DNA of 64,000 nt from positions 53,332 through 117,331 of the forward strand of contig QWDQ01000068.1 in the NCBI GenBank assembly GCA_003868215.1, given 5' to 3'. The notes beneath the pieces were generated by a model. The model saw only the letters and a program-made list of their open reading frames with translations. It did no database searches and was not told the origin of the DNA. Position numbers and translations under genes: made by a program. This document shows, piece by piece, positions 1 to 64,000 of the stretch; position 1 is the first letter of the stretch, and every line of letters starts with the position of its first letter. The stretch comes from Pseudophaeomoniella oleicola. Its lineage: Eukaryota; Ascomycota; Eurotiomycetes; Phaeomoniellales; Phaeomoniellaceae.

Positions 1-696
1 ACTAGCAGACTCGTTCTCTTCTGAGATCAGACCAGCTTCTGCAGGCATTTCTGATTCTTCGGAACTGCGGCTTTCTTCCTTCTCTTTCTGCTTCAGTTTT
101 TGGAAAGCGGACTGTGTCACATCATCCTCGTAGATTACCCTTCCACCGAGTCCCTTGTTCGTAGCACCTCCTGCAGGAATGGCATACAGCTTTTGTCTAC
201 CCCCGAACAGATTGTTGCCTTGGCCAGGCTTGGACCTTGACATAATGCTTCCACCGTTATTTGTGTCATCATCGGTCCCATATCCGCCATCTGATGCAAA
301 GGAATCACTTCGTTCTGTTGTTGCAAATGGTGGACGTATCGATTCCTTCAACGATGCGACTTCGTCGATGTCGGCAAGGGCATTGTTCGAAAAGAGATTC
401 AGCCTCGACGCTCGTTTCGGAAAGAGAACGCTATCGTCATTTGCCTTGCCCAGCTTCGAGTTCGGGTCATCCTGCTCTCGAAGCATACTAAACCTGGCAG
501 ACAAGTTCGGCATCAGCAGACTAGTACGAAAGTCATCTGCAGACGGTAAGACTGTCTTCAGGTCAATCTCTGGCTCGACATGTTGTGGCTTCTTTTTGTT
601 CCTTTTAAACGTCTTTGAGGAAGTAAGTGACGAGTTTGTGTTGTCCTGAGGCTCGGGGGTATCATTTCCCTTCCTCCTATTTCTGAAGCGGTTCAT
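1..696 (-). CDS. Conserved fungal protein, N-terminal 232 codons (truncated by window edge)
   Basis: An open frame on the minus strand starts at an ATG at 696-694 and stays open without a stop through base 1, so the gene continues beyond the left edge. The start is very basic (MNRFRNRRKG), followed by a Ser/Thr-rich stretch and a second basic patch. A well-ordered block then reads DDFRTSLLMPNLSARFSMLR around residues 55-75, followed by FPKRASRLNLF and later GNNLFGGRQK. From memory these blocks recur in a conserved Pezizomycotina protein family without an assigned function. Composition is polar, rich in Ser, Asp, Lys and Glu, with no membrane segment or signal peptide, which suggests a cytoplasmic, partly disordered protein. 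I infer no enzymatic role. The plus-strand frame across 155-649 is its shadow. Confidence 0.8.
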   Translation of the reverse strand, partial: MNRFRNRRKGNDTPEPQDNTNSSLTSSKTFKRNKKKPQHVEPEIDLKTVLPSADDFRTSLLMPNLSARFSMLREQDDPNSKLGKANDDSVLFPKRASRLNLFSNNALADIDEVASLKESIRPPFATTERSDSFASDGGYGTDDDTNNGGSIMSRSKPGQGNNLFGGRQKLYAIPAGGATNKGLGGRVIYEDDVTQSAFQKLKQKEKEESRSSEESEMPAEAGLISEENESAS

Positions 697-1965
697 GATT
701 GCAAAGGACGCTCCTGGAGATTTCCAGCGTAATGTATCTGAGTCACCGTTTCAGCGAGCAGAGGCACTGCTATTACCTAGTCAACCTCGGACCGTTGTCG
801 ACTACCAACTTGCAGTTTGGCGTAGGTGAAGTAGTATTGAAAAGCTTCAGGTCGACAAGCAACCCATCGCCGTTCCAGGAGAGCTCCAATAAAGTGCTGG
901 AGATTGGTCGGACGAACAGGGAATAGAAACGAGCGGTGCGAAGCAAATCTGGAGACCACAGCGCAAGGTGTCTCTTGGCCCCCTATTTCACTATTTTGAT
1001 GTTTCGGAACGAGGAGTTGCTTGTAGCGATGAACTGTCAGGCCGATGTCCAGCAGCCTTCCGTATCCGTTCGTAGATCGAAGCAAAATAACGAGTATCCT
1101 GTGAGTAACCGGAGTCAACGTGCCGTGATAAATATGTCGTCGAGTCGAACGGGGAGGGACCAGTGATTTCGAGTCTGGAATGCTATACAGCTGCTGTTGT
1201 TGGAACTTTCCAAAAGAATGAGAGTCTTGCTGGCAAACAGATCGGCATGAAAGGAAAGAAGATGATTCTGTCGCAGCTGAAAAAGAGTGACAAGGTGGCC
1301 AGGTGACCGGGTGACGCTGAATAGGAAAAGAGAGATTAGCAGCGCGCTGACTGAGTTGGGATAGGACCTGCGGCGCGTGGACCTGGTCGAGATAGATTCG
1401 ATTTGATGGTGATTGGGTTGGTACCTGTTTAGTTAGTGTGGATTCTGCCGACCAAGCGACTTTGCGACTTTGCGACTTTGCTAATTAATTAAGTTAAGTT
1501 AATAACTGAGTCTTTGGTTTTCGCGGAGACGGAAGTGGATCGCTAACTGATTCCTCCTTAGGGACTATCGTAAGGTCACTCACTAACAACATACTACGTT
1601 AAACTTGGACCAGGGGAGCAAACAAGAGTGAAATTTGGATCCGACACAAACAATCCCAGGCACCATGGACAAGCAGAGTTGAGGAGGAGTATGATGGAGT
1701 ACAGTGACATAAGTTAGTTAGTACCGGATGGAATACATACTTCCCGTATGGCTCTGCCAATCCAGGTACTCCGTAAGTACTGTAAGTTATAAGGTACCTA
1801 CCCAATGTAACTGGATGGTCCTTCACTTCCACTCATGTCCAGAGCCCCGAGGTTACAATTCTGAGAGGTACACAAGATTACCCCCTGTCACGATCCATGA
1901 TCAATTGAATCACCCCCCGACTGTACTGTATGACCCGCGTAATGCTGGTAAGATTCATTTCGTTT

Positions 1966-1990
1966 CCCCCCCCCCTCCCCCCTTTCCCCC
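1966..1990. repeat. C-rich homopolymer tract
   Basis: Ten consecutive C, then a T, then further C runs interrupted by TTT. It is a low-complexity tract in intergenic DNA. Confidence 0.9.
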
Positions 1991-2981
1991 TCTCTTCTCT
2001 TCGCTCAATATCCGGTAAGTTACGATATTAGTAATTATTCTTTGCTACTTTGGGTACAACTTGTATCACCACATCTGTCTTATCTTCACTCCATCCGGGT
2101 CTGGGTCGAGTAGTTGTAGTACGTACAATCTGTTTGGAGTGGATCAGTCTGGCATTTCTATCTTGATGGCCGTACCGAGTCTTTCTCAGTCTCGTATCTC
2201 GAGTTTGCTAACTAAAGACTACATTCACAGGTCGGGAGCTGGCAAGGATTGCGGGTATTCAGCCGTGATTGTTTGGGGTGCCTTTCATTTCGTATGGTAC
2301 GCACTACTGGGCTCCCGTCCCTAAGGTACCTTAGATACCTTATCTTACCTTACCTTAATTCCGGTATTCTATCATACCGTATTTGATCCTATCTCTTAGA
2401 AGCGCCCCCTTTCGGTCCTTTATGTAATTCTGTACTACGGTACAGTACGTGATAGCTTCACATCTCTCTGAGACGGGTACATCATTCCCGTGGTTGACTT
2501 CCCTGCAGTCATGTTATTCATGTAACTTACCTCGAAAGACGGCCACTTATTTGATAGTGCTGATGGTTGCACTGGATTACGCAAGATCGACTTCCCAACC
2601 TTTTTTCAAAGACCAATATGAAACGTGCATTGGCGACACTCGAGAATGCGTCATCCTGAGGGAAGCAGAGTCAGCCAGTCGAGCCCATGCGCACCAAAAG
2701 GAGGCCCATGAATCCCCGAGTAATGTTAAGTTAGTATCGAACCTGATTCGTGTCGAATGTCCAACAACCCATGTAGGATAGTCCGGCACATCAGATTCAT
2801 CCTAGTCTAGACGATCCTTCCCATCAAACTGGATGCAATAGACTTAACGTAGTACAATGATATCTCTCCTATAGGTCATGGAATCGGTAGGAGAAGATCT
2901 GTGTGCCTCGGGAAAGAGACGATATTTGTTGCCTGCCATTGCATTTCAACCCTGCACACTACATACGGGAAGCGTCAGTGC

Positions 2982-3007
2982 CACACACACACACACACAC
3001 ACACACA
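2982..3007. repeat. (CA)n microsatellite
   Basis: About 13 uninterrupted CA units in the gene-poor stretch. All three plus-strand frames read through it as His/Thr repeats, which explains several spurious short frames there. Confidence 0.95.
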
Positions 3008-3686
3008 TGCATTGGCCAGGGGGGATCGACCACACAATCTGCAGACACACAACAGGACCACTTCGCAAAGAGCATTCGCAGGAATAATGTTCATTTGAAA
3101 TCATGACTCCGCTCGTTCAGCAGAAGGACTTTAGAAGTTCCGCTTGATGAAGGTCAAGATTGTCCAGAATAACAACAGAGGAAAGTTTCTGTCATCAACA
3201 AATATTCGTGGTAAATAAACAATGATGCCACATTCATACATAGACTTCATGTTCGGTGGACCCCATCAGTAACGGTCGTACCTTTTCCAACAATTATATT
3301 GGTGCACAAACATTCCTCAGATCTCGCATGAACCACGGATTACAATCGACAATCAGGAGGGAAGCTTTTTCACGTAGTGCGGCAGTCCAGATGGACGATG
3401 AACAGCTGATAGTCACATTCTCTCCGATTGGCGCATTCAGATGTTTTTTGAATTGAGACTGCAACTGATCTTGTTCTGTCCATGAAGCGATCACCTGCAG
3501 AAAAGATAATTACCTATCGCTAAGTAAATATCACCGAGTGTAAGTTATGATACCTGAATCAAGTGGGAAATATGGGAATACGACACTCGTACCGACTGAC
3601 TGTAACCTTGGGTACCTTACCTAACGTTCACAATCCAAACAGGCTAATGCAGGGGATAGATTGTTCAGTCGCCCATTTTCTTATGA

Positions 3687-3718
3687 ATTTTTTCTTTTCC
3701 TTTTCCTTTTCCTTTTTG
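3687..3718. repeat. (CCTTTT)n-type pyrimidine tract
   Basis: Short tandem copies of a CTTTTC unit in intergenic DNA, with no gene context. Confidence 0.8.
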
Positions 3719-6700
3719 CAAGCGCCACAACCCCTGACTAGTCCAGGCCTACTAACGGGTCGACGCCTCCTCCGGGGCTCCATTTCCCTGGAGTTAGTGG
3801 CCAGCCCAACGTGGCCCGCCAATGTGGATGAACTGCCTGACGATCACAGATGCAAGGAGCAAGGAGATGAAAGGAAAATAAAAAGGAGCAGGAGCCTACA
3901 ATCACAAACAAGACCGATGCGGCAGAGACGTTAACCGTTGACCCAACGAGCAGATCAACAATCAAAGTTATCACGATTCCGAGCAACCTACATTACTGCA
4001 TATCAAATGGCGCACTTCTCTCACGCATAATGCACACAAGCGCTGAATCTCGGGTTTGATCATCATTTGTCCAAACACCACCTACAGTAAGTACGGTGTG
4101 CCAGGTTCCGTCCGATAAGCAATGTGACAGGACTGCAGTAGATGTAACAGTTTTGCTTGGTTGCCTGCATATCTCCATGTCGATTGCCGGTAACTGTTTC
4201 CTACAGGAACGAGATTGAATAGGGTCAACAACCCCTCCTATTGGGGACCATCGGTGGGCGGCGTCAAGCCTCATGTGATCTTCTTCCGCTCATTGACCAA
4301 GGCAGTCTTGATAGTTGTCTCAATTTCCGATCCAACGCAATCTGATCGAACTTTTGCGTGTCCTGTATCGTCATGCTCACGGTGATGATCTGAGAAACCT
4401 GATTTGCAAACCCGTTGCGGTTGCTTAATTGTGTGCGATATAGCTCCGCCTCCTTCACTATCTCAGCTTCCCCCGAGATTGCAAAAAGCCATGTCGGTCC
4501 CCGCAGCGGCTGACAGCAATCTACGATCTCGCCATGGCTTACGACCGAGCTTTCTTATCTGCCTTGGTTGCTTGAGCAGATGGACAATGTTCTCAAGCAC
4601 GATGTTACTGTACGATAGTCTACCTCTGTTGCCCTATCAATGTCTCTCTTACAGGAGTTCGGTTCTATCTCAGTAACTATTTGCTACAAAAGGTTCTGAT
4701 AAACAGCAGTCAAGGTACACGAGTTCGTCTCAAGTAGACCAACCCCGTCTAATGACGAGACTAATATCGTATCGAAAATCTGCTCCTGTCTGCTACAGAT
4801 ATTATTATTGCTAATTTCCCAAATTGAGACGGCACAGAAATTGATGCTTCATCTATTTCCCAGGATTTGCGACGTAATACTGTAGTACGACCAACAACCA
4901 AGCGAGGTGACGGGTGCTCCCGTGAACCGGTAAACGCCACTGACTGAAAGCGCGTCTGTCTCGCGTTTAAGTCGTGTTTGATGGTATCGACTATATTGCG
5001 ACATCAATAATATTCCGACCATGCTAATATATCACAGTTTACGGTAATGAAGTGTGATGAGCTCACTTCGTTGACTCGGTATTGGTGGTCTCAATGCTTC
5101 ATTCGATGATCGAGAAACTCGTATCGTCATGCATGAGAATTTTCAACAACGTTTCCAGGTTCCCTGCGTCGCTCGCCACGAGGTGCCAACGTATCTCAGG
5201 ATAGCACGATTCTGATCTGCAGGGATCTCTGCCTGCCTTTTGAATTCATCGCTTCGAGTTGTTGTCATGAGACAACCCATTTCACTCTCGCTGTCCTTTA
5301 CTACAGGATATGGACAATTGTCTGACCGTGCTTCTACCGCCTTCGTTTCACATCAAAAGGGAATGATAGCATCTAAGCCCGCTAGCAATTGCCACATTGC
5401 ACTGTGCGGGAGGTATATTGCTATGTCGACTCCCCGGTCGGGTGCAGTGGAAAGTATCTCGTTCTTGCTATGTCTCCGTGTGGGCTGCCTTCTCCCATCT
5501 CAAGCTTTGTGCTTTGCGTACCGTGTGCATTCTCTGTGTGTCTTCCAAGGCCCCAGGCAGGGTCCATGTAGGGTTCTCCAGATATAGCGTCTTTGACATG
5601 GTGCAACTGTCGCTCTCTCCCTTTTGCATTCAATATGAAACCACGACCAGGCTGTTCTGGCAGTTCTGAGGTTGCAGATTCAAAGCTTGAACAGGGGAAC
5701 TATCGCGACAACATCGAGTCCAATCCCTTGGCAGCATTGCTACAATCGATCGCCTCCCACGCTCTCACCAGCTCGTATATCGATCCTGTGTCTTGGTAGT
5801 GTGTTGCCTTGGCAGTGGAGGAAACGCTGAAATGCATAGGATCGGCATCATAACGTGCCATCCGTTCAGTCACCCCTCAGTTGACGAGAACCTAGTGTCT
5901 TTGCCAAAAGATTTAGGTAACACTCGTCGTGTTCTCTTGCTTCTCTTTGCTCTTTCAGCCTCGCTATTTGCACGTTGAAATGGACTTTTTGATTTCCTTG
6001 GGCTTCTGCATTCCTGCTGCTCATTTAATCAAGCATCCGGCGGGTAGATGCCCTCAACTTTCGTATAGTGAACCTTCATTGGGAGAAATATCCCAAAAAG
6101 GGTCTCAGAAGTGTCTTTGTTAGCCAAAGCAAAACATACAGTGCTTCATCGAGGACATGAAATTCGGTAAGATCGAAGCCTACCGAGTACTGGGGACTTC
6201 GAGCAGAGTAGCTCTCGAGCTTGCGAAGCCGTCTTCCAAGATTGAGCCATCGGCACTTCCTAAAGTCCACTCGTCCATACGTCGTATGTGGCCACATCTC
6301 AGATACTACCCGCTGCTGCAGTACCACGGTATGACATCGTTCCGCGTGACCTGTACAGCTATGATAGCCACATGCGATTCGAGAAGCAACCAACTGGAAC
6401 AACCGAAGCGCGCCGGAAGAAAGCGAGAATCAAGACTCGAAGGACTACACACCAATCCATTATCATGAAATAGTGGATGGATGAACCAAGGAGTGGACTC
6501 GACTGGGATTTTAGGATGTGCGAGATAGATCGATGAAGGAAGAGCTTGTTCTCTTTGTCTGTCTACCCATTGATATATAATGCGTGTATTCGGAATACTC
6601 GGAACAATATGGTCCTCGATCCGGACTTCGAACGCGATAATATGCTTTGAAAGGAAGCTTACATGCCACTACGGATATACCTTCTCTATCCTTCGTTGAG

Positions 6701-8246
6701 CATTGATGGAGAAAAGTCTGCGATGACGATGACGATAAACGACTGCAAGATTGATAAATATATTCCGCTTGAATTCTCCGAGAACTGGATGTTTAGACAC
6801 ACTTGACGAACAAAACAAGAATACCTCGGTTCTTAACTCGATTCTTTCTTCAGCACTGCCGAGCAAGCAGAATTGGGTGGATCTCCAATGGTTGATATCG
6901 TAGTGGTCCGTACTGCGATGTAGTAGGACTAAATTACTACAATACTAAGTACAGAATCGCGTATCCCAGCCACCAACCAACCAACCTCTCCTACCATATT
7001 TTTCCTGCCACCACCCTTTCTTCTTTTCTTGCTTCGGCAAGAGGAGGGATGGTCGATCACTCAGGTGCAACATTTTCGAAAAGCACCAATCAAGTATCGT
7101 CAATCTGCTCTGCTCGCTGTCTTTCGATAGACACTTATCCTATGATATATACACCCCTCCCTCTAGAGCCAGCAGGGTGTCCTCTGTTATCCCAGGGATG
7201 TTCGCACCGCCAATCTCAGTTCATGCAATTAACACGTCCTCCAAACATTGCCAATACTACTACAACAAGGATCTCTGGACAATCTCGAAGTGCGTGTTGG
7301 GCAGGATATAACAACCCCCGCCCGGGTCTTCCGTGGGTCCCGCCATCAGCGACTTTGCGTCAGTAACCAAAACAATTTTCCCCATTAGCTCACGTTACTA
7401 TGCGAACACTATCATAGTCCTTATCCATTTTCATCCCACTTTCTCTCTTCCGACTCAGCCACATCATCGAGCAAGATCTACTACGTTAGGATGAACATGA
7501 CGGTAGACTGTACGTCTAGTCGATGTCAACTGAACGAAATAACTGGGCTGGGAAGATAGTCTTCCGATGCTAGATCGCGTGATTTTCTCTCTTTGCTTCC
7601 CCAGTTCTCTCACACTTACACACACACACTCCCCTGTTCTCTCATTGCGGTTTCCTTTTTCCCTTTTGACATCACTTCTATACCAGTAGATCATTTCTCC
7701 TCGCTGTTGGTCTGTGTGCTTTTGTGATTCGGAACGACGGCAAACGCTTACAGTACCTATCTCGCCTTGTCAGTATATGGTTTGTGATATCGACACGATT
7801 ACGATAGCGAGAATTAGTATAGATACCGACGTACATTTGACGACACCAGCCAGCTTGCGACTGAGCACATTCCGCTTTGCGGTTTCATTCTAGACAGAAG
7901 CGCCCTGGTCAATACCTTGAGGAAGGTTTCGAGTCGCAATCTACTGGGTAGTCGCATATAACGCAAACACCGTCATCAGATACGGATCAGGACATCCAAG
8001 CGAGCAATCATCGCGGGACTCGAGAGACGAGGTATAACTCGGAACAGGGTGTCTATCGACAACATCTATATTGAGCGATTACAAGCGGGAGCATCTCTAT
8101 TATCGTTGAGCTGGATTACGGAAGGCAACTGGTGCATTAAATTGAGCGCACGGAGAAGGGCCAAAGGCCACATACAATAAGGAAATATATCATATATCAT
8201 AAGAGAGGTGTTTGGCATCTTCGCTGGCTCGCTTCCAGAACCCGCA

Positions 8247-8741
8247 ATGGTGAGTCTTCTTCTTCTGCGCCTTTTTCGAACCCCATTCTCGTTCAATCAC
8301 GCCGTCCCGGCGAGAGTCCCTCCGCATGCCTCGCCTTCACAAGTCTAATCAAATCTCTGCCAGGCTCCGCCATCTCCCCTCAACCCTACCCCTCTGTTCC
8401 ACGTCCTCACCCCCCGACAAGCTACGGTTTCCACCACCACGGCCACCTCAGCCTCATCCCCATCCCCACCGCCGACCTGTTCCGGCCTCTCGTCAGGCGC
8501 CGTCGCCGGCATCGCCATCGCCTGCGTCATCGGCACCTTGCTGATTATCTGGGCGTTGTCGCAGCGCAGCCGTCGCGGTGGGACTACCGAAGTCACGAAG
8601 AATACCGTGTACAAGGATGAGCATGCACGGGGGAGGGGTGGAGGCAAGGATGGAAGAAGACGGAGGAGAAGGAGAAGCTCGGCTGTGGAGGAGGGGGGTT
8701 ATGTTAGGAGGCCGGAACGGGTGTATTATACGGAGAAATGA
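8247..8741 (+). CDS. Small single-pass membrane protein with an ATG-only first exon
   Basis: Join 8247-8249 and 8364-8741 (126 codons including stop, 125-residue protein after the 114 bp intron 8250-8363). Exon 1 is just ATG, followed directly by a GTGAGT donor. The intron carries CTAATC near 8345 and ends CTGCCAG. Exon 2 reads Ala-Pro-Pro-Ser onward with no stop until TGA at 8739-8741. The product has a Pro/Ser/Thr-rich N-terminal half without a clear signal peptide, a hydrophobic helix at about residues 46-62 (GAVAGIAIACVIGTLLIIW) typical of fungal type III single-span proteins, then a strongly basic cytoplasmic tail with an Arg run and an end reading VYYTEK. The basic tail directly after the helix agrees with an outside-in topology. 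No catalytic domain is visible and function is unknown. A longer upstream coding exon cannot be excluded, but the frame above the ATG has no other ATG nearby. Confidence 0.68.
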
Positions 8742-9158
8742 ACGGGCAGCAGGATCTGTTACTACCGTTGCTCCCTCGCATCTCCTTTGTTTTCTTCAAT
8801 CTAGCAGTCCTGTGTATTCAAATCTAAGATATCCCTTCCTTCCTCTTCCTCTCCGTCTTCCTCTCCGCCTCTCTTCATTTCCCACCATCACCCACCCACC
8901 CATTCATCGCCATCAAACTTTTCCAACAAAAACAAAGCCACTCCACACACCCAATACGAAAAGAAAGCAAAATCCTCCCTCCGTTACTCCCCCCAACTAT
9001 TCTTTCTCATTCTTCTTTCCCTCTCTCTCTCTCCTTTTCATCTACGATACTCCAACAATAATAAATAAACAACTTGCTAAACCCCGCGCTGCCCCCGTCC
9101 GCGATACAGCACCATCACCACTACCACTACCATCACTACCACCACTACCAGGAAAAAA

Positions 9159-9173
9159 GGGGGGGGGGGGGGG
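9159..9173. repeat. Poly-G tract (15)
   Basis: Fifteen consecutive G preceded by six A, in non-coding DNA. Assembled length is often unreliable for such runs. Confidence 0.9.
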
Positions 9174-9286
9174 CTAGGTCATGTAGTCGGAAGATGTTCT
9201 TCAGTCAGGGAGGGGAGGAGAGGAGGTGGAAAGAGAAAAGACTTTTCTTTGTAGAGGAGAGGTGATAATCCTGTAAGATTGATTTT

Positions 9287-9475
9287 ACCTACTACCTTCC
9301 TACCTAGGTATCTACCTATCTACCTATCTATCTACCTAGTCCTGCAAAATAACTAACTATACTAGCACGACTGGAAGGTATTGGAATTGTGGTCTCTTTC
9401 TTGGTACAGAGACAGATAGCTTCAACGGGAGATGGATTCTTGTCGTAGATGGGTAGGTAGGTAGGAGGTAGGTAT
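9287..9475. repeat. Inverted CCTA / TAGG repeat clusters
   Basis: CCTA and CTAT units fill roughly 9287-9340 and TAGG units fill roughly 9451-9475, with another TAGG cluster at 9600-9618. Facing tetranucleotide clusters of this kind could form a hairpin in RNA or single-stranded DNA. Confidence 0.65.
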
Positions 9476-9494
9476 GTTTGTGATTGTTGGTCGT

Positions 9495-9865
9495 TTAGTG
9501 CTGGATAGGTTGGGATGATTGTCAGCTAAAAGGCCCCAAAGAGAGAGAGATAGAGAGAGGGAGGGAGAAGTGATAAGTCTTCTTTTACGAAGGAAAAGTA
9601 GTAGGTAGGTAGTAGGTATGAGTTCAAGTCCAGGGGTATAGATATCCTAGGGATTGTATAGGAAAAAGGCATCCCGTCCATGCAGGAATCAAAAGAGACG
9701 CAACGACCCATGCCAAGCCAGACAATACTATCCCAGACATACTGAACTGAAGAAGAAGAAGGAGAAGAAGAAGAAGAGAAATATACATACACCACAAGTC
9801 TTGCATCCGCAGCCATTACAGCTCGCACCACCGTGGTTGCAACATGAACATGTTTTTGGATCCAT
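9495..9865 (-). CDS. Metallothionein-like cysteine-rich miniprotein
   Basis: Exon 1 runs from 9865 down to 9791: ATG, then 24 codons containing seven cysteines at residues 6, 8, 9, 16, 19, 21 and 24. A canonical GTATGT donor follows at 9790. My preferred acceptor is CAG at 9503-9501, preceded by a CTGAC branch motif near 9525; it adds just His and a TAA stop, giving 26 residues. The end then has spacing C-x2-C-x-C-x2-C-x-H, which from memory matches the C-terminus of small fungal metallothioneins such as the one from Heliscus. Such proteins bind Cd, Zn or Cu through cysteine thiolates in the cytosol. An alternative is a shorter intron ending near 9741, which gives a different short tail ending in Cys-Leu-Gly. 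Reading without splicing adds a Phe run. A TATA-like TATAAATTC (minus strand) lies near 10022-10030. The neighbouring ZIP gene supports a metal role. Confidence 0.62.
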
Positions 9866-11078
9866 GATTTCTTTTTCGAGAGAGATTGATGAATTGATAT
9901 AGTTCCGTTTGAGTAGTTCTTCGTGAAATTCTGAGGTTATTGATATTGGGGCGGGCGAAGTGAAAATGGGAAAAAGGAAGGAGAAGCAGAAAGCAGAACC
10001 AGACAGAAGGATGTGGTTGTTGAATTTATAGATGTGTTAGACAGACACACCCACGCACGTCTCGAAGATCGGCAATAATACTTCTTGTCATCTGTTTCGT
10101 GTTTTTGACGTAGTATCTACATACCTATGGCTTCATCGGGTGTAAAACAAAACCAAACCCCCCACGTCCCACGTCCTAGCTACTTACCTACTTATGAGGT
10201 CACCAGTCTTCCTTCCCTTCCGGATCCTGTTAGCTAGCTAGCTAGCTAGCTAGAGGGGAGGAAAAGGCAGCAGGACAGGACGTGATTGGTGTTAACCGAG
10301 AACACGTGTAAGCTAGCTAGTGAATAGGGAGTTCTAGGGGGACCATAATCAAGCGAATCAGTATGGGAACAATAGTGTTGCATCTTTTCGGGGCCCTGAA
10401 AATCTGAGTTTTTGCTTATTACATGCATGCATGAGACAGTTGGCAAGTTGTTACTGGTTGGAATTAGGGAGGGGTAAAGTAGATCGTTCTGTGGTGAAGG
10501 GGAGGGTGGGATGTTCGGAAATGCATGGGAGGGCATTTTTCTTCTTTCCTTCTCGGTTTGGCGTCGGGGTGAATGATATGGTTGCGTGGGATGGACTTGT
10601 TGGGCTTTTACTGCTTTCCAAAAGGGGGGAAAGGATGGTTTGTTTGGTTTGCCGGTTTCCTTTTTCTGGGCTTGTTGTCTGACATCGGAGAGGCATAGAT
10701 TGGAGGGGTAAACATGATGAATGACCGATACAGTTACGTAACTTCTATGCACGACGTTTGATTTCTTGATACCCTTTTCCCTTCCTTAAGAGGAGAAACG
10801 TGGGGGATATGTATGTATACCTTGTTTTTAGTCAGGATGTTGGTTCCTGGCGAACTTCCTTGACACATTTATATTCAAAATGATTCCATACTTCCACGGC
10901 TGGGATCATGCGAAGTGGTAATTCCCTCGGCCTTCTAGAACTTGATGGCGCCGTTTTCACCTGTCTTGGAAATACCGTATAGCAGGCTTATTGGTACAGC
11001 TTGAAGGCGTACGGATGTGGTGTCTGCTCCGTCCATGATCGTGACATTGCCCAAGCCACGTCGATTCCCGTCAGCAAT
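9866..11078. other. Intergenic region between metallothionein candidate and ZIP transporter
   Basis: This holds the metallothionein promoter (minus-strand TATA near 10022-10030) and the 3' flank of the ZIP gene. A (TAGC)n repeat lies at 10231-10253. A 168-codon minus-strand frame at 10246-10752 has no family resemblance and is rich in Pro, Ser and His; I do not call it. Confidence 0.55.
10231..10253. repeat. (TAGC)n microsatellite
   Basis: Nearly six TAGC units. The unit pairs with itself (GCTA/TAGC), so the tract can form a perfect hairpin. Confidence 0.9.
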
Positions 11079-12271
11079 CTATGCCCATTTGCCTAGAAGA
11101 GCCATGAGACCCGCACCAGCGACCACACAGACGACCATGAAGGTCAACCTCGCATTGTTGTTTGTTCTGGCCGGATTGAAGATGAAGTCTCTCGCGAGCA
11201 ATTCAACCAGACCTGTGTAAATGAGAATCCCAGCAGACATACTGTCGAGGACCCCGCTGACAACATTGGCTGTGAACGAGCCTGGGTTGTACGTCGTTCT
11301 CACTCCCAAGCCGATGGCGATGGAGACTGGTGTTGTAAGACCGTATGCTAAGCAGAGAAGCCATGGGAGTATACTCTTTTTCTTGAAAGGAATCGTAGAC
11401 ATTCTAAACATGATAATTAGCTTTGATCAGCCTCTCGATAAGATATCTATGGTCCTTACCTTGCACCGATCCCCAAACCTTCGAAAGATTGATGGAAGAC
11501 AAGAACAGGATAGAGGGTGCTGAATTCGTCTCCAACCACGCCAAGATTCAGTCCAATGACAACTGAGTGAACAATGACGCCGAATTCAAGGATGAAAAAA
11601 GCTGCGATTTGCTGCTTGAAGGACCGCTCTCTCGCCAAAGAATCGACTTCAGAAATCTCGACATCCGGTTCTTTCGCGTCATATCTTTCACTGTACAGAG
11701 CAGCTGATGCTAGAGCCTGTATCCTTGATGCGACATGCGCTTCTTCACCTTGTGGTGCCGTTGCACCTTCATTTCCTTTTGACGCCAAATATGTAATACT
11801 ATCTTGGATGGAAGGGTTGTCCACTGTTCCATACTTGATCTCGACATATCGCTCAGCACCGAAGTCCAGCAAGAATATTAGCATAACGGAGGTGAGGACG
11901 ATGGCTGGACACCAGGAGTAGTCGGCCCAATGACCGGTCATGCCCACACAGCTTTCTGGGCCGATCTCTTCGTAAGCTGGGTCGAGTAGGTGAATGAATG
12001 CAGTTGCGACGATGACTCCAGAGCCGAAGTATCTTGCAAATAGGTAGATGTACGGTGGAATGCGCAGTCTAGGGACTCGTTTCGCCATGACAGGAAAGAA
12101 GGTCGTCATGGTCGAGATTATCAGGATGACGAAGACGGCTGAGATGCGAGCTCCCAGTCGGCCATTGTAGTCATTCCCACCAGAATTGAGATAGCAGATG
12201 ATTTGTGCCGGATCTGCTGTCGTCAGGTTGACACTTTCTGGATTGAATGAATCAAGTTGGCCGGTCGACAT
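11079..12271 (-). CDS. ZIP family zinc/iron transporter (ZRT-like)
   Basis: Exons 12271-11460 and 11403-11079; intron 11404-11459 (56 bp, GTAAGG donor, TTTAG acceptor) splits an Arg codon. The 378-residue product has the fungal ZRT layout: a polar N-terminus containing a DPAQIICYL block, three hydrophobic segments, a long cytoplasmic loop of about 80 residues, then TM4 with HSVVIG near residue 235 and TM5 with HQSFEGLGIGAR near residue 260, the metal-translocation histidines of the family, and three final segments. It should import Zn (or Fe) across the plasma membrane. The loop lacks the usual His-rich cluster, which is odd. I chose the ATG at 12271 because the open frame above it begins at TTG and encodes only Phe/Leu/Ile from a CT-rich stretch, which is more likely a 5' leader. 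Its neighbour is the metallothionein candidate on the same strand. Confidence 0.92.
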
Positions 12272-13008
12272 GTTGAAGGAGATGAGGATGAAAAGAATGA
12301 CGAAAAAGATTAAGGAAAGGACGAAGAAAAGGATGAACAAAAAGAAGGATGGAACGAGGGACAAGAATCCCTGCTTGATGGCTTCTTATGTACTAGGCAT
12401 CATGTCTGCTCGAATTGCTTCTACTCTGCCACCTTCAGGCTGAAAAATGAGGACCTTGGGAGAAGAGAAATTGGCTAACAAAGCGAACAAGGATAATCTC
12501 TTTGTGATGAACTGTGATTGGCGGATCCATCCTGATAATGCACGGTGATGAGACTTGCGTCGTCCCTAGTCCTGAACCATGTAGACTCTGCCGATGTCAC
12601 CATCTCCCGTTCTATTGATTAGTTCTTTATTCCTTCTTCATTCTCATAGTGGTGTTGCTCGAGAGGTTGGTGTTGGCATTTCCCAAACTAGATTAGCATC
12701 CGCTTTGCTTCAAGGGTCCTCATCGATAGAATATTTTTATTTTTTCCCTCATGGTGAACGACTGTAGTCTTTTGAATGCCAGTATTGAGGAATTGAAAGA
12801 ACAGCGGTGATGGTTGTCCTGAATTTTCGAGATATCGAGTCCTTACCTCAGTCGATAACCAAGTGTGGGATAGCGCCTCCGTGGGTTTTTCCGAACCCGT
12901 GATGAGTCACTAATTATATCAGCCTCTATAAATATATGACTGTCAGCGCCCTTGTCAAGCACGCATAGTTCCATTCAGATCAGTATTCCACTGTAAAAAT
13001 CAGTAACC
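12272..13008. other. Divergent promoter region between ZIP transporter and PhzF-like gene
   Basis: A pyrimidine-rich leader lies just upstream of the ZIP ATG on the minus strand. On the PhzF side there is a bZIP/GCN4-type site and a TATA box (listed separately). No coding frame is visible. Confidence 0.7.
12903..12934 (+). promoter_or_regulatory. GCN4/AP-1-type TGAGTCA site and TATA box
   Basis: TGAGTCA at 12903-12909 is the consensus for bZIP activators such as GCN4/CpcA. TATAAATA at 12927-12934 lies about 75 bp ahead of the PhzF-like ATG at 13009. The spacing suits a core promoter with an upstream element; binding itself is inference. Confidence 0.5.
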
Positions 13009-13890
13009 ATGCAGCTCCCATTCGCGACATTGGATGTCTTCACCAAAACTCCGTTTCAAGGGAATCCCGTTGCAATTATCAAAATCCCAAGAGGAGGAGA
13101 GATCGGACAAGATCGTAAGCAATTAGTCGCCCGAGAATTCAACCTTTCAGAGACCGTATTCCTGCATGAGCAGACAGAAGAAGATGTAGTAGCAGGGAAT
13201 GTCCGTATCGATATCTTCACGTGCATTGCTGAAGTACCCTTTGCCGGTCACCCTACGATTGGGACTTCCAATTACTTGCTGCGATATCTGAAGCAAGCCA
13301 ACGCCAATGCTTTGGTGACCAAAGCGGGAAGAAAGCCCATCAGTCTCACTGAAGATGGGGTCCAAGTGCAAGTTGCACACAATGTCCATATACACCATCA
13401 GCCATTCGCGACGCGGACTTTCGGCCATTTCCCCGTCGTGAGTATCGTCAAAGGTATGACTTTCATACTCGCCAGACTCTCAACCCTCGAAGAGCTCGCT
13501 CAACAAAAGGAAAATCTCCTTGGAGTCGGCAACACGTATAACAGCCAAGGTGCACTTGACCCGGCTTGGCAAGAAGGCATTGTAACGACGTACTTCTACG
13601 TCGATCTTGGTTACGATGCCGACGGAACACGGAGGTTGAGGAGTCGCATGTTTGGGTCACGAGAGGATCCAGCAACTGGATCGGCAGCTTCTGCGCTCTG
13701 CTCATTTCTGACATTGACGGAGCCAGAAGGCGGATTGCAGAGAAAGTATCTCTTGACGCAAGGAGTGGAAATGGGACGTGAATCAAATATCGATGTCGAT
13801 GTCACCTTGGAGGATGACGGCAAGAAGGTAAAAAATGTGTTGCTTGGAGGGTCCGCCGTGAAGGTCATGGAAGGATTGATTGAGGTCTGA
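13009..13890 (+). CDS. PhzF family isomerase/epimerase-like protein
   Basis: A single uninterrupted exon encodes 293 residues, the usual length for PhzF-fold proteins. The first lobe opens with DVFTKTPFQGNPVAI (residues 9-23), followed by LSETVFL, whose Glu48 corresponds to the catalytic acid of PhzF, and FAGHPTIGTS. The second lobe contains GSREDPATGSAA (about 216-227), the other family signature. PhzF itself isomerises a dihydro-hydroxyanthranilate in phenazine synthesis, but fungal members act on unknown small molecules. No phenazine genes lie nearby, so a phenazine role is unlikely. The ATG at 13009 sits in a good context (ACCATG) just after TATA and bZIP motifs. The stretch between the two lobes is slightly shorter than I expect, but no motif is lost. 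Confidence 0.93.
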   Translation: MQLPFATLDVFTKTPFQGNPVAIIKIPRGGEIGQDRKQLVAREFNLSETVFLHEQTEEDVVAGNVRIDIFTCIAEVPFAGHPTIGTSNYLLRYLKQANANALVTKAGRKPISLTEDGVQVQVAHNVHIHHQPFATRTFGHFPVVSIVKGMTFILARLSTLEELAQQKENLLGVGNTYNSQGALDPAWQEGIVTTYFYVDLGYDADGTRRLRSRMFGSREDPATGSAASALCSFLTLTEPEGGLQRKYLLTQGVEMGRESNIDVDVTLEDDGKKVKNVLLGGSAVKVMEGLIEV

Positions 13891-15464
13891 TTGAGGGTCC
13901 TAGGAGTTCCAGGAGGCACTTCCCTTTCCCATTCCCCTTGTGATGATCCAGACAGTCATCACAACACTTTCAGTACATATCAGCTATTCGTAATCAGAGA
14001 GAACATGCCAATCAGTACCATACGTGCATATGTAGAGGATACACCAGGTACTATGCCGAGACTCAAGATTGATAGGTAGTAAATATCAATATCCCACCCA
14101 AGGTAGTTCCTTCCTAAAAGGTTTGTAGGTAAGGTATTCGAATTCGAGACTGGCGGTGAGATTTCTGTCTAGGACTCCAGGGGGCACGTGAATGGGATGA
14201 ATTTGAGCATGGTCACTTGATCACCGCCCAATGCAGACGTTACACAATTGTTTCACGATCACGTTATATAAAGCAGCATCACTGCACTGCACTGCGTGGC
14301 TGCGACTTTCTCTGTACTCCGTACTATTATCGGAGATGATGTTTGCGCAGCCTCCTGTTGATGCCTCGGGGCTACTACTACGTAGTACGACGTAGTACGA
14401 ATCGTCGCAAACCTTGTCAGGGAACGGCGCGGATCCCATCGATATCAGGAAATTTAGTCTGTCCCCATCCACTTTCTATTGGCCGCCTCATTTACATGTA
14501 CAACTACTGCTATATTGGCAAGTCAACTGATTGTCCTCCAGGCACCTTGAACGACGACTGCACCTTGCACAAATTGCGCCGAAAATGCGTGTGCAACCCC
14601 GAAAACATCTTATCTGGCTCAGGAGAAGTGGAGAGAGCGGTGAAGATCTACTTTGGGAATCTCCGTGCTCCATCTTCGCCCAATCGCAGAAGCATGGATC
14701 TCGAAGTCATTCCAAAACCTCCATAGCACAACCACTAGGTCAATTGGAGCCTCAGAACTCATGAAAGTGATGCGACCAATGACCACTATATCGGTCTCTG
14801 TTATCGACACATGGCGCATGGATTGGACTACATATCTGATCAGCCATACAAGATCTGACCGAAATTACCTTCTGCAAATCGCTGCACTGGGTCACTCGCA
14901 TTCGCCCGTTCGCAGGTGCCTTGATCTTGGAGTGCTGGTTCTAAGATCGTCTTCCGATCCCCCTTTGTGCGCCCCTCCTAGACCCGTGTATGAACATTGT
15001 GCCTCATATACGGGATGGGTAAGCTCGGTCTACGCCTACATGAGAAGCTTATGTATGGATCACGGGCATGGCCATCTCGGACAGGGTCGCGGGAAGATAT
15101 GGCAGCCGATAGCTTCTGTCGATCCGGTTCTTTCGGTGTACAACCCCATCCGTTGTGCAACATTGTACTACACTATTCTTGCCTCCTCACCATCAGGTGT
15201 ATGAAGACTTTCTGACACGTCCGATTACTGCGCGTTTGGCCTGACGAATTGTACAACTCTGTGCAAACACAGCTACATCTGAGGGAGAGTCTACCTGAAA
15301 GGTAGCCTCTTGATGTGTCCTCCAGCTATGAGCGTACATCGAACTACATATAGGTATAAAGTAATTACGCCTACCACTTCCTTCGGGTCCGAGTTGCGAC
15401 ACCCCCTTCCTATTGCAAACGGCCCTCAAGTCAATCTTCTTCCGGTTTGCTACCAACGGTCACC
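13891..15464. other. Intergenic region
   Basis: Overlapping frames of up to 183 codons exist at 14343-15204, but they conflict on both strands and show no domain, so I do not call a gene. A short palindromic TACTACGTAGTA/ACGTAGT cluster lies at about 14376-14400. The end of the region is the promoter of the gene starting at 15465. Confidence 0.5.
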
Positions 15465-16069
15465 ATGTCAACTCAGCAGTTCCTATATCTCGCCCTCTTC
15501 CAACGTATTGGATTAGCCGTCGAGCCCGATGGAGTGGACAGGTAAGCTAAGCTACGTACTACTAGGGCCAATGACAGTCAGCTAACGGGGACAATGTCAG
15601 GTTCTACTGGGCGTTGATCAGAGGACCGGAGGACGATGAATGCTACGAGGGCCTCATGTACAACGGCAGACTAGTGGTCCGGCTGGGAACACAAACTCCT
15701 TCGGAGCTGGCCTGGGAGGTCAAAGAGACCGAGATCACACAAAGTACAAAGGAAGGAATCCTTGTCCGATTGGTGCTGGCTGCGATCAAAGACCCGGAAC
15801 GCCTCCATGATCAACTGGTCAGCGTCCCAGTGGAACTCCATGCGCCCGAGGTCTCCAACTTCCTCTGGGTCAAGGCAGCCTTAGCCTCACTCGAGGAGGA
15901 CGGACTAGCATTAGGGGAGAGACAAGTGCAATGGGATGCAGTCAAGACCAAGGCTGTTGATTACTGCGATGAGAAGATTAGAGAGAATCGGTTTCAAGAG
16001 GGATATGACGAAGAAGCTGAGCCAGTTCCGACGTGGAATATGGTGGAGGACCAAGAGGTAGTCGCCTGA
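15465..16069 (+). CDS. DUF6914-like small fungal protein
   Basis: Exons 15465-15541 and 15601-16069; the 59 bp intron has GTAAGC, GCTAAC at 15581-15586 and GTCAG, and splits an Arg codon. The 181-residue product begins MSTQQFLYLALFQRIG, continues through a block ending RFYWALIRGP, and then an LMYNGRLVVRLG segment. From memory this layout (a YLAL-x-R start, then HW/YWAL-x-GP) matches the fungal DUF6914 family, whose function is unknown. The middle, with SVPVELHAPE and a helix, fits the rest of that family. The protein is acidic, especially at the C-terminus, with no signal peptide or membrane segment, so cytoplasmic. The exon 1 start at CACCATG is well placed. Regulation is not visible. Confidence 0.8.
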
Positions 16070-17487
16070 ACGGCCTCCTATCTACCTTGGAACCTTAAGT
16101 ACCTGCCGGCGCTGCATAATACGCACCTCGTTTGCCGCATTGGCGCATCAGTCCCCAGGCATCGCAATACTGAACCTCTCATGTTGCTGTCGACCTCACT
16201 GTGATCACCCTGCGATTAGTCTATGCCAGCTGTGCCCCTGAGTACCTATTTACCTTGGGTAGGTAGGTACCTAGGTGCCTTTGGCACTTACTAGGTATTT
16301 ACAGGAACGAGCTCAGCCAAAGCCGCATCGAAAGCACAGGTTTGAACGTTCCAGTCTTGGTTGCGAATGATCGCCTGGGACAGAGCTTCAAGGTTCAAGG
16401 TCCCTAATATCACGCATGTTGCACAGTCGATTTGGGTATTGGAAGTGTATCTAGATTCAATGCGGCTTAAGGAGCCGACGTCTGTAATTGGAGTCCATTT
16501 TGCTTCGGCATGACTCTGTGTCCGTTTTTATAAGGCTTTTAGTAGGTACCTATTATTACCTACCTTATGAATTAAATTCCGAAATACCTGTAGAGTTGGG
16601 GAAATCGGTTGTTCTGTACAGAATTGTGCAATACGTAAATGTAAAATGTACCTAGATTACAGTCTCCCAGAGTCCTACTTAGGTATCTGCTTGTACCTAG
16701 CATCTAGGTACTAACGTCTATACTATAGTAGGTACCTAACAGGTATGCCACAGTGGTGTTATACTAGTAGTGACGGTCACAGTGGTATTACAGTGTTGTC
16801 ACAGTTGTGCAATTAGTACTAGGTACCTATATAGGTATTAGGCTGGCCATAAGATAAGGATACTAACCTCTAATATCGACACCGCTAGGTACCTACCTAG
16901 TAGTACTGACATGTAATTTTGACACCGGTTTTTGATAACGTTTTACATGCAAGCTTAATACAGTTACTTTGATAGGTACCATGTCGACTGTCGACCACTA
17001 ACAAAACCCAAACTGTATCCTATGTTACTGGGTTCGGAATTGCGGGTAGCCCGACCCGCATGGGTTGCACTTTCCTAAATCCGCGCAGAATACTAAGTTC
17101 GGGTCGGGTTAAGTAAGGTACCACCAACATAGTATCGAAATGCCTTTTCTAGGCAGAGTCAACTTTCACGCAAATGACAATTCCATAGAATGAATTACTT
17201 GCAAGGTGAATTAGAGTGCCTGTACAGTAACATCGTGAGAACTCAGGGTTCTCTTTCTTAGATGCGGATCTGATTCCAGTCACATCGACGACCCCGAGTC
17301 TCTACCAGGGGGTAGGCTGCGCCATGGATTGGGTTGGGTTGTCTAATGGTATAAGCCAACCCACTGTAGATACTAGGGACCCGACAGATTAGGTAGGTAT
17401 AGTACCCGCTAAAGAATTCCTCACGGTGAAGGACGTTGTCGCAAACACATGACATGTTGGTGAGGAGTCGAAGCATTCAACGGGCTT
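16070..17487. other. Intergenic region packed with GGTACCTA-type motifs
   Basis: Many copies of TAGGTACCTA and close variants occur at 16250-16300, 16540-16570, 16675-16745 and 16815-16905. A CGGGT/ACCCG-rich patch at 17030-17110 and a GGGTTGGGTT patch at 17325-17345 resemble the one near 54170-54230. No coding sequence is visible. Confidence 0.6.
16250..16905. repeat. Dispersed TAGGTACCTA motif cluster
   Basis: The near-palindromic word TAGGTACCTA and partial forms (GGTACCTA, CCTAGGTA) recur at least eight times here, both as isolated copies and in short tandem runs such as 16258-16275. Other dense clusters in the window are at 25955-26110, 27150-27310 and 34700-35215. All are outside coding exons. 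Confidence 0.8.
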
Positions 17488-18570
17488 CTAAAAGTCGTCA
17501 ACTTCGATGCCTTTTCTTAGTTCTTTGCTTATCTCCAGCAATGTGCGCGCCACAGTTAGATCCATCAAAGCCATACCGACGCACTTGAAAACAATATTCG
17601 CATCCTGGGCTGAGTAACTTTCGTTGAGTCCGGTAGTTGACGAGAAAAGTTCCCCAACTTCCGTGAGCTGATCCCTCCCAAGTTTTGCTTTGATGATCTC
17701 ACCCGATTCTATCAAACAATCGTCAATCGAGTCCACTAGAACACGACCTCCCGCTCCAGAAAGTAGGGTTTGAGTGTCCACTTCCATCATGTTAGGCTTG
17801 TATGAGCCAATCAGGGTAATGATCCGGCGTTTTGGTGATGCTGTCCCTGTTGCCAATCCTAAGAATTCTGCGGGAAACAACGGCTTGGTGGAGGGAGTAG
17901 TACAGCAGATAATGTCGGATGAATGCAGCTCCCCACGAAGTTCTCGTTCGTATTCGTGGTTCCCTTCTTCGGCTATTGTCGAGAGTGTCAGGTGAGGATA
18001 CTTTTTCTGAAGGTCCTTCATAAAGCCGCTCTCGTTCATTTCCACTAGTCGCTTCTGACTCCGGTTGATGATCGTAATCCGCTGAAGGGGGAGTGTACGT
18101 AATAAAAGTCGTACATGCCACTCAGCTTGCTTCCCTGAACCGAACACCACCAAAGTAGCCCCTCTAGATGGAGAATCATCACGAGAGAACCAGTGTGTTC
18201 GTTTTACGACTGTTGAAGAGACCAGTGCAGTGCGAAAGGCTGTCAACTCAGAAGCGTTGAGAACGCCTTCGAGCTCTCCCTCGGCCGAGTGGACAGTGAC
18301 GGCTCCTACAGCAGAGCGCGATGGCACTAGCGTGACTGTCTTGACTGCAATGGCGACAGTGTCGGATGTTGGCATAACAAGAGTGGTGAAGCCTCGGCTT
18401 GTGTTAATATGACTGCGTGGTGGTTGATGGATCTGTCGTTCAGATTGGCTGCGTTGGTCTGCAGAATATTTTACTAGAGCCTGTGACATTTCATCCTGTA
18501 GTCGTTCAAAGTGCTCGTTGCTCAAAGCGAGCAGGGTCGATGAGACATCAGCGCCAGATAGAACGCGCAT
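17488..18570 (-). CDS. Ornithine cyclodeaminase / mu-crystallin family protein
   Basis: A single exon encodes 360 residues, typical of the family (320-380). Recognisable features are MRVLSGADV at the start, AVKTVTLVP near residue 76 and ELTAFRTALVS near 107-117, which carry the substrate- and cofactor-contacting Lys and Arg. A Rossmann nucleotide-binding loop VVFGSGKQAEWH follows at about 141-152, then INRS, DIICCTTPSTKPLF and a later LIGSYKPNMMEVD segment. Members reduce cyclic ketimines or cyclise ornithine to proline using NAD(P)(H); the fungal substrate cannot be read from sequence. The frame continues above the ATG at 18570 only to a TTG at 18582, so I use the ATG. No pathway partners are adjacent. 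Confidence 0.92.
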   Translation of the reverse strand: MRVLSGADVSSTLLALSNEHFERLQDEMSQALVKYSADQRSQSERQIHQPPRSHINTSRGFTTLVMPTSDTVAIAVKTVTLVPSRSAVGAVTVHSAEGELEGVLNASELTAFRTALVSSTVVKRTHWFSRDDSPSRGATLVVFGSGKQAEWHVRLLLRTLPLQRITIINRSQKRLVEMNESGFMKDLQKKYPHLTLSTIAEEGNHEYERELRGELHSSDIICCTTPSTKPLFPAEFLGLATGTASPKRRIITLIGSYKPNMMEVDTQTLLSGAGGRVLVDSIDDCLIESGEIIKAKLGRDQLTEVGELFSSTTGLNESYSAQDANIVFKCVGMALMDLTVARTLLEISKELRKGIEVDDF

Positions 18571-21500
18571 CTTCAGAGACAAAGACAGCTTGTGCCTATT
18601 AAGGAAACACCCCTGGGTATGTAGCTACTAGGTAGTACAGTAACCAGTAGGTACTGTAGTAGGTGGTGATGCGATCAGATCAGATCGAGAAGCTTGAAGT
18701 CAGATAGATGTTTGGTCCAAGTTCGTACCTGCCTTTTCTGGTTGTCACAGACTCATGGTTTCAATTTCCAGCGGGAACGTCAACGAAGCAGTCAGTGGGG
18801 TTCGGAGATGGTCGTCCGGTGTTCGGACAATTTCCTGGTTTCAATATTAGGCAAACATTTAGAGTGAGTCTATATAACATTATACAGTACCTACCTTAAC
18901 CACTGGAACCGGTATCAGCTTTTTACTCTATGGACTTCATACCAGAGAAGCCTGCACAGCATTCAATGTTCTTTCATGACAAGATGGACAGATGACTAGG
19001 TACCTACCGTGTACATTGATTCTAGCTAGTACCTATCTCCTCTTACTTGGGTGCTCAGAAAAGGATATATTGTTAGCTAGGTCTAGTTGGTACGTAGGTA
19101 GTTTAGTATGTACTTCGTATACTACGCGCCTATTGCTTTACTGATCTGTTTAGTGTAGGTACTTGCCTTCTGTGGTAGTATGTTTTACGACCTTATCGAG
19201 CCTGTAGTCCCTCTGCAGGGATAGGACCTGCTTGCACTCCCAGGACACATGAATGGCCAAGATTGTCAGATCATGGATGATCCGCAGTCCAAGGAATAAC
19301 CCACATACCTACCCAGAGATCTCATGTAAAGGTGCTCACTGTGATAGACGAGTTGGAACGATTGGTTTTATCTGAGTATATTGGGTCAACGCTATCCGGC
19401 TTCAATGCAACAAAAGCAAAATGGTCATCACCCTCTGAGAGCAATCGAGACATCGCTAATTACAGTATCTATTGATACGAGAAACCCGGGATGAGATGGC
19501 TTGGTCTGTTCCACTATTGAACGTGTCTACGTAGGTGGTGTTGGACATGCGATATGTTGTTTGGTCTCAGGCAGCTGGCTTTATATGCCACATAGCCGTG
19601 AGCCGGTCTCCTTCGATTTCATCACTAGCTTCGATCCCTCTCTGTCAAGTGCGCTTATAGTACGATATCCTTTGGCTACCCATCGACTTCTGACGTTTTT
19701 CTACCTATCTCTTGCGAGTGGGCTCGACCACACCGATCGGGAAAGGCGATAACGTCGATTGACCCTCACGCGATGTTGGACTAAGATTAAGATGGTCTTG
19801 ATCAACAACTTACGTTGCCTTGACCAGTACGCTGTTGAGGGCACGGCTATCAGGGTATTCAGCATGGACTTGCAGAGTAGACATCATGGATGACACAGAA
19901 CTGTGAATACATGATGTCTGAATGAATTGGAGTCAAGAGCCATTCGGGCAATATACTAGTACCTACGCCACTGTATATCCTAATGCAGTCTTTACTAGGT
20001 AGCCTCTCAAGGGGAAATCTAGACGAGCACATGCACAAGGGTTCCCAAATCAAATACTCAACCATCCGAAGAGACGCTGCCATTGATCCGAGGAAGATAA
20101 TGAAGGTCGACGACTTGCAGAGGTTACTTCGGCAGATTCTGGCCCAAAGTATCATTCACGTCCATGGACTTGAGCTAAGCAACTTTATTTCCGACAATGC
20201 AACTCTGCAGCAATGAAGCAGAGCTGTCTCATGAGGAGAAAGCGTCAAGTCGGCGCCAGTCGAAAACAAGCAGGAGTTAAGGGAAAATACGCCTTGCTCG
20301 TGGATGTCAGGCTGTCACTGTGGGGAAAAAGGGAATATTGGCTTAATTTCGGTGCGAAGCATCCCCCCTCCAAATTGTGAAGTCTCTTATTCCTCTTGGC
20401 TCTTGGGGGCTGACAAAGGGAAGGGGGGGGGGGGGGGGGTTGGCAAATAAACTTGCACCTGTAATGGCTACGTTGGGAGGCCTGAAGCAAAATTGTGGTA
20501 CCAACATATACCTAACATCTACTAGGTGGTAGTGTAGATAGAGACCACACTGCGCACATCACCTTTCCTATTGGGGTAGAAGGTTCCACAGCCAACTTCT
20601 CGAATTATCCGCGCCTCAAAGAGAAGATGGTGTGAGCTGTATTGGATATGATTGTTGTCTGGTCCGGTCGCGTCCTGGCCTCGCTTCGCTCTCATTACCG
20701 GCTCAATTCCTCCGTGTAAACGTATCAAACAGTCCAGAATCCTGCGGGGGATCGAACGTACGATGTTTACGGATACCCAGAGACTATTCTGGAAAAGAGA
20801 GCGAATACAAACGTAAGTCGATTGTCGTCATTGGATGTGTAAATGTTCCCCAATCTCTCACCTCTCCTAAGGCTGTATTGACATCTCTCGTTCCATTAGG
20901 TCTTTACAGAGCAAGTAATCGATATCAAAAAGAAGTACACAGCATTCTCTGAACATACGTATGGATTGATGACCTCATTGGGAACCTCTCCTTGGGGAAG
21001 CATTGGTTGGCACCAACCCTGACATCAGAGGCTTGCTACTTGAGGCCACACACAGACTCCTTCAAGGAAGGTAGCCGAACCTGAAGGGTTATGCAGGGCC
21101 AAGGATCGTAGCTGTTATGGCCATACGCCTCTTCGCATCGCTAGATGAAAAGAGTACTTGATTTTCACCGATTTAATACGAATGATCTAGGCCTGATAGG
21201 TTAACCAGCAAAGTGGAAGATCGAACATTCATTGCAGAATCGAAACGGAAACCCCAGATGCATCCAGCCATCATTGAGATAACAATGGCTCGATAAGAGT
21301 CTAATCACTAACCTTAGACTGAGATAAGGCCATCTAGCCCACAAAGTAACTCGTCTCGACAGGATATAGTCAACTTCCAGTTCGATTGATCAGATCTTAC
21401 TACGCAAATGAACTCCTTATCACATCAATCGGACGCCAACACCAACGCACCTGCCTAGTAAGTAGTCCCTTGATCAATGAAGAGATCGTATGAAAGCCAT

Positions 21501-22939
21501 TTTTCCGAGTGTCCAACCCCGAGGACACAAGATCAAGATTGTTGGTATGAGGTAGCATTATAACGATCAGTAGTGGGCAGCACTGGTTGCAACCCTGGGT
21601 ACCTTGTGCAGTACTGCAGGTATGTAGTGTCTTCTCGGAGATCGAACTGCCTCTCACAGAAAGTACAATTGGATTAAGTTGATAAGTACCTTTGCTGGCA
21701 ATTGTTACAGTTACGGTGCCTTACCTGAAGTACCTACCGAGGTATTTCGGGGATCTCGGTGTCTACATCAGGTTAGGGTCAATTTCACTCCATTTCGTGA
21801 TTTCTTATCTCGACTTGAACTCTTGGATCATACCGCCTCGCCGCCCCATCCTCGTCAGCATGAGGCCACTCTATCGCCAAGGTCCTTGACGGGGGTCATT
21901 AAAGCGTCCGTCGCTGCAGGGTTACCTACTTACCGTGCATCACAAGATCGCCGCTTGTCCTCGGGGTTTTCGAGAATTATCCCTCCTTCAGGAGCGCTGA
22001 AGTCACTCTTGCATGCACTCCGGAATCTACAGTTCCTAGCCTCAAAGTCCACGCAACGCAATTGATGACGATGAATTCACCTTCGCCACTATGTTGCGTA
22101 TCCTCGCATACCGGTGATTGGTATCGTTGGAACGGACTTTCCCGTGCCTCATGAGAGCAATCCTTGATTCCTTTCCATGTCTAGCGCAGCATCAATGGCG
22201 ACTTATTGTAACCCCGGAGTATACCATAGTAAATGCGAACACGGCAAAGCATATTGTCAGGCCATCGGTTCCATATCGACTGCCATTCTCGGCAACTACC
22301 AAAGATGGTACCAAGCTTATCGCTCCTTTCGCTTGTTACCCGGACCCAACCGCACACTCTAGCGCTTTCCAAACGTCGCTAAGATAGTCTCATCCAGACC
22401 ACAATCGAGCGCTTTTCATCATATCGAAGCCGGATATCTTGGATGATATCCTAAACGCATTCTCCTGCAGCGACAGTGCTCCTGTCAGGAAGTCGGCTGG
22501 CAAGCTGGTCTCAAGTGATGGGGCCATTTACGGTGGGTCTTCTGTAAGCATCCATGCGCATGCTGTGGAGGCTGGGGCGCTGCCGAGCTGGGTGCATGCA
22601 TCGTCACCGGTACATTCGATGAGCCCACCCTCGCACATCCCCTTATAGTGCCCATGCTATCGAGATGTTCCATGAGATGAACATTGACCGTTTTAACCGA
22701 CCTTCAAACTCCCGTTTCTAGAAAGTGCCTATGGCTAGTCTTATCTCTGCCATGGACCCTTCTTGGTCACTCAGGTAGTCTTATCTTGCCCTTTGTGATA
22801 TTGGACACATCGATCAAGTTGTTGGGCTTGCATTGTAAAGTTGGCATACATAAAGTCTTTACCCTGGCCCGACAGGACTTTTCCCAAGTCTACTACTAAT
22901 CTGGCAAACGGAATCATTCGCCCTACAAGAAAACCTGCG
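18571..22939. other. Gene-poor 4.4 kb stretch
   Basis: Short frames on both strands (19983-20216 plus; 19859-20155 minus; 21679-22065 plus) have no recognisable domain and overlap each other. A 17-base G run lies at 20423-20439. GGTACCTA-type motifs occur near 18630-18665 and 19000-19110. The last few hundred bases are the promoter of the oligopeptide transporter. Confidence 0.5.
20423..20439. repeat. Poly-G tract (17)
   Basis: Seventeen consecutive G in non-coding DNA; a likely length-variable tract. Confidence 0.9.
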
Positions 22940-25526
22940 ATGGCTGCTAACGAGGTTGAATCCCATAGCCCCGCCGCATCCGAGGTTCTCGACGAGAAGA
23001 AGGATGCTACGGCTGTGGCTGAACCCATTCAAGAGAGGCTTGGTGACCTTGAGGTTGCCAAGGGTTTCGTAGCGGAGAAGGATCTCGGCGACCACTTCAA
23101 CGAGGTCCCTCTTGGCGAAGGCATTGTTCCAAATGAAGATGATGAATTCATCGATCCTCGCCTGAAGGACTATCCGATTCCGCTTGTCGCCAAGACGGTC
23201 GATCTGAAGGACGACCCTACGTAAGTCATGCTCCCGACGGTCGTTGCAGTAGCTCACACATCCAGAGAACCAATCCTCACGTTCCGTTTCTGGGTCCTGT
23301 CCACATTTTGGGTTCTTGTTGGATGTGGTCTCTCGACGTTCTACTACTTCAAACCCTACAGCACCACTATCACCAGTTATGCTATTCAATTGCTCTCGTG
23401 GGGAATGGGAGATGTCATGGGCCGATACCTACCTAATCACCAGTACAACTGGTTCGGCTTCAAATGGAATCCGAACCCGGGCCCATGGAACGCAAAGGAA
23501 CATGCACTCATTGTCGTCGCATACTGGGGCAGCGTCAGTTGGCCTGAGGAATTCTCACAAAGCATCGTATAGTCACTGACCCGCATCTAGTGCTACACTG
23601 CCTTCGGTCTCGGGCCCCTTTCAGCCATGGAATTGTACTATGGGCGAAAGCTCAACGATTTTTGGTCCATCATCTTCCTGCTCGCAACTCAAATGATCGG
23701 ATATGGCTTTTCTGGACTGTATCGAGATATTCTCGTTCGACCACCGAAGCTGTACTATCCGGGAGTACTCCCGAACGTCGCTTTGTTCAACTCGATGCAC
23801 AAGAATCCTTCTGCGACGAAGAAAGCGTTGAGATATTTTGCAATTGTGGCAATCTGCGCATTTGTATACGAGTGGTTCCCACAACTTATGTTTCCACTAT
23901 TAAGTTCGCTTCCTCTCGTCTGCTATTTCGGCCACGGCAACTGGAAAGCTTTCATTGCAGGGTCTGGCACCTATGGATTCGTATGTTGATCTCTTCCGAG
24001 TTGTCATTGTCATGGATGAGTGGCTAATCGACGCTAGGGTATTCTTGATTTCTCCTTGGATTGGAACTATGTCTCTTACCTCGGTCCTCTGTACACACCT
24101 CTCTGGGCTAACATGAACTCTGGTCTTTTCGCCATGTTCTGTATCTGGCTTCTCTATCCTATCATCTACTTCACCAACACGATGAATGCCCAGACCTTTG
24201 CACCTATGGACACTGGTACCTATACCAAGAACGGGAGCTCGTATGAGACAGAGGGAATCATGACGCCAAATTTTGAGCTCAACAGGACGGCCTTGGCAGA
24301 ATACGGGAGGCCATATTGGGCTCCGACATATGTGTTCTATTGGTTCTGGGGATTTGCCGCCGTCACAGCTTCGATGACGTATGCTGTTTTATGGTACGGA
24401 AAAGACGCTTATATTTCTTTCAAGGACGCCTGGGGTAACAGGAGGAGCGATTACGATGATCCTTATCTCAAGCTGATGGCTCACCATAAGCGTGTACCTC
24501 ATTGGTGGTATCTCGCATTGTTGGTTATCTGCGGTGCATTCGCCATTGCTCAGCTCTACGAAGGTTCTATGCAGTTGCCGTGGTGGGGTTTCATTGTCAT
24601 CTGCTTGGTTTCGTTTGTATACACGTGGCCAAATGGCATTCTCTTTGGTGTTGCCAATGTCCAAGTCGGTATGAGCATGCTTAGTGATCTTATTGCGGGT
24701 GGACTCTTTCCAGGAAAACCAACAGCAGTTCTTGCGGCTACAACTTACGGACGGACGATCCTGGAACAGAACCTTAATCTCATTTCAGACTACAAGTTCG
24801 GTTTCTACATGAAGATTCCCGAGCGCGAAATGTTCTGGGGTCAGGTATGGGGTACGTTTCTGGGGCCATTCGTCAACTACGGCTTCATGCAACTGATCGT
24901 CGACAACGAGAGACCATATCTTATCGGTCAAAGAACTTCTCTCGCCTGGGACGCCGTCAATACGAGATCCTACTACTCATTGTCCATCATTTGGGGTATC
25001 CTAGGACCAAAACGATTCTTCGAGGGAGAATATTCTTGGGTATACTGGGCATTCTTGATCGGCCCTGTTGTCACCCTTGCAGTTTGGCTTGTCCATAAAT
25101 ACAAGCCACACTGGAATCTTGAGGAGTTCATCAATCCCACGATGATGTTCTACGGGGGCACGATGTTCCCATACTACCCAACATCCAACTTCATGACCTC
25201 CATGATTGTTAGCGTCATCTTTATGGGTTATATCTTCCGTTACCACCCAGTCTGGTTCAGGAAGTACAACTATCTGACCGGTGTCGGACTTGACTGTGGA
25301 ACTCAACTCATGACATTGGTATGTTCCTACCCCTTGATTCCTCATTTCATCCTCCACTTCTTACTCCCTTCAAACCACGCGGATCATTCACTAATCGAGT
25401 ATTCAGTTCTGCGTCTTCATCGTCAACCTCCCTAACCTGAGCTTCCCGGAATGGTGGGGTAACAACGCCGAGGCCGTCGATCGTTGTTTCCCGCCTGCAG
25501 ACCTTCCTCCTTATGCTTTGAACTAG
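22940..25526 (+). CDS. OPT family oligopeptide transporter
   Basis: Five exons: 22940-23220, 23266-23533, 23591-23980, 24038-25318, 25407-25526; introns of 45, 57, 57 and 88 bp. Frames join exactly to give 779 residues, the normal size of fungal OPT proteins. The N-terminal ~90 residues are acidic and cytoplasmic. The first membrane segment follows a DPTEPILTFRFW block, the typical OPT entry. NPGPWNAKEH (about 165-175) is the family NPG-x-[FW]-N-x-KEH signature, and GNWKAFIAGSGTYGFG spans exons 3 and 4. About a dozen hydrophobic segments follow, and the last exon ends with FPEWWGNN and a Cys-Pro-Pro turn as in homologues. It should import tetra-/pentapeptides or glutathione by proton symport at the plasma membrane. 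Donor 2 (GTCAGT) is less usual, but both flanking frames and its CTGAC branch point support it. An upstream continuation of the frame to 22841 lacks an ATG. Confidence 0.95.
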
Positions 25527-26213
25527 ACGGCTCTACAAGATAGCCGAAAGCGCGGACGACGAACGGTTGAAACCAGCAATGACGCTCGTCATGTTTATAT
25601 TGTACAGACCACTGTGTCGCACACATTCACTCAAATGATGTGTTTGTGGGTGATCTCTATATGCACCTAACTTATTCCAATCCAGGATATATTAGGTACC
25701 TATCCCTCTTCTCTCGTTCCGAAGGCAACAATCAAAGCTCTTCATCAATCAATATGAAATTTTTCTTCCTGATATCGTATCAATAGGTATCTCTTAGTAT
25801 TCTTCTATTCCATCTTCACTCATCAAGTAACTTTCAATCTCCCCCCCCCTAAGCATGTATACTACCTATATCTACCTCTCATCACGTGATCGAATGCGCA
25901 ACAGTTCCAAAACAAATCAGATAAAAATTTTGGCCGGAATGTTTTACAGTAATTACAATACCTAGGTACCTACTTTAGTTACCTATCTTACCCACATAAA
26001 TCTAACCCCGGAAAAATCTAATTAGTCACTAATAATACGGTATGAACTCATTCGTGTGTGTAGGTACCTATGTACTTCATATAATTTATATACCTACCTA
26101 GGTACCTACGAATCATGATCTCCCATGTATAATAATAATACTAATGAAATAAATTGGAAAAAGGAAAAGGAAAAAGGGAAAGGGAAAGGGAAGAAACGAA
26201 AAAAAGACTCACC
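25527..26213. other. Intergenic region with GGTACCTA motifs
   Basis: OPT 3' flank followed by an AT-rich promoter-like region. TAGGTACC-type motifs are dense at 25955-26110, and a purine tract (AAGGAAAAGG-like, 26157-26205) lies immediately ahead of the methyltransferase ATG. Confidence 0.7.
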
Positions 26214-27152
26214 ATGACAAACAACATCTCGGACTCATCAGAATCAAAACCCAGCAGCAGCACCACCAAAGAGGATAATACTACTACTACTGCTACTACT
26301 CCCACAACAACAAAGATCCGCACCTTCACAATCCCAATCTCAACCTCATCTTCCGTCGCCATCCAGATCTCCGAACCCGCCTTGCGTGCCGAAGGCCTGA
26401 GCCTACAAACCTGGACGTCGTCGTACGTGCTCGCGAGTCTACTGCATCGACTCTGTTCGGATCGGTCTGATGCTGGCGTTGGGGATCTCGGCGAGGCTTT
26501 AGCGTCGGCGTCGTCAGCAGCAGCGGGAAACGGTGGTGGTGAATTCTTTCCGGTCGTGTTAGAACTTGGGGCGGGGACGGGGTTGGTCGGGTTGACGGCG
26601 GCGATGGTGTGGAAGATGGCGGGGGCGGCGGCGGCAGCGGCAGGAGCGGGGGTAGTATTGACGGATCTAGGGCCGATTGTGCCCGGGTTGAAGGCGAATG
26701 TGGAATTGAACGCGAAAGAAATCGCGACGAGGACGGGCACGGTGGTTCAATGCGCCGAGTTGGATTGGAATAATCCTACCGTCCTCAACTTTGGCAGTTC
26801 CTCTTCCTCCCCTCCCTCCCCTCCACCACCGACCAGAAAACCCCTCCTAATCCTCGCCGCCGACACGATCTACTCCGAAGATCACCCTGCCCTCCTCTCG
26901 ACCGTGATCTTGACCTGGCTGTCCCGCACCGACGAGCGCGCGCGAGCCATCTTGACGTACCCGATGCGCGTCGCGTATCTGGATCAGATTCGGGAGCTGT
27001 GGCGGTTGTTGGAGGAGGGGGGATTGGAGGCGGTGGGGGAGGGGAGGGTGGAGGAAGAAGATGGGGGAAGAGGGTGGGATGATGAGGGGTTGTGTGAGTG
27101 GTGTGTTTGGAGGTGGAAGAAGGAGGAGAGGGAGAAGGTGGAGGGATCTTAG
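26214..27152 (+). CDS. Family-16 protein-lysine-type methyltransferase
   Basis: A single exon, 312 residues from the ATG at 26214 (ACCATGA). The frame extends to a TTG at 26154, but that part is a purine-repeat artefact. The N-terminus is a Ser/Thr-rich low-complexity region. The SAM-binding motif I is VLELGAGTGLVGL (about 114-126), the acidic loop VLTDLGP follows, and LAADTIYSEDHP near residue 217 is the DXXY-type motif that marks Methyltransf_16 (METTL21/EFM-like) proteins. The order and spacing agree with the family. Substrates in yeast and human members are mostly Lys residues of elongation factors, chaperones or histones; which one applies here cannot be read. Two insertions are odd: an Ala-rich stretch near 135-145 and a Ser/Pro run near 197-208. 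The C-terminus is acidic, then basic. Confidence 0.88.
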   Translation: MTNNISDSSESKPSSSTTKEDNTTTTATTPTTTKIRTFTIPISTSSSVAIQISEPALRAEGLSLQTWTSSYVLASLLHRLCSDRSDAGVGDLGEALASASSAAAGNGGGEFFPVVLELGAGTGLVGLTAAMVWKMAGAAAAAAGAGVVLTDLGPIVPGLKANVELNAKEIATRTGTVVQCAELDWNNPTVLNFGSSSSSPPSPPPPTRKPLLILAADTIYSEDHPALLSTVILTWLSRTDERARAILTYPMRVAYLDQIRELWRLLEEGGLEAVGEGRVEEEDGGRGWDDEGLCEWCVWRWKKEEREKVEGS

Positions 27153-27426
27153 GTACTATTTACTTGGGTACCTAAGGTACCTACCTTTCAGTCTCTCCCT
27201 CTGCTCTTCCCTCTTCTCCCCACCAACCAACCACAACCAAAATACCAATACGCATTCCCCCCGCGAAATATCTACCTACCTACCTACCTACTTGAGGTAT
27301 CTACCTCAAATCTCACCACACCAAATAACATCTCCCCCAGATCAATGCGATGGACGGGCCGTGAGAAGTTGAGGGGAAAGTACTAACCTACCTACCTACT
27401 AAGATGTTTATGTATCCAGGATGGAT

Positions 27427-27505
<79 letters not shown>

Positions 27506-27842
27506 CGCGCCCGGCCGGGGGAAACAGAAACTTGGAATCACGAGTTGTGGGATCATGTTTTCCAAATCAAATCAAATCAAGTCAGCAAGGTTCTACGGAA
27601 AGGGCATAGGCATCGATTGCGATGGAGTGTTCTGTCGTCGTTGTCGTTGTTATTGCTGATCGTAGAGGATACTGAGAACATCTCGGAAGGACGGCGGAGA
27701 CTAATTGGTGGATGCTTGGAGCGGTGACTTTGCGGATAAACAATCATGCAAAGGTAATAATGGGTGTGTCTCAGGGACAATTTGTATTCTAGAATTGTAT
27801 ATACTTGAAATATCATAAGTCTAGACAACGGTAATTGGAATT
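27153..27842. other. Convergent intergenic region with microsatellites
   Basis: Contains CCTA repeats at about 27265-27310, a composite GT/GA microsatellite at 27426-27505, and the 3' flanks of the methyltransferase and the MFS gene. No coding content. Confidence 0.8.
27426..27505. repeat. Composite (GT)n-(GA)n microsatellite
   Basis: About twelve GT units (27426-27450) run directly into about 27 GA units with a single AA interruption near 27482, ending in a GCGCGC patch. All-purine GA tracts can adopt triplex forms. Confidence 0.95.
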
Positions 27843-29694
27843 CTATACGTCTTCTTTTCCAAATCTTGTATTCTCATCCCGCGGCTCCCCGAGTGAATTT
27901 TGAGGCACATCGTTCGACTTTTCGCGCTCAATAGCCTCATCCACCGATGCAGAATAGGTGCGCGATGAATCCGACTCCACTGTGCTCACTTGGCTAGCTG
28001 CAATACTTGGCGCACGTCGCTCCTCAGCCATCTCTGCAGCCGCAGGCTCCTTGTCGGGGATCGGCGCGAATTTGGACTTGATACGGATCCTCTCTCCATA
28101 CTTGTAGAATGCAAAGGGAATAACAGCAAGCAAGGCTGCGACTCCTCCAATCAGGGAACCACCACCACCAACTCCCATGCTGTCAAACATGTACTGCGTA
28201 AACAACGGAGCGGAAGAACCTGCGGCAGATCGGGCGACAGTATTCGCTGCGATAGCGCTAGCCGCGTACATGAGGTACGTGTCCGTCAAGTAATTCAAGA
28301 AAGCCACAAAGATTAACATAATGCAGGCGGAGAGAAAGACACCAGCGATCGTTGGGACGATCCAGTGCACGTAATTGTACTCGGCGCTCCAAGCAAACCA
28401 GAACATACAGAGTGAAAATCCGACACCTCCGATCATGGCAACCGGAAGGCGATCCTCGGGACGTCGTTGATGGCCATTCTGCTCTTTCTTCAAGTCATGA
28501 TGCGAATTGACGAAGATTACGACGCCTCCTATGCATGCTCCCAAAACTGCTCCGATCAATGGAAGTTCGCCAACCCCAGCGTTCCACCCTCGATGTTGCT
28601 GGAAAACGATGGGATATATGGTGAAGAGCATGTACAGCAGGGTATAGACGACCGAAATGTAGACTGCAACGAGGAAAGAGATGGGATCGAACAGAATGAT
28701 CCAGGGCCTTGTCAGGGCAACCTTGTACATTTGTGCCAACGAGCGATCAGTATCTTCTATTGGGGCCTTGACGTGCTCGTAACCTGGAATTTTGTGTCTG
28801 CGAATCCTGCGCGCTTTGTTTTGCAAGACGATGGCTGGTAAAGTTTCGGGAATTGTGAGCATAAGAGGGATCGTCCCGGCAGCCATCCACAGAAGGACAT
28901 ACTAGATATGCGTTAGCATCGTCATCATTTTTCGGAGCCGTGGAGAGGTTGCTTACGAAGTCCCACCGCCAATTCTCCTTCAGCTCAAGGAAACCCCCAA
29001 CGACTGGACCAAGCGAGGGACCAGCGAAAGTCATGCATGCGAAGATCGCCATCGCATTGCCTCTCTCTATCGGGCCCCATATATCTGCCAACACACCGGG
29101 TGAATTGGACAGGGAGCAACTAACGAAAGTGCCCGCGAAGAATCTTCCAACCAACAGGCCTCCAAAGTTGGGGGTGAATGCGCAAAGGAAATTGAAGGCA
29201 AAGTACAAGATGAAGGTGATGTGGAAAATGTATCTTCGTCCATAAAACTCCGAGAGCGGGGCAAAGATCAGAGGTCCTGAGCAATAACCGAGAAGGAACA
29301 GAGTGATCACCAGACCGGCGGCTTCGACGGAGACATGTAGTTCTTCGGCGATGCTCTGTCGCAAGAGATTGTCGGTCAGTAACAGATAACCCAATTCTGC
29401 AAGCCGTCTTTCCTGGACACGGGGAAAAATGACTGCAGCGAGGTGAAATTGGAAACTTACTTCGATCGTCCCCGACGGGCTGGAAGATGCAAAAGTGGCA
29501 TTGACAACCATCATCACAGCTACGATGGTAATGTACCACCTCCTCGCTTTCGACCAGTGCTTGGGGTTTTCGATATCATCGGGACCGAAATCGACATGGC
29601 CATTCTCATTCAAGGATGGAATGTCCCTCGCAACATGATGCGAACGATAGGGTTTGGCGACCGGGCGCGAGAGAAGGCGCTCAATCCTGTCCAT
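27843..29694 (-). CDS. MFS multidrug transporter (DHA1 type)
   Basis: Exons 29694-29461, 29355-28957 and 28901-27843; introns of 105 bp (in frame if retained) and 55 bp (GCTAAC branch). They join to 563 residues. The polar N-terminus ends in a DPDD/ENPKHWSKARRWYIT-like block typical of DHA1 proteins, followed by SGTIESIAEEL. FAPLSEFYGRR is the loop 2-3 motif A, LGPVVGGF in TM5 is the antiporter motif C, and WRWDFYVLLW marks the middle of the protein. About 12 membrane segments follow, and the tail is charged and acidic. Expected role: proton-coupled export of drugs or metabolites at the plasma membrane. The intron-1-retained form would insert 35 residues into TM1-2, so splicing is favoured. 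No biosynthetic core gene lies nearby. Confidence 0.93.
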
Positions 29695-30312
29695 ATTGTG
29701 CGACAGTGGTGTGTGATAGCAGAATCACAATGTCGAGGAGGGAAAAAGAAATGGAGTCAGGGAATATGAAAGACATGATGAAGACAGTAAGGGAATGGTG
29801 AGTGGTTGAATGCCTAGAAATTGATTGGGGGTTGGCTGCATGGAACGGCTAATCGGCATTGACGCGCCCTTTGAAGAGAAGACGCAAACTAAGAAAAGGT
29901 TGACGATAGTTACGTTAACGATGATTCGATCGGCGATAGCGTCAACGATGGTTGTAGTACGTAAGCTGACGTCAACCATCGCCATCCCCCTTTTCCATTG
30001 GACCGTGTCACTCCGCCGGCCACTCCTCCGTCCGCGGTATCGATAAGATGTAATCAAGATGTGAGATGTGAGATGTGAGATAAAAGATCAAAAGATTATG
30101 GATGATCGACACTCGTGACCTCCCCTAGATCATGCCAATGTACTCCGTATATATTTGTATATATTTGTATATATCTATATGTATTTATATGTATTTATAT
30201 ATTATTTGTATTTATATATCATTTGTATTTATATATATTTATATATCATTTGTATATATTTATATATATTTGTATGTCATTTATCGATATCAGTATATTA
30301 AACATCTCTCCT
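29695..30312. other. Intergenic region with AT-rich tandem repeats
   Basis: Promoter side of the MFS transporter, then an AT-rich repetitive zone at the 3' end of the GNAT gene. A GATGTGA triplet repeat lies near 30058-30080. Confidence 0.75.
30147..30282. repeat. AT-rich imperfect tandem repeat
   Basis: Imperfect copies of a TATATATTTGTAT / ATATATCATTTGTAT unit make up this stretch. It begins 30 bp downstream of the GNAT stop codon, so it may lie within the 3' UTR. Plus-strand frames through it encode only Ile/Tyr/Phe runs and are not genes. Confidence 0.9.
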
Positions 30313-31344
30313 CTATTTCACTGTCTCTCTCTCAATCTTCATCCCAATATATTCACGCCAGGTCGCAAACCCAATCTTCTCGTACCAATCCCACAATCCA
30401 ACCTGAACCCAGTCGACGAAACATCCTTCTATCCGCTCTTCTCTTCCCTTCATATCCTCCAATGCCTTGATCAGCATCGCCAACCCTACTCCTTTCCCTC
30501 TCATCTCCTTTCTCGTGCCAACAGCGCAGATCAAGCCCACCTGCCCTTCCCTGATGACTCCCTCCTCCCCTCCCGCAATGGGCAAAAATGCAAAACCACT
30601 ACACACCTGGGACTTCCCCGGACTCAACGCGAGACACCAACCTACCTGCTTCCCATCGACATCGAATGCTGTAATGATCTCGTGATCTAACCCCTCATGG
30701 TGTAAAGCACGGTAAGCAGCTACCCAGCTGAAATTCTCTTCCTGGCCATCAAGACATTCGGGGAATTCAGATGGGTCAAGTGGGCGGAAGGTGAATCCCG
30801 CAGATCTAGCTCGATCGAGGAGATGTTGATAGGAGATGGAGGTGAAGTCGGTCAGTGGTTGATATAGATCGCGACACTTATCCGTCTCCTTGAACCCGTT
30901 CTTCGAGAAGAAGGCAGGAAGCTTTGATGAGAGGTCGGTGGGGATCCCAGACCAGAAACGGGGGAAGATACTGCCAATGGCAACTGCCTTCACTCTAGTC
31001 TCGTTCCAGAGGTGGGCGATGGCATGTTGAAGGAGTCTGGTCCCGTAGCCTCGGCCTTGGTATGCAGGTGAGATGATAATGGTTGTGAGATAGCCAGTGC
31101 CGGCGGGTTCGGCGTTGGCATCATCGTAGTTTGAGGATGATTCGCGTGGGACATAGCATGCGCAGAAGCCGATGATGGTGCTCTGTTCAGATAGGATGAA
31201 ATGATGGCCATTGCTCTGATCGAGGAGTCGTGCAAGACGATCATTCGCGACGGGATACGTTGAGAACGTTCTGTTCCACAAATCGGTCACTGCGGCAGCA
31301 TCGGTTCCTGGAGCGTAAGCCTGGATGGTGGTATCCTTCATCAT
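30313..31344 (-). CDS. Tandem double-GNAT acetyltransferase
   Basis: A single exon encodes 343 residues. Two GNAT folds are visible. The first (about 5-160) has the acetyl-CoA loop in ISPAYQGRGYGTRLL, with Q96-G-R-G-Y-G101. The second (about 180-340) has VGLICAVGTRKEMRGKGVGLAML, with R282-G-K-G-V-G287. Both retain the Q/R-x2-G-x-G/A pyrophosphate-binding pattern, so both halves could bind acetyl-CoA. The layout resembles mycothiol-synthase-like and other two-domain GNAT proteins, but the fungal substrate is unknown. Two ATGs are adjacent (31344 and 31341). No signal peptide or membrane segment is seen. The gene's 3' end abuts an AT-rich repeat. Confidence 0.88.
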   Translation of the reverse strand: MMKDTTIQAYAPGTDAAAVTDLWNRTFSTYPVANDRLARLLDQSNGHHFILSEQSTIIGFCACYVPRESSSNYDDANAEPAGTGYLTTIIISPAYQGRGYGTRLLQHAIAHLWNETRVKAVAIGSIFPRFWSGIPTDLSSKLPAFFSKNGFKETDKCRDLYQPLTDFTSISYQHLLDRARSAGFTFRPLDPSEFPECLDGQEENFSWVAAYRALHHEGLDHEIITAFDVDGKQVGWCLALSPGKSQVCSGFAFLPIAGGEEGVIREGQVGLICAVGTRKEMRGKGVGLAMLIKALEDMKGREERIEGCFVDWVQVGLWDWYEKIGFATWREYIGMKIERETVK

Positions 31345-32975
31345 GGATTCGCAGTTGCCTGCGTGCTGATATTGATGTATGAGATAGCGAGAACAGTTCT
31401 CAGATTGAGTGTCATGAAATAAGAGTCGTCTGGATTCTCAACTAGCCGGTCCTAGTAAAGAACGCAGTGCTCCAAAACAGATCTTTCCCCATGACCTTGG
31501 TTTAGGTACGTACTATGTAGTTGCAGGAGGGAATCCATGGTTGAAGACATTCGAGACGTACTGAGCAGCATCGTGAAGATAAGAAAGAGAGTGCTGACTC
31601 AGCCCTTGCTGTTCTCGACACGACCGTTTCAGTCTTGGTCTATCAATTTATTACTACAAGTACACTTCGCACCCCATCAGTCGAAAGTCGAACAGTAAGG
31701 ACATGTACGTACTGTTTCCTGAAAGCCAAGGCGACAATCATTCTCTGCCAAAGTTGAAGAGAAGAGTCTTCTTTAACAGACATTTTCCCGGCGCAAGACG
31801 ATGCCATAGTGCTTATATCCACCATCACGACAGATATGATATAACTTATACTTTCGCAACGAAACATCCTCTTCGCTGGAGTGGATTGCTGCGAGAGACG
31901 AGAACCGTACGACTGGTGGAATGTTCGATTCCGGTCCACAATACAATACACGGTTGAAGCCAGATGGGTCCGTTATCCAAAGAATTGATGTCTCAGACAC
32001 TCCTATCCAAACATTCTGGAGGTGCAGCATATCCTTGGATGCGTTGGTTCGTCAGCCGCTTCAGCTGTCTATGAACGTATATATTACTCTCGCATTTCAC
32101 TGAAGAGTAGCACATTGGTACGATTCCAGCGATCCTGATATGAAGTGATGGATCATCTGCGACAAGTATTTTCACAACTTGCAATTTCCAGAAAAGCAAA
32201 TAGATCTTTCCTGAAACATCGTGTTTCATGCACCGTCAAGGTTGATCCATCCAGATTTTCGGGTGTAACAGCGGTGATCCTTGTTCATCTCGGCTCACCG
32301 GCCCTTGCTCGTTAGTAGCCTCACTAAGGAACACGATTTCCAGCGGAAAGAACGGATTCGAATCTGCTGCTATGGATCTGATTTGCTTAGGATGGCAGTC
32401 GCCTGTTGATTGATTAACCATACAATACAATTCCACCGAAACATCTTTTGTCTAGACCGTGGAAGTCAACTCTGGGCCAACACCGTGGGACGTGGTGCTT
32501 GAAAGGGTGGATCATCAATCTATCAAGGTTAACACTTGGGAAAATGGACATTGTCGCCGTCAAGATCATGTGCTTCTCATCTCACCATCTCCCTTCCACA
32601 GATGCTGACCCAATGTTCTCTGCCCATTCGATCACCCACTAACCCCGATCTATGCTGAGGGTTTGGCACTGTTGTGGCAGCTCAATATCTCACTCGGGGA
32701 CCATGCGGAGTATCTTTCTCCTTCCCGTTGATCGTCCGGGCCCAACCGATAGTACTACGTAGTAGTCAACGATTCAGATTGCCTTGACGGAGCGATGCTC
32801 CCTGTGTAATTTGGTATAGTGGGTGATGGTATAGATTGCAGAGTTCAGACAAAAGGAACCCATCGAAGTATATATACTTGTGCCTGTCCAGCCTTCTCCG
32901 CCATGTTCGTTCAGTCTTGCTTCATTCACGTCTTGTCTCTCCTGTTTTCTTCTTTGGTCATTATAAGGATCAGCT
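31345..32975. other. Intergenic region upstream of the endoglucanase
   Basis: No convincing coding frame. The last 300 bases are the endoglucanase promoter: a CreA-type GCGGAG near 32706-32711 and a TATA box at 32869-32874, 101 bp ahead of the ATG. Confidence 0.65.
32869..32874 (+). promoter_or_regulatory. TATA box of the endoglucanase gene
   Basis: TATATA lies about 100 bp upstream of the ATG at 32976, at a usual distance for fungal cellulase promoters. A GCGGAG (CreA consensus SYGGRG) lies about 160 bp further upstream, which would fit glucose repression; that is inference. Confidence 0.45.
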
Positions 32976-34344
32976 ATGAAGAAGTCCGCTCTTTTCTCTG
33001 GAGCGATCTTCGCTGCTGCTACCCATGCTCAGCAGGCTGCGTATGGTCAGTGTGGAGGTCAAGGCTGGACTGGTGCCACCACATGTGTCTCCGGCTATCA
33101 TTGTACAACCTTGAACCCCTACTACTTTCAGTGCGTTCCTGGTAGCGCATCATCTGCTCAGCCGACCGCGCAGAGTACCGCGCAGACTACTCTTGCAACA
33201 AGTACGATTCGGATCCAGGCGACTTCATCTGTATCCGGCACAGCATCCACCACTGCCGCTTCCGCTGCTGCGAGCGGGACAGGCTTAAGATGGGTTGGTG
33301 TTGATGAATCCGGGGCAGAGTTTGGGCAATCCAACCTCCCCGGAACCTACGGAGTTGATTATATCTTCCCTTCTACTTCTACCATCGACGTAAGGTAGCC
33401 CTAGCATTGTTTGCATGATGAAACTAATTGTTCCAGACCTTGATAGGCGAGGGCTACAACATCTTCCGCCTTCCCTTTCTCATGGAGCGTATGGCACCTG
33501 CATCAATTACTGGAGCTCTCTCGACCGAGTATTTGGCAAACTACAGCGCCGTCGTCAACTACATTACCGGTAGGGGAGCTCATGCTGTCCTCGACCCACA
33601 CAATTACGGCCGGTACAATGGCAACATCATCACCGATACAACCAGTTTTGGGACTTTTTGGAGCAACGTCGCGTCTGCTTTTGCTTCAAACTCCAGAGTC
33701 GTAAGTTATCACCATCGATATCTTCCTCCTCTATCTCTCCCATATGCCAAATATGAATTCTTGTCTTCTTATCACACATGTCATTTAACCATCCCCAGAT
33801 CTTCGACACCAACAACGAATACCACGACATGGACGAAACCCTAGTCCTGAACCTCAACCAAGCCGCCATAAACGCCATCCGCGCCGCCGGTGCTACGACC
33901 CAATACATCTTCGTCGAAGGTAACTCGTACAGCGGCGGTTGGACCTGGAACACGACCAACACCGCCCTCAGCGCCCTGACCGACTCCGAAAACTTGATCA
34001 TCTACGAAATGCACCAATACCTCGATTCCGACGGCAGCGGCACGAGCGCCACCTGCGTCTCCTCCACCATCGGCGTCGAACGCATCGAAGGCGCGACCGC
34101 CTGGTTACGCGCGAACGGCAAACTCGGCGTCCTGGGCGAATTCGCTGGCGGTGCCAACTCCGTCTGCCTCACGGCCGTGACCGGCATGCTGCAGCATCTC
34201 GCCGCCAACACAGACGTCTGGACAGGCGCTCTCTGGTGGGGAGGTGGCCCTTGGTGGGGTGATAGCTACATCTATGCATTCGAACCCCCCTCAGGCATCG
34301 GATATGAATACTATGATGCCACTTTGAGGTCATTCGCCCCATGA
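32976..34344 (+). CDS. Secreted endo-beta-1,4-glucanase, CBM1-GH5 (subfamily 5-like)
   Basis: Exons 32976-33389, 33437-33700 and 33799-34344; introns of 47 and 98 bp. The 407-residue product starts with a signal peptide of about 18 residues. A CBM1 cellulose-binding module follows with cysteines 26, 37, 43 and 53 and aromatic residues Trp31, Tyr49 and Tyr50, then a Ser/Thr/Ala linker to about residue 105. The GH5 catalytic domain begins [14 protein letters not shown]. The acid/base is Glu233 in [10 protein letters not shown], and the nucleophile is Glu340 in [22 protein letters not shown] near the end is also conserved. It closely resembles the Trichoderma EGII/Cel5A type as I remember it. 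The role is extracellular cleavage of internal cellulose bonds. Everything needed for activity is present. Confidence 0.96.
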
Positions 34345-34878
34345 GCCCCATGAAGCGTGTGAAAGAATGGACGCAGATTTTGGGTGGGGGGGGGGGGAGA
34401 ACAGGCAAAAGGTTCTCTGGACATCTCCTTTCTTTTTTTTTCGTCACAAAATTAGGTAGCTATTTTGCCTTTCTCTCTCTCACACCTTGATACCTTACTA
34501 CCATTCTATGTATTTACTTTCCATCACCAATATACGCCTTGTTTAATCCGCTCTAATCACCAGTCACTAATCCCCAATCGCGGGCAATAAATCCCATGAA
34601 TAGTACTCCAGTACTTACCTAGATACAACGGCAAGATCTAAAAAATCATGGACCTCCGAGTGTCTTTCTTATACTATGTATATATATCAAGGTACTAGTA
34701 CCTGGTATCGAAATTATACTGTACCTACCTACCTATTTCCCTATATCTGCCACCACTCTTCTTCTTCTTCTTCTTCTTTTTTTTTTTCTCTCCCGTCTAT
34801 CCATCCATCCATCCATTCAATCATTCAATTTCCCACGAGGTACCTTACCTAGTAGGTAAGCGACCTCACAACCGACCT

Positions 34879-34905
34879 GTCGTCGTCGTCGTCGTCGTCG
34901 TCGTC
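34879..34905. repeat. (GTC)n microsatellite
   Basis: Nine uninterrupted GTC/CGT units in the repeat-dense convergent region. Confidence 0.9.
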
Positions 34906-35065
34906 TTCTTTCGGACCTTCCATCTCCATGAAAATTGAGTACGTTTAGATACTAGATAGGTACCTTAGGTAGGTTGCATGCTCACCTCAGAGATTTCGAG
35001 CTCATAGATATTGTTGGTGGCAAGTACCTAGGTAGGTAGGTACCTGCCGGTGGTAAAGTTCAGAG

Positions 35066-35092
35066 GCGGAGGAGGAGGAGGAGGAGGAGGAG
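35066..35092. repeat. (GGA)n microsatellite
   Basis: About nine GGA units. G-rich triplet tracts like this can form quadruplexes. Confidence 0.9.
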
Positions 35093-35408
35093 CGTGTGAT
35101 GTATGTGTACGAAATAGGTATGATAGAGATAGGTACCTTATCTAGGTAGGTAGGTAATGGAATTAATTGATCGATAGAAAGATTGAGATTGTAGATAGGT
35201 ACCAGGTAGGTACTATGGAAAGAAAATGTAAAAGCTAGGTAATAAATGAGATGTGTGATGTGATGTGATAAGAAACGCTTCTCTTTTTTTCAAAAAAAAA
35301 AAAACATAATAATAACTAGATAAATCTATATTCTTTTTCCGCTCTTCCTCTGTTCTTCTCCAGAAAAGTAGGTACCTACCAAACAGACAAAGACCCGACC
35401 TTTTCCCA

Positions 35409-37189
35409 TCAATTCTCAAATTCCCTCTTCCGTAACCGTTTGCCAAACCAATATAACAACGCCGGCACCGGCACCATCGCCGCACACGCAAATCCCAACG
35501 CCATCGTGCCCCACGCCCATCCCAACGTGCGATACAACTGCAACCCGCACACACACAGGACGCAAGCGCCGACGCTCTTCGCGATGCACGTCGCAGCGAC
35601 GGCAGCAGGTGCGGCATCTGTCTCGACGAATGCGTCGACGAGGTAGGTCTGCACGCTGAGGTGCGAGGCGTGGATCGCAGCGACGAAGAGCGCGGATGCG
35701 AGTAAAGGGATGCTCCAGTGTACGCGTTGCGGGTTCTGGGCCGACCAGGCGAAAGCCGTAAGGCCGAGGGGGACGACGAGAGCGGTGAATTGGAGGAATA
35801 GGAGGCGGGATTCGGGTTGTGGGATTAGGGAGCCGGTGCGTTGGGAGTGGCGGTGGGTCATGTAGCGGTAGGTGAGGGACATGGGCTTGGGGGTTAAGAA
35901 GGTGCTCAGGATGAGGGCGAGGAAGGGGGAGATGTAGGGGAGGGAGATGAGAGAGTTTGGGAAGGAGTAGGTTGGGAGGGTTCTGTCGGTGGGGTGAGAT
36001 GTGAAGAGTAGGGGGAGTGAGAGGAGATGGAGGTAGAGAATTCCGTTGGTCCTGAGAGAATAGGTTAGTCAGGAGGTGTAGGACAGAAGATAGAAAAGCA
36101 GGCATTCGCAGGGAGAGAAGGCGTGGGTTGAACTATAGAACTTACAGAGCCATGTAGACACTCATTACCGTACAGATCGGAGATGTCGAGAGCAGACGGA
36201 GAGGTTGAATAATCGATTGGGCGAAGAGAGTCCTTGGAGTAGCACATGCCGAACTCGTTTCTCGGAGATGATGAGAAAGGCGAGAATCCTCGGCTGCGTG
36301 TGTCTGCCGCCTCTTCTTCGCCTTCCGAGCAAGTAGGAATTGAGCACATGTTTCGCGCAGAAGAAGTACGGACAGGATCACTGTCACGCCTGAGGTGATG
36401 GCCATACCTCCCATAAGCCAGCGCCAACCGTTGGCACCGACAACGATGAATCCTCCCACCAATCCACCTACCGCCGGACCAACCGTAGGACCAACTCCAT
36501 ACAAGCTCTGCGGTCTCCCCCGAACCTGACGTTCGAACATGTCGCCAATGGTACCACCACCCAGACTCGCATCCGCCGAGCCTGCCATACCGGACAGTAG
36601 GCGTAGCACGGCCAGCGCTATTATGTTAGGTGCGACAGCACAGCCGACGTTGAGAATTGTGAATAATGCGAAGCTGGCGAGGCATACGATACGGCGTCCG
36701 TAGAGTTCGGAACATGGTGTGAGAACTAGAGGACCAAACGCCTGGCCCAGGACGAAGAGTCCCACGAGAAGACCTGGGATGTAAGGACAGGTGAGGTGGA
36801 ATATTTTGCCGTTATCAACGTCGGCGACGACGAGGAGAGTTGACGCTATTGCCGAGAGCGTTGCTTGCGCGCTTATGAGGGATATATTGCACCACTTCTT
36901 GCTATTGCTCCAGTTGAGGGGGTTCTCTGGATCTTCTGGTCCGTCCCAATTCTGCTGTCGAATAATTTAATCGTCAGAAATTTCTTTTTTCTTTTTTTTC
37001 TTAATTTGAGGAGAGAAAGCTGGAATGATTGGAGGAAGGTCGTACCACGTCGCTGGTCACGAACGTCGCATCGGGAGTACCATCAGTCTTGGGCGAAGAC
37101 TCGATGTCGACCCTTGTGTGCACTGTGATCGCGACCTTTGAGTGTCTCCGTCCGTCGAAGATCACAGGCTCATCTGAAGGGGATGGCAT
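35409..37189 (-). CDS. MFS multidrug transporter (DHA1 type), second copy
   Basis: Exons 37189-37046, 36954-36146 and 36051-35409; introns of 91 bp (GTACGA donor, CTGAC branch, CAG) and 94 bp (GTAAGT, TGACTAAC, CAG). They join to 531 residues. Exon 1 is a polar cytoplasmic tail, and exon 2 opens with NWDGPEDPENPLNWSNSKKW, the usual DHA1 entry. CSELYGRR is motif A, and GPTVGPAVGG in TM5 is motif C. Exon 3 begins with LTNGILYLHLL, completing TM7. About 12 membrane segments are present. It differs clearly from the transporter at 27843-29694, so this is not a recent duplication. Expected role: drug or metabolite export by proton antiport. The GTACGA donor is unusual, but the frame and conserved DPENP join support it. 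Confidence 0.88.
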
Positions 37190-39510
37190 ATTCTCTCCCT
37201 CTTATCACGGACGGATGATCGCTCTCTAGACCCCAAGTCTGGGAGATGATTGAAAACGGAAGCTTCGTCGATAGCCGTGCTGAAACCATGGCCGAGTTTC
37301 TCGTGCAGCTGCTTAAACTTCTAACAGCAAGGAAGATCGAGCGTCCGCAGCCAGAGAAGAGGCAAGACTGATGATACCTGATGCTTGGGTATATCAAGCG
37401 AACAAGGCCGACGTCGAAGAAACTACCGTGATAGTTCTCCTCCTCCCTCTAGGCCACCCTCGAATGTTTCCTGAGGTGTCGTCGATGGAATAGCTGGAGG
37501 CCAGTTCATTCCTACTGTTGACTTTTGGGTACCATGGAGTCAAAATACATCGATACGAGATTTCCATCACGTGTTGATGGGTATTCTCTCTCTTGCGGTG
37601 ATTCATTAAGCATGTATCAGCGACTGCATACCAAGCTTCTGACGTTAGCGGCAGCCATATGGGGGCTTAATCGTACATATAATGCAAGAGTGAATCACAA
37701 TGTCTTTTCGTCCTCAACGTTGAGTGCGGCCTTGGAAAAAAGGTGCTTTCGGATTCCGAAACACCTGCACTGGCCAGCGATTCATTTGCTGATCAATCAT
37801 CCATAAGCCCAACAAGCGAAGCCAAAATGGCACGTACCTATCTTTGCCGACCTTTTCATCACACCTTCACAACCTTGGCTCTCATTCTAGAAGCTGTGGG
37901 AAGGCTAGGCTACTGCAGTCATCATGGAAGGATGGCTTGTTGAATTGAATCTGATGGTGGCACGATGAGGCCAAGAAATGTGTAGCTTTTGGCCCCCGAA
38001 CTTCCCGTGCGCCTCGCTTTGCCGATTAGCGGACTTGTTCAATATTCCTAGCTTCATGACTCGATTGGGCAGTAAGAGAGAGTGTTTGACTCCAGATCTG
38101 GTTTCTAGAAGCAATTTAGCCTCTCCGGTCTTACATTTCTTCCTCTGTCTGTCCTCATCCCTGATCAAAGCTGCTTTTTTCTGACTCAAGTGTCTTTGAT
38201 CGTGTCTCGGATACTTCATTACATTTGGTCAACTGCCGTGCGTGAAGAATTCGTTTCGGGAAATGGGATATCTGATCAGAACCACAATGAGATTTTCAAA
38301 TTGCATAGTTCTGATAGAAACTGATCCCTTGACGTCCCGCCTGTTATTGCCGGTATTGTTTACCTGGGTAAATACCAAATCTCTTGTAGGCAAGTATAGT
38401 GAGGTATGTTTGATACCACGAAGTCAGCAATTACGCAGGATTCAGAAATAGTAGATAGGATCTTTCCCAACCCCTGCAATGTTAGACATTAGACTCCACG
38501 CGATTAAGTAGCCGTAGAGAATCCCACAGCGGACTACAGTCCCGACACTAAGCAGCCCATAACATCGAAGGTAGATAGATGAGGTTGCGTGATCTATTTC
38601 CGCATTACGATAGGACCCTTGCCCACATGTCGTCGCTTCATAACAGCTGTATATAGGAGACGGTGGCTTCTCAACACGGACACAAAAGCCGACGAGGCGT
38701 GCTAGCACCGCATAATTGCAATTGTGTAGATATCTGTTGAGCCTTCCAAAAGAGGAAAGAAGGTATTTTGTTTCTCTCAGATATCTGTACCATGCGATGA
38801 TCGTGTGCCGATGTATAGCTCTGGAAGCCTAGAATGGAGTTGTGTGAGAAGGAATGAACCAGAAGAAGTGATCCATACTCCGACCATCTCATCTTCGACA
38901 AAAGGTCTTAATTTGTTCGTCTAGTCTTCTCTCCCGCCTCGAGTTCATTCTTTCGGAGATTGTTGCCGTGCGTCTTCTTGCCCATGGGATTTATAGAGGT
39001 TCGTGATACCGTTCTGGTGGCATGAGTCAGTAAGCCTGCTTACTTCTTGTTGTTGTTTCTTCCGTAATTCAATCTCAATGGGCTCGAAGATAAATTCGAT
39101 GAGAGGGTGAGGGTGGTGAGGGGGTCCGGGAGTTGGTTGCTCGCTCGCTCATGGATGTCTCTCACTCTGGGTGGAGTTGGGACAGACCTGGAAGACGATG
39201 GATGATGGGGTCGAAAGGTTTGTGATAGAGGAAGAATAGTAATGCAACGCGCGTATATATAACTATATACTGGAGATTTGGTAAGCACTATGTAGACAAA
39301 ATCACTCCGAGTAGAATGTTGGTCTTTTCCTGCCTGCTAGATCCTCCTTGGCGTCGAAAGTTCATCAAAGTTTCCGACTCCTTGTCCTTGGTCAGAAGTT
39401 GGTGATGTGAACGCTGTTGCAGTTCGGCTCTCTGTAAATGACGTCGAACCATATTTCCAAGACTCATTCGTCACAGATCACTTTTGGGCCGGCACAACCT
39501 AGGCTGCCGT
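37190..39510. other. Intergenic region
   Basis: I see no supported gene. Short frames of under 100 codons occur on both strands without domains. A TTTCTTTTTT tract near 36980 belongs to the preceding intron. The first part is the promoter of the minus-strand MFS gene, and the right end is the 3' flank of the DUF885 gene. Confidence 0.55.
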
Positions 39511-41274
39511 TTATAGTTTCTCGTAAAACTTCCAAGTACTTTTATGCTCTGGCGTGAGTGGTCGGTTCTGAAGCAAGGCCCGAAGGAGCTCGACCGGCAT
39601 CTCATTTTGCTGAAGTACTTGGTCGTGATATTGCTTTTCGCTGACCGTTCCACTACCAACGAGTTCTTTTCGAAGAGCGTAGAACTGTAGCGCTCCAATC
39701 ATATAACCAGCTTGATACAGCGGTGAATAAGCACCTGTGAATGACCTGCGCACTTCGCCTTCAGCCGTGGCACGTTCATGTCCCACCTTGTCAACCAGGT
39801 AGTCGATGCATTCCTGAGGGCTCATCTGTCCAAGATGGAACCTCAAGGAGAACGTAATTCGAGCACAACGGTGCATGCGCCAGAAGAGCATTCCGATACG
39901 ATTCTCGGGGGTCTTCTTGAATCTCTGGTCGTCCCAGAGGACCATTTCCCAATACAATGACCAACCTTCAATCCAGAAGGGCGTCGAGAAGATATTGCGA
40001 TAAGGGTGATGGCGAGCCTTCGAGTACATCTGAAGGTGATGCCCTGGAATAAGCTCGTGGAATACGGTAGAGCGTGAGAAATGGATGTTATTCCCTCGCA
40101 TGCTCATCATTTTGTCCTCGTGGTCCATCGTATCTGTGGGATATGAGACGATGATCGAGTCGCCTCCAAGGAAGAAAGGATTGACCTTCTGCCTTTCTGG
40201 AGACATCATGAACATTCGCCACGTCTCTTCGGCAACCGGTGGGACTGTGATCATATCATAATGCTTCACGTAATCAATAGCTTCTCTTGCAAGAGTGTGC
40301 ACAAGATTGGTCTGTTCGCCGGGATCCACGTAGAGGTCCTTGACGTACTCCAAGGCCTTATGCCAATCGTCTCCATATCCCAACTCCCGTGAAGCCTTTT
40401 TCATCTCTGCTTCACACCAAGCATATTCACTATCACCTATCTGAATGAGCTCTTCAGGAGAATATGGGATTTTCTCTGCTTCTATTTCTGCCGTGAGGCC
40501 ATCACGCCCGATCGGCTCACCCACGATAGTATCTTCGTCACCCTCTTTGAGGCCGACCAAGTTTATCCGAATGGTCTTAGCAAGTTCTTGCAGCTCCGAG
40601 GCAATTTTCTTGAACGGTTCTGATACCCACCAAGTAAACATCGGATTGTAACCTTCATAGAAATAATACCACTCCGTCAGGCAGGTGTGGAATTGGTCGA
40701 TCATATTTGCAGCGCGGAAAGCATCAGAAACTGCGACATCGAGCTCTTTACTTGAAACACTTTCAGTCATACGTTGAATCTTCTTCCTAGTCTGCGTAAG
40801 TTCCTCTGCTGCTTTCTTGGCGTCGATGGGTTTCATCTGCTGCCGGTCCTCACACAATGCAATAAGGGGCCCAGCGAATGTTAGAAGAGGCTCTGCGGCT
40901 TCATCCTTTGCGTGATCGAGATCAAGTTGCCTCTGCCGACGCTCGATGAGATTTCGCAGAAGCAGATAGTCAACTTTGCCATCTTGGTTCAAGGTATCAA
41001 ATCGCAGGTCTTCTAGGCCTGTCAACTGTTCGTGGTAGAATTTCCGGAGACGATCTTTCCGTGTCGCTGAGATAGTAATATTGTAGAATCGATCGATTTC
41101 TTTCAAATCCGTTGTGAACCATTCGATGCGCTGTCGCATTGTATTATCACTGCTGGACAAGGCTTCAGCACTCCAGTGACTTTGCCCTCCACTCGGCATT
41201 GAGCCTCTGTTGTCTTCATTGTGACGGAAGGGTATTCCACTGTCCTCGCGGACGTTTCCAATCCTGTGTCGCAT
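39511..41274 (-). CDS. DUF885 family putative metallohydrolase/peptidase
   Basis: A single exon encodes 587 residues, the usual size for the family. The key motif FHELIPGHHLQM sits at about 405-416: His406-Glu407 with PGHH at 410-413, the HExxPGH zinc-binding pattern of DUF885 proteins. Other conserved parts are the helical N-terminal half (RFYNIT, KVDYLLLRNLIE), NPFFLGGDSIIVSYP, TPFWIEGWSLYWEM (second metal ligand region) and SPLYQAGYMIGALQFYALR. Members are thought to be zinc-dependent peptidases related to carboxypeptidase-like helical folds; the substrate is unknown. No signal peptide is present, so it is likely cytosolic. The ATG at 41274 gives a polar, poorly conserved leader of about 45 residues; an in-frame Met46 (MRQRIEW) is an alternative start. 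Confidence 0.9.
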   Translation of the reverse strand: MRHRIGNVREDSGIPFRHNEDNRGSMPSGGQSHWSAEALSSSDNTMRQRIEWFTTDLKEIDRFYNITISATRKDRLRKFYHEQLTGLEDLRFDTLNQDGKVDYLLLRNLIERRQRQLDLDHAKDEAAEPLLTFAGPLIALCEDRQQMKPIDAKKAAEELTQTRKKIQRMTESVSSKELDVAVSDAFRAANMIDQFHTCLTEWYYFYEGYNPMFTWWVSEPFKKIASELQELAKTIRINLVGLKEGDEDTIVGEPIGRDGLTAEIEAEKIPYSPEELIQIGDSEYAWCEAEMKKASRELGYGDDWHKALEYVKDLYVDPGEQTNLVHTLAREAIDYVKHYDMITVPPVAEETWRMFMMSPERQKVNPFFLGGDSIIVSYPTDTMDHEDKMMSMRGNNIHFSRSTVFHELIPGHHLQMYSKARHHPYRNIFSTPFWIEGWSLYWEMVLWDDQRFKKTPENRIGMLFWRMHRCARITFSLRFHLGQMSPQECIDYLVDKVGHERATAEGEVRRSFTGAYSPLYQAGYMIGALQFYALRKELVGSGTVSEKQYHDQVLQQNEMPVELLRALLQNRPLTPEHKSTWKFYEKL

Positions 41275-42002
41275 GTTCAGCTTAGACGACGTATGATCTT
41301 TCGAAACCAGGCGTACAGCAACTATCTATGAAGAGGTTAATATCATCAGGAAGTAATTAATGGTTGACCTCCTCAATTGAGATGTACCAATGCTGTTGGC
41401 GGAGATGGCCGTGTCTACAGGGATCATCGTGAAGCCGATGGTGCCGAGGAAAGATAAGAGTGTTGGTCAATGACCTTCCAAGTCACATTGCCATCCGGAG
41501 TATCATTCACTGTCATAGTCCGAATGTTCTGCTGTCGCCGAATCCAAGGATGGTTGCCTAGCCGACAGTAACCCGCATGTTTTCATGAGAACGTGCGAAG
41601 GTCATGAATATCTCTAGACGATTAGTTTAGACAGGATCAAAGCCAATGAGAGATATAAATAATAATTGGTAGCGTACATGGATACCCTGATTTGTCTGTC
41701 TGTTCGTTCCAGACTTACAGCCATGATCTCTCCTAACCTTTCTTTTGCGACAGAGTAAAGCTGGCACCGAAACTATACATTATGCGAAGCAGAAGCAGAC
41801 ACTCGACAAGTATACCGATAGTCCACATGAGAAATGGTATAGAGGGGTCTGCATCGACTTCTGTAGATAAAGCGGAAGAGCATTCTACATTCCCGAATCA
41901 CGCGCCTGGCCACGTCGTCTGCGAAATTTGCGTGCTTTTATCTTCCCTTGTGACGACTCAGAGCACAAACGGTGAATATGCTTTCTAGCGTCGGAATCCT
42001 GC
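41275..42002. other. Intergenic region
   Basis: Lies between the DUF885 promoter and the 3' end of the S41 peptidase. A 68-codon plus-strand frame at 41782-41988 starts with ATG but shows nothing recognisable. Confidence 0.6.
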
Positions 42003-44611
42003 TCATTTGGACGGTGGCAAGGACCTTCTTGTCCTTCTTCGTGGTCGTGGCGGTCTGGTTCCGGTATGCAGCTTCGATATAGACTTACGTATCACCTGTT
42101 CCTCGTGCTTCAAATGCTGCCCACCGCGGCCAGGACCGAAAGATGACGTTCCTGTATTCCCTTTGAAGCTGTTCGTCATATAAGCCGGTCTCGTTGGTAA
42201 CAGGTTAGTGCCGAGACTGTCTGGAAGCGGCTCGTTATCGCTGGAAGATATAAATGGGATGGAGGGACCGGCGAAAGAGAGAAGACCGTTGAGATCGTAG
42301 GATACCCCGTTTGGTATTGATACCAAGGGGACCGAAGAGGTTATGGGTATCGATGTGGCTCCGGTCGTGGCATAACCAGTAGAGTCTTGGACGCAGTATG
42401 ACGGAGTTGTCCAGATTGCGTCAGAAGCGTACTGCCACAAATTGGTGAAGTTGTTGAAGGTATCGGGGATCAAGAAGATCCTGCAGTCAGCAGCTTCGTA
42501 CTGCATCAACAAAGGAGTCTGGTCATCTCCTTGAAGGACCTGTGCTCGAAGACTGACTCCACCGGAATTGATAAAGATGCTTTGGTCATTTCGATTTGGA
42601 ACATCAGCTGAAGAGTTTTGGATTGCGACAGTGTTGTTAATATCATCATCTAGTTCCGAAAAGTCGTAGTAGCGAGCACCACGACTGCCGCTCGGGGTTT
42701 GCATGGGTCCATAGTTTGGTCGTCCACCGGTTACGACGTTCTTGACTCCAGCATCGTGGCGCATCATTTCCATGAATAGAGAACACGCGGACGAGCATAG
42801 GGCGTCAGACAGCTATCATAACGCATATAGTTAGCACACTGATGGAGACATGGGTATTCGAAAACACGTACAATCACAATGTCGCTTGGCGCGAAAGGAT
42901 TGGTAGGGGCCTTTTGAAACAGTGCTTCCGGAGGGTCTTCGTCACCCAATGCAGCATAGTCAAATATATAGCTCGTTGTGTTGAGTCGCTCTGCGAGAGT
43001 CACACTGGCAGCATTTGGGTTTGGTCCAAAGAATTCTGCCCATGAAGTAAAATTCCGACCGGTAGCTGCATTCAGCCTGGACGTAGCAGTCCACTCGTCT
43101 GAGACGGCAACCACATAATTGTCGTCAGCCGGGGTGAGGCTGTCGTAATATGCTGTGATGGCTTCGCCCAATGTATCGGCAAGAGGATGTGCGCGCATCA
43201 CACTTCCAGCGAAAGGCTCTATTGCAGGGAAGAATTGTTTGAAAGTGTTATATGCCAGGATGAGATCTCCACCTGCGTTTTGCTGGAGATCAACAAGAAC
43301 TTTTTGTAGACCATTAGCTTTGCTCTGGGTCAGGAAATTCTGTACAGTGTCTGAGAAGCTCTGAATGTCGGCTCCATCAGCGTAGAAGGTTGGGATGCTG
43401 AGAACGGCCAAAGAGATATCAGGGAAAAAGTATCCTGTAACGAAGCCTGTTGTTCCAAGATTGTCCTGATAGACGTCGGCATTTTCAGGATATGCATCTG
43501 TGTAGTAGCTCAGAGATGTCACCGGCGTATCATCCATAGTAGTGGTAGATGCGTCGTCATCTACCGTTGTATCATTTGGATTATACGAGGCTGGATAAAA
43601 TCCAAGGACGAAGAAATTGTAGTAATCCCCTCCTGTTTCCAGAGGGCCGGTCCCGCCATCGTTGTAGTATACGGCCAGCCACTCGTCATCCAAGACCGAG
43701 CCATTCTCAAATGTGTATGAGAATTGGTCACCAGGATAGAATGTCGCAGCGCCATCCCAAACGCTAGTTTGCTGAAGGACATCAAGAACAGGGCTATCCA
43801 TGAGCGTATTCCAGTCAGCATGAGGCTCGAGCGTACCGAGTGAGTTCAAAGCTGCAAAATGTGAAAGATATTCGATCGCATCGGTGCCATTGATTTTCGA
43901 GATCGCAGATGGCTGCCAGCTGTCTTGGGCTCCCTTTGATTGGTTCAAATATAGATCATCTAAAGCAATCAGTAGGCATTCGATTTGCAGCGAATCTAGC
44001 GTTTCTCACAAGTAAGGTAGACTTTTGGTAAAGCGACTCCATCCAAAGAAATTGACGTCAATCCCCATTGACTACCAAAAGAGAATGAAGATAGCAACCC
44101 GGCGTCAAGGTTCACATGGGCATCATTGGCGGAATATAAGAGTCTCTGGACATCAGCTTCAAACTCGTATTCTCCTTTGTAACCGCCATTATCGATAGTA
44201 TCTTGGATTCTCTGCAGACCAGCGACCAGATCCACCGCTGGCTTTTGGTAACCTGGCGGTGGACTCTTGAGATAATCGAGCGTACTTTGAAATTGCAGTG
44301 TGTCGTTCCAATACTTGATGAACCTAGTCGCCACGGCTGAAACGAATGGTACCGTGGCCCAACAGTTATACACATCGACGGCGTTAACAATCGAATCTGA
44401 ACATCTTTTAGCTGTTTGGCGCGGATTTCTCTGACTTGGGGGAAATACCAGCCTCTGCAGCCCTTATAAGATCGCCACATGCTGTAGGTACAGGTGCACT
44501 AATTGCTTCTGTTGACGTCGCGCTGACAGATGAATCCTGAGGCCAGGGAATGGCGAAAGCCGAGGCAAAGAGTATGAAATGAACTAGGATCGACGTAAAC
44601 AGAGCCATCAT
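42003..44611 (-). CDS. Secreted S41 family serine peptidase (CPAF/ustP-like)
   Basis: Exons 44611-44449, 44396-44010, 43959-42872 and 42812-42003; introns of 52, 50 and 59 bp. All junctions restore frame and family sequence, giving 815 residues. The signal peptide ends near residue 22. The N-terminal region (about 55-190) has the PVDLVAGLQRI-like helical block and DAHVNLDAGLL seen in fungal S41 proteins, followed by a PDZ-like part with ISKINGTDAIEYL. LSDALCSSACSLFMEMM (547-563), created by joining exons 3 and 4, holds the catalytic Ser (553 or 554). GVKNVVTGGRPNYGPMQ follows. It is probably an extracellular or vacuolar endopeptidase; related proteins (ustP, phomP) sit in fungal RiPP clusters, but no precursor or UstY gene is visible here. 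The C-terminus is a basic Pro/Arg tail, and a strong GTAAGT near 42088 suggests an unseen last intron and a different end. Confidence 0.88.
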
Positions 44612-45660
44612 CGCTCCGTAATGGCTAGGAAGAAAAGAGAAGGGCTATATCGACACACAAAACGAAGGTGACCTTGACCACGTAATGAAAATGGACCGGA
44701 CGAAGAGAAAACTACCAACGACAGAAAGCCAGCGTATATACCTTCTGCAGGAACTGTACCTTATCATCTGGGATGTCACAGGCAGACTGTTTATTTGTAG
44801 CCATCGCTGACCAGCGTGCGGCTCTTTGGAACCACCATGGAAAGGACTGAGAGAGAAAAGCTACACACACAAACACCACAAACATCCTTCCTAAGTCGCC
44901 TCTGCTTGAAACGAAAAATAAGATTAGATAGCCTTATATAATTATAACTTCCATTAGAAGACGGGCGAATGGAGAGTTGACAACGGCAAGACAGGAGAAG
45001 ACAAGTTTGGTAGACGTGCCGTCCCTCAATGGCAGCACTAACCGCAAGTGCCATAGCGCTTATGAGATCAGATCGCATGGTTCTGTTCGTCCGTTCAATT
45101 AAAACAAGTCATCCTTGCTGGTGCTGTGCAATACGCCCGTTCTCCATTGCCGCCCCCAATGAACTAACAATAAGCTCTCGAATGGCACAAATCTAGTCAG
45201 CCTGGAAGAATGAGTGCCCAACCAGCATTGCAAGGGAAGGGTTCCAATGCAGCCTCCTGGGGCGAAATGGGACGCTTCAAAGAAATGACTCAGACACGAG
45301 AGATTAGGTTGGCTTGTGGCGCATGACAATAAGGCATATTGGCTAGTGCTCACTGCTCATCAAATCATGCATCATGCGTTGTTGTCGGCGATGGTCTCTA
45401 CCTGAATGTCAACATCGATCGGGCGAGTGCTTTTCCAGCTCTTTGCAATGCACTTCACCTCAATCTCTACCTTGGAATTAATAATATAGTCCTCGGCCAG
45501 ACTAAAATGATGATGCGATGCATACTCCAGGATCCTATTATTCGGCCAGAATGCTGAAAAAGCGACAGAGCTTTGACAGTAGCTTTTTGGAACATCAACG
45601 TCAGTACGCACAAGGCTCTCAACCTGCTGGGTCATGAACATCCCCCGGTTGATGTAAACA
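44612..45660. other. Divergent promoter region between S41 peptidase and first NLR gene
   Basis: About 1.05 kb with no supported gene. It must contain both promoters. Short frames at 44791-45078 and 45099-45353 (minus) are unconvincing. Confidence 0.65.
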
Positions 45661-48600
45661 ATGGACCCTCTGAGCGTAACAGCTGCTATCGCTGGGTTTA
45701 TCGGGCTGGCAGCGCAGGCCGCAACATTCTTCCAGGATTGGCGGCATGGGCCGAAAGAGCGTCTCATATTCAGTGCCACCTTTCGAGAGCTGGAAGTCAC
45801 TCTCCAGAGTATAAAGGATCGTGCCGACGAGGTAGAAAATGTAAAGAGAGCGATCTCAAAAGGCCGTTTCGGCCAACCTCAAGACTCTGGGAAGATCTAC
45901 CAGCGCTATGACAAGGCTATGGCACCTGGAGGTCACTTCGTCACCCTGAACGACAAATTAACCGGGTTTCTCGGAGCTGAACGGTCTCTAGAGGCTTCCA
46001 AACTGGCTCGCTTTCTCAACAGACTAACATGGACAACGCAGAAGGACGATCTCAAATTCAAGCTCGATCACGTCCTCACTTCTGCAAGGTTATTGAGAGA
46101 CTATCTCTACGATGACGAGGCCCAAATTGCACAAGCTACATATGTGGGGGTAGTAGAGGTAGGAAGGCGGCAGGCAGAGGCGGAGGTCCTGGAAATTCTA
46201 GACTGGTTATGTCCAGCTCAGGAGACCTTACAAATGCGAACCTCGGATATCTATTCATTCACACGCAACCCTGACCCATTCATCCAGTCTGAAATCTATA
46301 AACAATGGGTCTCGGACGCAGATACATCTCACTGGCAGCTCAGTTGCTTTGGCAAACCCGGCTCCGGCAAGGTAAGTTTCAATCTTGAAATCATATGTGG
46401 ACCATAAAGTGACCATTATCATTCCTAGAGCTATCGTGCCCGTACTGTTATCTCCGATCTTCTAGCCAAATTCCCAAGTCAAAATACCCTTATCCTTTCT
46501 ATCATGTTTCACCACAAGAACGAGACGCGCCAGTCCCTACAAGCAGTCTTTTGCAGCTTGCTGAGACAGCTGATATCGCAGACAATCCCTATCGAGATTC
46601 CTCCTACTATCCGTGAGCTTTGGAACCAGAGAAGGCTCAGCGGTCATAATACTCTCGCAGAGCAGGAGGCGAGAGACCATCTGGTTGAAGAACTAAGGAG
46701 GCGGCCTTTAAAGTTCGTCGTCGTGGATGCCCTTGATGAAGCAGCCGGATGTCTCAATTCCATCAAAGCAGGACTCCGAAGTCTCCGCACAGAGACAGGT
46801 CTATGCATATTCAGTACAGACCGTCTAGATCCTCGAAAACTTCAGGCATCTATTTTTTGTGACGGTTGCGGAGTCGACACAGATCATCTATATTGGCAGT
46901 GCGTTCACTGTAGTGGAGTCTTAGGTGGTAACTATGCCCTGTGCAAGAAGTGCTACGTAGGCAAACAGAAGAGTTGTCCCGAAGGTACTCATAAAATGCA
47001 GATACCTGCGAAGATTAATGTCCAAGCCTCTGCAGCTCCCCAGCAGATCGAGACATTCGTGAGAAGGTTGCTGGAACAAGAATTAGCATTGGACGAAGCG
47101 GGAGATGAAGATCCAACACTGTACTCCGGAGATACGCCGTCTCTAGTTTATGTCAAGAACGATCTCGGCGACAAGTGGAATTCAATTCCCCAACTGGTCA
47201 GTCAAGCGGCAGGCGATAGCTTTCTTGTGGCGGGTCTGATCGTCGCTCGTCTGAAGCGACAACCTACGGCTTATGCAGCCCGCAAACTTCTAGAAGAAGG
47301 CGTGACGGCGAAAGTCTACGATAAATCGGGTAACCAATATGATTACATGCTCAAGGTCCAGTACGATGACATGCTCTCCTTGTGTCTCAAGAAAACAGAC
47401 AAAGATGCTGCCAAGGTCGCTTACGACCATTTGGCTGCTGTAGCGTGTGCTCAAGAGGTCTTGTCCTTTGAGCAATTATCACATGCTGTATCTGTTGAAC
47501 AGGGAGACAAGAATAAGGATAACTTCGAGGTTCGCTGTTGTAGGAAAGAGATTGTACGGAAGAATACAGATGGTCTGATTTCGATTGGTGAATTCGGTGA
47601 TCCCAGAATGTTAGCGGTATCCTTCTTTCATCGAACTTTGTCGACCTATCTGGAGCAACACAGCAAAGAATGGTTTCCAGATGCTCACCAAAAGATGTTT
47701 GACGCATGCATAGCTTATCTCCAGCTTGAGATCTTTATGAAACCGTACACGTCCTGGAAAGACCTTGATCAATGTCTACTGGACTATCCTTTCGCGTCTT
47801 ATGCTGCTTGCTACTGGGGATTCCATCTGGGTCAGACATCCTCTCGTGAAGACAATTTCCTGCCTCTATTAGAGTTGTTCGAATCTCCAGATCGCAAAGC
47901 GTGTATTATGCAGATCGCGTGGTATGCACGCCCACACGCAGCCGTAGCATGGGATGTCATGAACGGTGTCAGTCTTCTGCATATGTGTGCATTCAACGGG
48001 ATCACTGATCTCTGTGCGCTTCTTATACAAAATGGAATGGATCCGGATACAGCTGAGGAGACTTACGGCCAGACTGCACTTCATTACGCTTGTCGAAGAG
48101 GCAACATTGAAGTTATCAGGCTGCTTCTAGAGGTTGGTGCCAATGCTAATATATCAAGTGTTAAAGGCCGGACGGCACTCATCGAAACGATCGAACATGA
48201 TCAGAGACAGGTAGTCGACGTGATGTTGGAATATCCGTCAGTAGACGTCAATGCACGCGGAGGTCTCCCCGACGAAACGACGCCCCTCGTATATGCTTCC
48301 GAACACGGCAATACGAATTTCGTTGCAATATTGGTCAAGGATCCCAATATTCTAATCAATCAAGGAGACCACAGAGACCGCACAGCTTTATTTTGGGCTG
48401 TAAGATCTCTCAGTGTAGAATGTGTACAGCTTATACTAGATCATCCAGAGCTCGACATCACGCTGAAGGATAGAAATGGAGAGACAGCACTGGACTATAT
48501 GGCTCACGTTGATTACCACTACGAGCCTGATGCGGACTTTGCAGAGCATATCACAAAACTGCTTATAGCGCACAGGCATTGCCCTCCCTTGGGAGACGAT

Positions 48601-50067
48601 GCTCTGCAGTATCTGATTGAAGATCAGAAAACATCTCTTCTGGAGATTTTACTACCGCTGCACTCGTATGTGAACTGGAGAGACGTCCATGGCCGCACGT
48701 TGCTACATATCGCAGCATCAACAGGGGAGGGACAGATGATTCAAACCGTCTACACTGTCCTTTCAACGGCATCAGGCTTCAACGTAGATGCTACCGACAA
48801 GTTCGGTTCCACAGCACTCCATGTCGCTTGTCGCAGTATATCTGTGGATCGCGGGGCAGGTGCAGTATATCTCTTGCGACATGGAGCAGACGCCACTAGG
48901 CAAGATGCAAAGGGGTTATCACCCCTTGATATTGCCTACGAAAACGCAGACGACGATTTGATCAATGACATTTCAGATATCTTCCGTTCGCATCTTCCGG
49001 TAGGGTTCGGCGGTACCCAGGGAAAACATCGAGCACAATGTATCGAAAGTCTTGTACATCATGGAGATATATGTGCACTACAATTGGCAATTGATCGAGC
49101 AGACGCTCCTTTGCAGCTTGATGCAGACCCTTACACCGGGGCGACGGCATTACAGATGGCTGTAAGTTGGCGAGGGCCTACAAGACCGGATCTCTTGAAG
49201 ATACTTCTCCCAAAGAGTACACCGTATTTGGATGCTGTCAACTTGGGTGGCCGGACTTGCATGCATTCAGCAGCCGAGCGTGGGTGTACAGAGAGTCTCA
49301 GGCTTCTTATCGATGCTGGGGCAGAGATGGATATCAAGGACAACTGGGGTGAAACGCCGTTCATTCACGCACAAAGGGACAAGTACCATCTCGGCTATGG
49401 TGCCGCATTCCTACCGATCAATTCGGGCGCAAAGCTACCAGGACCAGAGAAGATACATAAAGACCTGCTTCATTGTGCTATTGATCAAGTGGAGGTCACG
49501 GTGGTCAAAGGGCTCATAGAAGCGGGTGTGGATCTTTACCATCGCAAAGATGGCGTCGGCCCGACAGCACTTGAACTTGCGAAAGATCGACGTCGAATCA
49601 ATATCAATGCATCAAGGAACGATATGATGAACAGTCGGCAATGGAGAGATTTTGCAGGCGCAGAGTCCTTCGACAACGCCGCGCTCCAAACACCAAAGGT
49701 CAAAGCGCTCGACGAGATCATCGATCATCTTCAGGAAACCCAGAAGCACGCCGTCGAACCAAGCGTTCTTCGTCGTCGCGTCGATGATCTATCACCCCTG
49801 ATTCGCAAATTGCGAAGCGCGAGGCACAAAACTCGTGACATTGCTCATGACTCAACGACATTAACAGTGGTAGAAAAACACACTCAAGCAATTCCCCCGA
49901 ACGGTTCCATAGATTTTGCTGTACAGATTCCTCCTCAAACGAGAGGCGACACAATCGTTACAATCGACCTAGGCAACCAAGGAGGCATTGCCATCGCAGT
50001 TGCCATTGCGCTGGTATCTATGATGTGGCTCTGGCTACGATACCAAGAGAGTCTGATGGCTCGATGA
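45661..50067 (+). CDS. NACHT-ankyrin NLR-like protein with internal ZZ zinc finger
   Basis: Exons 45661-46371 and 46429-50067; the 57 bp intron (GTAAGT...CCTAG) falls exactly inside the P-loop. The product has 1449 residues. An N-terminal all-helical fungal STAND effector-type domain (1-165; MDPLSVTAAIAGFIGLA start) precedes the NACHT. P-loop: FGKPGSGKS (230-238); Walker B: FVVVDALDEA (333-342); sensor-like STDR near 366-369. Between the sensor and the following helical part lies a ZZ-type zinc finger (about 381-426) with three CxxC pairs plus later Cys and His. Ankyrin repeats run from about 750 to 1285 (for example GQTALHYACRRGNIEVIRLL). A hydrophobic segment at about 1421-1441 is followed by a short basic end, so it may be membrane-anchored. 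Such proteins control non-self recognition or cell death in fungi; the ligand here is unknown. A second NACHT gene follows. Confidence 0.92.
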
Positions 50068-50546
50068 CTCAGGTACCTAGTAGTACTGGTTATCAGAGTA
50101 TGTAGTAGTATGTTTAAGATAGATCAATAAAATCTCTATTAATCTAATCAAATAATATATTAAAATGATGAGAATAAATTTATTAAGAATATCAAGAAGC
50201 AGTAGTTTAAGAGCGGATGGGATACTGGGATTAGTACTCGTAAAATCTGATTATGTAATGAGGCTAAAACCAAGCTCGCTCTCAGAAGTGGCTACAGTAA
50301 GCAGCACCGAGTAAGCTTGAACCCCGCCATAAGCTGCTATGAGCCAGCATGATTGACCTTGACGTAGTGTGTATTCATATGGCCTTGATGGTACCTGGTT
50401 TTGGGTCCCTCTATCCTGGCAAATGAAAATCGTTCCTGAAATCAGGCTCAAGAGCTTGCTGGAATCTCCTCTTCTATCACCTTTGCGAGCTTGACCAGAT
50501 TTTCTACAAACCTCAAGTCTATATCTGAATCGAACCTCTTGATAGG
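50068..50546. other. 479 bp spacer between the two NLR genes
   Basis: An AT-rich start (50080-50200) could contain the first gene's poly(A) signals (AATAAA-like near 50127-50132), and the rest is the likely promoter of the second gene. No coding frame is visible on the plus strand. Confidence 0.7.
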
Positions 50547-53354
50547 ATGGCGTAAGTGTTACTTCTTCAATGATCATAATGAGCGGAGCTAACAATTTTC
50601 AAGTAAAGATCTTACCAGCACATCGTTGTGGGAAGACGCCGTGAAGGCATACACGGAATCTCTCACTCCCAAGCAACAGTTGACGATCAAAGCGCCGACC
50701 ACTGTTGAACAGTGTCTCCAGATTCTAGAGGAGAATCGAAGCCGCAAGAAGGCTTTTTCACGAATTCTGGAGTCGTTCAGATTCGTCATAGAGCCCCTAG
50801 CCAGAATGAGCGGGGCAATCGACGTTGCCGTTCAGACGTGCTCAGGTATCGCCTCCCCAATATGGGGACCACTTCGACTCGCAATCACAGTTCGTCAGTC
50901 AGGCCAAAGTCTCGAGTCTTGCTTACAGATTGCTGCAGGTTGCGTGTGAGCATTTCAGAACACTTGAGCGCCTGACCTTAATGATCGATAAGATTGCTTC
51001 GTCTGTTCGTCGATATCAGGATTTCGAACTCCTGTTCGCGTCGCATGATGATATAAGAGTTGCTGTGGGCGCATTGTACTCCGATCTTGTTGATTTTTGT
51101 GTGCGAATCGTTCGTCTCCACACGAAGTCGTTTCGTCTACCATTCGTGTCTTTCGACACTCAGTTCGGAGCAATTTCTGAGTCCATCGATCTCCATAGCG
51201 CAGAGATCGATCGTACTGCTCTTGCAGCTCATATGAAAGAGGCTAAAGAAGCAAGAGAGAGGACTGCAGCCGATAAGGAAGGTATGGTCGTGGTGTCTCT
51301 CGAGCTACAATACTTTGAATGCTCACAGCCACTTTATAGAACAGGATTTACATGAATTGTTGCGATGGCTGTCTCCGTCACTGGTCGAAGACGATCTGCA
51401 CAACCATTTCAGCGACTACATGGACACATCCCTCGACTGGCTTGTTGCATCAAAGCAGTTCAAAGACTGGATAGGCCCGTCGTCGGGCAACGCACTCCAG
51501 ATCACAGGCCGCCCGGGGTCTGGAAAGAGCACAGCAGCCTCTTTTATTGTCCAGCATCTTTCGAAAGCGAAGCTCCCGGTCGTATACTTCTTCTTTGATG
51601 ACAGCGATGCGGAAAAGAAAGAGGAAAGGCATCTCTACCGCACGATCTTAGCTCAGCTTCTCCAACTTGATCACACTATCGCTGACGCCTTGATGAAGGT
51701 TTACCGAAAAAGCGGCAGAATCTCTGCAGAGTTATACGAATTAAGAAGCCTTTGCTGGCAAGCACTAACATCAAGGCAAGACCGACCAATCTACGTTATC
51801 CTAGATGCCATTGACGAGGGGGATCGCCCCTGGTTCACAAGAGAAATGCAGGATGATATAAATGCAGGCAAGGTAAAGTTCTTGTTCACTCAGAGGGAGA
51901 GCCAGGATGTGTTCTATGCCTTCCATGATGATGATTATACCGTACCTATTACGCTCGAGCTCACGATGGACCGTCAAATCTTGGCCCCGTACATCAAGAA
52001 ATACACCCAGCAAAGAGTGCAAGCACTCCAAGCCATTTTTGACAAGGACCTTCAATCACAAGTAATTGACAAGGTGTCGGACGGCGCGGATGGTATTTGG
52101 CTCTTTGCCTCCCTCATGCTCAACGAGGTCGAAAAAGCGCCGAGTAAACAGAGGGTAATCCAGCGCCTAACTTCCGTTCCCTCCGGGATCTCCGGTCTTT
52201 ACCATGATATCTTAAGGTCACGCGAGCGAGACACGACACAGGATCAACAAGAGTTTGCCTCACACCTCTTCCTTTGGCTGGATATCAGGGATTATCTGCC
52301 CGGATTTCTTGCTGACGATTTCGATCGTCTTCCTTATCATATGCTGCAATTGATATTTCGCTTCGTGAACGGGGGTGACGAGGTCTTCAACGCGGCAAAA
52401 CTTGCAAAAGAACTTGGTGCGCCACTAATCGAGGTTCAAGGCTTGTCTTCGAGCTATGAGGTCAACTTTGTTCATCGGTCGGCGTACCAGTACCTCTCTA
52501 ATACCTCGAAGCTGCCCATCGCCAATCTCCCGGTCGTCCTGAGGCCTCAAAGACTCAAGCCACTCTACAGAGCCACTGTCGCAGTCTGGTATTTCACCGA
52601 ATGTCCAGATTCTCTAGACATGCTGGAGGCTTTGCAAAGTGCAGCAGAGACCGAACGCTTCTTTGGCCGAGATACAATTGGGCCATATCTCGAGATGCAG
52701 TATGCGCTGGTGGATGCTTTGAAGATGAGAGAGTTGCCGAAAGATATGTCAAGCGAGGAAATTGCGCAGGTTCAAGCATTCTCAGAACGGCTTATGGGTT
52801 TTCTTCAATCAGACAAGGTGCTCCGCTGGGTAGAGATCGCCACAATCGTCAATTACTCTGGAAATCATGCGCAACTGCTTGATAATGTTCTTATGGGATT
52901 GAAAGATTCAGACCAAGGGGTAGCCCACCAGCAAAGGCAGAACCAGTTTCTCGCCCAGATAAATAGAACAGAGAGCAGACCACGGTCTGCGTATGACGAC
53001 TTCATGGCCCTTCGTGACTGCATTGAATCTTTCTGCTCGGAGTGGGCTTACATAATTCAAGAAACAACGTCGTGGCAAATGTACGATCAGACCAGACTGG
53101 CTTTCCCAAAGCCAGATGGCTTGGACATGACTGGGACATTAGCAAAGAGAATGACAATAGGACAGAAATGGCGAAAGTTGCTCCCGCCTGATGACGAGTA
53201 TATAGGGGTACCTCAAGTGTGGATTGACACTCGCTCTGACGAGCAAAGGTTTGAGAAGCCGGAAAGCAGCCTCTTTCAGTGTCCAAGTTGCTCAAAAGTC
53301 GTTGACGGGAGAAGAAATTGGAAACGCCATCGCATGCGAATGTGTACTAGGTAG
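50547..53354 (+). CDS. DUF7708-NACHT NLR-like protein with C-terminal C2HC finger
   Basis: Exons 50547-50551, 50604-50889, 50939-51281 and 51340-53354; introns of 52, 49 and 58 bp, 882 residues. The first exon is only ATG-GC, followed by GTAAGT. That intron has GCTAAC and ends in AAG, and splicing yields Met-Ala-Lys-Asp in the right frame for what follows. The N-terminal 1-200 region, with SPIWGPLRLAIT joined to VACEHFRTL across intron 2, looks like the fungal DUF7708 helical domain. The NACHT has P-loop GRPGSGKS (268-275), Walker B YVILDAIDE (363-371) and a sensor-like FTQRES. A winged-helix and helical region follows (FVHRSAYQYL near 590). No ankyrin, WD40 or TPR repeats are seen; instead the last 25 residues hold CxxC-x12-H-x4-C (859-880). 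It probably works in non-self recognition or signalling, perhaps with the NLR upstream. Confidence 0.88.
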
Positions 53355-55845
53355 TCCAGGAAGCCAATGAAAGTGAGAACCTTCACCTTGAAATGAAATA
53401 TAGTAGTACAAAAGGGGCCTTTGTCCTGCGAACAGACGTGTACACGCTTTCTGATAGTAAATTTGCAGAGACTTGTGTGTGTAAAATCGGATATTAGTTC
53501 CATCAATATTGAAATGTCATCGAGCATGCCAGCGTACACGGAGGAGTCAGAGACCTGGGAGGCCACCCCGCAATAACATGGCAGGACAAGTTCAACTGAC
53601 TTGGATCATTTACAGAAGGAAGGCGCGTTGAAAAAATTCTTCACCTGACAAGACCTCTTTCTATCAATTGCACATCAATGGTCTGGCAACTTGAAGTAGA
53701 CGACGTCGTCAATTGTCGATGATTTACTAGGAACATGGGTACGTGTACCAACCTCTCGACTTCTCAACAACATGTACTTATAAAGCGTAGCTGAGTGAGT
53801 GATGTTGGCATTCTGCAGACCTCCAAGTGAATGAATATCCGCGACTGACTGACACTGCAGGACTATGCCGCTACAACACCTCTCTCATACCCTTTAGATG
53901 ACAGGAAACTTCGTCGATACTGCCCTGACGCGTCTCCCGCATGATCGCTATCACTTAGTACTTACTATGTACTTTACCTCCTCCCGAAGATCATCCGACC
54001 CCAGAACTCGAACAGAAGTTGGCCCGAGTTGCAGCTGCGCAAGTGCTAGATGTCAACAGAAATGCAATAAAGTCATGCGTATGCAACCCATACCTTGTGA
54101 AGAGACCGGACAAACAGCTGCCAGTACTTTCCCACTAACCTACCATCCTGCATCACTACGGTCAACCCGGTCGACACAATGTGGATTGGGTACCCGCAAC
54201 CCGCAACCCAACCCGCCTTCTGGCGCAGCCTGCTCAACGGCCGACAAACTCCCACAGTTGAGCCACTCTACCCTAGTTGAGAAGACATGCGGCTACTGCA
54301 TCCTTCCTATTGCCTCCAGCTTGGACCGTTAGTAGGTACCTATCACTTCACAAAACTTCAATCTTCCACTGGCTCGTCCACAGTCTCGCTGACCGGAGGC
54401 GCTAATGCTCTCACATGCATGTCGGCCTAGTGCTCTATCCCATCATGGCTCTGCCTGCGTTAGCGAGACTCTCCCAAAGCCAATCTCACCAGTAAGTCCG
54501 AGCTCGTATTTGAACCGCAAAGTCGATGCCAGGAATGAGGAACAACGCGGCCTTCGGGAAGATCCTTACTGCAACCCCCCAATCGTGCGAATAGCTTGGG
54601 TCGGATTCTGCAGTAATGAACCTGAAGCTTACCCGCGCAGATTTGTCGAAAGTGCTACCCAAAACCCAAACGGCAATGCGATCTCCAAGCGCGCAGTCCG
54701 CAACGCGGCCAAACATATCGCCTTTTTTGTTAATCACGCGTGGCGGTATACCTCAGCTCCTCTACCTAGATATCTAGAAGATCATCAAAAATGTCCTATA
54801 TTCATACTATAAACGAGCTGCTGCAAGCCTGACAACAGGTACCGAGTAGTGTGTAATCACTCAATACATGTTCTGGCTAATGTGCAAGGACATCGGAACT
54901 CCACCTCTACATGTAAGTGCAGTGGCCTACAGAACGTCGTAACAGAAATGCGACACTCCTACAGTACGGCACAGCCGCACAGGGATTTCCAAGATCGACC
55001 TAGATTCATGCTACCTAGTAATAGTAAGTAGGTACCTAGATACTAGATTATCACGCAGCTTCTCATAACCCCATCCCACCGTATACTAGATACGTCGATA
55101 CAGCGGTCGCGACGGTAGCACAACCGTTGCCCAACGGTGGCCTATGGGGACCCAGTGGCAGTTGCACAGGTGTTGGTCCACAACTTGTCCCATAGGGTGG
55201 GTGAGGCTATGATCAAATTTCACGATTGCTATCATGGTTTGATCCCGCCATTTCCTCCTCCAATTGACACGCGTCTATAAGGAACATGGCAAAATTGTCA
55301 AGTGGGCTATTGAAATTTGGGGCTTGGGCGAGCGATCCTCAAAGTTAACGTTTGCTACTGCTACCTACTCCTCTTGATCTAGGGTAACTGTGACCTCTAT
55401 AAGACGTTACCTAGTAGGTACCTCTACGTTCAACCACCTGGCACTGTGAGCTTTTACAGCAACGGAAGTACCTACCTATTCGGGCAGAGAGTTGGCGCGC
55501 GCTGTGGAAGAACACGAGCATTGAGGTATAGCCCTACCTACTACCTACCTTAGGTATTGTGGACTGCATACTGGCAAATGACATCATGTCAGCGATCCTT
55601 CGATTTCTACACAGCAAGCTCTTCAAAACACCCGTCCCGTCAACTTGATCACAATGATGATTCATTTGCAGTTTCCAGTTTGAAGATCGGGTACTAAGGT
55701 TTCCTGATTACAAATCGATCGATTTGCCAGATCTAGTTACCTACTGATTCAGCTTGACGAGGTTCATCACTTCTGCTGATTCTGTTTCTTGATCAATCGT
55801 CGATAAGGGGTCATCACGGAAGAAGTTTGAATCTCATCTTGCAAG
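53355..55845. other. Intergenic region with GC-rich ACCCG patch
   Basis: No convincing gene. An ACCCGCAACCCGC-type patch at 54170-54230 and related GGGTCGG / ACCCGCGCAG patches near 54597-54640 suggest an old transposon fragment. GGTACCTA motifs occur at 54330, 55030, 55420 and 55530. A frame of 135 codons at 54405-54812 overlaps the patch and has no known domain. Confidence 0.5.
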
Positions 55846-56542
55846 ATGACTGTCACGGAGATCATTGACTTTGGTGCAGAACCGTCAACAGTTGACGACA
55901 CGATCCAGCAAGTTGTCAAGGCAGTCGGAGGAGTGAAAGCACCACAGCACTGGCACTCAGGTCCAGGATAAAGGTGCAATCCAGATCACGTCAGAGTGGG
56001 ATGGTTTCGAGGACTATGCGAACTTTGCAGCCACTCCCGATTTCACTGCCTATATGAGGAGTGTGCGCAGTGTCTGTGGCGAGCCACGGAGCCTTTACCA
56101 CGTTGCCCTCAACCGGTCGGCATTTGGAGCAGATGGGCCCGCCACGGCGAATGTGGTCGAATTCGTCGCCAACTACTTCCCAGCTTCTCGCGTCACGCCA
56201 GATTTTCAGAAACAAATCGACGAGGATTTCTTGAAGTTTGATGAGATCTTGATGAAAGGCGTAGAGGGAGGCGCGAGTTGGTCAATTGGCTGGGTGCTGG
56301 AAGAGCTGAAGCATGAAGACATCCAGGGCGAGAAGGCCAAGTGTTTTCTCGTTATCAGAGGATGGGAAAGGCTGGATCAATTCGAGCAAGCGATCAAGAC
56401 GGATGCCCATAAAGAGGCTATACCATTGCTGTTCGCATGGAAGGCGCCGTACAAACTGGTAGGCGTCTGCTTCACCGCGTGAGGCAGTATTATGTATCTG
56501 AAGACTGACAACTTCTAGTGGCATGTCGAGCGCAAGTCCTAG
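55846..56542 (+). pseudogene. ABM-like (dimeric alpha/beta barrel) protein, frame broken
   Basis: The reading starts at ATG 55846 (MTVTEIIDFGAEPS) and hits TAA at 55969-55971. From 55961 the next frame continues with VQDKGAIQITSEWDGFEDY and goes on to 56458, then a 60 bp intron (GTAGGC, CTGAC, CTAG) and a last exon 56519-56542 reading WHVERKS and stop. Together this resembles a roughly 225-residue two-repeat protein of the antibiotic-biosynthesis-monooxygenase-like barrel group (start TVTEII, later SEW/WD, and WHV end). One extra G near 55960-55961 (CAGGTCCAG) would explain the break: a true pseudogene or a sequencing error. An alternative is a 49 bp intron 55912-55960 with a weak GTTGTC donor and no branch point, which would remove conserved-looking residues. 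Function unknown; cytosolic. Confidence 0.6.
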
Positions 56543-57038
56543 ATGGCTTTCAATGTTGCTGCATGACTACCTAGTAGGTAAGTACTATTAACCTGGTAGT
56601 CACTTCGCTGAACCGACCAAGGAACTACTAAGGTAGGTAGGTAATCCGACGCCGTGGTCATATCGATCGCCGTTCGAAAGTGGCGGAAGCATGTATGCCA
56701 CTGCAGCGGCTTCTCGTCGACATCTGTCCGAGGTATCAAAGGACTCAAAAGTCACCATTGGTACTCTAGTGGCTCAACACGACGGCAGTAACCGTCAGCT
56801 TGGTCAGGGGGGGGGGAAGCTGATAGGTAGCATCCTCAGGATCGTGTCAGCATCAGTAATGGGTAAGTTTGATATCAACTTAGGTACACCGTACCAGTAT
56901 CAAACTGCGGTATGTTAGTACTAGGTATTACCTTATTAGTGGATCAGCTGGTATCCTTGCAAGAGCATGGTGGTCTCGCATTCTTCTGATAAGCACTAGC
57001 CGACCCCCCTTGAAGTATCAAGATCAAGGGTTCATGTA

Positions 57039-57071
57039 TTACTTTCATTTATTACTTTCATTTATTACTTA
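57039..57071. repeat. Short tandem repeat, about 13 bp unit
   Basis: Two to three imperfect copies of TTACTTTCATTTA in intergenic DNA. Confidence 0.8.
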
Positions 57072-58872
57072 CATTTACTCCTGAGCCTCACATCGGCATT
57101 ACCTCTTGCAGCTTCGTAGCATATAAAAGTAAAAAGCTCGCAGCGAGTAGAAGGTAATGGACATAATGGGAGATAGCGGTGCAAAAGTCTAGGTATGGCG
57201 AGACGGTAGGGTCTTGGTTGAAAACGGCCTTTTCCGACTACCAATTGTAGAGGTCAGGGGCCCCATGTCCCCATGATGCGCTTGTCTCTCCATACTGCTC
57301 GGAAGAATCCAGTAGAAGCTGGAGTAGGGTGATGAGGAGCGTGAGGGGAGTGAAGAAAGTTACAATGAAAGCGACAAAGCGGGATGGCGCTAACGTCGAA
57401 TGAGGATATCACGATGTTGCTACCTGATTAGCAGTGCCACTTATTCGAGATCGGTACAGACGAGCGGCAGTTGGATTGGCTCATTCTCGTACTGTGGACC
57501 ATATAACGTAGTAGTAGGTTACATAGTACAGATGACTATGACTGGGGTACGTGGCCCATCCAACATCGGAGAGATGAACTGGGGTAATCTGAAGATGTGA
57601 TTGGGGAATTGAGGGACAAATCGAGGAGAAGAGAGAGGAGAGACCGGGGGAAGAACAAGCGTTTGGAGTAAAGTGGCCCGTAAAGCTTGGCGTCAGTGAT
57701 GAGGTTTGCCGCATATCCGAGAAAGGATGGATGACGATGAATTACCTACTGCGAACTTAACGTTAGACGAATAGTCTTGTGAAGGCCTGATGAGCCAGAT
57801 AGATCTCTTTACAAGGGCAATCAACACTGCTAAGTACCTAGATACCTATCTATTACTACTAGGTACTGACTGATTTGGTTATAGGGATTCCTATACAACC
57901 ATATGTCTTATAGAAGGGCATTTCCTATGTCATACTCGAATGGTCAGCCGCACAATTGGCATCCGCTTACTTAGCAAGCCATAATGCTTGACGATGCTTA
58001 TATCTTCTATCGTCGTGGTATCGGGATACGAAAGGGAGTAACTAGCTTGAACTCTCCGATATCCGTCTCCGTCGTCAGCCTTCCCAAGTCACGGTACACG
58101 CCAGATCCTACAGTGTGATCGAGACTACTACGTAGTATCTCCGAACCCCTCAATCACTACACTTTTCTACCCGGAGCCCCAAGCGTCGAACCATCTGTCA
58201 CCCAACTATTCTTTCGCTATTCTCTGTTCTCTCGTCAAGTTGGAATGCCAAGTCAATGTATCCGTAATCTTTCCGTAAGTTCTGGGCATCGATGTCAGCA
58301 GCCGTTGGTGTGCCTCAGCCGAAGATACTACACTATACAAGATTCTCTGGTCGACTGAGTAACACGTATGGAATTGAGGAATGCTGATCCTTCCGAAAGA
58401 TACGATCTAAGTACTATCTATCTACCAGGTACCTAATCTCTAGATCTCTCTATATTGGAGAAATTGACACCCAGTCCACTTGTTCTCTGGAGTATCATCG
58501 GAGTGTCCAAGGTCTCTGTCAGCCATTGGGACTACTTGGTATGTTGTTACATTACTGACGGGAAAATGTGCTCGACCCACTGACCCCTCGTACTCTGTGG
58601 ATCTTTCCCTTTTCCTCTCGCGCTATGAGAGTAACCTGGCAACGTGGGATCTCTTTGACCATTTACCATTTGCATGTCACCCAAGATCAATCTCATATCA
58701 GCCAATATTCCGCTTATGCAATCCCTCCGCACCTCCACTTGGGCTTCAACCTACTCTGGAATTGGCATTAGTTTTCGTCCTCTCCTTTGACCACATTTCG
58801 GCCCCCCGTGGGTGACAATCCCCGGATTGGTTACAATGCATACTAGTCCATATTGAACTGGAGATGGCTCGT

Positions 58873-59102
58873 CCGGGGTTAGAGTCGCTAACAATTCCAA
58901 TGGCAATGCGGCACGCGGGCAGGCGTGCGGGCACAACTGCTACAGTAAGGAAGGCACTTAGCAGTATTGGATCCAGTCCGGTGACTGCTCAAGGAGCCCA
59001 TTTTCGAAGGATTTTACCGTTATACCAGCCCGTCTGCCCCGGATTTAGTCAATCACTGTGCCGCGTTCGTGGCCACTCCGGTCTCCGCGTTTTGTTTATA
59101 TA
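58873..59102 (+). promoter_or_regulatory. CreA-type sites and TATA box upstream of sugar transporter
   Basis: CCGGGG at 58873-58878 (plus) and its complement CCCCGG at 59037-59042 match the carbon-repressor consensus SYGGRG. TTTATATAG at about 59095-59102 lies 145 bp ahead of the ATG at 59246. Two opposed repressor-type sites before a sugar transporter fit carbon regulation; this is inference. Confidence 0.4.
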
Positions 59103-59245
59103 GCGATATGAAGACCCCTCCAATCCCACCTCGCTTCTCCTTCTTCCTTGTCAACTTCTTCTTGTACTGAGTTCCCTCGAATCTGGGTGGAAGTCACAAT
59201 CTTTTCTATTGTTCTACGGATCATCTCACGACAGTCTCCTCAAGT

Positions 59246-61067
59246 ATGGTGGGAGTTTCTGTAGGCACCGGGGCGCAAAGCCAGTCCCTGGTCGCTCGCG
59301 CCAATGCCACCAAAGCGCACGGTCTTGCTGGTCTCATCAAGAACCCATACGTCTTCATGACCTGTGCCTTTGCATCATTGGGTTGCATGATGTACGGCTA
59401 CGATCAGGGAGTCATGGCTCCGATCCTGATCATGGAAAACTTCGAATCCAAATTCCCCACCCTCTTGGGTTCTACCATTCAGGGTTGGCTGGTCGCGGCT
59501 TTGGAGTTGGGTGCTTGGTTTGGGGCCTTGTTTAATGGCTACCTCTCCGATAAGATTTCAAGAAAATACAGCATGATGGTGGCCGTGTTGATCTTTACTC
59601 TCGGTACCGGTTTCCAAAGCGGTGGCCAGAACCCAGCCATGCTGTTCGCCGGCCGTGTCATCGGTGGTATCGGCATCGGTATGTTCTCCATGGTCATCCC
59701 TATGTACCAGGCCGAAATTGCGCCACCCGAGCTTCGTGGAGCTCTAGTCTCCCTGCAACAGCAGTCCATCACCATCGGAACCTGCATTGCTTTCTGGTTG
59801 GACTATGGCTTCCACTTTGTCGGCGGAACCTCCTGCAATCCCCAAGGTGTCGCCCACCCGTATGCGGCTGACGGCTCGTTCGACGCTCATGCCAGCCATG
59901 GGCACAAGTGCTTGGGGGAAAAGTCCTCGGCGTGGCGTGTCCCATTGGCTCTTCAACTGATTCCCGCTTGGATCCTGTTTTTCGGCATGTTCTTCCTGCC
60001 CTTCTCTCCCCGCTGGTTGATGTTGAAGCACCGTGAGGACGAGGCATTGGCATCCCTCTCTCGACTCCGAAGACTCCCCAAGGAGGATCCTCTGGTCGCT
60101 GCCGAATTCCTCGAGATCAAGGCTGCCGTCATGTTCGATGAGGAGACGGACGCCGAGCTCAAGCAAGCTGGCAAATGGTTGGCTCCCTGGAAAGCACTGT
60201 TTGGACCCAACATGTTCAAACGTCTTTTCATCGGTTGTTTCATCATGATCTTCCAACAGTTCACCGGTATCAATGCGGTCTTGTACTATGCCCCACAAAT
60301 CTTCCAGAGTTTCGGCTTCTCTTCCGTAACAACGAACCTGCTCGCTACCGGGGTGACCGGTATCCTCCAGGTCATCTTCACGATCCCATCGGTCCTATAC
60401 CTCGACAGGTTCGGCCGTAAGACTTTTCTCATCGTCGGCGCAATTGGGATGTGCATTTGCCACATTGTCATCGCCGCGATCGACGGTGTCTACGAGGACA
60501 GTTGGGCCCGCAACGAAGGTCTCAATCGCGGCGCCGGCTGGGCTTCTATCGTCTTCATCTGGCTGTTTGCCGTGAACTTTGCTTACTCATGGGGACCAGT
60601 CGCCTGGGTATATACGCAGGAGATCTTCCCCAGCAGTATGCGTTCGCGAGGTGTATCGATCGTCGCATCGACGAACTGGATCTTCAACTTTGTCATCGGT
60701 CTCACCACGCGCGACATGATCGACTCGATGCGCTTCGGGATTTACATCTTCTTCGCCTTCTTTGCCGGAGCCGGCGCCGTATTCGTCTGGCTCGTATGTC
60801 CTGGTAAGCCTCTCTCTCTCTCTCTCTTCTTTCGATCAATTCCCCTCTCCTAACCTTCCTCCCCCAGAATCCAAAGACAGAACCCTCGAAGAACTCGACG
60901 TCTACTTCAACAAGGGCTCCGACAGCATCGCCGCCGCCGACGCCGCGCGTATGCACGCCATCAACGAGCGACTCGGGATCTCGCACGCGACCACCATCGA
61001 GGACATCAAGTTGCCGACCGAATACCAAACCACCGAGGCTCTGCATGAAGAGCATGCTGAGAAATAG
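59246..61067 (+). CDS. MFS sugar transporter (hexose transporter-like)
   Basis: Exons 59246-60803 and 60868-61067; the 64 bp intron (GTAAGC, CTAAC, CCAG) splits a Glu codon. The 585-residue product has 12 membrane segments with the sugar-porter signatures: GYDQGVMAP in TM1, GYLSDKISRK after TM2, GRVIGGIGIGMFSMVIPMYQ-AEIAP-ELRG in TM4-5, PFSPRWLM after TM6, QQFTGINAVLYYAP in TM7 and DRFGRKT after TM8. The intron sits just before PESKDRTLEELD, the motif ending TM12, which confirms the join. It probably imports glucose or another hexose by proton symport; the substrate cannot be assigned. The N-terminus is short and the C-terminus a charged cytoplasmic tail of about 60 residues. Upstream CreA-like sites fit carbon control. 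Confidence 0.95.
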
Positions 61068-62542
61068 GTTTACTGTCCTGTCCTCTTCTCTCTCCTCTCT
61101 CTAGCTTGCTAGCTAGCTGGCTAGGTAGGTAGGTAGCTTGGTACTGTTTCATGTGTACATAAGGACGTATCTAGTCGCAGTACCTATATAGTTCAGAGTA
61201 CATATATATCTCGACTCATCAGAGAGAATTTAAGCACTTTTTGAATCGAATCCTATTCCCCCGTCCAAGTGCCTTGTTAAGCCCGTCTCCGCCGCCGTTT
61301 TCCCATTCCCCGTCTACTCTTACCGCCGACATACACACGTACACATCCCATCAGCCGTCACCGTCTCACCACCACTAGTTAAAAGAAACTTGCATAGGTA
61401 ATACCTTACCTAACTCGGTATCTATCTACCCAAGTATTTCACATACCTCCGAATAATATCTACATCTACATCGTGCGAGCGTGCGTGCGAGCGAGCGAGT
61501 GATATATACCTTCCAAATCCATTTCTACATCCCTGCAGCCACAATCATTTCTTTTAATTTAACGAGAGCAACCGGCAGATAAGTTACTAACTATCAGCCC
61601 TGATCCTGGACTCCTTTTTTTTTTTTTTTTTTTTTTTTTTGTGCAGGTTTTATCATGCAGGTTTTATCATCTCTACGATCTCGTTTTGCCCAATCATTAT
61701 CTTTCGAACTGTGGTCGCGGGATATTTGAAATCGGTCGTCGTGAAGTTAGATCCTCATTCTCCCCTCGTTTCTTCCAAGTTGTATCATACAGTTAATTAT
61801 TCGGTTACTTAAAGTGAGAAAAGTCCTTGGTCACAACAAACCCCTTTTCATCTTTGCATGATAGAGAGAAGAGAGAAAAAAAGATAATTCCTGATAAGAA
61901 AAATGTGAGCTATCATGCATGCTGAAATCATCTGGTTCGGTCAATATCATCTTTTTCTGATTGGTGGATTACTGTACCTACATATCTAGTTGTTGTTGTT
62001 GTTGTTGCTCTTTCAACCTTGGGACTATTATAATCCTACGAGGATGGACCTGGTAAGTTACCATTTATTATTCTTCTCTTCTTCACCGCCGTTATTGTTG
62101 CCTATTCTCAACGTCATTGTGGACTAGCCAATCTCACTTCCCTTCCCTCGTTGTCTATTTATCACTATTTTCAGCATTGTCTGTTAAACATTACATTCAG
62201 CGTTGCCTGGCGCCTTTGCTTCTTGTTCACAGTGTGAGCTCCTTTCTGTCTTTCTTCTTCTTACTCTGTACATTGATCGATCTGTCTTGCTTCTGCTGAA
62301 CGGCATCTCTTTCCACGCCACAGCCCTGTCAGCATCGTCCCAACAACCAATTCCGAATCGCTGCGGACGCCACTTCAGCTGCCTCGTCACTGTTGGGAGA
62401 CTCTTGCTCGATTGACGAACTCTCTCAACTCATCACAGCCTGAGGGTCCACAAATACACAAGCTCGTCATCTCTCGATATCTTCCGTCGATTCCCTCGAT
62501 TGCTCTTTTTTCTACCATCACAAATTCATCTACCCTGTCAAC
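61068..62542. other. Intergenic region and long 5' leader
   Basis: A poly-T run of 26 at 61615-61640 is followed by a 14 bp direct duplication (61643-61670). A TTG repeat lies at 61990-62007. At 62044 an ATG-GAC-CTG is followed at once by GTAAGT, which looks like a first exon or a leader intron donor for the gene at 62543. The last 400 bp are pyrimidine-rich, like a fungal promoter or leader. Confidence 0.6.
61615..61670. repeat. Poly-T (26) followed by 14 bp tandem duplication
   Basis: Twenty-six T at 61615-61640, then GT, then two perfect adjacent copies of GCAGGTTTTATCAT at 61643-61656 and 61657-61670. On the minus strand this is a duplicated word followed by poly-A, which recalls the tail of a retro-inserted sequence. 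Confidence 0.85.
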
Positions 62543-63676
62543 ATGGCTGCCAGGCCTTTGTTGTACAAAATGCAAACCATGGGAACCGTCGCGAGCGCTC
62601 ATTTGACCAACGCTGAGATCCAGCAGTTTTGGTGCATGAACACCGAGGACGATGACGATCCAGATTACAAGAATGCAAGTACAGTGAAAGCCATCTTAAA
62701 GCACGTCGACCAGGAATTCGATAATCATTACGTTGACGGGAAGAAATGGCGCAAAACAGAGATTGCCACCTTCTGCACCGAGCGGGCCGAAGTCTTGGAA
62801 TTTCTGTTCCAGGGTGACGAACAATTCAAGGGCTACTTTGGATCGTTCGCACGGTCCAGCCCGATTGCCTGGCGAACCAAAAGCTTTCGGGATCGAATCC
62901 TGTACCTCCACCAAGCAAAACAGCGCGACAACAACAAGAACGCCCTCAAGAAAAAAGTCGCCACCCCTTCATTACCTTCCATTCGTCCGAGCACTCCGTC
63001 ACCCGTGATTACCAAAACGGATGGATCTCCTGCATCGAGCCGTGCGAGACCTGGACTGAATGTTGGTCGTAATGCTGGGCGGACCATCTACCCTGGTCCT
63101 GATGGTCATGACGACGAAACCGCCAGCGTGCTGAGCGAACAACTTCGCGCTACCAGTCTCCAGCCCCCAGCGTCTCCCATGCTTCAAGGTATGATCACCG
63201 TCAAGTACCAGTCCTACCCACCTGTGAAACTCCTCTCCGAACTGGTCAACAACTCGCCTGGATCCTCATCATCTGCCAGGGTAGCATCGCCACTGGGCCA
63301 GCTCACCCTCGAGAAGCTGAAAACGCACTGCCTGGAAGAACTAGACATGCTCCCTACCGATCCGACAAGGCTAGACACATTTGAGCTGCAATACACCCCG
63401 GACAATGACGCGATGCTCCGATTGACAACCGATGCTCGAGTACAGAAGTTGTTCACCGATATAGCCGTTGAGGACAGACGCAGCCGCTTTTCAGGTGCGT
63501 TACTGCTCCACGTCGTCGACAGGGCTGTTCCCAACAACAACAACAACAACAACCCGGGCAAACGGCCTCGAAAAGATGACGCCCGGGTTTACAAGAGGCC
63601 TGTCCTTGAAGAAAGAGGGGTGGGGAGAGACATGTCACGATTTCGAGGAAGTAGATTAGGTTCTGAAGTATCTTGA
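62543..63676 (+). CDS. Fungal protein of unknown function with possible PB1-like C-terminal domain
   Basis: A single exon, 377 residues, from the ATG at 62543 (AACATGG). I do not recognise the family. The N-terminal 1-125 is a compact, charged helical region rich in aromatic residues (FWCMNTEDDDDPDY, WRKTEIATFC, FKGYFGSFARSSPIAW). The middle, 130-230, is Ser/Pro-rich and disordered. Residues about 228-335 begin MITVKYQSYPPVKLL and end GALLLHVVDR, with an acidic LQYTPDNDAMLRL in between; a beta-strand, helix and acidic turn of this kind is what a PB1 domain shows, but this is inference. An Asn run near 340 and a basic Arg/Lys tail close the protein. No signal peptide or membrane segment. An upstream donor-like ATG-GAC-CTG-GTAAGT at 62044-62058 may mark a leader intron. 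Confidence 0.72.
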   Translation: MAARPLLYKMQTMGTVASAHLTNAEIQQFWCMNTEDDDDPDYKNASTVKAILKHVDQEFDNHYVDGKKWRKTEIATFCTERAEVLEFLFQGDEQFKGYFGSFARSSPIAWRTKSFRDRILYLHQAKQRDNNKNALKKKVATPSLPSIRPSTPSPVITKTDGSPASSRARPGLNVGRNAGRTIYPGPDGHDDETASVLSEQLRATSLQPPASPMLQGMITVKYQSYPPVKLLSELVNNSPGSSSSARVASPLGQLTLEKLKTHCLEELDMLPTDPTRLDTFELQYTPDNDAMLRLTTDARVQKLFTDIAVEDRRSRFSGALLLHVVDRAVPNNNNNNNPGKRPRKDDARVYKRPVLEERGVGRDMSRFRGSRLGSEVS

Positions 63677-64000
63677 ATGAAGAAAGGAGGTAGGAAAAGA
63701 CCCGGGAAAAGGAGGGGGGAGGGGGGGGAGAGGGGGAGAGGGGAGGGGAGAAGATCAAAGAAAGGAAAAGTATGTGGTATATCTAGTTTTTTTTTTTTTT
63801 TTTTTTTTTGAGATTTACACCCGAAGATACTAACCTACCTCTCTCTATGAATTTACACCTCCTATATACACCCATCTCCCCGTCCCGCCGCCCTTCCCAA
63901 CAACCTAGTTCTTTTTTCTCTCTTTTATGTAATGGAAATCTCAATAATTATTTTTTTTCACTTCTCCCTTATCCGCTTACACGAACGAACGGACGGAGGG
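63677..64000. other. 3' flank with G/A-rich and poly-T tracts
   Basis: A G/A-rich stretch (63685-63770), including long G runs at 63711-63730, is followed by 23 T at 63787-63809. No coding content is visible to the right edge. Confidence 0.8.

What the first reader, a model, noticed from the sequence alone, without database searches (positions are those of the whole stretch)
45661..53354. Tandem pair of NACHT NLR-like genes with complementary architectures
Two NACHT genes lie head to tail 479 bp apart. The first has a helical effector-type N-terminus, NACHT with internal ZZ finger, ankyrin repeats and a C-terminal hydrophobic segment. The second has a DUF7708-like N-terminus, NACHT and a C2HC finger but no repeat sensor. 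The N-termini and C-termini differ, so this is not a simple duplication. A sensor-like repeat protein next to a repeat-less NACHT recalls paired sensor/helper NLRs of plants. Fungal NLRs are known for incompatibility and cell death, but the idea that this pair acts together is inference.
Basis: partly seen in the sequence, partly recalled or inferred. Interest (0 to 1): 0.8.

Follow-up and report, generated by a model that had tools for sequence, protein, structure and literature searches.

The report
Two neighbouring, unrelated fungal NLR genes
Two apparently intact but only distantly related fungal immune-receptor-type (NLR) genes sit side by side, the kind of small mixed cluster already described in fungi; nothing found here shows that they work as a pair.

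Summary
Two intact-looking fungal NLR-type genes lie head to tail, 479 bp apart. Gene 1 (1449 aa): unassigned N-terminus, NPHP3-type NACHT, ZZ-like finger (below Pfam's cut-off), ankyrins, hydrophobic tail. Gene 2 (882 aa): DUF7708 N-terminus, NPHP3-type NACHT, unassigned region, weak terminal C2HC finger.

They are not tandem duplicates: their NACHT domains are 19.6% identical, against a mean of 22.1% over 27 NACHTs of this genome.

A sensor/helper pair is not supported. Both keep P-loop, Walker B and winged-helix motifs. Five other DUF7708-type NACHT loci (one identified by eye) have no NB-positive neighbour within 40 kb in view. NLR loci cluster generally here (12 of 34), and 34 randomly placed genes give some pair within 5 kb in 19% of runs. 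A published Sordariales survey found 272 clusters in 26 of 37 genomes, 225 of two genes, only 16 of paralogues, and head-to-head pairs rare (PMC12258605).

Conservation of the adjacency, the decisive test, could not be run: no other fungal genome was held. No structure was predicted. New member of a known kind.

The parts
45661..50067 (+). Gene 1: NLR-type protein, 1449 aa, exons 45661-46371 and 46429-50067
   Evidence: Splice model and translation; Pfam
45661..46278 (+). Gene 1 N-terminal region (aa 1-206), starts MDPLSV; HeLo-like by indirect resemblance only
   Evidence: No Pfam match over aa 1-206; not reported by PF17111 at E up to 0.1. BLASTP E 3e-6 (single comparison, 20% identity) to the N-terminus of paralogue C3_22, which itself matches PF17111 at E 0.0036, under cut-off
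46279..46752 (+). Gene 1 NPHP3_N/NACHT nucleotide-binding domain (aa 207-345), with a 57-nt intron at 46372-46428 inside the P-loop
   Evidence: PF24883 E 8e-19; P-loop aa 231-238 and Walker B aa 333-342
46858..46998 (+). ZZ-like zinc finger just after the STDR (sensor-1-like) motif of the NACHT (aa 381-427)
   Evidence: Motif scan; ZZ E 0.01, under cut-off, in the excised piece; similar insert at the same place in C3_22
47947..49587 (+). Gene 1 ankyrin repeat region (about aa 744-1290, limits by eye)
   Evidence: Ank_2 E 1.8e-54, six stretches; highest internal identity 39% over 33 aa
49981..50037 (+). C-terminal hydrophobic segment (aa 1422-1440), nine residues before the end: possible tail anchor
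   Evidence: Hydropathy 2.15 over 19 residues; the last 171 aa have no second match in the genome at E up to 1
50547..53354 (+). Gene 2: NLR-type protein, 882 aa, exons 50547-50551, 50604-50889, 50939-51281, 51340-53354
   Evidence: Splice model and translation; Pfam
50797..51241 (+). DUF7708 domain (aa 67-198), overlapping a weak Goodbye match (aa 11-124); includes the 49-nt intron 50890-50938
   Evidence: PF24809 E 3.5e-7, over cut-off; PF17109 E 1.6e-4, under cut-off
51432..51890 (+). Gene 2 NPHP3_N/NACHT domain (aa 243-395)
   Evidence: PF24883 E 1.5e-29, PF05729 E 1.8e-6; P-loop aa 268-275, Walker B aa 363-372
53280..53345 (+). C-terminal C2HC finger of gene 2 (aa 859-880)
   Evidence: Motif scan; zf-C2H2_4 E 0.0063, under cut-off, in the excised last 50 aa

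Best explanation
These are two separate members of this fungus's NLR repertoire that lie next to each other in a small mixed cluster. Each probably works alone as a signalling switch. Gene 1: the ankyrin repeats (possibly with the ZZ-like finger) sense a ligand, the NACHT exchanges nucleotide and oligomerises, and the N-terminal region signals; the hydrophobic tail may hold the protein at a membrane. Gene 2: the unassigned C-terminal region and terminal finger sense, the NACHT oligomerises, and the DUF7708/Goodbye-like region signals. Shown here: reading frames, domains, motifs, lack of close kinship, general NLR clustering in this genome. Inferred from the NLR family: sensing, oligomerisation, and an output such as cell death. 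No link between the two genes is shown.
For: P-loop, Walker B and winged-helix HxT/S...YL motifs present in both. NACHT identity between the two 19.6%, mean 22.1% over 27 rows; no sister grouping in a poorly resolved tree. 34 NB-positive loci (27 NPHP3_N, 7 NB-ARC), of which 12 fall in 5 clusters at under 40 kb, against 3.3 genes expected at random (P 0.002); 2 of the 4 other clusters mix NACHT with NB-ARC loci. Published survey: 602 (26%) of 2349 NLRs of 37 genomes clustered, 225 of 272 clusters with two genes, 16 of 272 of paralogous copies (PMC12258605 section 10). Gene 1's best paralogue C3_22 has a related N-terminus, a similar finger at the same place and ankyrins, with no second NB-positive locus on its 25-kb contig.
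Against: No ligand, expression or phenotype data. The pair is the closest of all NLR neighbours in the census (NB to NB 5.0 kb; next 7.3 kb). The C-termini do differ, and two- and three-gene functional units are known in fungal cell death (NLR with effector, protease with gasdermin; PMC12881547 passages), so coupling is not excluded. Gene 1's N-terminal region is unassigned, so its autonomy is assumed.
Confidence: 0.78

Rival explanations
1. The two genes form a working NLR pair: the possibly membrane-tethered ankyrin protein senses and the repeat-less NACHT protein executes, or the reverse.
For: Adjacent within 479 bp on one strand; unlike C-termini; closest NLR neighbours in the census. Paired NLRs exist in plants and mammals (abstract starts in the listing).
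Against: Head to tail; both have intact NB motifs. Five other DUF7708-type NACHT loci have no NB-positive neighbour within 40 kb in view: four (one of them, C36_8, under cut-off) and C60_88 by eye; C36_8 and C35_33 lie within 40 kb of a contig end. 34 random genes give a pair within 5 kb in 19% of runs. The Sordariales survey found 13 head-to-head pairs among 225 two-gene clusters and concluded against convergence on the plant organisation; head-to-tail pairs were not assessed for function there in the sections I read.
Confidence: 0.06
2. The genes are held together by shared chromatin or by selection for co-inheritance as an allorecognition or defence block, without acting on each other.
For: NLR loci cluster more than random here. 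One paper gives inheritance as a unit as the most likely reason why NLR and effector genes cluster (PMC9815663 passage).
Against: No population or expression data. Of 10 stop-to-stop frames scanned near the pair, 4 matched Pfam and none of those is an effector or HET family; 6 had no match.
Confidence: 0.12
3. One or both NACHT proteins serve a non-immune role, such as secretion or membrane trafficking; a tail anchor in gene 1 would fit that.
For: A NACHT protein of Penicillium herquei is reported as required for unconventional secretion (PMC13311144: title and abstract start, passages). Hydrophobic tail.
Against: That protein is listed with no predicted transmembrane helix, and its kinship with gene 1 was not tested.
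Confidence: 0.1

Closest known systems
Fungal NACHT NLRs with ankyrin repeats (Dyrka 2014, PMC4986451; Bonometti 2025, PMC12258605)
   Same: Gene 1: N-terminal region, NACHT, C-terminal ankyrins; T-NACHT/ankyrin is among the commonest combinations in Sordariales. ZZ fingers are reported in 17 Sordariales NLRs.
   Different: Here the ZZ-like finger lies directly behind the NACHT, before the ankyrins; whether the survey counts such cases as C-terminal I cannot tell. 'Transmembrane' does not occur in the main texts of PMC4986451 and PMC9815663, so a hydrophobic tail is not described there under that word. The ankyrins are diverged (at most 39% over 33 aa). Whether this NACHT is T- or N-type was not tested.
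Goodbye-like NACHT NLRs (PMC9815663, PMC12258605)
   Same: Gene 2: DUF7708 with a weak Goodbye match, NPHP3-type NACHT; C2H2 fingers are reported in 34 of 57 finger-bearing Sordariales NLRs.
   Different: The Goodbye match is under cut-off; the finger is weak and single; the region between NACHT and finger is unassigned.
Two-gene NLR clusters of Sordariales (PMC12258605)
   Same: Two neighbouring, non-paralogous NLRs; 225 of 272 clusters have two genes and 16 of 272 are paralogous copies.
   Different: 479 bp apart; the spacing distribution in the survey was not seen. This fungus is not known to be a Sordariales member.
Plant sensor/helper NLR pairs (RGA5/RGA4 and RRS1/RPS4, recalled)
   Same: Adjacent NLRs with unlike C-termini.
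   Different: Head to tail here; no division of labour visible in the motifs; no functional evidence.
nwd2/het-S and PNT1/HELLP units of Podospora (PMC12881547 passages)
   Same: Adjacent fungal genes of NLR and cell-death type.
   Different: Those join an NLR to an effector protein through an amyloid motif; here both genes are NLRs, and amyloid motifs were not searched for.

Membership tests
Fungal NLR (STAND NACHT) | NACHT-type nucleotide-binding domain with P-loop and Walker B | tested here: met
   Both genes: PF24883 over cut-off; motifs located. PF05729 itself is over cut-off only for gene 2
Fungal NLR (STAND NACHT) | C-terminal superstructure-forming repeats | tested here: inconclusive
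   Gene 1: ankyrins found. Gene 2: no repeat family at E up to 0.5; its last 270 aa matched only weak C2H2 profiles
Fungal NLR (STAND NACHT) | Recognised N-terminal effector domain | tested here: inconclusive
   Gene 2: DUF7708 over cut-off, Goodbye under it. Gene 1: no Pfam match over aa 1-206, none by PF17111 in the genome search; only kinship to a paralogue that weakly matches PF17111
Tandem duplicate pair | The two NACHT domains are each other's closest relatives | tested here: not met
   19.6% identity, mean 22.1% over 27 rows; 11 or more other rows are closer to each of them
Fungal NLR cluster (PMC12258605 definition) | Consecutive NLRs under 40 kb and fewer than eight other genes apart | tested here: met
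   479 bp apart; the gap is overlapped only by a 115-aa minus-strand stop-to-stop frame, no sign of a gene
Plant-type sensor/helper NLR pair | Head-to-head orientation (common, not universal) | tested here: not met
   Both on the + strand, head to tail
Plant-type sensor/helper NLR pair | Adjacency conserved between species | not testable with these tools
   No other fungal genomes held; two viral-contig scans found no relatives
Plant-type sensor/helper NLR pair | Functional dependence of one on the other | not testable with these tools
   Needs experiments
ZZ zinc finger (PF00569) | Score over the curated cut-off | tested here: not met
   16.1 bits against 21.4 in the excised piece; the C78 locus is not among the 9 matches of the genome search

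The most novel reading that the evidence does not exclude
A fungal NLR-NLR pair of unlike members, in which a tail-anchored ankyrin NLR at a membrane activates or restrains a soluble DUF7708/Goodbye-type NLR: sensor/helper logic evolved independently in fungi.
Probability: 0.05. Interest if true: 0.7.

Novelty: new member of a known kind. Interest (0 to 1): 0.2.

Why it matters
If the pair worked as a unit, fungi would share sensor/helper NLR logic with plants, which the one survey of fungal NLR organisation seen here argues against at the level of gene arrangement. As it stands, the locus adds one more mixed two-gene NLR cluster, plus an ankyrin NLR with an internal ZZ-like finger and a possible membrane tail that would be simple to test.

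Tried and rejected
Tandem duplication: rejected on NACHT identity and tree. Shared bidirectional promoter: rejected on orientation. RIP-damaged or repeat-derived locus: TA/AT is 0.64 and 0.57 in genes 1 and 2 (window 0.73), and (CA+TG)/(AC+GT) is 1.31 and 1.34 (window 1.18), not the direction RIP would give (direction recalled); no direct repeats of 25 nt or more (seed 12) between 44000 and 56000. Relatives in viral contigs: none by two scans. Relatives in solved structures by sequence: none with E up to 1 for two queries, one match at E 0.61 for the third. NCBIfam gave only generic ankyrin and NTPase matches far below cut-offs.

The fingers as unique traits: the regex scan found the ZZ-like motif only in gene 1, but it covered mostly 3.1- to 5.3-kb pieces and missed C3_22, whose first cysteine pair is complete only if a short intron, which I read by eye in the sequence printed, is spliced. 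Six of the eight Cys/His positions of C3_22 are in the open frame as it stands.

Rows dropped or merged: the 30 rows became 28 loci (two rows each for C17 and C51); C1:24240 was dropped because it reads as an ordinary AAA ATPase, leaving 27. C47_848 and C24_286 were kept although they lack a P-loop by eye. The random-placement tests treat the genome as one 26.1-Mb line, ignore contig ends and gene density, and apply only the 40-kb rule, not the gene-number rule. The census is six-frame and a lower bound. Tree support is poor (3 of 24 inner branches starred; the bootstrap had not settled).
Full report
What is there. The window is the last 64 kb of the 117-kb contig C78 of a 26.1-Mb genome in 112 contigs. 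Gene structure and families look like those of a filamentous fungus (inference); I did not identify the species. Two genes occupy 45661-53354 on the + strand. Gene 1 has two exons and 1449 aa; gene 2 has four exons and 882 aa; 479 bp separate them. Both frames run through to a stop under these models. The second intron of gene 2 has an atypical donor and was chosen because it continues the DUF7708 region without a gap.

Domains. Gene 1: no Pfam match over aa 1-206, NPHP3_N 8e-19, ankyrins 1.8e-54, a ZZ-like set of Cys/His at aa 381-427 just after the STDR motif of the NACHT (ZZ E 0.01, under cut-off) and a hydrophobic segment at aa 1422-1440, nine residues before the end. Gene 2: DUF7708 3.5e-7, Goodbye 1.6e-4 (under cut-off), NPHP3_N 1.5e-29, NACHT 1.8e-6, then a region without Pfam match and a terminal C2HC finger (0.0063 in the last 50 aa, under cut-off). 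P-loop, Walker B and a winged-helix HxT/S...YL motif are present in both (the last motif was compared by eye with paralogues, and its name as winged-helix motif is recalled).

Kinship. Among 27 NPHP3-type NACHT loci of the genome the two domains are 19.6% identical, slightly below the mean of 22.1%, and do not group, in a tree of poor support. Gene 1's best paralogue is C3_22 (E 1e-13 over aa 1-347). It shares the MDPxS start (BLASTP 3e-6 for the N-termini alone, 20% identity), a similar finger at the same place (ZZ_ADA2 0.0046, under cut-off) and ankyrins. By reading, it has no hydrophobic tail and other intron places. Its N-terminus matches PF17111 at 0.0036, under cut-off; gene 1 itself is not reported by PF17111 at E up to 0.1. 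I recall that this family was formerly called Helo_like_N, which no call confirms. So 'HeLo-like' for gene 1 is a lead, not a result. Gene 2 has no close paralogue: its best match is C36_8 at 1.2e-17 and 20% identity. DUF7708 occurs beside a NACHT in C35, C17, C51 and C36_8 (C36_8 under cut-off) and, by reading only, in C60_88. The Goodbye profile reports only gene 2 in this genome, under cut-off.

Is the adjacency special? With 7 NB-ARC loci there are 34 NB-positive loci. Twelve lie in five clusters at under 40 kb, against a random mean of 3.3 genes (P 0.002) and 1.6 clusters (P 0.012). Clustering is thus a property of the repertoire here. The C78 pair is the tightest, but 34 genes placed at random give some pair within 5 kb in 19% of runs (27 genes: 12%). 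None of the five other DUF7708-type NACHT loci has an NB-positive neighbour within 40 kb in view, though C36_8 and C35_33 lie within 40 kb of a contig end. C3_22 lies on a 25-kb contig with no second NB-positive locus, so its neighbourhood is only partly visible. Of 10 stop-to-stop frames scanned around the pair, four matched Pfam: a DUF885 protein, two frames of a CPAF-like protein (the S41 peptidase match itself is under cut-off) and a sugar transporter; six had no match.

Literature. Bonometti et al. 2025 (PMC12258605; abstract and sections 10, 13, 14 and 15 read) describe 4613 NLRs of 82 Sordariales taxa. In the 37 genomes with long scaffolds, 602 (26%) of 2349 NLRs lay in 272 clusters in 26 genomes; 164 clusters shared one NB type; 16 consisted of paralogous copies; 225 had two genes, 13 of these head to head. 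[quoted passage not shown] Zinc fingers occurred in 57 NLRs, 17 of them ZZ and 34 C2H2, 52 in C-terminal position. [quoted passage not shown] if gene 1's N-terminus is HeLo-like, both genes would carry related effector types, which would favour independent receptors. Searches of the open-access library for sensor/helper or paired NLRs in fungi (4 of 4 and 15 of 57 papers listed) showed no functional fungal NLR-NLR pair in titles or abstract starts; in two reviews 'helper' and 'NLR pair' (PMC12881547) and 'paired' (PMC10197012) do not occur, and 'helper' occurs in PMC10197012 only in the reference list. Searches for a tail-anchored or transmembrane fungal NLR (5 of 5 and 12 of 254 listed) showed none in the listings. 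Papers outside that library were not seen.

How it most likely works. Each protein is best read as an autonomous STAND switch: C-terminal sensing, nucleotide-driven oligomerisation by the NACHT, N-terminal signalling (family knowledge, not shown here). The ankyrins of gene 1 are diverged (at most 39% identity over 33 aa), unlike the highly conserved, length-variable repeats described for a fraction of fungal NLRs (PMC4986451 passages), so gene 1 does not carry that mark of fast-changing recognition. The tail segment could anchor gene 1 in a membrane; this is a hydropathy reading only. Output as cell death, incompatibility or something else is inference.

Limits. Structure prediction was busy at all seven attempts on gene 1's first exon. 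Gene models are without transcript support. The NLR census is six-frame and a lower bound.

Verdict. It is an ordinary mixed NLR cluster, with a mildly unusual first gene.

Noticed in passing
L063 (G000:C60:82001-91900), minus strand: A NACHT gene with a DUF7708-like N-terminus (by reading) whose ankyrin units are nearly alike, the pattern linked in print to fast-changing recognition repeats; a better candidate for a variable receptor than the pair.
   Followed up: partly
G000:C63:43486-44118 and G000:C63:50765-51274: An NB-ARC locus and a NACHT locus 7.3 kb apart on the same strand: a second close mixed NLR neighbourhood in this genome.
   Followed up: no
G000:C63:50765, C63:122740, C63:140245 and C53:141800: Four NACHT loci form one of the three starred clades of the tree (100/99), three of them within about 90 kb: a local paralogue expansion, unlike the C78 pair.
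   Followed up: partly
L062 (G000:C17:229900-239800), 4273-6081 +: The later exon of a DUF7708-type NACHT gene holds Cys/His stretches that look finger-like by eye; Pfam gave no zinc-finger match there, only a weak ankyrin one.
   Followed up: partly
G000:C51:77659-78762 and G000:C36:36346-36579: DUF7708/NACHT pieces with stops inside the match: decayed relatives, or introns read through.
   Followed up: no
46372-46428: The intron of gene 1 falls inside the P-loop. NACHT matches of C51, C21_351, C1_1038, C17 and C60_88 also begin at about profile positions 30-40, so an intron near the P-loop may recur in loci that form no supported group in the tree.
   Followed up: partly
42767-44463 minus strand: A gene with a CPAF-like PDZ domain and a sub-threshold S41 peptidase match lies upstream of gene 1 in the opposite direction.
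   Followed up: no
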